A stretch of DNA of 64,000 nt, taken from Bemisia tabaci (taxonomy: Eukaryota; Arthropoda; Insecta; Hemiptera; Aleyrodidae). Below, piece after piece: positions 1-64,000 of the stretch; the first letter of the stretch is position 1; every line of letters begins with the position of its first letter. The notes below the pieces were generated by a model. The model searched no databases, was not told where the DNA came from, and was given only the letters and a program-made list of their open reading frames with translations. The stretch spans positions 5,208,001-5,272,000 of the forward strand of contig NC_092800.1 of NCBI RefSeq assembly GCF_918797505.1, in the 5' to 3' direction. A program made the translations under genes and the position numbers.

Positions 1-171
1 CAGCATTATTTTGCTGACTTTTTTTTTTCAATTTAGCAATCTTGGCGAACGTGACGTAACTCTTTAGAGTAACATCACGTCAAAGAAAACGTCAAATTTA
101 ACTCAGCAATTTAAATTTTTTGCATGAAAACGATTGTGCGTATTTTTGTGCTAATGTCAGTGAATTTCCCG

Positions 172-1986
172 CAGGGTCGGACTGGCTCGCATCTGAGGGC
201 GTAGACCCTTGGCTGGTTCAAGGGGCGTAATGTGACATTTCTGGTAGGGCATTCCCTACGTAGGGAGAGAGGTTCAGAAAATTTTGGCAAAGCAGCACAA
301 GCTTACACTATTTTCAGGTTCAAAGTTTATTAATCGTACAGAGTAAAAATTGCAAAATTGAACGCATCGAAGTAACCGACAGACTTCTGAATTTTAAAAA
401 AAACATGACTAATTAAAGTCACTAGACGCATCCAAGCACCATAATTTCCGAAAGGACCGAGCCAGTGCTGCGGTTCACACGAGATTTAAGACGTGGGTCT
501 GCAAGTCCATCCTAAAAAAGAATCAGACAAGAACCTGAAAAAAGAAGAAAGAACGAGTATCAACACAGCCGACGACAAGAAAGACGCATTCGAGCCTCTT
601 CTTAAACTTTTCCCCGAATCTGAGCGACACTTTATTGGCATTGGCTCCAGGGCATTGAGAACTCACGCTTCGCGTCATCGCGCCTTCAATTTTTCAGATG
701 CAGCACGAACGTCCATCAAGTACGAATAGTTGTATGTCTGCGCCGTCGTTAACGCGCATCCTTTCCCTCGCTTTATTTCCATATTGTGTTTGTCTTATTC
801 GTAATGGTGCTTCAAGCACTACGTGAATAACACAGCCGAAGGTAGGAGAGATGTTTTCAGGCCTGTTTTTTTAACTTTTCTTCCGAATCTGAGCGACACC
901 TCATTGACGGCATATTGCAGGGCATTGAGTTCTCACGCTTCGCTTCATCGCGCCTTCAATTTTTCAGATGCAGCACGGACGTCCATCAAGTACGAATAGT
1001 TGTATCTCTGCGCCGTCGTAAACGCGCATCCTTTCCCTCGCTTTATTTCCATATTGTGTTTGTTTGCGTCTGTCTTATTCGTAATGGTGCTTCAAGCACT
1101 ACGTGAGTAACACAGCCAAAGGTAGGAGAGATATGTTCGGGCCTCTTTTTTAACTTTTCTTCCGAATCTGAGCGACACCTCATTGACAGCATAAAGCAGA
1201 GCATTGAGAACTCACGCTTCGCGTCATCGCGCCTTCAATTTTTCAGATGCAGCACGGACGTCCATCAAGTACGAATAGTTGTATCTCTGCGCCGTCGTAG
1301 ACGCGCATCCTTTCCTCGCTTTATTTCCATATTATTGTGTTCGTTTGCGTTTGTCTTATTCGTAGATGGAGCTTCAAACTAGTAGCGTAGAGCAGAGTAT
1401 TGCGAGTTCACGACTCACGCCATCGCGTCTTACATTTTTCATATGCAATGTGGACATCCATCTTGCGCGAATCTTCATATCGCGTTTACACTTTAGATGC
1501 CTCTTATTTTTGAATTTCGAGATAAATGAAGGTTATGTTTGCTTGAGATATGCTATGATATGTCCAAATCAATAGTCATTTTGAAAAGGAAGAAATATGT
1601 TTAAAGGTCTCTCAAGAGGTCTACAAAGGGTGCGTATGTCTAAAAATGGAAAAGACCTTCGCTCCTAAGAGAGTTACACAGAGCGAATGAAGGAGTGGGA
1701 TGATAAAGCGCCTGTACGTCGACAAAAAGGTGACAATTTCACAGAAAAGTGTTTACGCTTCAGAAAGTGGTTCTTGGACCTCTGTTCACCACTATCATGC
1801 GTGAAAGCCCCTTTCTTTACTCCTAACTCTCTCTTCTTCCGTTCATTTAAGAAATTTTCCGCATATATTCTCGGCCGTAATTTTTTTCTCTTCTTATTTT
1901 GCTATCGGTCAGAGGGGCGCGTTTTCGGCGCACCAAGGGGGCGTATCTGCCAATGGCAGATTGGCCTCATGGCCGGTCCGAGCCTG
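172..1986. mobile_element. Non-autonomous hAT-type element (1,815 bp)
   Basis: The left end reads CAGGGTCGGACTGGC and the right end is the inverse of CAGGCTCGGACCGGC, a hAT-like terminus. Flanking octamers are ATTTCCCG (164-171) and ATTTTCCG (1987-1994), an 8-bp target duplication with one mismatch. Removing the element restores a continuous family A MITE sequence, which confirms the boundaries independently. The interior is mainly a degenerate tandem array (597-1480) and has no transposase-like frame; the 122-codon frame at 1687-2055 runs across the element end and is not a gene. It would need a transposase supplied in trans. Confidence 0.85.
597..1480. repeat. Tandem array, about 270-280 bp unit, inside hAT element
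   Basis: The landmark GAGCGACAC occurs at 622, 891 and 1170, giving periods of 269 and 279 bp. Each unit carries CATTGAGAACTCACGCTTCG-type, ACGTCCATCAAGTACGAATA-type and TCTTATTCGTA blocks. A fourth, more diverged and shortened unit is seen at about 1390-1480. Indels between units differ in phase, so frames are not maintained and coding is unlikely. A loose fragment of the same unit lies at 17275-17330. Confidence 0.9.
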
Positions 1987-2118
1987 ATTTTCCGCATAGT
2001 ACGAAGTAAATTCCTTAAAATTTTCAAAGAAATCTGCAGAAAAGTTCTCTTGTAAAAAATTAAATTGCCCAGTTAAATCTGTGAATAGCTGATGTGGCTT
2101 GGTTCCTTTCTGCTAAAC

Positions 2119-4178
2119 GCGGTCCAATGATCAATATTTAAGTATTTCGAGAAGTAAGTTTAACTAAGTCAAGTTTTGGGCAGTAAAATAAAAACCAGAG
2201 GAGGACGTAGGTTTAACTATGGCTTGGATGCGCATACCACCTCGATTTTTCACAATGACCGCGGCCAAACAACATTAACCCCGATCAGAGTCACTGGCCG
2301 TAACTAATCCGTCCACCTTTCCTTTTTTTGAAGAACAAACACCTTTCGGCGACGATTCGTTTTTGTTTTACGAGTTGCGTAACCATCGCGAATTCGACAT
2401 CTAGTGCGACGATCAAAGACGCCACACTACCTTTCAACCTGTGTGTAAACTCCGTTGCGTAAAAAAGAGGGTCCGAAAGAAGTGATTTTTGACCGACCGT
2501 GAGGGGAAAAAAAGCTTAAATAATGCGGCGCTGGCCGTGACGAAAGGCAAATCAAAACAAATGATTTTTCCCTCAATACGGCCCGCTCTCTGGGAAAAGA
2601 TTGGGGAGCGTCGTACAGTTTCCAAAGGAGTGGGCATCTTGAATTATTTACAAATCCCACGAGAGTATCTCCTTGGAGGAGGGTGCAGTTTTGTTATTTT
2701 GTTGAGTTTTCTCGTAGAAAGGAGTAACATGGAACGAATCAAACAGCATAGCAGGAAATCTATGGTGTTCTCAAACTTACGATTTATAGGGAAGCAATAT
2801 TGATACTGAGGCGAAGGGCGATATAGGCTTCGCAAATTCCCATTTCGCCTTCAATTTTCGAGGTAGGCCAAAAGACATCTTCCGCGCATCATCTCCTTAG
2901 GGTTTATGGCATGTCGACGGTGTTTGTCCACGACCACATATCTCGATTTGTAACGTTGCAGACCTCCCATCATACTTTATTTTGTAAATGAGAAACTACT
3001 TAACAGTGATTCTTGAAAACTGCCGTGATTTTCCAGCTCTGTTCAGAGAAAATTGTGCGGAAAATTCAAGGAATAATTTCGATTTGTTCTCTTTTGCAGT
3101 AAATTATCTACCTACCACGCAAACTTCACATGATGATCTTAGTACAGGGCCTGATTATCCTTTACATTTTCTATTAAAAAATCTTTACATGGAAAATAAT
3201 GATTCGTGATGTGTTTATAAAAGTAATTGGAAAAACTGAAATTTCTTCAGGTAAGCGCTATTTTCAGCATGTATAAATTTCGTCGGAAAAGGAATCTTCG
3301 CAGAATTTATATCGCGCAAAAAGTTCTGGTAAATGCCACGATTCCTAGAATGATGAGTAAAACGTATTTAAGATAATTATCTGGGAAAATTTTGGAAAAT
3401 TCAGGTATATATCGAAAAGGCAAAATACAGCTACATTGAAATATTACAAACGAAGAACAATCTTTGAGAGCTGTAAGCCAAATGGAAATGCGTACTATGT
3501 CGGCAATAAAAAAATTGACATTTTTAAATGAAATAATAATTTTGCTTTTGCTCTCAAAAACTTGTTATTTTATCCCACTGTTTGCTGCGAGACGGCCTTT
3601 TTAGTGTGAATCAAGAGGGATAGTAACGGTATAACGCACCTTTTACTTTTGCGTAATAGTAGACAATGCAGGCACCTTTTTTCTCATCAGGTCAGTCTGG
3701 ATCACTTTTGTTTTCACCTCAAGGTGATCCAAACACCTATAGATCAGTTTGCTCAGGTGAGATTGTGTCTCTTTTGATGAGCAAGAAAGGAAACAATATC
3801 GAACGATGAGGCACATAATAGGTGGAATGTCACCACACCATTCATTTGCGTTTAGAAGAGTTTTTGTAAAAAAGGACCTTCAGGCTGGGCTTGTGAGGTC
3901 GACTTGGAAGTGCAGTGGGGATTTCAGCATTTCCATTTCCAGGATTTTTTGCAGTTATAAGCATACGGTGTAATTTGAAAGCGAAAAAATGAATCATTCC
4001 GATTTTAGTTTCGTCATTGTGGATGACAGATTTTCTCTCTATCAACGTTATGGACTAGATAAGTGCTAGAGTCAATGTTCGTCAAAAATTTCTCAAGTAT
4101 GACATTCCTCGTGACATTGGATTGGATAGGAACTTCTAAAACTTAGCTCAAATCGATGAATTTATCGAATACGGGCCT
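2119..4178. other. Gene-free stretch, mostly unique DNA
   Basis: No gene recognised. Frames of 60-104 codons occur on both strands at 2430-2830 but overlap each other and show no known domain. Part of the stretch (about 2909-3090) resembles family L (see that entry). The rest is AT-rich DNA with no inverted repeat I can define. Confidence 0.6.
2909..3090. repeat. Fragment of MITE family L
   Basis: Begins GCATGTCGACGGTG, close to the family L terminus GCATATCGACGGTG, and continues with ATATCTCGATTTG and GTAACGTTGCAGAC, matching the order of blocks in the 47757 fragment. No inverted right end is present, so the copy is truncated. Confidence 0.5.
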
Positions 4179-4437
4179 GCGGGCTGATTATTAAAATTGA
4201 TAGACCAACAAAGTAGACGATCAGGAAATGGAGGGATCCTATTGGTTAAAACGGGTCGTTCTTAAACACTAAAGGAAAAAACGATGAAGCTAAGGTGTCT
4301 CTCGTGGGTTACATTTGCCAGTCGATTATACTGCTCTTTTGTTCATTGCAACCAGCCGCTTCTACAAATTGGATCACTTCATTTGCCTTTTTTCTTCTCT
4401 GTCTATGACTTTGTCTATCAATTTCAAGAATCAGTCG
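4179..4437. repeat. MITE family J, copy 1
   Basis: Left end GCGGGCTGATTATT then AATTGATAGAC; right end GTCTATCAATTTCAAGAAT, the inverse. The interior keeps the family blocks CTCTCGTGGGTT and CATTGCAACCA. Related copies lie at 14845, 27146, 45158 and (partial) 51637. Overlapping 70-codon frames here are shadows of the element. Confidence 0.8.
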
Positions 4438-4501
4438 GTGACAGTCCTTGGAACTCGAGGAATTTGGGATTTTTCGAAGAAAATCACTGTCTGTAACTAC
4501 T

Positions 4502-4752
4502 CTGCTGTGCTAAGGAAGAACGCCGTATGAACATTCGGGAGTTGCCAAATTTCCCTTGATACACCATGTAATTTGACGACATTTATGCTCATTTTTCTTA
4601 GAATGTTCAGATACTTTAGATTAAATTGTCTATTAAATTGTCTGACAATTTTGGGAAAAAATATTCACAATTTTCCCCGCAAATTCGGTATTTATCGAAG
4701 GAAATTTGGCAACGTCCGATGGCTCATACTACGTTCTTCCTTAGCACGGCAG
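4502..4752. repeat. MITE family B, copy 1 (251 bp, 4-bp duplication TACT)
   Basis: Left terminus CTGCTGTGCTAAGGAAGAAC, right terminus the inverse ending TTCCTTAGCACGGCAG. Inverted repeats extend about 55 bp to the TTGCCAAATTTCC block. The flanks TACT at 4498-4501 and 4753-4756 are identical, a 4-bp target duplication. The full copy at 33760-34010 has the same length (251 bp). Confidence 0.85.
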
Positions 4753-4756
4753 TACT

Positions 4757-5208
4757 AGGGTCGGGATGCCCTAATCTTCCCTGATTTGAACTTCATTTTA
4801 ATTTCACAATCAGGTAAAGGCAGAACATGTGACTGGAGGTTTTAAAACAAACTGTCGGAAGATCTGGACAGGAGATTATGAGTGGGAGGGCCCCTAAATT
4901 ACGAAGGCAATGCCCGCATGGCGCATGGCGTTGGTGAATCCAGCCTCACGTTATTTATTACTTTATTAACTTCCAGCATTTCGACTTTCATTTATCTCAA
5001 TCATCTCGGGCTCCCCGAATGTTCCTCAGCCCCGTCGATGGCTTATCCCTTATCACTGCACCCCTCTTCACGCATCGATTTGTTCGCTCACTTTTCTCGG
5101 GCCCATTGATTTACTGTCCTTGCCTCGATTTCAGGGACCCCACCTGAATTTTCTTCTCGGGTGTTTCTTTTCACCGCGATTTTTTTCTCCTGAATTCTTT
5201 AAACCCTA
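4757..5208. other. Gene-free stretch
   Basis: Unique, moderately GC-rich sequence (4860-5110) without a recognisable frame or repeat. Confidence 0.5.
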
Positions 5209-5407
5209 CAAGGAAAAAAATCACAATCCCAACGATACTCCTGCCTGATTGTGGTGCCGGATATACGAGTAGTTGAACCATACGGTTGAGTCTCCCGAAA
5301 GTTTGGTTGGATCAACCATACCTCTGGCTATTGGAACTACTCAACTTATATCTGGCGCCAAAATCAGCCAGGAGTATAGTTGGGATTATGATATTTTTCT
5401 TTCAGTG
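5209..5407. repeat. Small fold-back element I
   Basis: Left arm from CAAGGAAAAAAATCACAATC and right arm, which reads on the opposite strand CACTGAAAGAAAAATATCAT, share about 30 bp ending in ACTCCTG. The middle contains a second inverted pair (GAGTAGTTGAAC / GGAACTACTC). It belongs to the loose class of elements here ending CACTGRAAAAAA. Confidence 0.7.
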
Positions 5408-6029
5408 TAGCATAACAAACTTTGGCCTTTAGAATCACTAATATCGAATGAAATCAAATATTACTTAAACCTACTTGAAGAGTTTTGAAAAAAAAAATGA
5501 ATTTAAAAAAAAAAAACAAATGCATAAGCTTAGCTTAGGACTCCTGATATGTCATATGGTAAATGGGGATGCATTAGAGATTACATAAAACAAACTAAGA
5601 AGAGCTTAGAGGAAAATTAAATAGAGGAAAAAGAGGAAGAGGAAAAATATTAACCCCGCGTTCAGGTTACTTGGTGCTTTACCTTAAAATGTTGGTTACC
5701 CTTAAGGACCCAAGTCTGGCAAACGAAAGTTAAAATTTTCTCTCGTCTAAAGGACTGGGCATGATTTATTGTGACACTTTTTTTTGAATCACAGACAAAG
5801 ACAGGTTGGCTAGTTCAACAACACAATTTTGAATTTAAAAAAAAAAGCCTTTTCATTGATGCGCTAATTAATTGCCAAAACTTGATGATGAAGAAGAAGA
5901 GGAAGCAATGAAATAAAAACAACGAAAGCGCAGAAAACAAGAGATGTGTATATACGTAGGTATGGAGCTGCACATTTTTGATGCGCAAATTATTAGTAAT
6001 TTTCAACAAGCTCTCCAATGATCATCCTT
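5408..6029. other. Gene-free AT-rich stretch
   Basis: Contains short A runs (5489-5519) and a purine-rich segment (5590-5650, repeated GAGGAAAA words). No gene or element recognised. Confidence 0.5.
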
Positions 6030-6259
6030 CACTGAAAAAAAAGATTGGTAGAATTTACCATTCCTTCACGCTGTATTTCACAAGGCGTGAAGGAATGGTA
6101 AATTCTATCAATCTTCAAGTCGATTCTGTCAGAAAAATGGTTACCTGTACCAGTATATAGTAACGTTTACCCTTCTTCTGGCAGAATAAACTCTGAATTA
6201 ACACTGTGTGAAATACAGCGTGAAGAAATGGTAAATTCTACCAATCTTTTTTTTCAGTG
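6030..6259. repeat. Fold-back element D with a duplicated arm
   Basis: Ends CACTGAAAAAAAAGATTGG and the inverse at 6241-6259. The left arm (GGTAGAATTTACCATTCC and ACGCTGTATTTCAC) is followed at once by its own inverted copy (GAAGGAATGGTAAATTCT), and the arm occurs again at the right end, so the block is present three times. A further hairpin lies between (6110-6205). Confidence 0.8.
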
Positions 6260-7060
6260 TTCTTCGAGTTCATGTCTACCATTCCTACTCATCCCAACTT
6301 TCCCCATAAAGTCATAAGTCTCCATGCCGAGACACTTTCGAAGCTCTGCACCCCATGTTCAGGGTGAAAAACGACCCCATCGCGCGAGGGCTCCAGGGGC
6401 GGGAAACTGGGGCCTCATTAACGCATTAATTCCAAAGGCACGTGGATAGGGCAAATATTGCACAAATATTTTCTATCAGTTCATAAACACTCGGAGAAAG
6501 AAGCGAGGAACAGTTAGCCCGCAGGTGGATCAAGACAACCGAGTCCCGGTCCCCAGCTACCCCGACAGCGTTGCCACATCCACCAGAAAATATCCCAATT
6601 GTCATATAAAATATCAAAATAAACGTGTGATCCGGCAGTGACGTTCGTTAAGTTGAGTTTTATCATTTGGGGCCGCGGGCAAGACGCGCGAATAAAAGTG
6701 GGTTCATGCGGCTCCTTATCCGTCGCCTGGGAGGCGGCAGCGTTATCTGGTGGCTATATTATGAGTTATGGGCGGTTTCGGTCGGAAATCATCTTCAGTG
6801 AAAGTGGGGTGCTTTTTCGTGGCTCCTCCGTGCTACAATATGCGCAGCCGAAAGAAAGGAGATAAGAAAACGTCGCGACGATACCGCGAAACGTGGTGAA
6901 ATAATTAAAGCCCCCAAACCACCCTCACGTGCTGTTAATGTCCTTTTTTTGCTGTCTCATTTAGTTTTTTGTTTTTTATTTTTCTTCTTTTTACCTTTTT
7001 AGAGCTTTTGTGGCCCATTAAAAAAGCTTCGTTCACGATGGTTCCCTACTTTGACTATTA
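6260..7060. other. Gene-free stretch, partly GC-rich
   Basis: 6400-6880 is GC-richer unique DNA without a convincing exon; frames of 63 and 75 codons have no recognisable domain. 6950-7020 is T-rich. Confidence 0.5.
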
Positions 7061-7061
7061 C

Positions 7062-7400
7062 AATGAGAAAAAAACTTAGTGCATGGGACCCGAAGTTTAG
7101 GTCATATGGATCTCTGAAGTTTTCAGATTGAGCATCCGAACACTTATGGTCCAGCTGCTGAGGTTTGGATCACACATCTGAAACTTCAGTTCTTACATCT
7201 GAAGTACTTCGGTGTTCACATCCGAAAAACTTCGGTTCTCATATCTGAAGCACTTCAGATGTAAGAGCTAAAGTTTCAGATGTGTGATCCGAACCTTGAC
7301 AGCTAGACCTAAAAGGTTCAGATGCTCAATCTGAAAACTTCAGAGATCCATATGACCTAAACTTCGGGTCCCAAGCACGAGGTTTTTTTTTCTCCGTGAG
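7062..7400. repeat. Fold-back element H rich in CTTCAG/CTGAAG words
   Basis: Arms of about 75 bp: the left arm GACCCGAAGTTTAGGTCATA is mirrored at 7350-7375, with GAGAAAAAAAC / GTTTTTTTTTCTC at the ends. The interior (7140-7290) is dominated by short words CTGAAG, CTTCAG, CTTCGG and GATCC in both orientations, so the whole element can fold into many alternative hairpins. Confidence 0.85.
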
Positions 7401-9106
7401 AGTCCTTTGATTGGAGTAAGTATGTAATCAACGAATGGTCATTAGGCCGAGTAAAGTTCAATCAATGATTTACATTTATTCGCAGAAATTTTTTTGCAAC
7501 ACTTATTATGCTCTTTAAGCACGTTAAATGAGCATGGTTGGTACCAATGGGAGCCATTTCTATTATTATTCTTTATTCAAAAAAATAAACCCGCCCACGA
7601 ACCTTACACTTCAGTTTTACCTATTGTGTTCGCATCCCATGATGCATTTTCCTCGCTTTTCAGGATAATTTTAAGTGTTTCTTGATGAAAAAGTAGGAGG
7701 TTAATAAATCATTTCCTTGAACGTTTGACTGCACTCTTTGGAATTTTATGAACTTTGAAATTGTAACACCCAATTAAAAAGATCCTAGGTGATCCAAAGT
7801 AAAATATATGAATTGAGAATGGTCCAGATATTTCGATGTTTCTCCAGTGTATAACTAGAAATGGTTCCCCATGTGGAAGTGCTTTGTACTTGCAAAAACA
7901 AAAAACATGCAAAAATAGAGTCATGAGAGGATTTGGTGAAATACTGCTGCATGCACTGTTGATCCCTTTTTTTTGGGTATGCGAAAGAATGTAAGCAAGA
8001 AGGAGCCAGTTTAATTTATTGACTATTAAAAATGATACATACAACGAATAAAATTCTCAAAGGATCGGATTTTTATTTGGAGACAGGATGAAAAACTCGC
8101 AAGAATTTGCTCTTCCCCCCTACTCTGGTGTCGAATTTGAATTTTTGTATTTGCACTCACCCTTCATATTTTCTGTAAAGATATTAATGGCCTAAGATGC
8201 TGAGAGTCTCTAATAAAATGAACTAACCATTATGTATGATCCACCAAAATAGTATGGTAATGTGAGGAGATTTTTTTCTCCCTGCCTTCCTTTAATTATG
8301 ACGATAGCTTGTACTCTTGCACAACTTTTCGATTTTCTCTTCCTCCGGCTTCAGATTTTAATTATTCCACTCAAAAATTGAATGAACTATCCACGATGTC
8401 AAAATGTTCCTTTGTGTAGAATAAATTCAAGTATTTACGAGAAAAAAGTTGCGAATGAGGAATGATCCTATAGTTCCTCAAGGATGACAGGAAAAATGGT
8501 GCGCCAAATAGGATGAAAACAAATAGGTATATCAGTAACTTTAAAGACAATTAACACTGTGTCACACCCATAAGTTACAGGTGCGCATAGAATTATAGAG
8601 AAGAATGTGAGGAATAATCTTAAAAAGTAGTAGACTATGAACTAGTTATCATGCATATTTAAAAGCCCATTAAGTTTACTCAAATGTTAATGGTCTCAAA
8701 TGGGTCTGCCTGAAGAGTACTTCCGCACAATGCCTTTCATCTTCATTTCGATGTGATTAACTGGCTTTTTCAGCCGAATTACTTGAAATATCCGTGAAAA
8801 ATGATTTACCTCTGAGATTATAAACCCATTTGCATCCTCTAAACTTCGTTGACTGAAATTATATAAAAAGAATGGTGGTTTTGAGCCTTATGTTCATAAA
8901 TATAAACATAAAACAAATGGTATATCTAAGGGAATGTGAATTTCCAAAAATGACTGATTTATTTTATCAATACACTCCTTTAACGTAAAGATGAAGATCG
9001 CCAAAACCATTGAGATAAATCCCGGTAAAAAATGTTTGCGTTTCTCGTTTATGATACTTTTCGATTATCTTGAACAGTCTGACAATCAAAACTGAATATT
9101 ATTTTG
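7401..9106. other. Gene-free AT-rich stretch
   Basis: Unique AT-rich sequence. The 111-codon minus-strand frame at 7709-8044 has no recognisable domain and typical AT-rich noncoding composition; I do not call it a gene. Confidence 0.5.

Positions 9107-9149
<43 letters not shown>
9107..9149. repeat. Homopolymer A, 43 nt
   Basis: Uninterrupted A run. No retrotransposon body recognised upstream. Confidence 0.95.
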
Positions 9150-9151
<2 letters not shown>

Positions 9152-10486
9152 ATCCATTATACTCATCAATGGTGTCATGAAAGCAATAACTGCGGCACAC
9201 TCTGTTGACGATCTTTGTTTATGTCTAGCAACATTGTAGACATAGAGTGTCAATTTCGAGGAAATGCGCGACTTATAACCGAAAACGAGTGATGACAGGT
9301 AGGGATAAACGTCTTTTCATGATAAAATCAAAGTTCTGACTGTCTATTGGTCGTAAATCTCGACTCGGAATATTTTATTTGAGACTAGAACTTTCACAAC
9401 CTTAATGAATTATGAGGTAGAGGAATCACCGCCGAAAGATCCGAGCACTCCACAGGAGAAAAAAAAATCAGAAAAATGAAAAAAATGAAAAGAAGAGTCG
9501 TGAAAAAGATGCCTGCTGGAGGAGATGTGGGGGGAGGGGCGAGGAGAGGGGTTGAGTGATTTATACATCATAATGTAAAGCAGAGCTTTATTCATAATCA
9601 AGTCATCAATGGCGGAGTTCGAGCATGCGCACTGTGCAGTCACGGGCGTTTTACCGATAGTTGTAGTTTTTATTTATTGTACAAGATCTATAAATTACTC
9701 AGTGCGCGGCCGATAAATAACTATGGGCGAAGAAGAAGAACGGAAAGGAGGTTATCGATGATTTAGTTACCCGAGCAATCAGCGTGTCTTCCTTGTTACT
9801 ATTATAGGTCTTAATTACTACAAGATTCCTCCGACTTATTTTTCGGAACCGTCTCGCGGAGCTGTGACTGGCTTGATGAATTATCCGCTCGTAAATAATG
9901 TTCTCACTTCTCCACGCTCCTCTGTCCGCGTTTTTGGACATTTTGGCGCCAAATCTCTTCTGATCAATTTTCAAAATTTGCCACTGATTGTTTCGTTTCA
10001 GAAGTATACATGAAACGAAAGAACGTATCGCAGCTTAGAACCACACATTCATGAAAGTGCAGTTGATTAGCCGTTAAACCAACCAACCTCCCCTCCCCTC
10101 CCCCGGAAGAATGTGCTCATTAAAAATGCTCGACAGATACTCTCCGTAATTTTTTAGCGAGAATGTTAGTGTGGCCAAAACTTCAATTGCGATGAGCCTT
10201 GTCTCTGGATGAGCCACAGAATATTTTTTCTTTTCCTTTATTGAAGAAATGTAATATGGTAAAAAAAATTTAAAATAAAAACAAACATTATTTTAGTGTA
10301 TAATGCGAGATAATTCCTTCAATTTAAGTCGGAATGCAAATTATAGATCTTAGGTGGCTACAAAATAGAAATTTGACTCTCAAATAGAAATTGAAGGGGA
10401 AGAAGAAAAATAGAAATTGAAGAAATAGAAAGGGACTATGAATTGCATTATATCATTATTACGGATAATTGAATTACATTTTTCAA
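9150..10486. other. Gene-free stretch
   Basis: Unique DNA with a purine-rich segment (9455-9560). Frames of 77 and 91 codons on the minus strand lack recognisable domains. Confidence 0.5.
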
Positions 10487-10850
10487 TTAGGAACTAACAT
10501 TTTTGGCTCATATTAGAAACAGCATATCGACGGTGAAAGTCGGCAATCACATAACTCGTTTGTGGTGTCTGAAAATCTCCACCTCTACGTCATTTTTTTA
10601 AAAGAGAGCAAATTGACATTATTTCTTGAAGTTTTTGCAGAATTTTCTTCGCATTGAGAAGAAAAATCATGACAGTTTTAAAGAATTGCCGTTGAGTAGT
10701 TTTCTGTTTAAAAAATAAAATATGACAGGAAGTCTGCGACGTCGCAAACCGAGTTATGTGATTGCCGACTTGCACCGTCGATATGCTTCATTAATTTCCA
10801 AATACAAATAGGTGCTTTTGTGAATTAGCCCGAAATAGCAGCTCCTTATT
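10487..10850. repeat. MITE family M2 copy split by a family L MITE
   Basis: The left piece (TTAGGAACTAACATTTTTGG then CTCATATTAGAAAC) and the right piece (AGGTGCTTTTGTG ... CAGCTCCTTATTGC) match the two halves of the intact copy at 34682-34801 (CATTTTAGAAAC and AGGTGCTTTTATGG). The family L element 10522-10786 sits between them, so L inserted after M2. Confidence 0.75.
10522..10786. repeat. MITE family L, copy 1
   Basis: Termini GCATATCGACGGTG and its inverse CACCGTCGATATGC. Subterminal blocks CGGCAATCACATAACTCG / CGAGTTATGTGATTGCCG are also inverted. The right half carries AAAATATGACAGGAAGTC and TGCGACGTCGCA, shared with the copy at 39790-40082. No clear target duplication. Confidence 0.85.
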
Positions 10851-12391
10851 GCTCATTCAGTCTAGTTGTTCCACCCGAATGAACGCCACATGAACTTGTC
10901 CTTGATTTAGTCTCATTTTCAGAGGGAACTTAGGTAAAGAATTTTTTTGGAATTGTCACCTGATTTTACGGTTTGTATTATGTTCTTTCACTGAGGATAC
11001 TGTAAGGAAGGATGACATTAAAGACAAATAAACTCATGATTAAAAAGAGAAAAAAAGGGAGGATTGTTCGGTGCTAGATCAAAGCTGGCTGACATTTAAA
11101 TTAGTCTATTACCCACTAACACCGTTGCCAAGTGTGAAAAATACTTTTAAAAAATGCATATATTTTGGTAATTATATTTGTCGCAGGCAAATAGTAAAAG
11201 CAGGCATTTCGTCAAATGCATTGGCAAAAAGTCAAATATTCTTACTTGGATTAAAAATCTGATTAATTTTATAATTTTAGACAAACTACTTTAACCGTTC
11301 CTCGTTACTCCTGTTTCATTATAAAAGTATGCATAAAAAATTGTATTTCAAACGATTTTTACTCCTGAACGAACATTATTCTTGAAATTTCTACTCGGTC
11401 ATTAAATATAGAATTCTTAAAATTTTAACATTTAAATATATAAGAAGCATTCGAAGAGGAAGAGACGAGAAGAGTTTGTGAATTTGATGAGTTATTATTC
11501 CGAAAATATTAAAAACTCGTGAGCTCTTCGCCATAAATTTACAAAATTTTGTAAGCTGTTAAAATTTGACTATCTGCCTAGGATTTGATAAAATGCCCCA
11601 TTTGACTAACTGCCTGTGACATCCATACCGAGAAACGGCCGACAGAATTGCATTTTCCCCAAAATCTAGCATCTATGTAGGCAAGTCTGATTTGAAAATG
11701 CCAACTCGCGATCATGAAAAACACACAAGGTGGAGGTGGTAGTCCATGGGAAAGAAGGGGGAGAGGGGTGGCACGAATGGTAGTTTTCGCGCAAGGAACC
11801 GAGGGAGTCCCACTCACTCAAGCCGGGAGAATTTAGAGGGTGGGAAAAAAGAAGGGAATAGAACCAATTATAAACTTTGCGAGGGATGTTTCATTCTGCC
11901 AGACTAACGCACCTGCGACCTATCATACAAACTCCCGTGCCCTCCCCCTCCCGCAGTGCTCTTTCCCCTTAATCTAATGGAAATTCTGGTGCAGGCACTG
12001 ACGAATAAAACTTAACAAATTTTTCAAAACTTCCGCGTCTCTCCTCTTTCTTAAACTTTTAATGATCTTCGCCGGTTAGGGATGTTAATAGAGGACCTTC
12101 AGTCGATTATGCAAGAATATGAGTGTTTTGGGCGCAAGAGTTTAGGCAAAAGTTACCATAGATTTTTTTTTTTTTTTTTTTTTCGCCCCTCTAAGCGTGG
12201 TTTTCAGAATTATACCCGGGCAATCGAAAACGAGAACAGATTATGACTTATGAGCATTCATAGAATTTAATTTGAATGATATCGGTTTTGATCGTCAATA
12301 GCACGATAAAATGATTTTTGCCCCGGTAACATGCTTCTGTTTTGAATAATTTGAACAATTTTTCTTTACTCTTTATGTGCACCGGCTAAAA
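10851..12391. other. Gene-free stretch
   Basis: Unique AT-rich DNA; 11620-11990 is GC-richer. A T run lies at about 12164-12183. No gene recognised. Confidence 0.5.
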
Positions 12392-12633
12392 GTCGTTTTT
12401 CTCACCAAAAAACGTAACTTCAAGTCAATGTTGCCAGCTTTTCTTTATTAAATTGCATTTTTACGAGGAGACTTTTCAGAATTCCTGACTAAAAATTTCA
12501 CGAATTTTTCTCTTGATCCTATGCAAAAATCGGATTTCTTAACGGAGATGATTTACTCTTGTGAAAATTGAATTGTTTAAGCCAATGTTGCAACCTTGGA
12601 ATGAAGTTACGTTCTTCGAGCGGGGAACGACAA
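12392..12633. repeat. MITE family P, copy 1
   Basis: The left end has GTCGTTTTTCTC and AACGTAACTTCAAGTCAATG; the right end is its inverse, with GGAATGAAGTTACGTTCTTC and GAACGAC. Partial relatives begin at 22314 and 27790. Confidence 0.65.
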
Positions 12634-14097
12634 ATAAAATTCTCTAAAATTTCAGAGAAAATCGACATAATTTCATTTTTTTAAATACATAACAACTTAT
12701 CATGCGCGGGGAAAATTAAAACATCCAAAGTGTCCAACATTTCAATGTGCACTAATTTTGCTTTCGCGAACTATGGTACAATTAAAGTTCAACCTTCTTT
12801 GTGTGTTCAACAATACATTCGGTAGAGCTGCCTAACTTTCGTGGTATCCTGTAGACGGGAGATCAGTGCATTTTATCAAGTTGCGTCTCAAAATGACCCT
12901 AAAACTAACAAAAAAAGAATAAAATAGAAAGTATGTATCACAGCATATAAGAGAACGAATAAATTATAGCGTAAGACAATCAATCTCAAAAACGATTGAG
13001 TTAATGCACAAACTCGAGCTTTTGTTTGACAAAAATAAATCCAGGCAATTTGGGGTGAAACTTCTGTGCGTTTTTTTAGTAATAGATCTTCCAGCTGCAC
13101 CTGAGTCTTTACGAGGAGAGAGAAAAAGTGTTGTGCGTGTATGTTTTTTTTTACATTCTCTTATTCCTTAGAAAGTTATGCTATTTTAAACATACTCTCA
13201 ACGAAGGTAGGAAATTGAGACATTTAGGGAGAAAAAAATTGATGAGATTATGTTACAGGACTGAATACGTTATTGCAAAACCGAGAGTAATTAAAAGAAA
13301 ATGATCTAAAAGCGCGTCTACTGTGGTCAGTGTGAGAAAAGAAAATCCATGATGAAAACTTCTGTAATTATCGTTTTTGAATTTATTCTAGACATTAATC
13401 GGAGGAAAAATCAGAAGAAAAATATGTAAATGTCGAGTTTTACTCTCATTCGATGAAAAATTTGCGTGCATTTGCTTTCCGTAAGGAATTAATGGATGAT
13501 TCGTCACGCATCGTTCAGCATAAATTTTAAATATGGAACCTGACATAGGCGATCTATGCCTATGTGTTTGAACCTTACCACGCATGTTGGGTCTGCTATG
13601 CAAACTAAGTCAATAAAAATCAACTGAAACTCCCAGTTTTGGTGAACCCTCAGCTTGAGCTTTATTTTTTGGTCGCAATGAATAATTGGCACGCATTTAT
13701 ATTGCTTCGTCTGAGAGTACTTAAATAGCTGATTTTGCAGTATTTTTTGTAAATTATTTCTGACATGGGAGACAGTATAAAAATATATTAAAAGTGAGAA
13801 AATGCACCGCCTAGTGACGTCATCTGGCAGCATTTCCCATTTAAACGCTCGTGTATTTTAGGAGATTCGGCTATTTTGTCACATCTCCTCTAATAATTCT
13901 CCAATTTAGAAACCAAGGATAATAATAACCAGTTCTCCTAATAATTTCATCTTAAAAACGAGATTCATCAAACTTTAGACACCTGCAAATTCTTCAATAC
14001 TTCTTACTGAGTGAGTACTTACCATGCAGTAAATGCTATCTAACGCGGCTGAATTTGACTCCTCCTCATACCCACCTCACATTTTCAAAGCACCCTG
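12634..14097. other. Gene-free AT-rich stretch
   Basis: Unique AT-rich sequence. An exact TGACGTCA (CRE-type) octamer lies at 13815-13822; the sequence around 13795-13915 resembles part of 53970-54020 and may be repeat-derived. No gene recognised. Confidence 0.5.
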
Positions 14098-14520
14098 TTA
14101 ACATGGCACTTCTTCGTCCATTGCAAGTTGTAAAAAGTTCAATCGAAAAATCCGGGAGGGGTCGGAAAGCTCGCCGAAGCCGGCGGGAAGAACGGGGGTG
14201 GGGGTGGGAGACGGAGTAAAAAGCGGAGGAAAAAGGAAGCAGACAAGTTGCGCGACTGAGCCGTTGTTTTCCCTAGCACGCTTGAGGATCAAATTTATCG
14301 GTCGGATGGCCAGAAAGATGCAGGCACGGAGCCCGGGGGGCGCGGGGGCGGCCAATAAATCTCCCGGCCAAGACACCCTTATGTCTGATAAATCTTTGAA
14401 ATGCGCTTCCTTTCCCCGGCAGAGGGTTGAAAAGGCACAATGGGAAGGACACTCCCTTGTCTCAAGAAAAATCGCCATTACTCCTACCCGAGCCGGGACC
14501 GGGGCCGGAACATCCCCGCG
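14098..14520. other. GC-rich unique patch
   Basis: GC-rich, with G runs (14190-14210, 14333-14348) and a CGGCCAATAA motif at 14348-14357. Frames of 157 codons (minus) and 121 codons (plus) overlap each other here and run into the neighbouring MITE, so they are composition artefacts. It could be regulatory DNA; the sequence alone does not prove it. Confidence 0.4.
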
Positions 14521-14528
14521 CATGCGCC

Positions 14529-14692
14529 CGGTGGCGTGGCGTGCTTTGCGATATATCGATTGATTCGCCATCTAAACCTATGGAAAAGGATCGATGAACA
14601 GGGTGTTCGCAACGAACGCCTTAATAATCGATTCTTTTCCGTAGCTTCAGATGGGGAGGTATCGATAATCGATCATTCACGCCTCGCCACTG
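14529..14692. repeat. hAT-type MITE family K, copy 1 (164 bp, perfect 8-bp duplication)
   Basis: Ends CGGTGGCGTGGCG and the inverse of CAGTGGCGAGGCG. Flanked by identical octamers CATGCGCC at 14521-14528 and 14693-14700, a hAT-type target duplication. The interior carries TATATCGATTGAT, GTTCGCAACGAACGCC and ATCGATAATCGATCATTC. Relatives: 15133, 21855, 31137, 31538, 47347. Confidence 0.92.
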
Positions 14693-14844
14693 CATGCGCC
14701 CCACCGCCCGCTCGGACCATTATTGTGGTTTAATTAATAATAGCTCATATTTCGATTGCTTGTTAGTGTGCTTGAAAATTAGGGGCCGATTCATTGGTCC
14801 TTTTGTCATGTATGAGGGTCCGGTCATCGGCCGAAGTCCTTTCA

Positions 14845-15132
14845 GCGGGCTGATTATATTGACATCGATAGACAAAGTGATGGTCCAAGAGGACGTAGGG
14901 AACATGGATCGTTCCTATTGGTTGAAACTGGTGGTAGTTATGGACTAAGAGGGGCAATGATGAACTGGCCATAGGGTCTCTCGTGAGATGCTGTCAGTTA
15001 GTCTATATTACTTACCTCCTGCGTCCATTGCAACCACCCACTTCCACCAATAAGATCGTCTTATTTCCCTTTTGTTCTCTTTGTCTATCAATCTGTCTAT
15101 AGCTTTGTCTATCAATTTCAATAATCAGCTCG
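14845..15132. repeat. MITE family J, copy 2
   Basis: Ends GCGGGCTGATTATATTGAC and the inverse near CAATTTCAATAATCAGCTCG. The interior has TCCTATTGGTTGAAACTGG and CTCTCGTGAGATGC. The right end directly abuts the truncated family K copy at 15133. Confidence 0.8.
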
Positions 15133-15237
15133 CAGTGGCGAAATATGAATGATCAATTATCGCTTTTGGTATTTGAAGCTATGGTAAAGAACCGATTATT
15201 AAGGTGTTCGTTGCGGACACCCTGTTCATCTTAATCG
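15133..15237. repeat. hAT-type MITE family K, copy 2, truncated
   Basis: Starts CAGTGGCGAAATATGAATG and continues through GAAGCTATGGTAAAGAACCG and GGTGTTCGTTGCGGACAC to CCTGTTCATC, then stops matching; the second half of the family is missing. Confidence 0.75.
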
Positions 15238-15951
15238 GAACAGTGTTTTCCTATAACAATTATCTCAAGTCTGAGAATAATTCCTTGGGTAATCATAAAA
15301 CTAGTGATGATCCTTCAAGTTAGCAACGCTGTTTATCCTTAATTTAAATCCATTAAAAATACTGATTGAAGGTGAGACGTGAGCTAGACAGCGTGACTCA
15401 CTTACTATTGTTTTAAGTGCATTCAAGTGGAGGAAATACGGTGTCACGAACTTGCCAAAATCGCCAGTGCACAAAAACTATCAGTTCGTCGTTTCCAAGT
15501 CAAAATAACTTAAGTGCATTTCAACATTGCAAAATTGTGTGACAGTGTAAAAGTGTCACAAGATAAATCAGATGGATTCATAAAGTTTTTAAAAAAGGTA
15601 ATTTCCAAACACAAGTCCGTCGGTGATTTCGTGGTGATTTAAAAATAGAGGACTGGACTAATTTTACAGCTTGCATTCATAATTGTATGTGAAATTCTCG
15701 TAATACAGAAAATGCACTATTTCTTAAAAGCATACTGCTTCAAATCAAATGACAATTTTTTAAAATATATTTAGGGAAAAAAATTTAGCCAACTTGATAC
15801 AAATCAGGATACCAGAAAAAAGATCACTCAGCTAGTTATTTTTGATCAGATTTATGTTTCTACTAATAAATTAACCTTCCTGCAATAGTCCTTCTTCCAC
15901 TATTTGTGATTTATTTTAACTATTACACCAGTATTCAATGTCTGGTTTTAG
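15238..15951. other. Gene-free AT-rich stretch
   Basis: Nothing recognisable on either strand. Confidence 0.5.
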
Positions 15952-16119
15952 AACACTAAAACTCGAGACGTTCCGACTCAAAAGTGAGTCATCCTCAGTC
16001 GGAGAAGTAATTAAAAATTAAAAAATTTCGAGGAAAAAAAACTGAAACCTATACACGTTGGTGGATGAGATCCGAGAAAATACCCCAAAGAATGAAAAAC
16101 CTTCTCGAGTTTTAGTGTC
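15952..16119. repeat. Small inverted-repeat element U with hammerhead-like core
   Basis: ACACTAAAACTCGAGA at the left and its inverse CTCGAGTTTTAGTGT at the right bound about 168 bp. On the minus strand, 15964-16002 reads CTGAGGA, a perfect 5-bp stem GACTC/GAGTC with a 6-nt loop, then GGAACGTC, the order of a hammerhead ribozyme core (CUGANGA, stem II, GAAA, UH). Stem I is weak and GAAA is GAAC, so activity is doubtful. Confidence 0.6.
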
Positions 16120-18060
16120 GAATTTTTAAAATTCTTGTTTCCCGTTTTCCCCCTTGGTTTTTTTCATGTCACCATTGTCTCGGCCTGCTTCGTAAAAATG
16201 TGTATCTATGTCTGGTCTTGTGGTCTCAAATTGTTTTAAGAGTTAGTTTCCCCGAATTTGAGAGTCCCTATTCTGGCTCAGATTATGCTGAATAATAAAA
16301 AGGCCGAAGAAAGCTGTAATTTTTCATATGCCTCCCTCCGCGAGACCAGTAATCCTCCAGTTTATCATCCTGCTCTATTTACAACACAAGTGGCAGGGGC
16401 AAAAGTGGAAGCAAGCAAATTACGAAATGATTGGTAGCTGGGAAATGATATACAGTCGAGAAGAAACAGAGATAAAAAATGAAATTCACGTTGGTACGTT
16501 TAAGGAAAATATTATTACTCTCCAGAAAGCTGCCAAGTGGTGGAAAAAAGAATCAGATTATAGTCCCAAGGATGTGGTCACATGTATATCAGCTCTATGA
16601 AAAAGGCTGAATTATTCAAGTGCTTAGTATTTTATAAAAATTTGGACGAATCCTAAAACGAGTGACGAACAATGATCTCCATAGATTAATAATTGTATTC
16701 ATGATTCAAAGCACATTAAAGAAAAGTAAAGAAAGAATGAAAGTCACAAAAAAGAAGTATTATAATATCAACGACAATGGAAAAAATCGATAGAGTAATT
16801 GTCATCTTGGATGGTAAAAATTGTGTACATATTGTGATTGGAGCTTTAATGCATTTCTTATAGCCTAATTTTAATTTTACAATGAGACAAAAACTATGGT
16901 TATGCTTGAGTAATATTAGTAACAATGAACGAAAGGCAATCAAGTTCCTTGGGTTAGCAGCAGAGAAATGAACATTTTAAGTACTGGGCTGGAATCCACA
17001 TTCACTTTCATGAAATAATTTTTAGTGTAAACATTTCAATTTGACGATTTCAAAGTCATTTTTTTCCTGTGGTTATATTCGCACGAAACAGAATCGTATT
17101 TGATAAATAAAAAAAATGATTCTTCATGTATTGGGTTTTGTTAGTTGCTTTTTTTTGTTAATTGAAGAAAGAATTACATTTACTTACAGAGCAGCAGTAA
17201 TCGTAAGTTTCCGACGAGGCAATGAAGCGACAATTGGATCCTCATAATTGTTGCCTTCATTATTTTGTTTATGCAACACGCACATCCGTTGAACACGAAT
17301 AGTTGCATGCAGGCGCCGTCTTCAGCGACTCGCTGTTTCGTATAATATGTTGACCAAGGTATTGCGCAAAGGCGCTGTAGGTATAATTTTTAATCGATTT
17401 TTTTTAAAAGTGAAAAGTTATTGTCCATAAGTTGTTAGGACCAAGGCAAAAATCACCAACATTTTCAGTAGAAATTTACAAATTGAGAGAGAAACCGAAT
17501 TTCAACCGTTTTCGATCCTTTCAATTGAATGGGTTTTTTACACCTGAGACGTACAGTTATAGGTACATAAATCTTAATTCATGAAAAAATCCAACTGCAT
17601 ATTGCCTTACGGTGTTCTTTTTAAAGAATCTCTTTTGCCGTCAAACTAACAAACACAGATGACCGCTTCTATCAAACACATTTGGTTGCTCTCCTAATAC
17701 GCCACCTATGCATTACTTTTCAGTCAAAAATTGACTACTCGGATCCCCAATTCAATTGATTTATTCCATCATAGTATGATCTATTTCCCCAAATTATTTT
17801 GTACTATGGGATAATTAATTATTAGTCAAAGATAGAAACTGACCTTGCTTCGACCTGAATTCAAATATTGTAAGAATTAATGAGTCAAACAGGCCATTTT
17901 TCACGAATAATTCCAAATCATGGTCATAAATTACAATTTTTAAGAATTTTTTGCGACAAATCTACGCAAATTTTTCGTTATAGCCCATACTTGGATTATT
18001 AATTCACTTGATGAAATTTCAAACAATATTAAATAAAATAAATTTCGTCCATAGATCTGG
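16120..18060. other. Gene-free AT-rich stretch
   Basis: The 90-codon plus-strand frame at 16328-16600 has no recognisable domain. 17275-17330 (CACGAATAGTTGCATG, CGCCGTC) is a diverged fragment of the tandem unit in the hAT element at 172-1986. The rest is unique. Confidence 0.5.
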
Positions 18061-18427
18061 CGACCCCACACTCAAATAATCTTACCCAACCGTTCCGGCT
18101 CCCGAATCATCCGAGCCGGAGTAATTTTAAGCGACGATGCCAACGCTTTCAAAAATTACCTATTTTACACATGTATAAACAGGAGATTCCCCGGAAAACT
18201 CGGGAAAACCGGCACCGACCCTCGTAAGGAAAACTGGTACATCGGAAGAAAAAACTCCGGAGCCACGTCTTGACTCGGACCGGAGTCTAAATATATCGCT
18301 CCGGGTGTTTTACTATATATTTTAATAAAGGCTTACGAAAGAATAATTAGAGGATAACGCCAACGTCGGGGGGGAGGGGCGGGGGGCGACCGGGGGGGGG
18401 GGGAGGAAGACGGATCGTCGGGAGCGA
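18061..18427. other. Unique stretch with G-rich tract
   Basis: Mixed-composition unique DNA. 18366-18405 holds several G runs, one at least 10 long, that could form a G-quadruplex. Confidence 0.5.
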
Positions 18428-18740
18428 GTCGGGATGAATAAAAACCATCAGGCGAATTTCACAAGTTTCAACAGCTGTGAGTTACTGCGAATTAATCTCC
18501 GAGCTTTCCCGCCGCGGGCCCGATCGGCCAATAATGAAAGCTGCAACTTCGCAGCGTCAGCTCCTCCGTCCCGGGCGACGTTGCCGTTTTTGGTGATTTA
18601 TATAAGTGAACGCGTGTTGTTTTAGGTTAAAAAGGCAACGGTGCGGGCTCAAGTTGGGAGCCTGTTTGTAGCAGTCTGAAGTTCGTCAGCGTTTTGCTGT
18701 CAGCCTTGTTGCGCTGGCTTTTGAAGCGTTATGTCAGGAG
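18428..18740 (+). promoter_or_regulatory. Candidate promoter island (CCAAT and TATA boxes)
   Basis: A GC-richer, CpG-containing unique patch has CCAAT at 18528-18532 (GGCCAATAATG) and TATATAAG at 18599-18606, 71 bp downstream, the usual spacing and order of a core promoter on the plus strand. A start near 18630 would be predicted. No downstream coding exon is recognisable; nested MITEs begin at 18795. This could equally be an enhancer or chance. I infer the function from motifs only. Confidence 0.35.
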
Positions 18741-18794
18741 GCGAGATGATCGGGAGTCGGGTAAGGAATTTGGCCGGAGAAAAGAAATGGTATA

Positions 18795-19660
18795 CTGCCG
18801 TGCTAAGGAAAAACGCCGTATGAGCCTTCAGACGTTGTCCAGTTTCCTCCGATAAATGCCGAATTTATTGGGAAAAATGGGAATATTATTTTCCAAAAAT
18901 TTTAGGCAATTTTGTACGCAATGGGCCTGTTGCATGCAAGAGATACAGCCGCGCGAATAGAAGAGGTTAAATGACACGAAAATTACGATGGTCACATTAA
19001 AAAAGTCTGAAACACACTCCTTACTGCGCAATTTGCGTTGTTAGGACCGTGCTTTTTCAAATTTCCCGCGTCTGGGGGCAGATTTCTAATCACCGGAAAC
19101 GAGGAAATGGCGGGCTCGGTGATTTCCGGAAGATGCCGAATCGTTGTTGTTGTTATTTTTTCCTTCAGTTTTTTTCCAAACCCAACGTGATCTCTTATAG
19201 TGGTCCATATACGCTTTATGCGGTAACCAAATCGATCAACTTTTAAATATCCAACGCAATCCTTCTACATTTCATTTCACGATATCACGGGCTCCGATTT
19301 TTAGGTTATGTTGTCAGTTTTAGTTGACCGGAAATAGCCGCGAGTTGCCGTTAATTGTTTCCGTTAGAAAACTGCCCCCAGACGCGGGAAATTTGAAAAA
19401 GCGCGTTCCTAACAACGTCAATTGCGCAGTAAGGAGTGTATTTCAGACTTTTTTAATGTGACCATCGTAATTTTCGTGTCATTTAACCTCTGAGAAGTCT
19501 ATTCGCACGGCTGTATCTCTTGCATGCAACAGGCCCATTTAATCTATCTGAAACTTTCAAGGAAAAAGATGCAGGAATGTTGTGAAAAATACGTGTTTTA
19601 TCAAGGGAAATTTGGCTGAAGTCTCGATTGTTCAAACGGCGTTCTTCCTTAGCACGACAG
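18795..19660. repeat. MITE family B, copy 2, interrupted (duplication TATA)
   Basis: Ends CTGCCGTGCTAAGGAAAAAC and the inverse TTCCTTAGCACGACAG. Identical TATA flanks at 18791-18794 and 19661-19664 give a 4-bp duplication. Another element (18923-19536) lies in the middle; joining the outer parts gives about 250 bp, the family length. Confidence 0.85.
18923..19536. mobile_element. Nested inverted-repeat element V (614 bp, about 160-bp arms)
   Basis: Arms from GGGCCTGTTGCATGCAAGAG to CCCGCGTCTGGGGGCAG are repeated inverted at 19372-19536 with few differences. AT at 18921-18922 and 19537-19538 may be a 2-bp duplication. Deleting the element restores GCAATTTAATC, matching GCAATTTCATC in the family B copy near 53000. 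The interior is unique and has no transposase. Confidence 0.88.
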
Positions 19661-19665
19661 TATAC

Positions 19666-19780
19666 GGACCGCGTTTAGCAGAAAGGAACCAAGGCACATC
19701 AGATATTGCCAAATTTAACAGGGACAATTTAACTTTCTGCGAGAGAATGTTAATTAGCGGATCCCTTAGAAAATTTTAAG
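19666..19780. repeat. MITE family A, copy 3, truncated
   Basis: Begins GGACCGCGTTTAGCAG then AAAGGAACCAAGGCACATC and TTGCCAAATTTAAC, the family A terminus, and fades after about 100 bp. It starts right at the target duplication of the family B element. Confidence 0.75.
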
Positions 19781-20791
19781 GCTGGAAGGCTGATAAAGAA
19801 TCTGAGCTTGACTTTCGGGGGAAGGTGGGCCAATCCAGGCTTACATGAGTCCTTCTCTATGAAAAAAATAATGATTACAGATTTTCTTTTAATCTTTTTT
19901 TATTATCGTCTGAAAAGTTTGGAACAAACCTGTCTTACGTAGTTCAAAAGTGGGGAGAAGAAGTCGTCTTATATACCGAGATGGGCAAAAGAACCGCTCG
20001 ATACGCCATACATTTTTTTCAATTTTGAGTTAAAATAATCCGGTTTAGGCTGTTGTTCTAATCATTGAAGGGGAAACAGTTTGATAGAGAGGCACTCTCC
20101 CATAATATCAAATTTTTCAAATGGGAATTCCCTACTTGTGACACGCGTCTTGATCACTTCTTTTGCCCATTCCGGCAGGTTTCTTACGATGGAGGAGAGG
20201 GGATTTTTGATAGTTAACTTTTGATCGTAAATTTTGTAAAACGATGATTACACATGTTAGCTTTTTTTCTATATGTATAATCATTTTGAAAGAAAACACC
20301 TCAAATGCAGCCAAGTCGTAATAAATGCTGCAACTCGTACCCCTTTTTCTACAATCATAACATCAGGGCATCAAAACTCATTGTGAACGAACCGGAAATA
20401 AATCAACCCCATCGGCGGATCCAAAACAAATGGCCAATTTTTATATTTCTCTTTCGACACGGAAGATAATCAGCCCATAATTCAGCATTTGACATCGTCG
20501 GTAAACAGTGAGATAGGCGCGGCCACCTATCACCGTATGTTCATTGCTCATTGCGCGGCTCACAAACGCAAATTGACACTCAAATAAAGGGAGTTAGAGA
20601 AATTAGTCGTCGAATTCGACACGATCTATTGAGGAAATATTTATTCGCAGATGAGGTGGTCGGGCGGAAATACAACGCGCGCATAACAATCCAAAAAGGT
20701 ACAGAAAAACAAACAGAAAAGTTATGAAGGAGGCAGAGGAAGTGATTATGAAGTTGCCTATGTTCTTGACAGATGTACGCGTGCGCTTTTA
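19781..20791. other. Gene-free stretch
   Basis: Unique sequence with no recognised gene or element. Confidence 0.5.
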
Positions 20792-21123
20792 CTTCCGTGC
20801 TATGGAAAAACGCTGTGCCAGAACGCTTTCGGAAGTTGCCAAATTGTTCCAGATGAAATATAACCATTATAGATACTTTTTCTTTTAATTTTCAGATGTG
20901 CAAGATCTACCATATTTCCTTAAATGAAAGTCAAATCTACCGGGAAAATTATGAATATTTGTGTTTTTTCAATTTTTCAGACAATTTTGTTCAGGATTCA
21001 ACATAAAATATCTGACAGTTTTAAGGAAAACTATGCAAAACTTTCCTCACAAATACATGTTCTACTCGAGGAGATTTGGAAACTGTCGAGTGTTCATACG
21101 GCGTTTTTCCTTACCAAGGCATG
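20792..21123. repeat. MITE family B, copy 4, diverged and enlarged
   Basis: CTTCCGTGCTATGGAAAAAC and GGAAGTTGCCAAATTGTTCC at the left; CATACGGCGTTTTTCCTTAC at the right. About 330 bp instead of 251, so it carries extra internal sequence (about 20860-20960). No duplication visible. Confidence 0.65.
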
Positions 21124-21854
21124 ATAGGAGTCTGAAATAAACCTAATTCAAACTAACGCTGGCAGAATTCTTTGGCTTCTGGCAACTTGGCAGGTACAAA
21201 TTCAGCACGTTCAACCATCAGAAAATTTATCTCTAGTGAAATTTGCCAAGGAAAAACAAATTTTAAAAAATTCACAAATGAATGATCGCCAACGATTAAA
21301 TCTCCCGTTACTTCCACAGCTCTCCTTGAGATAAAAATGCAAATTGGACGTGGTGCACCGGACGAGAAACACAATTACTCGGAGATGTGGCACCAGCACT
21401 TGATTGATCACACCAGTTTATTTTTTATTGGGCGATTAATATAATAAGGGTGCATTTAGTCCAACCTGCCCATTTTTTTCTTTCCTTTTTATTTGCAGAA
21501 GCTCGTTTTATCTGGATCGTCCCGATCCGGGTTGCGTATGCCTAATTGGGATCAATAAATAAATAAATTAAGAAATAAATAAACTCCGGGAGCGATCTGC
21601 CAGATATCGAGAGGGTGCCGGGATGTCAGTTACTCTCCCGGGATTCGCGTGTCCCTACTCCATTGTATTTTGTGCGTGTGCAAGTGTTTTTTTCTTCTTC
21701 TTCTTCTTCCCTCTTTTTTCGACCATTTTTTTATTTTTTTCTTAAGCGGATTAAACTGTTTTTGCTCCATTTTTCGGCCGGAGCGGAGGCAGAGAAACAT
21801 ATGGGATCGATTATGTCCGATGATATCTCTCTTCCGCTTCTCAATGGGCCGTAT
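21124..21854. other. Gene-free stretch, 21480-21850 GC-richer
   Basis: Contains an AAATA-rich tract (21556-21585), a CTT microsatellite (21693-21711) and a GC-richer unique patch. Overlapping frames of 80-106 codons on both strands have no domains. Confidence 0.5.
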
Positions 21855-22008
21855 TAGTGACGTGGCCTCCTTTTCGATGTATCGATCGATCTGCCATTCA
21901 AACCTACGGAAAAGAATCGACAATGGGGTGATGGCAATAAACACCTTAATAATCGATTCTTTACCATAGCTTCAAACGGAGAATTATCGATAATCACGCC
22001 TCGCCGCC
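21855..22008. repeat. hAT-type MITE family K, copy 3
   Basis: Begins TAGTGACGTGGCC and ends ATCACGCCTCGCCGCC. The interior keeps GAATCGACAATGGGGTG, CACCTTAATAATCGATTC and CATAGCTTCAAACGG. Flanks GGCCGTAT and GGCCGAAT match at 7 of 8 positions. Confidence 0.8.
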
Positions 22009-22311
22009 GGCCGAATTGCTACTCTCGCGCCCGAGATGGGTTTCGAATTAACACGCCGTTAATTTTATTCGCCTTCCGATGCTTAGGGACCTTTCAGTGA
22101 CACTAATTTTGTTGTGTCTCCTTCTTTTTTCCTGTTATTTATTCGTCTGTGTGGTTGAGAGTGTGGAGATTCAGAGCTAAATCTGGGCATTTTTACATAA
22201 TGCTGCTCCTTGAGGAGTCACACTTATTTCTTTCACCGGCGGAGACAATTAAAAAAAAAAATTAAGTTTTGTTTCAAGTACAGTATAGGTCATCGATTCC
22301 GCTGCCCCAAT

Positions 22312-22400
22312 TCGTCGTTTTCCAGCTGAAAGAACGTAACTTCATTCCAAGAATGCCAAATTGACCCAAGCAATTAAAGTTTTAACAACAATATACAAGC
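22312..22400. repeat. MITE family P fragment
   Basis: GTCGTTTTCCAGC and GAACGTAACTTCATTCCAAG match the inverted end of the copy at 12392-12633. No opposite end found. Confidence 0.5.
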
Positions 22401-24687
22401 GTAATTGTTGTCCAAAGTTTCTCTGATTTCACATGAGATGAGAAGAAAAATCGGCAAAATTTTTCAATTGGTATAGTGTCTAAGTTCTCCCAGGTAAAAA
22501 TGCAATTTGTGAGCAGAAATTTGGCAAAATTGAAGTATAGTTACCTTCTTTCAAGAGGGAAACGTGGGATTATCCATTTATCCTGACGCAGTTTTTTCAC
22601 CACTCTGAAATGCGGCATTTTGGGGGTTTTGAAACAGCTTTTTGAGGGAAAAATTGAATATATGAGTGGTTTTTTGTGATTTTTCTTCAATTGAGTTACT
22701 ACGTGTTACAATTATTGCGATAAAATATTGGCCAAACTTGTGCTTTTTAGTCACAGATTGAGCCTAAAATGAAATTTTCTCAGTCTTTTTTGGGTGCTTC
22801 CAATTATCATTCCGAGTGTATTATTTTGTGACGTTGAAACGCAGTTAAGTTGTGTCGTCTAGGTAACGACGGCCTGTGAAAAGTCGGTATAGTTGAGCTG
22901 CATGACCGCCAGGAATGAACCCCCTATACCTTTTCAGATGCAACATCAATGACGTGGTGTCGACGAAAGTTGCCACTTTTGGAAGAATTCCATTTATTAC
23001 ACTGTAATAAATAAATTTTAAAAAAAAATCACTCAGATTAAGTACTTATATAGAAAATTTCCTAGAGTTATTCAAATTTCGGATTAAGTTACCCTACGCG
23101 CGTTAGATGGCGGAAAGACATCCTTACTCACGAATGGACCTCCAATTCCTGGAGAAATTTTCATTCACTATCTGAGATTGTAAGTTTGACACTAACTCTA
23201 CATTTCCTGTATCCGCGTAGTCAAGCGAATAAAATGAAAATGCAGAAAGGGTTGTCATGTTACATACAGCAATAAACCAAACACTGCGAAACCCCTTCCG
23301 TCATTGGCGTTCGCCCGGCCCAATAACTCATGTATATCCAGATACAAATACATTGTTCCTCCGGTGTCGGTCGAAAACAAACACAGCCTGCGGATTTATA
23401 ATTACAAATCCCCTTAATAATGAATTACCCTTATCCCTTTCTCCCCGCGGGCGCGAGGGTTGCTCGGCATAAGGCGCGAAGATAAGGGTGAGTATTTTTG
23501 CGCCACCCTTTCTTCTCCTACACCGAGCGGAGGAGAATGGAAGGATCAACTCATGACGACAAGAAAACCTTCCCTTAAGTCGGAGGATTGGTTTTGAGCC
23601 CATCTACCGTGTACAAATTGTGGTTGGTCGTCTTATACTTCCTACTTTACAATTAGATTTTTTTCTCACCCTCGCGAAGGAACCCTCCCTGGCTGAGCAG
23701 GGGCTTAAGGCCTTTAATTGTGGGCTTTTCAAATTAAAAAATAATTTCGGCACTGCGATAATTTTAATTCCATTCGTCTGGAACGTGTTCTTAATGCTTC
23801 TTATTTCACTTCGCGGCGGCAATTTGTATTGTCAGGTACGTAATGGAACAGCCCTTTCCTGCTCATCGTTAGTCAGCCCAGGAGCATATTTTCAAACCCT
23901 TAAGTAAAGGGTTCTTTTTTCAATTATCACTCCCCTTGCTGCTTGAGTAGTATCATGCCGCTCAAATAATTTATCGCGCATTAAAGACTAACACACTATT
24001 AAAAATAATAATAGGCGAGTTAATCATTAGCGGAGGAAATTAAGGGTAGACACTGCAGCGGCGACTTTTTAAATTTGTACTGAATTTCTGGTGAGTGCAG
24101 CTATTTGTCACGTTTTTTGCGGCACCATTGGTTCTTTTCGGAATCCAGGAGGTTAGAATACATCAGTGGTTTCTGATAGGAAATCAGTCAACAAATCGGA
24201 AATTGGCTTCTTTTACATTAAAGGAATAGTGTTAGTAAGGAAAGTACTGGGTGTCAAAATATTGGAGGTGTACCACAACATACTAGGCTCTCGACAAAAT
24301 CGAAAAAATGAAGATAGCACACATTTCAGGGGTTATACCCTCTAGTCACTGCGCGGGATAACCTCCAGATGGCAATGCAAAGGCCCCCGTGATTAATCTG
24401 AATAATCTAAGCTCGTCTAAGGGCTATTTCCTATTGATGGCCTCAGCAGTATGGAAATTGGCCCGGTAGATCTTAAGAATGAACCGAGACAAAAAATGAA
24501 TATTTACATGCATTAAGTGGGAGATTTCATAGCCATATTTTCAAAATCTGAATAAAGAGATTTCATATAAGGACGGTCGCGTGTTGACAGCCGCAAAAAT
24601 CACAGTAATTGGCCCAGTAGGATGGTGGAACCAACTGCGACGAAATATGAAAACTTATGAGCCATAGAGAGCTCACAGCTAAAATAG

Positions 24688-24731
<44 letters not shown>

Positions 24732-25814
24732 TATAATGTCGACGCTTAATAAGCTTTTTTATGTAAGGAACATTTAAGTTGAGAGAATTAAGACAAGGGA
24801 TAACTATCTTTCTAATGACAAATTATGTCATTACTCCCAAATTGTGTAAGATCGCTGATTACTGAAAGAATAAGGAAAACCTGTCCAAACTTCAAGCGCA
24901 AAATAATAAATATATTATTGAGATGAATCGTATAAAAAAATTAACTCCAAAAGTTAATGTTTGATCGCTCATGAGATGAATGTATCATTACCAGGAGATT
25001 GTATCAGTGCAGGAAAATCCACTGTGCAGTGTGTAATCCCCTGTCGTCGCTTGACAGGATTTAGCGGCATGGCGCGGCGCGGAGCAGAACCCGGTTTCTT
25101 CGGGCGTCATGCCGGTATACTTCGTAAAACGGACGTAGGCTGATAGGATATCGGCCAAAGAAACTAAAAATAACTATACACATATACATCTTAGATTGTC
25201 AGTCTTTCCTACAACGATAGTAAGAATTATTCTTAGTATCATAACACCCGTGATACTTTTATAGGTAAATATTTTTTGTCAGAATTTGTATTCATAGATT
25301 ATCTTCATTTATTCCAATGGGAAAAAATTAATTATCTACCCTTCGAGTTACTTTTTTTTATATCTGTATTCATGCACTGCAGTAAACATTTGCTTGTTCA
25401 CCCGAAAAAAATCCTAAACGCTAGTTTAAATGAGTTTCATGTCAAGCGCAAAAAAATATGAACATGAATTTTCTTAAAGAGTGCAAATTTTAAGTATTTT
25501 TAATTTTTACGTCGCAATTTTAGTTGATTTTTTTCCCCTTTTTCTTTTTTTTGTGTGTGTGTCGCTTGTGGAGATGAAAAATCTGAAAACAGATACCAAA
25601 CTTTAACCGAGTGTCACCAACTTCATGAAGGTTTTGTGTATCTCACAAGAGATAGTTCCGCCCGATATGAGGGGTGGGCGCTGCCAGTTAAAAGATGTAA
25701 TGTAGGTTCGGCCGGAAAAAGAATAAATTTTAGTTGATGTAATCGGATTCCCGAAGAAAATCAAATCGATTCGATTGAACTATTTTTTCGAAAAAATCCT
25801 TAACACTTTATACA
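22401..25814. other. Gene-free stretch
   Basis: Mostly unique AT-rich DNA; 23280-23620 is GC-richer and has overlapping frames of 71-95 codons on both strands without domains. An A run of 35 nt lies at 24694-24728. No gene recognised. Confidence 0.5.
24694..24728. repeat. Homopolymer A, 35 nt
   Basis: Uninterrupted A run; no element body recognised beside it. Confidence 0.95.
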
Positions 25815-26045
25815 CACTGGAAGAAAAAAAACACATTGAATCTAGAGTCCAGACTCTTGAAAACATTGACAAGAAAAATTACTCCTGATTCAATCAGATT
25901 TAAGCTTAAATCAAAAGGAAATCCGCTCAAATTAAAAGGATTGGTTCTTGATTTAAGCTTCAATCTAATCGAATCAAGAGTATTTTTTCTTGTCGATGTT
26001 TTTAAGAGTCTGGACTCTAGATCCAATGTGGTTTTTTTTCCAGAG
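25815..26045. repeat. Fold-back MITE family C, copy 1
   Basis: Ends CACTGGAAGAAAAAAAACAC and the inverse. Arms carry ATCTAGAGTCCAGACTCTTG-type sequence and a second inverted pair, GATTTAAGCTTAAATC. Almost the whole length is self-complementary. Open frames cross it on both strands (25836-26048 plus, 25808-26128 minus). Other copies: 52663, 54973, 56207. Confidence 0.9.
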
Positions 26046-27145
26046 TAGTGTCCAGCTATGCGCCTGAGTGAGCATTCACCCTCCAAAACATCACCTGATT
26101 CGACAAATACGCCTTTGATTCCATCCATTCAAAGGTACCAGAGCCATCCACCGAGCCTTAGGCCCGCTCCGCCGACTGCGGAGGCGTAGGCTAGTGTTAC
26201 AATGAGGATGGTCGCGGACAGCGTTGCCAGATCTCACTCCAAAACCACACCCAAACACTCCAGAACCCGCGTTTTCCCGACCAGTCCGACACCTCAGTCG
26301 CGAGGCATATCCACAATGTCAAAAGTAAGCTGTCGCGGGCAGGATTTATCACTGGTTTCATTTACAACGATGAAATAGAACTTCTACGGACGGACGGACC
26401 GTCCAGATTAAAACCACGGCCCCCCTCCAGCCCCCGATGCCCCCTCTCGCCCCCCGACGCCATTTCGACGGGGGGCATTGCGAATGATATATGATGTGCT
26501 GCTCATATCAGAAACCAATATGATTACAGCAAAACAACGCTTGCACATAAATTATGCCTCTTAGGTTTGTCGCCGCGGCGTTCGAGATCGATTCGAGAAC
26601 GGGGAGCATTTTCTTCAGGTGCGCTCGTTCCATACTCGGCAAGACAACAGTAAGTCCACTCTACATGAGCCTTAGATGTATATGATCACGTACCAACTGC
26701 GGCTCAAGTTGAATGACACTTACTGCTGTTTTCCATAGTATTGTAGACATAGTCTTGGGAGAAACTAAGAGACGGTATAGAAACGAGCGTATCTGATCCT
26801 AATGGGTGTGACGCGCTAGACAGGGGTCGATTCGGCCGTTCGATATACTGGAATCGTCGCATCTACTATACCAGCGCATGTTACCTGTCACTTTTCTCGC
26901 GGTTTTTCCCCTCTCCCCGCCCCTCGAAGTGGATGTTCCGCCATTTTCTTGTTCATCCGTCCCTCTTATAGACTTGTCTCGAGATGCAACAAGTGGAATT
27001 ACTTTGCCATTACAAGTGCGTTGTTGGTATCGGCTCAAATTAGGCGCGAGAAAAATTGTATTGTACCAGCCTTTATGCTCGGATCGCCATTAATCCACGC
27101 TTTTTTCTCCGGTCGTCGACGTGAGAGCTAGGGCGGGTTCCTTCC
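26046..27145. other. GC-richer unique stretch
   Basis: Contains a CGGACGGACGG tract (26388-26400), a C-rich/G-rich segment (26410-26480) and short GC hairpins (26170-26190). No exon is convincing. Confidence 0.5.
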
Positions 27146-27419
27146 TGCGGGGCGATTATTGAAACTGATAGACAAAGCGATAGACAAATATGACATAGGG
27201 GGTATAAAGCAATTCTATTGGTTGAAATGGGTGGTTCTCATCGACCAAGGGGGAAAATGATAGACTAACTGTCGGGTTTCTCGTGGGTTGCCGTTACTTA
27301 GTCGATTACCTACCTCCTTTGTCCATTGCAACAACCCGTTTCCACCAATAGGATCCCTCCAAATCCCTTTTGTCGTCTTTGTCTATCGCTTTATCTATCA
27401 GTTTCAATAATCGGTCCGC
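27146..27419. repeat. MITE family J, copy 3
   Basis: Left GCGGGGCGATTATTGAAACT then GATAGACAAAGCGATAGAC; right GTTTCAATAATCGGTCCGC. The interior keeps TTCTCGTGGGTTGCCGTTAC and TCTATTGGTTGAAATGGG. Confidence 0.85.
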
Positions 27420-27789
27420 TGGCGACTAGAGTGGTTTCGCAAGGACGTCGTTTCATCCAACGATCTTTTGAGGGGGAAGGGGGTTGTTTCAAAACGTAAA
27501 AAACTGCTTGAGAGGGCAAAATTGTTCAAATTTGAAATAACCTTCAAAGAACATACATACATACATACGAGTCGCTGTTATAGCGCTCTTTGGCGCTTTG
27601 CGACACCTAATCGCCACAAAGCTCGGTCTTCCCACAGGTTATCAGGGAGTTGACACTCCCTCATCTCACTTAACACCCCCTGTCGCCAACCTCTCACTGG
27701 GCGTCCCCTACGCCTCCTCCCAGGAGGCGTAGAAACCTTCAAAGAACATTCACTTTAAAATTTAGGGGAAGGATCCCCCTGTGCTCTTA

Positions 27790-27880
27790 AATCGTTGTTT
27801 TCCGCGCGTATTTTCATTCCGATGTTGCTAAATTGACTCGAACAATTCAATTTTTTACGAGAATAAACCTGCAAAATTTT
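27790..27880. repeat. MITE family P fragment
   Basis: CGTTGTTTTCCGCG, CATTCCGATGTTGCTAAATT and GAATAAACCTGCAAAATTTT resemble the family P end; no right end is seen before the tandem duplication at 27897. Confidence 0.45.
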
Positions 27881-27896
27881 CGTCAAAAATGTGAGT

Positions 27897-28393
27897 GATT
27901 TTTACGTGGGATGAAAGAAAACATCTGTGAAATTTTCAGCTAGAAATTCTCGAAATTCTCCTGAGAACGATGTAATCAGTGACAAGTTTAATCAAATTAT
28001 CCCTGATTTTTATAAATAACGTCAAAAATGTATATAAACCACGACAACCCTTCATGATGTCTTCTAAAAATAACTAACTAACTAACTAACTAACTAACTT
28101 CTCAAAGAGCTCGGCGGGTAAAATTTTCATGATATTTAAATGATAATGATAATGATTTTTACGTGGGATGAAAGAAAACATTTGTGAAATTTTCAGCTAG
28201 AAATTCTCGAAATTCTCCTGGTAACGATGCAATTAGTGACAAGTTTAATCAAATTATCCCTAATTTTTATAAATAACGTCAAAAATGTATATAAACCACG
28301 AGAACCCTTCATGAAGCCTTCTAAAAATAACTAACTTACTAACTAACTTCTCGAAGAGCTCGGCGGGTAAAATTTTCATGATATTTAAATAGT
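27897..28393. repeat. Tandem duplication, 257-bp unit, with CTAA microsatellite
   Basis: GATTTTTACGTGGGATGAAA starts both units (27897 and 28154). They are nearly identical over about 240 bp through GCTCGGCGGGTAAAATTTTC and ATGATATTTAAAT. Unit 1 has a longer CTAA run (28073-28099) than unit 2, which has an interrupted one. A recent local duplication. Confidence 0.93.
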
Positions 28394-28827
28394 GCGAACG
28401 CCGATACTTAGTGTTATAATCCGCGCATAAATATTACCTCAAACAAAATTAGAAGACTGGAAATTATGAGTAATGTTGAAAGTTCTCAGCAAATTTCGCG
28501 GAATAAGTTGAACTTTTCGCAAGATAAATAGGTTATGTATGACTCGGGGAGCTGCAAAATAAATCGTTTCTTTGGATTAAGGGCTGCAGCGTTGAGGCGG
28601 GCCGGGCGGGCGAGCTGCGCATCCAGAAACTTGAATCGAAGCGCTCCCGGTGCGAGGAAAACTTATTCATGATGCGCCGCGTGAAATATTCTCTGTCGAC
28701 GGTTTGTTTAAACCATTGTTATTTACGCACGCAAGTACAGGAGAACGAGTGTTGCAAAAAAGGCTTAAATAATTTCAACTTCCCTTTCGGTGTTCCATGC
28801 ACGGTCTCCGGGTCTCGAATCAGGAAA
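28394..28827. other. Gene-free stretch
   Basis: Unique DNA, GC-richer at 28570-28680. No gene recognised. Confidence 0.5.
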
Positions 28828-28956
28828 AATTGGACGTATTTCTGCCAAATGGAACTATGTGCATTATGACATAAGCCTTGTTATTCATGAATTCTCGTGG
28901 GCCCAGGGCCCATGTCTTGATACAGATAGTTCCGTTTGGCAGAAATACGTCCAATT
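28828..28956. repeat. Small MITE R (129 bp)
   Basis: AATTGGACGTATTTCTGCCA at the left and its inverse TGGCAGAAATACGTCCAATT at the right, with about 30-bp arms. The centre contains GGGCCCAGGGCCC. Confidence 0.85.
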
Positions 28957-29030
28957 GTCTTACCCAGTTGACGAAGATATTCGAGATATAGGATCCGAAC
29001 CATAATCGGAATATGAATTTGTTGCCTTCC

Positions 29031-29131
29031 TGACATAAGGGCGTAACTACACTTCGCGGTGAACCCTGTTGTCCATATAACTCAATGCTTTCTCGGGCCC
29101 ATCTCTGAGTGTAAATACGCCCTTTTGCTAG
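29031..29131. repeat. MITE family O, copy 1
   Basis: GACATAAGGGCGTAACTAC at the left and TAAATACGCCCTTTTG at the right. The inner block GTGAACCCTGTTGTCC is shared with the copy at 44994. Confidence 0.65.
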
Positions 29132-29271
29132 CCAAGCGACGGATTTAAAACGATTAAAGCAGTATGGATTTCTCCGAAATTTTACTTAAAAACACGCTCG
29201 GATTTATATGCCTTTTCATATAAATTCTGATTGTTTTCCTTCTTTTATAAAGATATCAATCGAAAAGTAAA

Positions 29272-29413
29272 GATGTTATTAGCGCAACGTCACCGAAAAA
29301 CACTCATTTAGATTTATTCTCATTGGTAGCAAGAGGTAATATTCTTATTATTGTTTGGATCCCATTCGATATAAAGGAGAATCCCTATGGTGACGTCACC
29401 GCTAATAGCGTCT
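29272..29413. repeat. Possible inverted-repeat element Q
   Basis: ATGTTATTAGCGCAACGTCACC at 29272-29293 mirrors GGTGACGTCACCGCTAATAG near 29389-29408. Imperfect, single copy in this window. Contains TGACGTCA at 29391-29398. Confidence 0.35.
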
Positions 29414-29561
29414 ATGGCGGGTGAATGAGTGAAATAATTTTTCTAATTTTATAATATTTATTTTAAAATAAAATGAAAAAATCTTTACACTGGTTTCTTC
29501 CAATGTTTTACCCACACCACCTTGTAACGCACTCGTTGCGCATGCCCAATTCACCCCTACA

Positions 29562-29563
<2 letters not shown>

Positions 29564-29595
<32 letters not shown>
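29564..29595. repeat. Homopolymer T, 32 nt
   Basis: Uninterrupted T run. Confidence 0.95.
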
Positions 29596-29599
<4 letters not shown>

Positions 29600-31136
29600 A
29601 GGAAAGGGAAGGATATGGGGAGAATTTTATAGGGAGGGAAGAATTGAGGTGCAGATTTTAACTTAACGCAACTTACATCTAATTAGTTCCTCGTGATCCA
29701 TCGCATAAGAGTCGCAGGAAAGTAGCGATCACCGGAAATTTGCAAGTCTTAGCTGAATAAATAGAAAATAATAGATTTCAGAAATGAAAGAACAAGATTA
29801 AAGTACTGATTATTTTGCCGTAATCAATGTTTTCCTCCGTAAAACATGGTAGTAACAAATAAACTCATGAGAGCGTGCCGTGAAATTCATGATCTTAGTT
29901 GGGTTTAGACCGGACAGGCAACTAAACTAACTCTGTGACAAAGCGTAGAGTATCACATAAAATGAAGGCGCTTCCAGCCGAGATCATGCTCTTGAGGGCC
30001 TTAACCCATCAGACCTGATTCGCATCATTGCGATTTATCGAAAAAACATGTGAACCGCTTGCTAATCGCCTACATGAGCAATTAAAGACACCCCTTTCGT
30101 CGCATTAGACAACGCATTGACGACCCGCCCGACCTCAGTGTTTTACAAATTGTATTACCACTCCTTTAACTTCTTTTTTTTAAAGAAACAATTTGTGTAA
30201 AAAAATCTTTCCACGACAGGGAAGCTCGGCTTTTCCGCACGATCTCAAAAGTCGCACCACGAGGAAAAAGCGGACAATGGCCGATTTCAAGTAGTTGGCA
30301 AGTTATCATATTAGATGACCGACGCTTTTAGCAGGACCCGACATTAGAGTCGAGCGACGTCGCTGGTTACAAAAAGGCCTAATTCCATTTTGTTTGAACC
30401 ACACAGAGCATGGAGAAGAACGAACGAAAGGGCTCATCTAAAAATGCAGTTATGCTCTTTCGTCGGCGGAGCGGCGAAGTGAGCATCATCAAGCAGAAGC
30501 CAAATGAACTGTGAAATAAATAAACACACGAGGAGATAAATAACCGTAGTCGCTTGTAGATAGAAATTTATGGGGCGCTGGCCCATAGACACCATAGAAA
30601 TTGTCCATGGCGAAGAAAGCACGTCTGTCGCCGGAGTTCCTTACATTTTTCATTCCTCGGATAGAAAAACAACATTTATATAGTAAAAAGAAATACAATA
30701 TTATACTCTCGCTTGAAAAGTTCCAGCGAAACTTCCCCCACTGAATACAAAACCCTTCCGCCTCGCCCACGAAGCTGGCGAAGGGATGGTCCAACTTTAC
30801 ATCATCCCTTAATGCTATCTCATTTCAAACTTTAATCCATAAATTATTCGCTTCTCTCTTGCGCTCCTTCCGCTGTTTTTCTTTTCTGCTTTGCATTATT
30901 TCCCTCTTGCAACCTTCCTTGAGCTTTTTTTCTCCACGTCGTCTCCCTATCGGTCCTCCTTCTCGCTTCGTCTATTTTTCCTCCTTTTTTTTCTTTGTCT
31001 TTTTTAGCGATTTTTTTCTCATAATGTACGAACAATCCTCGAAACGTGGCGCGATTAAAACTCAGTTTCTGTCATTGTAACTTATCCTTACATTCATAAT
31101 CTTGAATGAATCTACCCTCGTATCTGCATTGAAGAA
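29596..31136. other. Gene-free stretch
   Basis: Unique DNA; pyrimidine-rich at 30850-31020. Frames of 60-101 codons show no domains. Confidence 0.5.
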
Positions 31137-31298
31137 AGCGGCGTGGCATACTTTGCGATATATCGATTAATTTGTGATTTAAAACCATGGAAAAGAATCG
31201 AAAAACAGGATATTTGCAACGAACACCTTAATAATTGATCCTCTCCCATAGCTTCAATGGGAAAACATCGATAATCGATCATTCTCCCTTCGCCACTG
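31137..31298. repeat. hAT-type MITE family K, copy 4
   Basis: AGCGGCGTGGCATACTTTGC at the left; CATTCTCCCTTCGCCACTG at the right. Interior TTGCAACGAACACCTTAATA and ATCGATAATCGATCATTC. No clear octamer duplication. Confidence 0.85.
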
Positions 31299-31447
31299 CT
31301 ATATTGAGGATTGATTGCTAGGATGGAATTCTGCGATTCTCGCTTCAAAATCATTTCAGATTTTAATCAAGTATTCTTGAAAAAGCAAATAAAAATAAAG
31401 AGATAACCAATATTGTGCAAGGTGCGAGGTGCAAGTGGTCGCAGGAT

Positions 31448-31795
31448 CTATCGAATATCGTTACGACTACAGAAAGGATTTTGGATGAAATACTCGTCCT
31501 AAGGATATCGAAAATTCATGTATACTGTAGTACTTATCAGTGACGTGGCGTGAATGATCGATTATCGATATTTCTCCATTTGAAGCTATGGTAAAGAATC
31601 GATTATTAAGATGATCGTTGCGAACATCCTGTTTATCGCTCATCTCCCATAAGTTTCAATGCGGCAGATCATTCGATCCATCGCAAAGCAAGCCACGCCA
31701 CCGATACGTACTATAATATACATAAATTGGCGATATTTTTAGTCCGAATATTTCATCCAAAATTCTTTCCGCAGCTGTATCGATATTCGATAATA
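31448..31795. repeat. Palindromic element S with a family K MITE in its loop
   Basis: The left arm (ATCGAATATCGTTACGACTA, GGATTTTGGATGAAATACTC, ATGTATACTGTAGTACTT) is mirrored at 31704-31795 (inverse of GAATTTTGGATGAAATATTC and so on). Arms are about 80 bp with some divergence. The family K element 31538-31703 occupies the turn. Confidence 0.75.
31538..31703. repeat. hAT-type MITE family K, copy 5
   Basis: CAGTGACGTGGCGTGAATG at the left and GCAAGCCACGCCACCG at the right. Interior GAAGCTATGGTAAAGAATCG and GATGATCGTTGCGAACATCC. Its flanks GTACTTAT and ATACGTAC mirror each other rather than repeat, as expected if it entered the centre of a palindrome. Confidence 0.88.
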
Positions 31796-32035
31796 TTGCA
31801 AAAATGGGATTAAAATGGGAAGGCAATAATAAGAAACCACGAAAATCAGCACTGACGGATGGATATCTTAAAGACCAGCAACTATTCGAACGCGACTGTC
31901 ACGATGTTGCATATAGAGAGTTGAAGGCGATTTTTGCCTTCAGGCCAAAAAAGAATCCTGTCAGCGGGAGCTTTGGGAAAAAAATCAGCGTTTTTTTACA
32001 ATGAACATTCAGAGGCCAAGCTCAAATTGCAGACG

Positions 32036-32289
32036 AATTGGACGGAGTTAAACAGAAAGGAACCAAGCCACATCGGGATCGAACCGAGAATAAAAGGTTT
32101 AAAGTTTGGCTCCTGCATAAGACTCAATGTAAAAGATAAACTTCAAGTTCAATTTTTGCAAAATTTGCTCCAACAAAAACTTTGAATTTTTGGCGATAGA
32201 TAGTAGAGCAGTGGTTGAGTTCCAAACCACTCATAACTCAATTTTTTCCAAAATGTGGGTTGGCTCCTTTCTGCTTAACTCAGTCCAAT
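32036..32289. repeat. MITE family A, copy 4
   Basis: AATTGGACGGAGTTAAACAG then AAAGGAACCAAGCCACATC at the left; CTCCTTTCTGCTTAACTCAG then TCCAATT at the right. The interior is diverged from the other copies. Confidence 0.75.
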
Positions 32290-32375
32290 TGAGGTTAGTT
32301 CAATTTGTCCATACTTATGTTTAAAATTGTCATAAATCTCCCTAAATAACAATGTAAAGTATATGGAGATTCTCG

Positions 32376-32379
<4 letters not shown>

Positions 32380-32422
<43 letters not shown>
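32380..32422. repeat. Homopolymer T, 43 nt
   Basis: Uninterrupted T run. Confidence 0.95.
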
Positions 32423-32425
<3 letters not shown>

Positions 32426-33759
32426 CATTATTCGCCTTCTGATGCTAAAATATGTTTCAAATTGAAACTTATTTCAACTTGAAAACTTATAAAATAGTGA
32501 CAGGCAATGTGAGGTAAATAAAATTCGTGCCCGTGGTGTATTTACTTCTGTGCGAGGCCGTAGAGCATCTTTGAAGCAAAAACTTAAAAGTTCCTCATAA
32601 ATCTACGCAACAGAGCACACGCTGCCTATAATAAATCAAAAATAAAAACAAAAAGGGAGCAAAGATGGGCACGAAATCTTTTCTTGTTCGAATAGGCTAG
32701 GGGGTCGTCAGAGATCAAGAGGTAGCATTGCTAAATTTGGTGTAAAAATCAGTTCATTTTATACGCTTTTTCTATGAAAATCGCTGATAATTCTTCCGAA
32801 ACGGCCAACGCGGTGCGGAGGGTTGATTACAAGGGAGACTTCGTGCTCGAAACCATTTTGGCAGGCAGCGTGGTAGCGGCGCGAAGGAACAAGTGTTTGT
32901 GACTGAAATGTATGGAACAGGAAGTTTTAGGGGGGGAGGGGGCGTTTTAAGGGGGGTGCGGCCGTGAGGAGGATATTTTGGAGAGGGATGGGGTGGGAGA
33001 TTTGGTGAGGGTTATGTGCTGAAATCCAGAAGTGGATTGGGGGAGGAAAAATGAGTCTCCCAAGATACGATGAGAGGAAGAGGGACGCGAGATTTATCGC
33101 TGGAAAAATTGTATTTAGCGAGGAAAGGAGAAAAATATGACAAAAATAAAAACACTCTCTTAGAAATATGACCAAACGTTTAAAATCATATAATTCAAGG
33201 ATGGACGGTTGGACGCGGGTAACTGGAAGACCATTATCGATTGAGTTTCCGGGCCCGATGTCTCGGTCTGGGGAGAAATTTAGAGGATGAAGATGCACTT
33301 CAGTCAACCGAAAAATAACTTCCCTAATTTTTGACATCAAATTACTCTGGAACATCGTTAGTCATCATAACCCCAAAGAAAGTATTGCTAAAGGTCTAAC
33401 AGTCTTTACTTGGATTTGGATTGTATTTGATACATCAAACAGGTGAGCTTGTATCTACATCGATTCGTTCAACAAGCTTCAAAAGTCAATTGAACGATTC
33501 GAGGGAACGGGTTTGTTTCGATAGATTTTTGATCCTGATGAATGAGTGAATGAAATTGTTAGGAATTTCCTTATTTTGGCTTTTCCAACGTAAATCCTAG
33601 AATTTTTGTTGGAGGTTTTTGTTGGTTGTTTGGTTCATATGTTCTATTGCTTTGAACCAAATTATATATATATCAAACCACCATCGAATATGATCCATTG
33701 TAGATTTATTACGACAACCCCAGTAGACTCGTGTGTGTGTGTGAGTAGCAATGACAACA
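32423..33759. other. Gene-free stretch
   Basis: The 142-codon minus-strand frame at 32927-33355 begins in a pyrimidine/purine-skewed segment and has no recognisable domain; I do not call it. The rest is unique AT-rich DNA. Confidence 0.5.
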
Positions 33760-34010
33760 CTGCCGTTCTAAGGAAGAACGCCGTATAAACATTCGAGAGT
33801 TGGAAAATTTCCCCGAATAAAACATGCATTTTTTAGGAAATTTATGCATATTTTTCCTTGAAATTTTCAGATATTTACATTAAATTAAGAACAAAATCTC
33901 CTGAAAATCGGAGAAGATGCATTCACAAATTTCCCTGAAAATTTGTGATTTGTCGAGAGAAATTTGACAACGCCTGATGGCTTATAAGGCGTTCATCTTT
34001 AGCACGGCAG
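33760..34010. repeat. MITE family B, copy 3 (251 bp, duplication AACA)
   Basis: CTGCCGTTCTAAGGAAGAAC at the left; CGTTCATCTTTAGCACGGCA at the right. AACA flanks at 33756-33759 and 34011-34014. The third independent 4-bp duplication for this family. Confidence 0.88.
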
Positions 34011-34681
34011 AACAGCCAATGAGTTATATTTCATAAATGTTTTTGCCTGTATACCGACTATGTGTGAATAGAAATTTCAGGAGTTCAGAAAGATAAAATT
34101 CAACTCGGAGAAAGGAAGAAGAAAAGCAAGACTATTCGTAACGAGAAAGAGGTTCGAGAGCGAAAAAAGGTGGAGGTGACGGAGTCTTCGGAGTGGGGCG
34201 CAATGCAAGTTGCAAGATGAAAGTGAAACAGCCAGACGGTAATTAGGTGTTTTAAAAACCAGACGTCTTTATTGGGCTAGCCCTCCCGACGCAAGAATTG
34301 TAATGCACGTCGAGTGTTTAACGCAGTGTGACCCAATTACCGCACTCAATTCGCTACCACTGACGACCTTCCTTTCACGTTTTTCGCCCTGTTTTTTTTC
34401 TTTTTCTTCTTTTCAGGAGGGTGGGGGAGGTTGAAAGAAACTCTCCTTCTGTGCGAAGTTTCATGAACTGGAGAGGTTCGGAAGGGATGATCTGAAAACG
34501 AATACTCACGTCAATCGTTAAACTGCTAACGTGTTTGTATCAGGAAACCCTTTTCGGCTAATTATTAAAGTAAAATTTGTGAGGGGAAAAATTTAAGGAA
34601 AAAAATGTTAACATCTCTTAAAATATCATTGTGGTTTTTTGACATACTTTAAAAAAAATTACTGTTGAAAAACTGGACATT
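34011..34681. other. Gene-free stretch
   Basis: Unique; purine-rich at 34100-34200. No gene recognised. Confidence 0.5.
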
Positions 34682-34801
34682 ATTTTGCAAAAAGGAACCA
34701 CTATTTCGGGCTCATTTTAGAAACAACATATATACGATTGGTTTCTCCATGCAGGAAGGTGCTTTTATGGAAGAACCGGAGATAGTGGTTCCTTATTGCA
34801 A
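34682..34801. repeat. MITE family M2, intact copy
   Basis: TTTTGCAAAAAGGAACCACT at the left; AGTGGTTCCTTATTGCAAAA at the right, about 120 bp. It is the reference for the split copy at 10487-10850. Confidence 0.8.
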
Positions 34802-34941
34802 AATCTAATCCAACTACAGTTGATATTTTGAGAGATCTTGTTACACTTGTTTACTAAAATTTTACAACTAGTAAATTTTACTTCAAAAAATACCCAAATA
34901 AAGTTTCTTGAAACGGGCATTGTCTTTTTGAACTTTAAAAG

Positions 34942-34967
34942 TTTTTTTTTTTTTTTTTTTTTTTTTT
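34942..34967. repeat. Homopolymer T, 26 nt
   Basis: Uninterrupted T run. Confidence 0.95.
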
Positions 34968-35062
34968 AAACAGTCGTTGCTGTGTTAGGATATCTCTGTT
35001 TAACGCATGGAGAAATCAGAGAACGAAAAAGGTGTGTTGTGCAATATGTCTGTCTTAGATGA

Positions 35063-35560
35063 TAGTGCGGTCGCTTAGCTCAAAAATGCACGATGATACG
35101 CGGTTTCCGGCTACCAACGTGATTTTGGTCTTAAAATGACCGTTAGACCCTCCTGATTCAGAAACCACCGGGAGCCACCCGCGCTCCCCCCGTTTTCCCC
35201 CCCTTTTGGCCGCCATCTTGGAAAATGGCGGCCAAAATCGGGTTTTTTCAAAATATCTCGAGAACGGCGGCAGATATCAAAAAATTTTCTTAGTTAAAAA
35301 AGATTCAGCGTGAAAAAGCGGTATGAATGAAGTACTCATACGTGAATAATATGAGAGAAGGGAGGGGGGAGGGGGAGGCCCGCCGCGCCGCTGCGCGCTC
35401 CTCTGCTCCTCAGCTGTCTTGCGAAAAACTCGCTGTTCCGGCGGGCGCGCGTCATCACCCGAGGCGTTGCGCCCTCTGGTAATCAAGCAATTAATAACTG
35501 TACACTTGAATCTTCCCGCCTTTTTACTTGCTGTGCTCTGGATAGGTTGGTAGATATAGA
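35063..35560 (+). repeat. Left terminal inverted repeat
   Basis: Pairs with 37687-38188. The arms appear almost identical; the clearest difference is a 4-bp indel (GGCC) in the GC-rich block near 35380. Each arm contains the hairpin GGCCGCCATCTTGG / AAAATGGCGGCC (35207-35233) and ends internally at GGTTGGTAGATATAGA. Open frames here (to 123 codons) are repeated in the other arm and are not genes. Confidence 0.93.
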
Positions 35561-35955
35561 CAAATTTGAAACCAAAGTAGGTAAAGCACCTTATATAAAG
35601 AATTAATAAGAAATAAATATTTAAGTATGAACTGTCATGAATGAACATACAAAATTAGTCACGAACAGGTAGGAAATTAGAGTCAGTCCTGACAGGTTAG
35701 TACGTACGTAATTCTGCTTCTCCGTAGAAACATCAGGGTGCCTCCAAGTAGAAATAAATCAGCGTGACAAAAATTAAATTTGTATAATTATAGTTTTGTT
35801 ATTACAAAAATAAACGAAATTAACTAAATAGACCCAACGGGTTGGGTGTCTAACTCGTTGGGTGTATTGCAACAGTCTCGCAAAAAAACTAAAATAAAAG
35901 GAAGTATAAAATACAAATAAATGTTAATAAAATACATTTTTGACTGAAGAGTAAA

Positions 35956-36094
35956 TGGACTACATTTTGCAATTTGAAACTATAAATTCTAGCCCGGTTT
36001 AAAACCAACGTACGTGCCATTAGTTTCCCTACGCTTATCCGTGTTTTTCAAGAAGAGCCAGAATTTATAGTTCCAAATCGCAAAATGCAGTCCA
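35956..36094. repeat. MITE family M1 (139 bp) inside the transposon
   Basis: TGGACTACATTTTGCAATTT at the left; CAAATCGCAAAATGCAGTCC at the right; arms about 33 bp to TATAAATTCT. It lies between the left inverted repeat and the end of the broken gene. Confidence 0.8.
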
Positions 36095-36235
36095 AATGTT
36101 TGGCATGAGAGGATAAATTCTTTCGGTATTCATGACCTAAGTTTTGCAATAAACTAGTACGATATTAGTGCGGTTGTTTGAAAGATGGATTCAAAATTAG
36201 AGTGCTTCGGGCCAGTAAGTTGGAAATGCAAACCT

Positions 36236-37557
36236 TTATGAGCATTGCCCATCACATAAACAAAGTGCTGTGCACTTTAAATTAAAGCGTTGGCACTTGC
36301 AATTTTTTATACACATTGTTTTACATCCACAAGATATTAGCTCGTAGCACTCTTTCGAAGCCTCTGATAGGGTGGTCCACAGTGGCACGATGGCAAGTCC
36401 CTCAGTGGTCTCAGTTCTACTTGTCCAACCCCAAGATTTCACATCGGGAACAACTGGATTCAGCTCCAAGCAATGCTTCCAAATGTGAGTATGGAGCATT
36501 GCTCTCCGCAAATGCTGGCGCAATGCTTCCTCAGTGGGAGGAATGTCTCAACCGATCGATTTTTTTGAGTGTACAAGACTCTCCTGCATTCATTGACGGA
36601 TTTTGCCTGGCTGGACGAGTCATAAATAAAAATAGTGAAGAGCTGAATTTTTTCAAAATCATTATTAGAAATTTCGTTACACGATGAAAGCCTCAAAAAT
36701 GTTCCAGTTAAATCATTCTCCAATTTATTCCAGATACTCCACGCCTTCGTCTTGCCTTCGCCGTAGAAAGACGATACGGAGTCACAACCTGTAAACGCAT
36801 GGAAGAATGTCAGTGCGTTGCGCATATCCGGCGAGATTTTCGATGTTAATTTAGAAATTTGGATTAAACTCCTATTTTTACCAACTCCATATTCTACGAA
36901 CAGGTCCTGCAAACCGAATTCTTTCAAAGTTTGGAACATAGAAGTTGCAATCACGATGACATCAGAATCCACAGTACTGAGCAGTACAAACTTATAACCA
37001 GATCGAACAGCATTCTTAATATGAATGAAAAGTCTAGTATCTGCCTCCTCGTGGAAACACGGTGAAATATCGGCGCTTGAAACCAAATTTCCAGCTGAAA
37101 CGATCGATATATGTCATCAGTGCAAATGACGATCTTACCCATTGTCTCCATAGATTTGATGTTTTGTGCGAGTAATTGAAATAACTGAGTCTTGTTACGA
37201 TCAACTTGCAAGAAATGGCCAAAATTTTTCGGTATAGGCGTTGAACCTTTTACGAGAATTTCTCTTCCGGACCCTCTTTTCTCTCTTGTGTCTGATTTTA
37301 AGCTATAAAAGGCGGATATCTGTCGAAAACAATATCAACCCTGTCAAAGCTCTGCAGTTTGCGCTTAATTGCTGACTGAAAAACTTTTATGGAGAAGTCG
37401 GAGAATGTTTTAGCATTTGATTTATTTAAGGTATGCACCAACACAGCTCCATCAATTACGTTAGCGGTGCACAGGTTTACACAAGTTTCCAAGTCATTTG
37501 AATCTGAGCCGCTTAGAACCCTACATCCAATGATACCGCTAAAGTCTAAAATGAACC
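36236..37557 (-). pseudogene. Frameshifted XPG/FEN-like nuclease plus CXC domain, transposon-borne
   Basis: Read on the minus strand, homology starts near 37555 (DFSGIIGCRVLSG) after a plausible splice acceptor (TTCATTTTAG) and continues through IDGAVLVHTL and RVDIVFDRY; a frameshift near 37305 interrupts it before SLKSDTREKRGSG. Next come DRNKTQLFQLL and GKIVICTDD, a second shift at about 37085-37130 (or a 44-nt GTAAGA...TTTCAG intron), then HEEADTR, TVDSDVIVIA and FFHAFTGCDSVSSF, whose acidic residues match the E/D, DxD and GCD motifs of XPG/FEN nucleases. A third shift near 36527 precedes LWTTLSEASKEC and a nine-cysteine CXC cluster ending in a TAA stop at 36236. The N-terminal part is missing. 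This protein type recurs in animal genomes as a repeat-borne family. Confidence 0.85.
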
Positions 37558-37686
37558 AAATTTCAAATTAGGTTTCCATTAAAAAGAAATAGATCGATAA
37601 GGCACTTATTTTCCTCCCACTTGTATTCAAATTGTTTAGCAAAAGTTTATTTCTGAATTAAACTTACCCATTTTCTGTCAAATTTT

Positions 37687-38188
37687 TCTATATCTACCAA
37701 CCTATCCAGAGCACAGCAAGTAAAAAGGCGGGAAGATTCAAGTGTACAGTTATTAATTGCTTGATTACCAGAGGGCGCAACGCCTCGGGTGATGACGCGC
37801 GCCCGCCGGAACAGCGAGTTTTTCGCAAGACAGCTGAGGAGCAGAGGAGCGCGCAGCGGCCGGCGCGGCGGGCCTCCCCCTCCCCCCTCCCTTCTCTCAT
37901 ATTATTCACGTATGAGTACTTCATTCATACCGCTTTTTCACGCTGAATCTTTTTTAACAAAGAAATTTTTTTGATATCTGCCGCCGTTCTCGAGATATTT
38001 TGAAAAAACCCGATTTTGGCCGCCATCTTGGAAAATGGCGGCCAAAAGGGGGGGAAAACGGGGGGAGCGCGGGTGGCTCCCGGTGGTTTCTGAATCAGGA
38101 GGGTCTAACGGTCATTTTAAGACCAAAATCACGTTGGTAGCCGGAAACCGCGTATCATCGTGCATTTTTGAGCTAAGCGACCGCACTA
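37687..38188 (-). repeat. Right terminal inverted repeat
   Basis: Inverse of 35063-35560, 4 bp longer. High arm identity argues for recent transposition or recent gene conversion between arms. Confidence 0.93.
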
Positions 38189-39475
38189 TGAGCCTTCGAT
38201 GAGTTGAAATTTCAGCTCAGAATTAATTAAAAAATCAATGCCCGACAAAAGCTTGCAAAATGCCTCCTCTCTGGTGTAGAAAGGGACACGGCACCGAAAT
38301 TGTTCCAGGATTCCAATTCCCAGTTTTAAAAATGATAATTGAAATAAACGACCACTACATTTCATTTATTTTATGGCCCTTGGCGAGAACTCAAAATTAG
38401 TCATGTGTTTTATACGGTTAGAATTTTAACTGCCAAAACAGCTCCTTCCAAGCTGCATGGACAGCTTTCAACCGCCGGACTATTCGTACAAAGCAAGCAC
38501 AAAGCATGCAAGCTACCCAATTTCCAAAATTAAGGTGAATCGGGGAGTTCACAAATATGCCGATGGTGAATATGGACTCTCGCAGTTGTCAAATTTCTTG
38601 TAAGTTTGACGTTTCATATTCAATTGTAGGAGATTCTCCGTGAATTGCAATCAAATTGAGTTGGCATCGTCGCAAGAGGAGAGGTTTCGCCCGAAAGGGG
38701 CTTAAACTTGCTGTTAAAGAGATCAAAGGTCGCCGTAGATCTGGACTGTTGTCCTGCCCGTTTCTCGCCACTTGGCGCCAAAACGCAGCCTCCGATGAAG
38801 GCTCGTTCTTGAAAACGAACAAATTGGGCTTAGTTTCAATGAGTTAGCGCCCTGCCGTAGGCATTATCACAAGGGCCGAAAATAATAACTGAAGGACGGC
38901 CAGGATCCAAATGTATGAATGTGTGCCAGAATTGCACTTGTGTTTTATGTGCTCTGGCGGCGAAGGATTGAATTCAGACCTATTCATGCCTTTGTCATCG
39001 ATGATGCAATTACAACCCCCGTATTTTCATTTCAACTTTTATCATTTCCAATTGTTTATGAATTTTTATTCCTTACTTATATGAAAAAATAACATTTTAA
39101 TAAGTTTTTCATGATTTCAGTGTTACACTGTGAAAAACTGCAGTCATGCTTATCAAAAGCTATGATTGATTTACCCGACCTAACTTGCATATTATTGCCA
39201 CATTTGCTTCTTTATTTTAAACTGTTATTTAAGTAAGAGGGGATTCTTTCAGATGAAACGGTAACCCAGAACTCTGCACGAACTTTTGGAAGCACATAAA
39301 TGCAATTTTTAACTGCCAGTGGAGAATTTTACTTACCTGTGAATGTAGTGTTTTAGAAGATGAGCATTATACGTACTTTAAGCCTGTAATGAAAAAGTTA
39401 CCCTCCCTAACTAGAGAGAAAAAATTAGAGGAAAGTGGATATTCAATGTGAAGTGAATCAAAGCAAAACTGATGC

Positions 39476-39479
<4 letters not shown>
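38189..39479. other. Gene-free stretch
   Basis: Unique AT-rich DNA; no gene recognised. Confidence 0.5.

Positions 39480-39523
<44 letters not shown>
39480..39523. repeat. Homopolymer A, 44 nt
   Basis: Uninterrupted A run. Confidence 0.95.
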
Positions 39524-39525
<2 letters not shown>

Positions 39526-39789
39526 AGAGTGCAAGTCAATTAAAAAATTCTAAACTTTCCAAAGTTGTTTTATTTTAGTACTGATAGATTCCCGGAACAA
39601 TCTCATGGATAATTTGACACATTTGGTCGAATGAATGAGGAAAATTCATCCAACAGCTCTGTTATGAATTTTTCCCTGATTCTACTCCGAGTTTTTCCTT
39701 ACTATTGTAAAGAAGTAAGTCGACTGTGAATGAATTTCATCTGCCGCAAACGCAATAAAAAATGCACAATCTTAGCAGCATTGCAAGCC

Positions 39790-40082
39790 GCATATCGACG
39801 GTGACACTACCACACCACGTATCTCGTTTGCGGTGTTAAGTTTAACAAAATCTACGCTCACCATTTTCAATTTTTTTTGAAGTAGACCAAAATCAAATAT
39901 CATTCCTTGAAATTTTTCACACGAAATTCTTTTTCTTCTCCGCACAAAGAGAAAATTTCACGAGAGAATTTCCAGACTGTGGGTGTTCGGTAGTATTTTC
40001 CAATTAAAAAATAAAGTATGACAGGAAGTCTGCGACGTCGCAAACCGAGATACGTGGTTTGGTAGTTTCACCGTCGATATGC
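39790..40082. repeat. MITE family L, copy 2
   Basis: GCATATCGACGGTGACACTA at the left; AGTTTCACCGTCGATATGC at the right. Subterminal CACCACGTATCTCGTTTG is mirrored by AAACCGAGATACGTGGT. Shares AAAGTATGACAGGAAGTC and TGCGACGTCGCA with copy 1. Confidence 0.88.
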
Positions 40083-40140
40083 CCTTTCACCAAAAAAGTC
40101 CTCAACTCAAAGAACAATATGAGATGTTGGAATAGACGAA

Positions 40141-41040
40141 TTAGGTGAATTATTATTTGATTGGTGGCTTTTAGTTGTGGGGGTTGATTTAAAAATATTT
40201 TTTTTTAGTAGGCAATAATAGATTTAATTGTGTCATAAAATTGTGGTAAATGAAATGTTGTTATGGGATATGTATGAAGATTTTTTTAAAGGTTATAATT
40301 GGAATTGGGAAGGGATTGGTTTGAGGTGGGGGTTTTTGTGTATGTGGGGATGGGGTTTGGGGATTAGGTGAATTTTGGTTTTATTTGGTGAGTATGGTTT
40401 GTTTTATAGTAATTGGGTGGTATAGGATGTGGTGAGAATAGTGTGTAGTTTGGGGTTGGACAGGTTTGGTGGTGTGGGTTGGTGTGGGGGGGGGTGGGGT
40501 CTTAATGGGGAGGAAGGGGTGGTGGAGTGATGGACTGAGGTTGGGAGAGGACTTCACTTAGTGTCTGGATTGGTTGATGGGTGGCACGGTGTGGAGGGGT
40601 TGATGAGGGCGAGGGGGAGTGAGGGTGGGGGTTAGGGTGGGGTATTGCGATGGAGAGGTGGGTGTGCGTGGGGTGGGGGAATGTGGAAGTAGGGTATGTA
40701 GAGAGGTCTCTCTTGGGGGGAAGGAGGGGGAGGGGGGGTAAAAAAATAAAGTATTTGATTTAATTTTGGATAATAATAATTTTGAAATTTGTTAATATTG
40801 AAGGAAGGGGTAAGAGGGGGGGGGGTTTATTTTAGAAAGGTGGTTTGAGTTTATTGGGGAAATAGGAAGATGTGTTGGGGTGATGTTTTGAGTGGTATTT
40901 TAAATGGGGGTTTGGTTGGGGGGGGGGTGGAGGGGTTGGAAAGGTTAAATATTTAGGAGGGGGTGAGTTTAAATTGGTTAGATAGAGGTACGCCATGAAG
41001 TTTGGGGTTGTGAGGGGGGGGGTTTTTTTGGTTTTGTTGT
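40141..41040. other. Cytosine-depleted, G/T-rich tract (900 bp)
   Basis: I count about 21 C residues in 900 bp on the + strand (about 2%); 40261-40440 and 40741-40980 contain none. G is strongly enriched, with many runs of 4-9. Composition returns to normal abruptly after about 41060. It is not a simple tandem repeat and has no inverted repeat. It could be an assembly or base-calling artefact, or real strand-asymmetric DNA. Confidence 0.9.
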
Positions 41041-43008
41041 TGTTAGTGGGGTGATAAAGGGGGTCCCCTCATTGTGCGCATGGTCAAGGTTGATCAAGGC
41101 CGTTATCACAATAGCAAGTCGGGATCGCTTCCCTAAACATGGCAAGGTGAACGAGCCCCTCTTCAATGCACCGTTAGAAACACCTCTTGTTATCAAATCG
41201 CCGTTTCTACACTAGCCTTTTATCGATCTATAATCTGGGAGCACTATGCATTGAGGTCTCCGGATTCTGCTATTTCATGACGAATTTGGCAAACTTGCTT
41301 CGGTCCCCCTCTGTTACCATTGGGCCTTTTCATTTTTGCATGATTCGGACTGGTGTCTTTATTTGCAAAAAGGCATGTTGGGCTCATTCGATTTTGTGTG
41401 CTGTTTGGGACTAGATACTTATTTTTCGGAGTTTTGTGTTATGTTGTGAGTGTGATTTTTTTATAATCTAAACAAATAGATTTCCATGCTTATGTGACGA
41501 TCGTTATGTCCGTTGTATTTTGATTTGGTACTTACTGAAAAATCATTCAACTATTAAATGTGTTTTGTGAGGGAACATTGCATCAAAGACCTTGTGATTT
41601 CGGTATTTTTTTTAATTAAAACAGTCTTTTCGTCTTCGAAGATAATTAGAAAAATGATCGACCCTTTCAACTTTCTACTCGCTTTTGGAGTGTTCTAAAG
41701 TAAGTTATTGAATGAGGTATGGATGCATTTGATAGAAATTTATTTTCCACGTGTATTCTATATGTTATGTGCAACGCATTTCACTTTTATTTTAAATTTT
41801 TCAAGATATATTCGTCCAAATCAACATAACTGTACACACATCATGAATTAATTATCTTGGTCAAAGAATCCCACTAATTTTTCATAGAGACACAACGACT
41901 TGACCGTGCTTGGATTTTTAGATTGCAAAGGCTGAAAGCTCTCATCTCTACAGAGATTCTGGGGGCACGAAGAAGTTGATTAATTGACGAACTTTGACTT
42001 TTAAAATAGAAAATTCAATCTTTTAGTTCGGTTACCGTTTTATTATTTTTATTTATTTTCACTATATTAATTTTGGCATGGTCTTAATTACCATTGAGAT
42101 TTCAGCACGATGTAGTCCACTACCTCATATCTGTGCTTTTCAGTAATTATTCTCAGTTTTTCGCTGCAATTGTGACGGCACATACCTAGAATAACGGCTT
42201 CTAAGGGACGCACACGCACCCACACTCATAAGATTAACCTTTCAGAAGAAAAACAGAATCGAATTAAACTAAAATATTTCGAATCTAGTATCATTTTTTT
42301 AATTCATTCCAAATAGAGATTTCAATAATAAACTCCACCCTGATGACCGATTCACTAAGTTATTTTTATTGCTCCTCATAAGAGCTGAAACAAAAATAAT
42401 AAATTCTCGCAAAGATGTCGGTTTTTAATGTGGTCTGGCGTCTGAAATACCAGATTATTTATACGAGACTCAATATCACATTCCAGGAACTTCATCAGTC
42501 GTAATTAAACGAATGCCAAAATAAGTATATGCTGGCTCAGCACACGTTACCATTTTGGGGTCCCGCAAAGATGTTGGACAAAGTAAAGTCAAATTACAAG
42601 GCGGCTGCTCATTGGACATTGCCGCTCGAATAATAATTCACCGATGAAAGGTAATTTTTCTCCTGGTTGCAGGACAGAACCCTGATCCTGAGCATGTAGT
42701 AGGTTTTAAGGAGGTAGTTTTTCATTTTTTTTCGTTGCTGGTGCCACGCGGCGCGCCATTAGTAGTGAAATTTCCTTGGAAAAATTTGCGCCGTCGACGC
42801 ACAGTTGCTGAATTTGGGATACGGTTCGCCAAAAACTTGTTAGATTGGGATTTTTACAATGGCGAAATGCTGGTTGGACGGAGAATATCTACGCTTTTTA
42901 AAGTCAAAGATTCGGATTTCGTTCACGATTAATTTTTTTTTTCTTGATCGTTCTCGTTTAAAATTTTCAATACAGTATTTACACAAACTGATTGCGGTAG
43001 ACGCACGG
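41041..43008. other. Gene-free stretch
   Basis: Unique AT-rich DNA. Frames up to 92 codons lack domains, and the one at 42859-43137 overlaps the MITE at 43009. Confidence 0.5.
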
Positions 43009-43228
43009 GTCGTAAGACAGTATGTTGGAGCTTTTAGCCAACGTGCGTTAAAAATTCAACATAAAGCTGAAAATCTCAATACAGAGGCAGTAATACCAAA
43101 CAGCATATCTCTTTGGGGGAAAATTGTGCTCATATGAGCTTTTTCCCTCTGTATTGAGATTTTCAGCTTTTCTCTGAAATTTTAACGTACGTTGGCTATA
43201 CAAAAACTCCAACACAATGTCTTACAGT
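43009..43228. repeat. Fold-back element N (about 220 bp)
   Basis: The left arm (CGTAAGACAGTATGTTGGAG, AGCCAACGTGCGTTAAAA, GCTGAAAATCTCAATACAGA) is mirrored at 43145-43228. Arms are about 80 bp. Confidence 0.85.
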
Positions 43229-43248
43229 ATTTACTTTGATTTTATTCT

Positions 43249-43328
43249 TTAAACATCATCACGCATGAACCTTATCAATCATACACGTTTAAACATCATC
43301 ACACATGAACCTTATCAATCATACACAA
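43249..43328. repeat. Two-copy tandem repeat, 40-bp unit
   Basis: TTTAAACATCATCACGCATG and the rest of the unit are repeated at 43289 with one clear substitution (CGCATG to CACATG). Confidence 0.93.
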
Positions 43329-44553
43329 TAAATAAAAAAAAAAAAATTGCATTCAAAGCACATTTTTCATGAACGCCTTGGCGATCCAGTCTCGAGTAAC
43401 GTATCATAAACGGTTTCAAAATTATGATATGACACTCTTTTGGATTTTTTTTTGTCAGTAAATAAAAACACAAGTAAAAATACATCTATAAGTTTCAGTT
43501 CATGAGTTAGCGTTTGAAATTCAGCCAATATCATGCAACTTAAATATTCAGAAATTAGGAGCAAATGCTTGGATCATTACGAGAGAGCTAACTGTAAAAC
43601 CTCTTAAAATTATTTATTTCCATCAGATCTACTGAAAAAATTCAGGATTATTAAATTAATAATAACTACGTTGAGGTCAATGAGGAGGGCTTTGTAAAAG
43701 GGCAGGAACCACAAAAGTATGTGAGACAATTTAAATATGATTAGTATTTACAACCGTGATGTTACTGCGATCTCGAGGCTGGAAAAGCATGGTAGTGTCC
43801 AGGGGGTAGTAATTTCCGGCAAGTACGTATCAGTGGAAAAGGGGTAGTTTCCTCCCCATCCAACGCCGGTAAAATGACTCGCGGTAATTCTATTAGCCCC
43901 ACAGGTTGCCAATAAAGAAGCGTGCATTCCGGTGCTTGCCGTCATAGTAACACCTACTCAACTGTTTTCCCTTTCCCCGCTGTCAGTTTTCCCGAAAAAC
44001 TCGGCCTCACAACCCCGACCTAAACGCGAATAACGCCTAGTATGGCAATCTTTGACTAATTCTCCATGCCCGCTTGAAAGGGTAAAAATTGACCCGGTAT
44101 GGAAAGCGGTGTAACAAGGAGTTTGGTACTGTGTAGTGTGCAGTGCGTTTCAAATAATCGTTACATTCAATTACGGATGCCGCCGTTTCTTCTTCTTCCT
44201 TGTTTTCAGTCACTTCTCCGCTTGCAATCTGCTAATAAAACCGCGACCCTCAGCAATTCGAATGATTTTTATTACGATACGTCATCCCTTGCTCCCTGCT
44301 TTTCTTGTCATTGCTTTTTCTGGTGACTGAAAGGAACATCTCCGTGGGATATTAGTTGACTTGATAATTACTGACAGACGACGATTTGGGTGACACAAAC
44401 CAAAAACCCAAAAAATTAAATTGACCATGCTATGAGTATACAACGTGAAAAAGTCAATTTTATGAATTTATAAAACGACTTCTGTCATTTTTTTAGTGCC
44501 ATTTCCTCTATGTAAACTATGAAAGTTGAGTTTGGGGTAGTTTTTTATGGACG
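43329..44553. other. Gene-free stretch
   Basis: Unique sequence; GC-richer at 43790-44100. No gene recognised. Confidence 0.5.
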
Positions 44554-44793
44554 GCGTTAAGCAGTGAGGAACCAAGCCACATCAGCTATTGCCAAATTTA
44601 ATTAGGTAATTTAATTTTTTACAGAAAAATGGTTGTGCGGATTTTTGTGAAAATCTCAGTGATTTTTCTGCATAGTGCGAAGCAAACGCCTTAAAATTTT
44701 CAAAGGAATCCGCACAAAGATTTCCTGTAAAAAATGAAATCACCCAACTGAATTTGGCAAAAGCTAATGTGGCTTAGTTCCTTTCTACCTGTC
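44554..44793. repeat. MITE family A, copy 2 (intact)
   Basis: CGTTAAGCAGTGAGGAACCA then AGCCACATCAGC at the left; GCTAATGTGGCTTAGTTCC then TTTCTACC at the right; about 240 bp. The middle block GTGATTTTTCTGCATAGTGC is the site where the hAT element inserted in copy 1. Confidence 0.85.
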
Positions 44794-44993
44794 TTGTTGG
44801 TTCCGCGTTTATAAACGCGAGTGCAACTCACAAAGTTCCAAGTTAAAATGTAGTTAATTTTCTTTTAAAAAATAAAACGCGCCAGGAAATTAAATAAAGT
44901 AGGATGTAGTTAGACTGACTGGTTAAAACGTCCAATTAATATACGGGTAAAAAAACATTTATTACAATAGGTCAGATTTTGTCGCTCCTCTCA

Positions 44994-45087
44994 CGTAAGG
45001 GCGTATCTCCATTACCAGGTGAGCCCTGTTCTCCGTTTAACTCTATGCTTTTCAGGGCTCAGTGGAAATGGAGGTATACCCTTACAT
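44994..45087. repeat. MITE family O, copy 2
   Basis: CGTAAGGGCGTATCTCCATT at the left; AAATGGAGGTATACCCTTAC at the right. A third, partial O-like block follows at 45100-45145. Confidence 0.75.
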
Positions 45088-45157
45088 CGGGAAGGTGACG
45101 GTATGGACGTATCTCTACTTTCATTGAGCCCTATTTTACTCATGTGCCAATGCTCCC

Positions 45158-45433
45158 TGCGGGCTGATTATTGAATTTGATAGACAAAGCAATAGATAAA
45201 GGAGATAAAAACGATATGGAAAGATCCCATTGGGGGAAACGGGTGGTTGCAATCGACAAAGAACGTAGGTAATAGACTAACTAACGGCAACCCACGAGAG
45301 ACCCGATAGTTGGTCCATCATTTACCCTCTTAGTCTGTAAGAACCACCCATTTCAACCGATAGGATCGCTCTATACTCCTTGCGTCTTCTTTGTCTATAG
45401 CTTTGTCTATAAATTTCAATAATCGGCCCCCTG
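45158..45433. repeat. MITE family J, copy 4
   Basis: TGCGGGCTGATTATTGAATT then GATAGACAAAGC at the left; ATAAATTTCAATAATCGGCC at the right. The interior is inverted relative to copies 1-3 (CAACCCACGAGAGACCC). Confidence 0.85.
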
Positions 45434-45956
45434 GGCTCATGCGAAAATGAAATACGCCTTACAACAGAGAAACAACGAGTTGACAGAGAAAGGATAGGCA
45501 CTAGCACTCCCATCTCCTTGCTGAAGACCCTTGCAACCATGTTGGATCCGGCAGAACCGAATCTCGAAGTAGGGGTGAGGAGGTAGCAGGGTAGGCAGGG
45601 TGCATTTTTATTCGGCAGCGCGGATCCAGAGGGATGAGGCTGCCCGACTGGTCTTCGGTCGCCATGGCAACTGGCGGGCAGTTCTACCCTTCAACCCTCA
45701 TCCTTCATTCCCGTGGCCCATTCATCATTCCTAAGCCCTTCGCGACCATTGTTCCGTTCCCTCCGTGGAACAAAATGCCGATCAAAATACTTAATTTCAC
45801 ATCTCCGTCGCGTTACTGCCGATTGCCGAGCGCGGTGTCCTTTAAGTTTGCTTTTACTGATGTTTTGCACTCTTTTCTTGATAGTTGTTTTTTTTACATC
45901 CAGTGCACACATTCACTGATGCAATTGCAGAAATGCGTATCTTGGTTTGCGGCGTT
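45434..45956. other. Gene-free stretch
   Basis: GC-richer unique DNA. The 141-codon frame from 45634 runs into the element at 45957, so I do not call it a gene. Confidence 0.5.
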
Positions 45957-46372
45957 CACTGAAAAAAAATTGTCGGCGTTTTTACCAAGGTCGGTTGGTA
46001 CCTTTACCATTTCACTTTTTTTACCAATTATTGGTAATTTTACCAAGACAGACTGGTAAGCTTACCTAAACACCGGTATTTTTACTGCTTTTTTCAGGTA
46101 AGAATACCACTTTTATTGGTAATCAATTCCCGGTAACTTTGCCATTTTATCTCAATAATTCTACCACAGTCGATAAAAAATATTGGCGCTTTACCAAGGT
46201 CCAGTAAAATTACCGAGAAAGTGCAATAATTTTACCGAAATTTCTCGGTTAAATTACCAATTCCATAAATTGTAATTTTACCAAGAAATAACTGGGATCA
46301 AATAGAACCCTGAATTCTTGGTAATTTTACCCTTTTTTTAGTAAATACACCGAGATGTTTTTTTTTTCAGTG
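45957..46372. repeat. Element F, saturated with TTACC/GGTAA words
   Basis: Ends CACTGAAAAAAAATTG and TTTTTTTTTTCAGTG. The interior contains roughly twenty TTACC or GGTAA words in both orientations, often as TTTTACCAAG or GGTAATTTTACC, giving many alternative hairpins. Confidence 0.85.
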
Positions 46373-46404
46373 GAATCAGTGAAATTTTTAAAAAAATTAT
46401 ATTC

Positions 46405-46733
46405 AATAGTATTCCACGTAGAAATAAAGTATGGCAGGAAGTCTGCATATGAAGACTTTTCACTGATTTTTCTTTTCTTCATGCAGAATATTCGATGGAA
46501 ACTTCAAGCCATGATGTTGGTTCGATCTCCTTTAAAAAGTGAAATAGGATCGGAGATTTTGAAACCCGGCCAGGCGACCCGAGTTTTATGGTCTTAAACA
46601 ATGGTTGCATTGGGCTGGTTCCTCAGTAGGGACCGAGGGGGACAGGACTGAAACGCAGGATTATCCCTTGTGGGATATTTGATCTAGTAAAAAATAAAAA
46701 AAAAAAAATTGTAATTTCACCGTCGACATGCGC
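46405..46733. repeat. MITE family L, diverged fragment
   Basis: AAATAAAGTATGGCAGGAAG (46422) and GTAATTTCACCGTCGACATG (46711) match family L blocks; other parts do not align. Confidence 0.45.
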
Positions 46734-47346
46734 ACCAGAAGACATTTTCTGTTGTGCGATTGACAACAATGCAAGCTTTTTTTGAAAAAAATTTGGATGG
46801 ATTGAGCCGAAATTGGCCTAACTATGTTCGGCTGCTGATTCTTTAAAGAATTTCAGAAGACAATGCTTACTTAATCAAATGTAACAGCTCGATTGTGTAT
46901 GTATGGACATGTTCTCGTCGACAGTAATAATACTGCACCCCGAAGCGCTTAAATCGATGTAAATCCCACGATTCACCTGACAACTAACATGAATCTAAAT
47001 ATCAACACTTTCTGCATAAAAAGTTCAGAGAAATATTTCGTTTTGTGGTTTCGTCGAAGACACCGATCATCGATGAGAAAAAAATGTTTTTAGACACGTG
47101 ATGAAGTCATAACGCCACTTGTGAAGATATCAAATTATTTTATCCTAATGTAAGCCCGCAACATTTATTATAGTGACGCGCTTGAAACACGCTCAAAATT
47201 TGTTGTTTGGTTTTTAACTGAACTTTACTATGTGTCTCGCCTCTTCCATCCTGTGCGGGCGTTTTTACTTTCAGCCAATCGGCTCTCACCTCTTTCAACA
47301 CCACATAATTGCTGGGTTCCATCCAGAGAGTTCATGTTGTAACGAC
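46734..47346. other. Gene-free stretch
   Basis: Unique AT-rich DNA; nothing recognised. Confidence 0.5.
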
Positions 47347-47482
47347 CAGATGCGAGGCATGAATGATCGATCATCGATATTTCTCCATAAAGCTGGGGTG
47401 AAAAATCGATTGTTTATCGATCCGTTTCCATAGGTTCGAATGGTGGATCAATCGATCTATCGCAAAGCCCGCCACGCCACTG
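47347..47482. repeat. hAT-type MITE family K, copy 6
   Basis: CAGATGCGAGGCATGAATG at the left; AAGCCCGCCACGCCACTG at the right. Shorter (136 bp) than copy 1 through an internal deletion. Flanking octamers match poorly (5 of 8). Confidence 0.82.
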
Positions 47483-47756
47483 TAAATGACACTTAAATCT
47501 TAATTAGTGACCGCGGAAAATTCCTTAAATATTTTATTTTGAGCATGCAGTATCAGAGCGTCTCTGAGGTCTTACCATAAATTGACTGGAATCCGAATTA
47601 GCTGGCTCGCGTCGAAAAATTCGATGGGCCCCGAGAGGATATTTGTAAACAAAACTTGTGACAATGGATATTTCCTCCTCTATTCTTGTTCCTATTAGGA
47701 GGCTATTGCAAAATCGGTTCCATGAATTGGGTCCATTCTGTTGACTTAACACTGAC

Positions 47757-47940
47757 TTTTCGATGGTGAAACTGCAGAAATGCTTATGTCGGTTTGTAAC
47801 GTTGCAGACTCCCTGTCATACTTATTTGTTACATAGAAAACATACGTTATTTTCTTAAATCTTCGGGGATTTTTCTTCTCTCTCTCAAGAATATTTTTTG
47901 CGCATTTAAAGCCATTATGTTAGTTCGGTCTCCTTAAAAA
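47757..47940. repeat. MITE family L, truncated copy
   Basis: CGATGGTGAAACTGCAGAAA then GTAACGTTGCAGACTC and GTCATACTTATTTG; no right end. Confidence 0.5.
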
Positions 47941-50258
47941 AAAAGAAGAAAAAAGGAGCGGAGATCATAAAGTAGCACTTTCACCATCGTTTTCCTGATA
48001 CATATTTTCAGCCGGGACCCTGTCGCTTCAACTGCTTTAAACTCTAGTCTGCCTGAGCCTCTGAACCACGAGAAGCTGAGCGGGCAATTTGAACCCAGCT
48101 GAAAATTAATAGTTAGCAATGTTTTTTCATGTTTTTAGTTAATATCAGTGCACTAACCTTACAGCCTTACCATAAGCATATCTAAGTTTAGAAAACACGG
48201 CGCAGGTATGCAACCATTTATCATACACATGTTGCATGTTGTTCTCAGCATGAGAAAAAAATCATAGGCTACTAAATACTGAAAACGAAAAAAATCTGAA
48301 AAATTGTGCTTGTTTATAAGTTCTGAAAAAATTAAAAGAGAAAAATGAATACACCTTCAAAGTAAGCTTTGTGATGCTAAATGGTAAAATATATGTATAA
48401 GATATCTGACCCGCTCAGGCTTTTTAGGGTACTCGTGAATTTTTGATCTCTCATGCACATTTTTTTTTTTTTATTTCCTTCAAAATCGTGTTCCTTGATG
48501 TTTTTGTAGAGCTATTTGTTAAGGACAAAAAAATTCGTGCATACCACGAGAAATGGCAAAGAGTTGAGACTCCCGTGGGGTCAATCTGACCCCACTCAAG
48601 CAGACTAGGGTTAAAACGCTTGAGTTTTGATCTGGGTGTCGGAGAGCTCGGAAATATGTGAGCTTCTAAGTAGATTCATCCAACTGTTCCTTGATTTTTG
48701 TGTAATATGCCTCCCTCTACATCAGATGAAGAGAATTCCTGTAAGGGTTTACATCGTAAAAAATATTGAGTATCAATGTTTAGACTTTCTTTTTAATTTT
48801 CGGTCCTGATTAGTTGATTGGACACGTCCACATCATCCATCAGTTGGGACTTAACCCCTACCTATTTTTTTCGTGTACAGTCAAAATAAACCGGACTGAT
48901 GTTGCAAAGTTGATAATATGTTTAATAAATTTGAATTCATAGCTATTTTTGTCAACAGAGTTTATAGTTCTGAAACATCTGGATCTCCTGAAAATATTAT
49001 ATTGTCGCAATATTTTAAAGAGAGGTGTATTCCATTATCTTCCTCATTGTCGGAGCAATTGCAGCAATAAGTGTGGATCCAGATAATTCCTAACCCTTGG
49101 TTTAAAGCTCGATTAACAAGCCGTATAAAAAGTTCCTCCTTCGTCTCAACTTCTTAGGGGCCATTTTTCTCTCGGAGAGGGGCGGCCCTAGCACCCCGGT
49201 GAGTCGACCTTGACGCGATAAAAGTCATGCATTGTTAACCTATCCTTACGGCACACGGCACCCACTCCTTCAACGCAGCATACACAGCTTAGTGTGTTTT
49301 TAATTACATTCTCACCGCCATTGCCAGTTTTTATCGTCCATGCATATTTCAGACGATTTTTTGATGAGAATTGCAGCCGTTTTACAACACTGAATCAGTG
49401 TTTGGTCGGGTTAATTAAACACAGTCCTGCGATCTAGCTTCACGCGTTCCGGGTTGCCTTGCAGCCGTGCCAAGCGGTGCAAAAATCGATGAATTCCGAT
49501 ATCTTAGCAATTGAGAGGTATCAGTATTGGTAAATCAAGTAGAGGTGATATTTTTGTGATTTCGGAAAAAATCGCGCTTAAAATTGAACATTTGACTGTG
49601 CCACGAGGCATTATAGAGCTCTGGAGTTGAAAACTGTGACCCAAAAAATGAACTTTGAAGGTAGATATTTGTTCACAAAATATATTTTGGGACGTGCGTG
49701 TCTCTTAAAAAGCATCATTTAATATTGGATAAAGACTCCTGGAATGCAGCTTTTTCTACTCCAAGGATATCTGTGCTGCATATATGGGACACTGAAGGTG
49801 CAATAATACTTAGAATTCTGGCAGGAACGCCAATATGTTACCATTTTCAAATAGCTTTAACCCACCATCGAGTGTTTTTAGGGTTGTTTATTGAGCTTGC
49901 TTCATTAAAGTACAATAATCGATTTTTATTAAGTAGTAAGTATTCGAAGGAATTTAATTCGATAATTCGTGTGATAAAATTCGTTTCTTTAGCAAGCACA
50001 ATCGACTTCTTCGAAACATCCAGTCATTATGCTCCATTTACATGTAACTACCCCTATTTGCAAATATTAATCACCTATTTTTGAGGAATAAATTTATGTA
50101 CATTATTATTACAAATTTGGAGGAGCCCGGAGTTTCTACTTTAATGTTTTGGAACTTTGGAGATCAGACCCCCGTCCCCCCTAAAAAAAATCGTTACTTC
50201 AATACAACCTGGTGTCATTGATGACTGAAGTCAAAAACCATTTGCTAATTACATGCAC
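47941..50258. other. Gene-free AT-rich stretch
   Basis: The 128-codon plus-strand frame at 49698-50084 shows no domain and AT-rich noncoding composition. Nothing else recognised. Confidence 0.5.
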
Positions 50259-50482
50259 CACTGGAAAAAAGTTTGACGAATTATACCAGAAGTATGGTAA
50301 ATTCTATCATAAGTCTACTTGATTTTTGACACAGTGATACCGTGGGGTAAAGACATCGGGTAAAATGTATCATACTTTTGGAGAATAAGATTTGACTTAC
50401 GTTATTTACTACCATAGAATCTGTTGGTAGATTACTATACTTGATATCACTGTCGTTCAAATTATTCATTTTTTTCTCAGCG
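50259..50482. repeat. Fold-back element E
   Basis: CACTGGAAAAAAGTTTGACG at the left and the imperfect inverse TTTTTTTCTCAGCG at the right. The interior has TATGGTAAATTCTATCATAA, related to element D, and CACAGTGATACCG with CACTGTCG. CAC on both sides may be a 3-bp duplication. Confidence 0.6.
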
Positions 50483-51147
50483 CACGCTATGCAATAATGG
50501 TTAACCTAATATTAGGTAGCAGTTTCATGTGTTTCCACATGTTGGCAACTTCGTTCGGGGTACTTGAGCCACCAGAAGGACGTTGCATTCTAGCGCGTTA
50601 AAAAACGAGATTCTGCCGTTAGCATCCGTTTTTAATTAAGGGTCCGGCAACACTGCGCGAAGCTTATCGGGGAGCAATCTGGATATTAAGCGGGAATAAA
50701 TCTTCCGATTCAATTATAGTTTTCAAGAGCAGTTTCATACCATGTGAGAGCGCTTCATTCACGCGGCTTACGTTACCATCACTGACTTGACACCTGACGG
50801 GCGCACCTCCCGTGTAATTCAGGCGGGGGCCTTTTTCCAAATTAATTACTCGGAATACCCGGCTCCTAACTACTTGGCATTTTTCCATTACTTGCCATAG
50901 AACGAACTTCAAAGGAAACTTCGTATAGAATTATGAAAACAGGACAAACTTAAACTAATTTGTACAAAGACCGTTATTTGATGGATTGGTACTTGTGGAG
51001 AGGTCATCAACGAGATTGCGATCGTTTCTTGTTTAAGTTTCAGGCAAACTTCATGCACAATCAACAAGATCGCCTCGCCATAGTCTGTAATATAAAATCA
51101 AGAAACCGAACTTTTTTTTCTATAAAATCAAGAAACGTTTTTTTTAT
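50483..51147. other. Gene-free stretch
   Basis: 50560-50930 is GC-richer unique DNA. 51093-51147 contains a short direct repeat TATAAAATCAAGAAAC. No gene recognised. Confidence 0.5.
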
Positions 51148-51171
51148 AAAAAAAAAAAAAAAAAAAAAAAA
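51148..51171. repeat. Homopolymer A, about 24 nt
   Basis: A run immediately before the inverted repeat of the minisatellite element. Confidence 0.9.
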
Positions 51172-51450
51172 CTCACGCTTTCACTAATTTGGTGAATTTT
51201 TTTGGTCAAATAATTCGATCAAATAATTTGGTCAAATAATTTGATCAAATAATTTGGTCAAATAATTTGGTCAAATAATTGGATCAAATAATTTGGTCAA
51301 ATAATTTGGTCAAATAATTTGGTCAAATAATTTGGTCGAATAATTTGGTCGAATAATTTGGTCAAATAATTAGGTCAAATAATTTGATCAAATAATTAGG
51401 TCAAATAATTTGATCAAATAATTTGGTCAAATTAGTGAAAGCGTGAGTTT
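51169..51450. repeat. Inverted-repeat-bounded minisatellite (13-bp unit)
   Basis: AAACTCACGCTTTCACTAAT at the left is mirrored by ATTAGTGAAAGCGTGAGTTT at the right (22-bp arms). Between them (51202-51431) are 17 full and one partial copies of a 13-bp unit, TTTGGTCAAATAA, with G/A and A/G variants (GATCAAATAA, GGTCGAATAA) that alternate in places. The last unit merges into the right arm (GGTCAAATTAG). Confidence 0.95.
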
Positions 51451-51550
51451 CTCAAAAATAAATTTTTAAATGTTTTAATACAGCTTTTACTGTTTTTCAA
51501 AAATTTCGATTATTTTATTAATAATATCAAATAAAACAAAATCGACCGAA

Positions 51551-51632
51551 TGTCACTCGCGGAGCGAGTGACCGGGGGTCCAGGAGGGGGCAGCCCCCCG
51601 GGTAGACGTGCCGGGCGCGCGAAGCGCGCCCA
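51551..51632. other. Cluster of three GC-rich hairpins
   Basis: CACTCGCGGAGCGAGTG (51554-51570), GGGGGCAGCCCCC (51586-51598) and GGGCGCGCGAAGCGCGCCC (51613-51631) are perfect or near-perfect stem-loops in a row, in otherwise AT-rich DNA. The first two have 3-nt loops or shorter. Origin not identified. Confidence 0.88.
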
Positions 51633-51636
51633 GAAC

Positions 51637-51800
51637 GGCTAATAGTCTATAAGAACCTTCCATTTCAACCAATAGGATCGCTCCATATTCCCCATGTCTT
51701 CTTTGACTATAGCTTTGTCTATAAATTTCAACAATCAGTTCGCGGGATGTTCTCTATGTCTCCTTTGTCTATCACTTTGTCTATCAATTCCAACAATGAG
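51637..51800. repeat. MITE family J, right-half fragments in tandem
   Basis: CCATTTCAACCAATAGGATC then CTTTGTCTATAAATTTCAAC to TCAGTTCGCGGG, followed by a second end (GTCTATCACTTTGTCTATCA to GAGCCCGCCGG). No left half. Confidence 0.75.
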
Positions 51801-52662
51801 CCCGCCGGTCATTTCACCGGTCATTAAAAAGAAAGAAAGCGATAGTTTTGGCATCGCGCGGCGCGGCTACGTGGCGAGGATATTATTTGACCATAACTGC
51901 AATATATTTTAAAAGTTTTAGGGACACACACACACTCGCAGTTCCATAATTCATGAGGCTACTTAAAGAAAAGAACAGGAGCGGAGGCTGCGAGGGCGGT
52001 GGCGGGACGGGGGTGAGTCAAGCGGGCATGGCAGTGGCACAGAGGGAAGAATATTAAGGTAGGCGCAAACATGGGTGGGTGGGGTGGTGCAATTTATCAA
52101 CCCCTGGCGCAATCCCCCTCGCCCCGCGCGCGGGGAGGGAGGTGCGTGGATGCTAGCGATACAGACCCCGCCATTCGTAACCGGTAATTTATGGCCTCCC
52201 AAGAATCCGACCTAACCAATCCTATTTTGACTTTTTTCTTAATTTAAAAAAGGAATCGCGCGTGAGAGATGTAAAACTCGAGCGAGACGCCGGGAGCCGG
52301 GGCTCCTTTTCCAATTTTCCATTTCCTTTTGTTTCCCGATCCTCCGCGTTAAATTAGGGAGGGAGCCGCGAGGGGGTGGCGCATTAATTTTGAAGGCATT
52401 ACCTGGGAAATAAAAGGAAACGCGCTGCGCGTAAGGTTGCGAGGGCTGGAACCTCGGCTCGGGTTCGCGGGCAAGGGTTGCTTTCGATATATTCAATAGT
52501 TACTAATCAGAAGAAAACTTGAATGCAAAAAGACACTAAAATGTTGCCAAGACTCTGCTAATTTTTCAAAAGTCGCATGCTTAGACTAAAATTGCACTGT
52601 TTAAATCGGGCCGTGTTTAGCAGAAACATAGAGTACGTAGAATCGTAATATCAATGCTGCCA
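51801..52662. other. Gene-free stretch
   Basis: GC-richer unique DNA (51960-52490) with frames of 79 and 85 codons lacking domains. A short family A end (GTTTAGCAGAAAC) lies at 52614-52626. Confidence 0.5.
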
Positions 52663-52890
52663 CACTGGAAAAAAACACATTGGATCTAGAGTCCAGACTC
52701 TTAAAAACATCGACAAGAAAAAATACTCTTGATTCAATCAGATTTAAGCTTAAATCAAGAACCAAGCCTCTTAATTTGAGCGGATTCCCTTTCGATTCAA
52801 GCTTAAATCTGTCTGAATCAAGAGTCCTTTTTCTTGTCAATGTTTTCAAGAGTCTGGACTCTCGATCTAATGTGTTTTTTTTTCCCAAAG
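52663..52890. repeat. Fold-back MITE family C, copy 2
   Basis: CACTGGAAAAAAACACATTG at the left; TCTAATGTGTTTTTTTTTCC at the right. Inner inverted pair around AGATTTAAGCTTAAATC. Open on both strands (72 and 95 codons). Confidence 0.9.
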
Positions 52891-53100
52891 TATGTTAAGG
52901 AAAAACTTCGTACGAACCTTCAGGCGTTGCCAAATTTCCTTGGATAAAACACGAATTTTCTGGTAAACTTATGAATATTTTCCTTTCAAATTTTTATATA
53001 ATTTTGTTCGCAATTTCATCTAAAGTACCTGAAAATTGCAAGTAAAAATATTCATAAATTCCCTCAAAAATAAATATTTTTGAGGATAGATGACTGAGGT
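52891..53100. repeat. MITE family B, copy 5, truncated
   Basis: TTAAGGAAAAACTTCGTACG and CGTTGCCAAATTTCCTTG. Contains the uninterrupted GCAATTTCATC that serves as the empty-site reference for element V. Both termini are missing or diverged. Confidence 0.7.
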
Positions 53101-54972
53101 GGTTAGGTATTGCAAAGCGCCTGCAAGCTTTTGTGAAAGCAGCTCTTACGTGTGTATGTAAAAACAAAGTTTCTAAAAGTGGAAGTCTCCGGCATTTACA
53201 TAGCATATAATTGCAAAGAGGCCGCCCCAAAGGGCTATGCCATCAAAAACTTGGGTGATATTTCGAGCAGGCAAAATCACGGTTTAAAAATCTAAATTCC
53301 TCAACGGGAAAAAATTTGGAAAGGGCTAGCCGGAGAAAGAATGAGATGTACAGACGAACGATGCAGACTCAAATGAAGTAATAAATAATGCCGAGTATAA
53401 TGATTTGTTAATTCTCAGGTTTTATGTAGGCAAGCGTGTCTCATACATAAATCAAAAGGCCAGGTAGGGGGTAAAGTGGTCGCGAAGAGGGGGGTCGTGC
53501 TTGAACTGTGGGGGGCGGAGGGGGGTTGAAGGCATCGGCGCTATGGAGAACCGATATGCTGTGAATTTAAGTAAAACGGGGAAAAAATTAAAATTAAAAA
53601 ATAAAACTAAAGTGAACAGAACTTCGTGCGAATAGAGCAGAGAACCAAATCAGAGCACAGAGCGATAGCGAGAGGGAAATGAATGAGAGGAAGAGAGGTG
53701 GGGTAGAATAGAGGAGGAAAAGAGAGAAAAAAACTTGGGCTGGTGCATAATTTTGATTTATAAGTTTGTCAGCACTGTTAACATGGCTGCAAGCATATAC
53801 ATAGACCGAATGCGCTTCCTACTGTGTGTTTTGTCCCGCCATAAGATTAACAATCGGCCAATGTTGCCTTTTTTTATCAGTCTGACTTGAAATTTAAGCT
53901 TCATTAATGAGATAAATTAAATTTAGTTGCGATACAGCATAGCGCTCTGACAAATGTATCGGGAATGGATATTAAAGTGAGAAAATGTACCGCTTAGTTA
54001 TCACCTTCATAACAACGAGCATTTAAAAATGTTCAATTTAGCAGCTATTATACAGTATATGGATGATTGTTAATCATGGGAACCTGAGAAAAAAAAACGG
54101 TATCTTACACGCAAAAGCAACATAACGAGTATCTGAACTATTCACAACTACAATTGTAATTTTTATACAATGAAGTGTTCACAAAGTAAAAAGCAAAAGA
54201 AATATAAAAATACACATTAAAATGAGCACATTTTGAAGTGGCTATCATGCTCCTTTAAATGTAATGTTAGATTTCAATCCCTAACTCCCTATTTTGTTGA
54301 TACTTTTTTTCAGAGAGCTCAACACGGCCTCATCGACAGTACTTTAACATCATTCATGCTCATCTTTATCAACTTCTAGAATGTCCTGAAAAAGCTATAA
54401 CGACGGATTATGGAGATTCTGGCATGCTCTTATGATATTAGTACTTAAAGGACCAAAAGTAAAGTATTAATCGCAGCTGATTATCTAACAATAGCTTCAA
54501 TAGGGGAGATGGTTGCAAGAATAACCCTCATGACAAAAATAACGTTCGAAGAAGATAACTCTCTGAGTTTTAACGATGTATTTCGTTCATGTAAGTTTGT
54601 GGAAGTGACCCTAACGGTAAGTTATTTTAAGTATTCATATTCAAGTTGAAATTTCCACGAGTGGAATTCGGTGACCGTAAGTTACTTTTGAAGAAAGTCG
54701 GAAAACGCAAAAGAACCACTATTTGCATTTTCCCAGATCGAATTACAGTTCAGAGGAACCTATTGCTACCCAGCAAAACTCGGGACAAAAGGTCTCACAT
54801 TCAAGTTTCAATTCGTATTTTATTACGAGCATGCATCGATTGAATGGTTGATTCACACTTTTTCACACATTAAAAGTAGCAGAGGAGGTAAGGAAAACAA
54901 AGTGAGTTTTTCGGTAAAAGGTCGAAAGATAGACTCTTTTGAATCCTTGGATCTCAATAATCGTCGCTCCTG
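53101..54972. other. Gene-free stretch
   Basis: Unique; G-rich at 53465-53530 and purine-rich at 53630-53735. Frames up to 78 codons without domains. Confidence 0.5.
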
Positions 54973-55200
54973 CACTGGAAAAAAAAACATATTGGATCTA
55001 GAGTCCAGACTCTTAAAAACATTGACAATAAAAAGGACTCTTGATTCAATCAGATTTAAGCTTAAATCAAAAGGAAGTTGGCTCAAAGTAAGAGGCTTGG
55101 TTCTTGATTTTAGCTTAAATCTGATTGAATCACGAGTATTTTTTCTTGTCGATGTTTTTAAGAGTCTGGACTCTAGATCCAATGTGGTTTTGTCTCAGTG
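54973..55200. repeat. Fold-back MITE family C, copy 3
   Basis: CACTGGAAAAAAAAACATAT at the left; AATGTGGTTTTGTCTCAGTG at the right. Open frames of 120 codons (plus) and 109 codons (minus) cross it, with mirrored protein strings (DLESRLLKT). Confidence 0.9.
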
Positions 55201-55202
55201 TC

Positions 55203-55305
55203 TGGCATAAAGGCGTATCTCGATTCCCGTATGAACCCTAGAAAGCACGGATCTTAATGCAAAGAAGAGCTCACGTGGAAATCGAGATGCGCTCTTATGT
55301 CAGAG
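55203..55305. repeat. MITE family O, copy 3
   Basis: TGGCATAAAGGCGTATCTCG at the left; CGAGATGCGCTCTTATGTCA at the right. It lies 2 bp from the family C copy. Confidence 0.75.
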
Positions 55306-56206
55306 GGGCGACGAAATGATTAAAAGACTAAAATTTCAGTTTAAATCATTCAGATTTCATTTTTTGACTATGCTGCTCTTATCTTACTTGTCCTCCAAGC
55401 CCCTCGAATAAGCTTCTCTATGCAAAAAATCCTTCCTCCACTAAAACTTTATAATAATATTGATATTTAAAACAACAATAACTACGATTATGTATAGAGC
55501 AGTCGGAGCAGTCAGTACATGAGCAAATTTTAGTTTAAGATATTTACATAGAGTCCAGTATCCTGCTTGTCCTCCAGGCCCCAGAAAGTAGCTTCTCTTT
55601 GCAGAAATGACCTAATGCCCCTAAGGGGCCTTTTGTACTTATCATTTCAAACATATTGGATGAAATCGCTTTTGATTCGACCAGTGTCGAATTATAAGAT
55701 ATCACTGTACGTGGCAACGTTCGGATCGGTGTATGGATGCAAACGATTTGCACCTCTAGATTTATCATTCCTCGATAGGTATGAGTTGCTTAATAATGCC
55801 TTTAAACGCCGGACACATGCTAGCCGTTGCCGATTCTCGCGTGAGTACACGCAAATATGACGTCATTTCTCGCGATCAACTCGCATGACACCGAGCCAAG
55901 CGGCAAAGCTGGACATGCGAACGGCCGCAGTCCGACGGCGCTGCGCCGGACACTCAAAGCGCAGGCAGCTTTCGGACACTTTCACGCGAAAGGTCAGAGA
56001 TTTGCCACGCTCTAACAAAGGCTTGAAATGAATGTCCGACTCGGCGTGAAATATGGATCGCGAGAAAGAAATCTAGGCTACAAATTGCTCCATTGTAAAT
56101 GAGAGCGGATCGGGTTTGATCAGTCAATTCGCCTTTTCCCCGCGATTTATTGTCATCCCTTCTATTCCCCTTTTTTTGTGGAAAATGGTCGTAAAGAATT
56201 TTGACC
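55306..56206. other. Unique stretch with a diverged direct repeat and a CRE octamer
   Basis: CTTGTCCTCCAAGCCCC with AGCTTCTCTATGCA (about 55388-55425) recurs as CTTGTCCTCCAGGCCCC with AGCTTCTCTTTGCA (about 55566-55602), 178 bp apart. 55790-56030 is GC-rich with CpGs and TGACGTCA at 55858-55865. No exon recognised. Confidence 0.55.
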
Positions 56207-56431
56207 ACACGGAAAAAAAGTCGCTTGGATCTAGAGTCCAGACTCTTAAAAACGAAAAGAAAAAATACTCTTGATTCTATTGGATTTTTGCTTGGATCGA
56301 GAGCGAAGCCTCTTAATTTAAGCGGATTTCCTTTTGATTCAAGCAAAAATCTGATTGAATCAAGAGTATTTTTTCTTGTCAATGTATTCAAGAGTTTGGA
56401 CTCTAGATCCAAGCGATTTTTTTTTCGAGTG
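56207..56431. repeat. Fold-back MITE family C, copy 4 (variant end)
   Basis: CACACGGAAAAAAAGTCGCT at the left; AGCGATTTTTTTTTCGAGTG at the right. Arms share TTGGATCTAGAGTCCAGACT with copies 1-3, but the tips differ (GTCGCTTGG instead of ACACATTGG). Frames of 114 codons (plus) and 177 codons (minus) pass through it. Confidence 0.88.
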
Positions 56432-56582
56432 CTTTTGATCAGTCTTTCGGTGACAAGTGGAATTTCCAACTTTCGAAGTTTGGCCACTCAAGTCTTGCCC
56501 TTTAAGTTCGTGTCTTATGCGCAATGTGTAAAGCAATTCTCTTGAACATTTTGAACTATTATTTTATCGTGACACCGAATAC

Positions 56583-56585
<3 letters not shown>

Positions 56586-56621
<36 letters not shown>

Positions 56622-56640
56622 AAACAAACAAACAAACAAT
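56586..56640. repeat. Homopolymer A (35 nt) followed by CAAA repeats
   Basis: A run to 56620 then about five CAAA units; looks like a decayed poly(A) microsatellite. Confidence 0.93.
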
Positions 56641-59600
56641 GTAGACCTTACCTAAGGATACAAATTTAAAACTTGTTCCCTTACATTTAACCAATCAAAA
56701 AGATCAATTCTCAAAACTCTCAAAAGTTTCGAGACTCTACGAACTGGCCTTTTCATGCATATGTTTTTCAGAAACGCAGATCTTACAGAGTACAGATTCG
56801 TTTAACTGTTAAATTTTTGCAGATTTTATAGATTTGACAATGTTCATATTGCGTTTAAAAGGAAAACGCCAGTATGAATAAATCCAAATAGCATCCCTTG
56901 TTGTAAGTAGCCCCACTTCCCGAGCCACAAAGTGCCGGGAAAATCCGATGTAATAAAAGTTTCTTGAACCCGCAACATAGTCCAAAGGTCCTTTTCCTGA
57001 AAATACATATCCTCATGAATATTTCACTCCAACAAAAGAAATATCTAGTGTGCGGGACGAACTCTGAACTTAACTCAATTCAATTCGCTTCCATTCTTCC
57101 CGCCAGAAGGATTTATTGCTCTCAATTAAAAGGTTTGGGCATTTGAAGTATCGGTGAATGAAAAGCTCCCGTTTCGACTCCCTCAGTCTGCAAGTTTATT
57201 TTGTAATTAATTTTATTTTTTCCTCTTTCCCGCGTTTTTCTCGCATACAGTCACATCGAAGTTTTTTCCCACTTCGTGTCATTTTTACTCCCAGTCTCCT
57301 TTCCGTTCCTTTTTTATCTACGGGTTCTCTCTCGAAATTTATTGCGCGCTTATCGAAATGAAAGTTTTCTTTTATGAAACTTTTAAGTAAGAAATCCGTT
57401 GATTTATTACGGAGCGGGCTCCCAAACATTTTAAGTTATTTATAAACTGTGAGCCTGGAAAAAATTGTGTCTTCGCCGAGGAAAACTTCGTACATTTTCC
57501 TATAGATAGTGGGAAGTCAAGGGCTGATAAGTGCGTGTATAATGTCGTGTAGAGATATTTTGAACCTCGGAAAAAGATAACGCTAAATACCGATGACTTT
57601 AGGGGTTGAAAGGACTGCACTAATAAAATGCTGGACGCGCTATCCTTGATAGCGTCCTGTTATCAAGATTAATTCGGTGCGCATAAGCTCTGTTGCTCCT
57701 CCGAGTCCTGGATCAGTGAAGCGCGATTCTCCTCATGCCATAATTATTACTACCCTTGATCACCAGGCGTTGTAGTTCCTTCGTAAAATGTTGTAGTTTG
57801 ATTGCAAAAAAAAAAAAAAAAAACTGCAAAAAGTTGCAATTTTTTTTGCAATGACATCGCCATTTTTTTTATTATACCGGATCCCAAACGTCTTGCTCAA
57901 ATCACTGGTCACTGTTTTTAAAGGACGCATTATAGTATCTTCTTTTCTTATCAGAAAGAAGATACTAAAAATTCCTCAAGGCTCCTCCAAAACATCTCAC
58001 TGGCTTGGTAGCAAAATATGATATCAGATGAAAATTAAAAATTAACCATTTGAAAATTACTATATTTTCAATATAAAATCATTCGTTAGAAAAAGTTACA
58101 GGTGGTTAAATCTATTTTTCAGATATAATCTCTCTTGAAATACTTGGTCTTCGTCCTTATTTCCACGTTACTAACTAGATGTGCTCACGAAAATTTCAAA
58201 GTGTTCTTTAATGCAACGCTTTATAAGAAGAACTGCGCGATTCATTTGGGCTAGACCTTTTTGTAGACCAATTATTTTATTGGAAAGAAGAAAATGTATG
58301 TTTCAAGAGATTGCCCCACAGTTCTACAAATTAAACACTGGTAGATAGAAAACTATTATTTTGTTGTGTCCTTTCCACGAGATTTATCCACCAAATCACA
58401 AAATTTGTGATACATGCAGTTGACAGTTATACTTTACTTATTTTATTTTTGTATGTTGCACGAGATGGTCATAAAATCTCCAAGAAAATCTCCAGATCCT
58501 CAACAATGTTTTGCTGCACAACAAAACTAGACAAAAAAAATTGGAAGAGATAAGTGAAACCAGAATAAATAATTTGATGACATATTTCCAGTAATTCAGT
58601 TGAAATTCATATGGAATCATACCTTTTTGTAATTCAAGTAACATTTATATGGCTATAAATTTTGGAAGATCCTAGAGTATAAGTAAACATCAATCATCTC
58701 AATTTGGTCTCTGAATCCCCAAATCATTATTTTTTGCCACAGTCGTATCCAGAGATCGTCCCGGTCATTTCTGTTTTATATAATATTTGTATTCATAATT
58801 TTTAATATCAATGAGTAATATTCCGAAAATATGCCTGAAAATTCCTGAATTTGATGCCGAGTCTTTAATTTAAGCCCTTTGAAGAATGTGAGGCACCCAT
58901 TGAAGCTTGGATCGCTTCCTGGCCGAAGAGGCATCTATTCAGGTATTTAGTGTTGCAATTGTATGATTTAAAAATAGAAATTTAATGTGGAAAGAAACAA
59001 TAAAACAGACATTTTTTTTACAGAAACATAACATATCTTGGAGCGAAAGATCAGATGGAAACAAGCCCAAAGTGCAGGCGCTCGCGTTGTTGGTATGGGC
59101 CCATCCATCAGGCTCACCCTCCATACATTACCGAGGAGCAGAATAAGAGGAACGACACCCAGTTTATTTTATTTCGCATTCCTTGTTTTTATTTTGCCCG
59201 ATTCTTTGCCCCGCCGCTCTCTTAAGTCGCGGGATTCCCAATTCCCCGAATAATCATAATCGGGATAATATAAAAACGGAGCGAGGGTTTTCATGGGTAA
59301 TGGTTTTAGAGGTACCCAGGGTACAATTTCAGCCGGATCCGACATTCGGTGGATGTAAAGCAACAGGACTCGGTGCAACTTCACTTGAACGTCCTCTTCC
59401 TTTTTTTCCCGCCTTGCCTTTCCTTTGTTTCCTCTTCTTCTTTCACTCTCTTGCAAGGAACATTATTCTCCTGGCAAACTCATACAGCGACCATCAGTTT
59501 TCGTACTCAATATTATCAATCGGAATGTTGACGTGAGATTGGTTAAGCCCAAAGTTTTTTAGTTTTTATTTTTTTTTCTTCGATGAAGCTAAAGAGAGGA

Positions 59601-59656
59601 CGTAAAGTACATACTGAGAGAGAAAGTTCAGCTGAATCAACCGAAAGTATAGCGTT
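56641..59656. other. Gene-free stretch
   Basis: Mostly unique AT-rich DNA; 59040-59450 is GC-richer with overlapping frames of 95 and 117 codons on opposite strands and no domain. Small hairpins at 57630-57650 (GCGCTATCCTTGATAGCG) and 57933-57960 (TATCTTCTTT / AAAGAAGATA). Confidence 0.5.
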
Positions 59657-59866
59657 CACCGAAAAAAAAGTGAAGTTGTTTTAACATTCTGGATGTAAAC
59701 AAAGTGCGCAAGAACTTATAAAATGTTGAATTAGCAGCCGCAGCAGTTGGTTTTACATCTTGGCATTGCTTAAGTAACTGCTGTGGTGGGTAATTCAGTA
59801 TTTTATAAGTTCTCGCACACTTTTTTTGCATCCAGAATGTTAAATTTACTTCACTTTTTTTCGGTT
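59657..59866. repeat. Fold-back element G (about 210 bp)
   Basis: CACCGAAAAAAAAGTGAAGT at the left; ACTTCACTTTTTTTCGGT at the right. Arms of about 70 bp share AACATTCTGGATG and AGAACTTATAAAAT. Confidence 0.88.
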
Positions 59867-61293
59867 TCCTGTACCGGCCGCACTATTCGATTCATGTAAC
59901 GGCACTCCCGGTCCAGGGTACCGTATTCAACCGTGCGCAACCGGTCAAAATCTGCTCAAAGTCACTCTCCCTTCCTATTCTCCACAAAATTGTAAAGGTA
60001 ACACTTGTCAATCGTGGTGGAGGGTCAGAAAAATAATTCGATTTACTGCTTTTTCGTATTTGCTCACGTTTCGTACTTTTTTATTTATTTTTGTATGCTT
60101 TTCTTATTTTTCAGTACTGCCAAGTAGATGAGTCGCCAGAGTATGACGACACGACACGGACATCATCCGAGGGCTACAAATTTGCAATTTGAGAGCCGGG
60201 CGCGGAAAATGAGGAATGGACGCGGTGAGGCCTCACAATCCGCGACGGCCATCTTAGAAAAAGCCGCGCAGTGCCCCCCCCCCCCCCCGCTCCCCCGCCA
60301 TTTTTTCTCACTTGATGAATTGAGTCCCGGAGTAAGTAAATCAGCACCACGGTCAGATTAGATTTATTCCCTCCGCGGCGCGAACGTGTGAGGTCCTTTG
60401 CCGGGCAAATCTCGATAACAAAATAACTAATTTAGACCAATTATCATTCTGCCGACGAGGAAACGAAATCAATTCATTCGCCATCCTGATAAGCGGACCA
60501 GGAATCCAACCCAAGCTCGATGAAATGGTGTCTTTCTGGGGGGCGGAAGAGGGGGGGGCTATGGTTGCCCGGTCACTCCTATGCAAATCTATTTGCGTTG
60601 CGAAGAGGAATTACTCTTGTGCCTCTGAAAGGTCTCTTGAAGGGGGCAAGAGGAGACATGTCAGGGGGATGGAGGTGGTAGGGGAGAGGTAGGTAACGAA
60701 GGGGGAGGCGAGAAGAAAATCTTCCAGCACGGCACAATTTTTCAAAACTGGACGCGAGACGTTGAGGTGGCCGCGAGCGGTGAGATTTATGGGGAGCTGA
60801 CCGTTTTCTATGTACACATACGAGATGCCTGTTGATAACTGCATTTGCTGAGACTTTTATTCGATGTACTTACACGTGTACGATTTTAAAAATTTGGAAA
60901 AGTCGCCTAGATAATATCATTTGCAAATTATTTATTTTGTGCTTGATGTTTATCAAGAGAGAATTTCGATATAAAACTGAAAACGAAATAAGGAAATCAT
61001 TCGTCATAAACTTTGATTCTCTCAATTCTCGAGGCACTTTGTGATACGCGCAACTTTGGAGAACCGCATCATCTATGTGCCGCAACATCTTTTGAGATTG
61101 GTTCGATCTTGAATACAAATCTATCCTACCTTGAAAAAATGCTGACAACGTTATTTCGTGAAGTTTTGCACATTATTTCAATTTTCTAACGCACCGCTAA
61201 AAAAATTGTTTTACCATTGGTCTGATTGGAAAATTAAATTTTGGGATGCCAGGAGTTTGACAATAATTGACAAATAAATTACTTTCACAACTT
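59867..61293. other. Gene-free stretch, 60120-60830 GC-richer
   Basis: Contains a C run of about 16 (60273-60288) and a GC-richer unique patch with no recognisable exon. Confidence 0.5.
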
Positions 61294-61301
61294 TTCCAAG
61301 G

Positions 61302-62258
61302 CATGGCCGGATTCACCTACTTGCCGCCCATGGGCCGCCTGTATTTTGCCGCCCCCTTCTCATTCGTTTTGAAACTCGATAAAAACCATCAAATGAACGT
61401 GTCAGCGGGGGAGGGGTGCATAAGACGCATTTACTCGTGTTGAACACATTTTTTGGGAAAGCCCTGTCAACACTACCAGCAAAAGTTCACGGAACTTTGC
61501 GCGAAAGTTAAGTTCCGTAAACCTATCTCTGTGTGGACAAGGCCTTCCATTCATATGAAATGAACGAAATATTATGAAAGAACAAACATAAATGTGGATC
61601 AATGATTTTAACTTCCGCCACCGCGCCGCGCATACCGCACCGTGTTTGGCGCAATGCGTGAAGTACTCCGACAGGCTTGTAGGCGCTATGCATTTCACGC
61701 CGACCTTTGCTGAACGCACTGTGTTGGACGCAACGCGTGAAGGCAGTCTTGTAGGCGCTATACGTTGCACGCTGACCGCACAGTGTTTGGCGCAATGCGG
61801 GAAGTATTCATGCATTCTTGTAGGCGCTATCCGTTTCACGCTGACCGCAATGACCGCACTGTGTTTGATGCAATGCGTGAAGCATTCGTGCAGTCTTGTA
61901 GGCGCTAATATGTGTCACATGCCGATCGCCGCGCCGAGGGCTTCTCCTTTTCATCTCAAGTCCTCGTTATCATTTCTCTCTAAGTCGCGCCGTTCCAGGC
62001 CAAATTGCGTGTTTGGTCTCTCTCTTAACTCGACTTGTTGAAGGTGCTGTCTCTTGTATCACTAAGAGACGACAAAATTAGAAATTACTATACTCTCAGG
62101 AAATGAGAGATTTTGTCGCCTTTTCTCGTTTGTAATTTTGTTTTTATAAATCCGATTTTTTTTATACCTACACTTTAAAAAATTGCAAATTTTTGCCGCC
62201 CCTTAGATTTGCCGCCATGGGCCGCGGCCCATGTGGCCACCCCCTTAATCCGGCCCTG
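61302..62258. mobile_element. Non-autonomous hAT-type element 2 (957 bp)
   Basis: The left end is CATGGCCGGATTCACC and the right end is the inverse of CAGGGCCGGATTAAGG. Identical octamers TTCCAAGG at 61294-61301 and 62259-62266 form a perfect 8-bp duplication. Subterminal GGGCCGCC / GGCGGC blocks are inverted. The interior is a tandem array (61640-61915) with no transposase. Frames of 145-149 codons on both strands read through the array and are artefacts. Confidence 0.93.
61640..61915. repeat. Tandem array, 69-78 bp unit, inside hAT element 2
   Basis: CTTGTAGGCGCTA occurs at 61676, 61748, 61817 and 61895. Units also share TGTTTGGCGCAATGCGTGAA-like and TTTCACGCTGACCGCA-like blocks. Confidence 0.92.
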
Positions 62259-62266
62259 TTCCAAGG

Positions 62267-63070
62267 TAAGCTCCCTTAAAAATGCTATCAAATTGATAGG
62301 AAACTATACTTGTTGTGTAGAAAAAGGGACGCGGCGGACGGCCACTGAAACAATTGCCTACAAATTAATCGACGGCAATAAACTGCCCTGTCAGGAAGGG
62401 ACCATTCGGGGGCTGTAAAAACCAATTATCTTTCGGTAAAGATTATATCGGAGTGTAATAATTGTATCTCGCAGTGGTTCAAGTACCTACGTTGTTTGTG
62501 ATCTTCTGGCTACTCAAGAGAATTTATGGGCCACGTGGGGGAAACATCCCCTACCGACTTGAAATTTTGACGTATGTATTAGGAAAAAATTCTCTCAAAA
62601 GTAATATGAAGTGCCATTTTTGCTGCCTATTATCTAGACACCCTCAAGTCTCAAAATATTTTTAGATGAACATTATAATCATATATTGTCGTGCTTTAAA
62701 GGAAAGAACGCAACCATACTTCTCAGTGACATTTCCAATCGCAATTCGTATTTTTATGTGGGAATTGTTGAACGTTTTTTGTGAAAAATTTCACCAAGTT
62801 TCTTGTGAAGTTCAGGCAAAATCCATGCAGCAATCTCATGGACAGAAATTTGCCGGTTTATTTTGCATAGAAAGATTATAATTGAGGTAAATTTTGCAAC
62901 CATAAAGAATTTAGTAACGTTCTTTCCCCTGCAATTCTTCTTTATGTCAACCGCTTAAATTTCAAGAGTAATTTGGTATGTAAGAACAAATTTTAGACCA
63001 TGTCTGTTTAGTTTTGGAAACAGAATGTCTAAATTATTTGTAAAGTCCATTAGAATCTACGCGGCAATTA
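62267..63070. other. Gene-free AT-rich stretch
   Basis: Unique; frames of 67-71 codons without domains. Confidence 0.5.
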
Positions 63071-63500
63071 AGGTAATTCGATGGACGCCATATTTTGTGT
63101 CAGAACGGCATGCCATATATCGCATCGATTGGCTCCATTTCTTCAGCTATTCGTCATTTTTCTCGAATTTTGAGATCGCAATACTGTTGTCAGGAGTCTA
63201 AAGCACTTACTTACCAATTTTAACAAAGAAATTCAACGCAATAAAGGCGTGGTTTTTTTAGAGAGAAAACATCGCATTCGATACTGATTTCGAAACTGCA
63301 CTCGAATGCGATGTTTTCTCTTTAAAAAAAAACCACGCCTTTCTTACGTCGAATTTCTTTATTAAAATTGGTAAGTGAATTGTTTAGTCTCCTGACAACA
63401 GAATTCGAGAAAAATGACGAGTAGCTGAAAAAATGGAACCAATCGATGCGATATATCGCATGCTCTTCTGACACAAAATATGGCGTCCATCGAATCATCT
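63071..63500. repeat. Long near-perfect palindrome T (430 bp)
   Basis: The left arm from TTCGATGGACGCCATATTTT to AGAGAAAACATCGCATTCGA is mirrored by the right arm ending AAAATATGGCGTCCATCGAA. Arms are about 200 bp with a spacer of about 20 bp. The left arm has an extra block near 63170 (TTGAGATCGCAATACTG). No target duplication recognised. Confidence 0.93.
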
Positions 63501-64000
63501 CAATAACAACTTATAAATGACCACGAATGGCTATTTTTGAAACGGTTGCCTTGCAACTTTGATAAATGAAGAGGGCTACCATTTTAAAAATATTAATGAG
63601 GAAAGGGCGTGGGATTCCTTATTTTCTTATTAAATGAGATATATTAATTGAAAACCATTCACAAAATCCGACCTCCGAGGATGCCTGAAAGATATGTGGT
63701 CCTCAAGATTTTTTTTCTTTTTTTTAATCCGCGCACACCTGGCATCCCATTCCGCTCCACCCCCGATCCTATTAGAGCGTCCTTCATTTCTTGCGGTCGG
63801 AATTCAGGGGCTAAATTAGGAACGGTGGATTAAAAAGCGATTAGCGCGGAGGGCGGTACGGAAAATAAAAGGGGCGTTGAGAAAAAGTAGCAGCGAAACA
63901 CATAGGCGCAAACGGGGTGGAAAGGGCCCCGGGCCCTGTGGCAGGGGGTGGTCTGAAGGGGTGCGAAAAGTCTCTGTTCTGTGTAGCGAGGCCGGAGTCA
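63501..64000. other. Gene-free stretch to window end
   Basis: AT-rich to 63750, then GC-richer unique DNA; no gene recognised. Confidence 0.5.

Follow-up and report, generated by a model that had tools for sequence, protein, structure and literature searches.

A non-autonomous transposon family of Bemisia tabaci, most likely of the AcademX type, and its relation to a large animal protein family

The nuclease of AcademX transposons is XPG, and these elements also encode a DDD/E transposase. In the available text of PMC10045372, the duplications made by AcademX are 3 or 4 bp long and those of its sister lineage within Academ, AcademH, 9 or 10 bp, a difference related there to the encoded nuclease versus helicase. 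Academ is counted among the DDD/E superfamilies (available part of PMC9587614), and curated bivalve Academ elements have a mean length of 5.6 kb (excerpted text of PMC10294476). In the literature searched, no paper contained Academ and XPG together as whole words, and the term DUF6589, a Pfam family of unknown function that becomes relevant below, was absent; the available parts of PMC10799480 and PMC9143410 held nothing decisive for classification.

Here we analyze an element in a 64,000-nucleotide stretch of Bemisia tabaci DNA (contig NC_092800.1, positions 5,208,001 to 5,272,000; hereafter the window) and show that it belongs to a new family within a known kind of transposon. Like AcademX it combines a nuclease gene with terminal inverted repeats and a 3-bp duplication (3-4 bp in AcademX, in the available text of PMC10045372), but no transposase half was detected in the window copy. 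AcademH, in contrast, is described in the same text with a helicase and 9-10 bp duplications, whereas the window family has a nuclease and 3 bp in 15 of its 16 complete-ended copies. Given this, the element is most likely a non-autonomous AcademX, an assignment drawn from published descriptions rather than from any Academ reference sequence.

The window element, its ends and its gene remnant

The initial annotation had proposed a complete-ended 3.1 kb transposon with 500-bp inverted repeats, and this description proved accurate: positions 35063-38188 form a 3,126-bp element, complete at both ends, with terminal inverted repeats, a feature of AcademX, that are ~510 bp long here. The repeats can be read as two pairs, 35062-35390/37861-38189 (98% identity) and 35359-35576/37671-37888 (93%), or as a single gapped alignment of 35062-35584 with 38189-37664 (96.96% over 527 columns). 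Outside in, the tips read TAGTGCGG (also given as TAGTGCGGTCGC), and the TGA claimed as a 3-bp duplication does lie directly outside each of them; among lengths 1 to 10, 3 alone fits this boundary. The features are as follows.

35060..35062, no strand: target-site duplication TGA, left
35063..35573, plus strand: terminal inverted repeat, left, ~510 bp, starting TAGTGCGGTCGC
35204..35237, no strand: 34-bp palindrome in the left repeat, with 13-bp stems and an 8-nt core
36236..36547, minus strand: last coding piece, in which the XPG-like region ends, with a cysteine cluster of CXC type (cysteines at ~36331-36242)
36460..37113, minus strand: 217-aa coding piece with HEEADTR (~37053-37033), VDSDV (~36972-36958) and GCDSVS (~36789-36772), positions hand-counted from the frame
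37119..37304, minus strand: coding piece with SLKSDTREKRGSG, a frame change on each side
37316..37567, minus strand: first coding piece, from the XPG-like domain, in which the segments VIDGAVL and VDIVFDRY are conserved
37664..38188, minus strand: terminal inverted repeat, right, inner end imperfect
38189..38191, no strand: target-site duplication TGA, right

Two other readings of the ends were set aside. A TA duplication with ends GTGCGG takes its TA from the tip palindrome and leaves unexplained why 15 of 16 copies match over 3 bp beyond it. CACTA was considered since the right end reads ...CACTA-3'; CACTA/EnSpm elements, however, have 5'-CACTA at each end, outside in, and the tips here run the opposite way (TAGTG). 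Rfam (gathering threshold) and tRNA scans gave no matches.

The palindrome core of the right repeat (38014-38047) is exactly inverted relative to that of the left arm (35204-35237), as if by the flipping of a hairpin or cruciform. Its orientation is readable in 31 of the 32 arms of the 16 copies described below, and it is flipped solely in the right arm of the window element. The window also holds a ~225-bp sequence in four copies (25813-26041, 52661-52885, 54977-55201 and 56211-56431) that match one another at 78-92% whichever way they are oriented, resembling a short palindromic transposon, together with two tandem arrays, one at 589-1377 (2.9 copies of a 279-bp unit, 88% matches) and one at 51185-51432 (19 copies of the 13-bp unit TAATTTGGTCAAA).

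Between its repeats the element keeps one broken minus-strand gene for an XPG/FEN-like nuclease with a cysteine cluster, which adjoins the right repeat at its start. The remnant aligns to relatives as four pieces (37459-37316, 37304-37119, ~37107-36538 and 36547-36239) separated by three frame changes. The acidic motifs and the CXC cysteine cluster that the initial annotation had attributed to a broken XPG-like gene are present, letter for letter, in the 217-aa frame and in the last frame, respectively. One of the pieces matches the relative P0001 at E 2e-43 in a search of the window alone, hence the match is not due to chance. A Pfam search of the four pieces gave no match, and no DUF6589 half was detected ahead of the first coding piece.

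Copies in the Bemisia tabaci assembly

The first 498 bp of the window repeat, searched against the host assembly (151 contigs, 609,955,014 bases), gave at least 41 matches. Thirty-two of the 41 pair into 16 complete-ended elements of 2,969 to 5,078 bp (the window element and L011-L025), a minimum for the assembly; the other nine comprise eight single, cut or diverged ends, two of which (L031 and L032, diverged solo ends) had no partner end inside the fetched 10 kb, and one internal palindrome self-match. A 3-bp duplication flanks 15 of the 16 (TGA, GTG, TTA, CGG, AAA, TGG, AAT, CCA, GCG, TGG, GAA, AAA, TAC, AAA and GAT), where GTG in L011 presumes three bases lost from its right tip and AAA in L022 allows the alternative reading AAAA. 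No duplication is present in L014 (TAT/GAT), and L021 and L023 each have one altered base at a tip. Permuting the right flanks 20,000 times gave on average 1.5 copies with a 3-bp duplication and never more than 8, so the 15 observed are not a matter of chance. Duplications of 9 or 10 bp, as in AcademH, were found in none of the 16 copies. A T-N-A target preference, suggested by TGA and TTA alone, was dropped given CGG, GCG, TGG, CCA and GAA.

Over aligned pieces, identity between the copies and the window element is 94-99.5%, and the two repeats inside one copy differ by 0-2.2% in substitutions; given both values, recent activity of the family is probable. The XPG-CXC remnant is present in every one of the 16 complete-ended copies, and a check for inverted-repeat copies that lack the gene or have another duplication length therefore spoke for the initial annotation, with the remnant in 16 of 16 and 3 bp in 15 of 16. 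The frame breaks of the window element are common to many copies, but L021 and L022 have one piece across the first break, and L023, L024 and L025 one piece across the last. The upstream half of P0137 or P0030 had no tblastn match (E 0.01) in the window and 20 fetched loci (15 complete copies and five cut or single-ended), and two of the cut or single-ended loci, L027 and L030, had no gene match whatever in the fetched stretch. The repeat search had been proposed in the initial annotation as a way to full-length copies with an intact frame; among the 41 matches, no full-length element bearing the window's own repeat was seen.

The protein family and long elements with defined ends

Joined, the window pieces retrieve 57 relatives, and of the 7,997 best candidates in a search with P0011 at least 717 are relatives (120 listed). 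Source names among the matches listed include beetles, lobster, mussels, limpet, sea anemone, sponge, hagfish and fish; no relative was confirmed in viral contigs, and plasmids held none. The predicted proteins, where labeled at all, are called hypothetical, uncharacterised or CXC-domain. In long relatives (~1,060-1,640 aa) a DUF6589-type region is followed by the nuclease-like part and then by the cysteine cluster, for which the name CXC is based on the source labels of P0015 and P0113 and on a sub-threshold Pfam match of P0001.

Pfam DUF6589 (PF20231) is undetected in the window copy; of the 41 long relatives, 20 match it at E <= 0.01, the best at 4e-8, and 21 have no match at 0.01. Genomic frames match it less well, four of six at E <= 0.05, and one, L035, exceeds the Pfam curated cut-off (29.2 vs 27 bits); L040 and the first frame of L037 have no match. 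The DUF6589-type region of the relatives contains conserved D, D and E residues, a candidate transposase triad. A fold search with the full-length model listed no transposase fold, but the nuclease domain fills these lists, and a missing transposase match there is not evidence against such a fold. For the nuclease part, models of relatives (not of the window copy) predict an Exo1/FEN1/XPG fold, and acidic positions like those of the FEN family are conserved. Plain Foldseek gave this fold modest support, with one match at E <= 0.001 for P0001 and none for P0099. Profiles of the DUF6589 region and of the nuclease part found nothing meaningful among solved structures. The nuclease characteristic of AcademX is thus predicted in the relatives, with its acidic residues kept, and stands as a broken remnant in the window; compared with Exo1/FEN1/XPG nucleases, it differs here in being joined to a transposon protein that carries a cysteine cluster at its C-terminus.

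A P0099 protein search of the host genome gave at least 46 matches, window-type copies included, from which eight loci with long frames were fetched in addition to copies already obtained. Five of the eight have inverted repeats, 5'-TAGT tips and a 3-bp duplication, within the AcademX range of 3 or 4 bp:

L037, 6,305 bp, duplication TAT; gene in two overlapping frames
L040, 1277-7567, 6,291 bp, duplication TAA
L043, 932-8043, 7,112 bp, duplication CTT
L041, 9,590 bp, duplication AAG
L042, 9,648 bp, duplication ATT

Through these five elements, the link between the animal protein family and defined termini that the initial annotation had called for is made. At 6.3-9.6 kb they compare with the bivalve Academ mean of 5.6 kb (excerpted text of PMC10294476), and all but L037 have an unbroken stop-to-stop frame of 1,527-1,639 aa. 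L039 lacks a 3-bp duplication although its tips are TAGT; in L038 and L044 the ends could not be placed. In L038, an unbroken 1,499-aa frame lies inside a ~0.9-kb inverted repeat made of sub-repeats, the outer ends of which are not TAGT. L040 and L043 have the tip TAGTCCAGTCAAT in common. The repeats of L043 are 99.3% identical over 768 bp and flank an unbroken frame of 1,527 aa, hence this family looks recently active.

Outside the host genome, L002, a contig deposited as Bathymodiolus gill symbiont sequence, contains a 3.28-kb element with TAGT tips, the duplication TTA and an XPG-CXC remnant broken much like that of the window. Resemblance to the window repeat holds for its left repeat (37 vs 19.0 +/- 3.5; 0 of 2000 shuffles as high) but not for its right one (18 vs 19.5; 1372 of 2000 shuffles as high), nor, beyond the tip, for the repeat of L037 (34 vs 30.75 +/- 4.2; 64 of 300 shuffles as high). 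By the Repbase rule for non-autonomous elements (available text of PMC4455052), duplication length should be equal and positions 1-11 should align with one mismatch; comparing the window family with L037 or L002 we counted, by eye, 3 and 4 mismatches. Therefore, the tips alone would not group the window family with these two elements; the gene does. Animal-type transposon sequence also occurs in L001, which is filed as a planctomycete MAG and in which a TIR-like sequence downstream of the gene was no better than shuffles. In both L001 and L002 the sequence is probably contamination from animal DNA, in L002 from mussel.

Nature of the element and alternative explanations

We consider it highly probable that the window element derives by internal deletion from a cut-and-paste transposon of animals and is non-autonomous, the most likely type being AcademX; it is taken as a deletion derivative because the gene half that longer relatives and longer elements in the same genome possess is undetected in it. 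The Academ-like reading of the initial annotation is supported by the nuclease and by the 3-bp duplications, set beside Academ as described in publications rather than beside its sequences. The longer relatives each encode a single large protein composed of the DUF6589-type region, the XPG/FEN-like nuclease and the C-terminal CXC-type cluster. The ~0.5-kb repeats would be bound by a transposase made from another locus, which would cleave at the 5'-TAGT tips by D-D-E chemistry and join the tips to staggered cuts 3 bp apart, leaving 3-bp duplications, while the nuclease may process flaps, gaps or hairpins at the transposon ends. The simplest reading would be that an already decaying deleted copy was moved by protein acting in trans.

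Harbinger, Zator and CACTA/EnSpm elements also make 3-bp duplications, which are thus not by themselves specific to Academ. An element of another such superfamily might have captured a piece of an XPG-like gene, and capture could account both for a gene without transposase and for the lack of a full-length element with the window's own repeat among the 41 matches. However, the same remnant recurs in all 16 complete-ended copies and the long gene lies inside five elements with like ends, which makes the gene a proper part of such elements. Moreover, the tips read TAGT outside in, not CACTA. We therefore regard capture as very improbable. Long inverted repeats could also arise from a segmental inverted duplication around an old gene, with no transposon involved, but this reading is already refuted: the 16 copies share their ends at dispersed sites, and the 3-bp duplications at 15 of these vary in sequence.

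Likewise improbable is a non-DDE transposon in which the cutting and joining of the ends fall to the XPG-like nuclease instead of the DUF6589 region. The conserved FEN-like acidic positions and the lack of a listed transposase fold in the other half are consistent with such a role, but DNA joining is not known for FEN-type enzymes, and the upstream region has the conserved D, D and E. The placement of Academ among the DDD/E superfamilies (available part of PMC9587614) argues in the same direction. With somewhat better than even confidence, we postulate that DUF6589 is the catalytic DDE transposase domain of a widespread group of animal transposons, in which an XPG-like nuclease and a cysteine cluster of CXC type are joined to it, with 5'-TAGT tips and 3-bp duplications as the hallmark of the group.

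Our findings tie a large, poorly named animal protein family, with its DUF6589 region, nuclease and cysteine cluster, to exact transposon ends, namely TAGT tips, inverted repeats of ~0.4 kb or more and a 3-bp duplication. Such defined ends let annotators strip these proteins from host gene sets, make the transposase and its accompanying nuclease testable, and suggest an identity for DUF6589. If this identity is true, DUF6589 proteins elsewhere would be transposons or their domesticated descendants.
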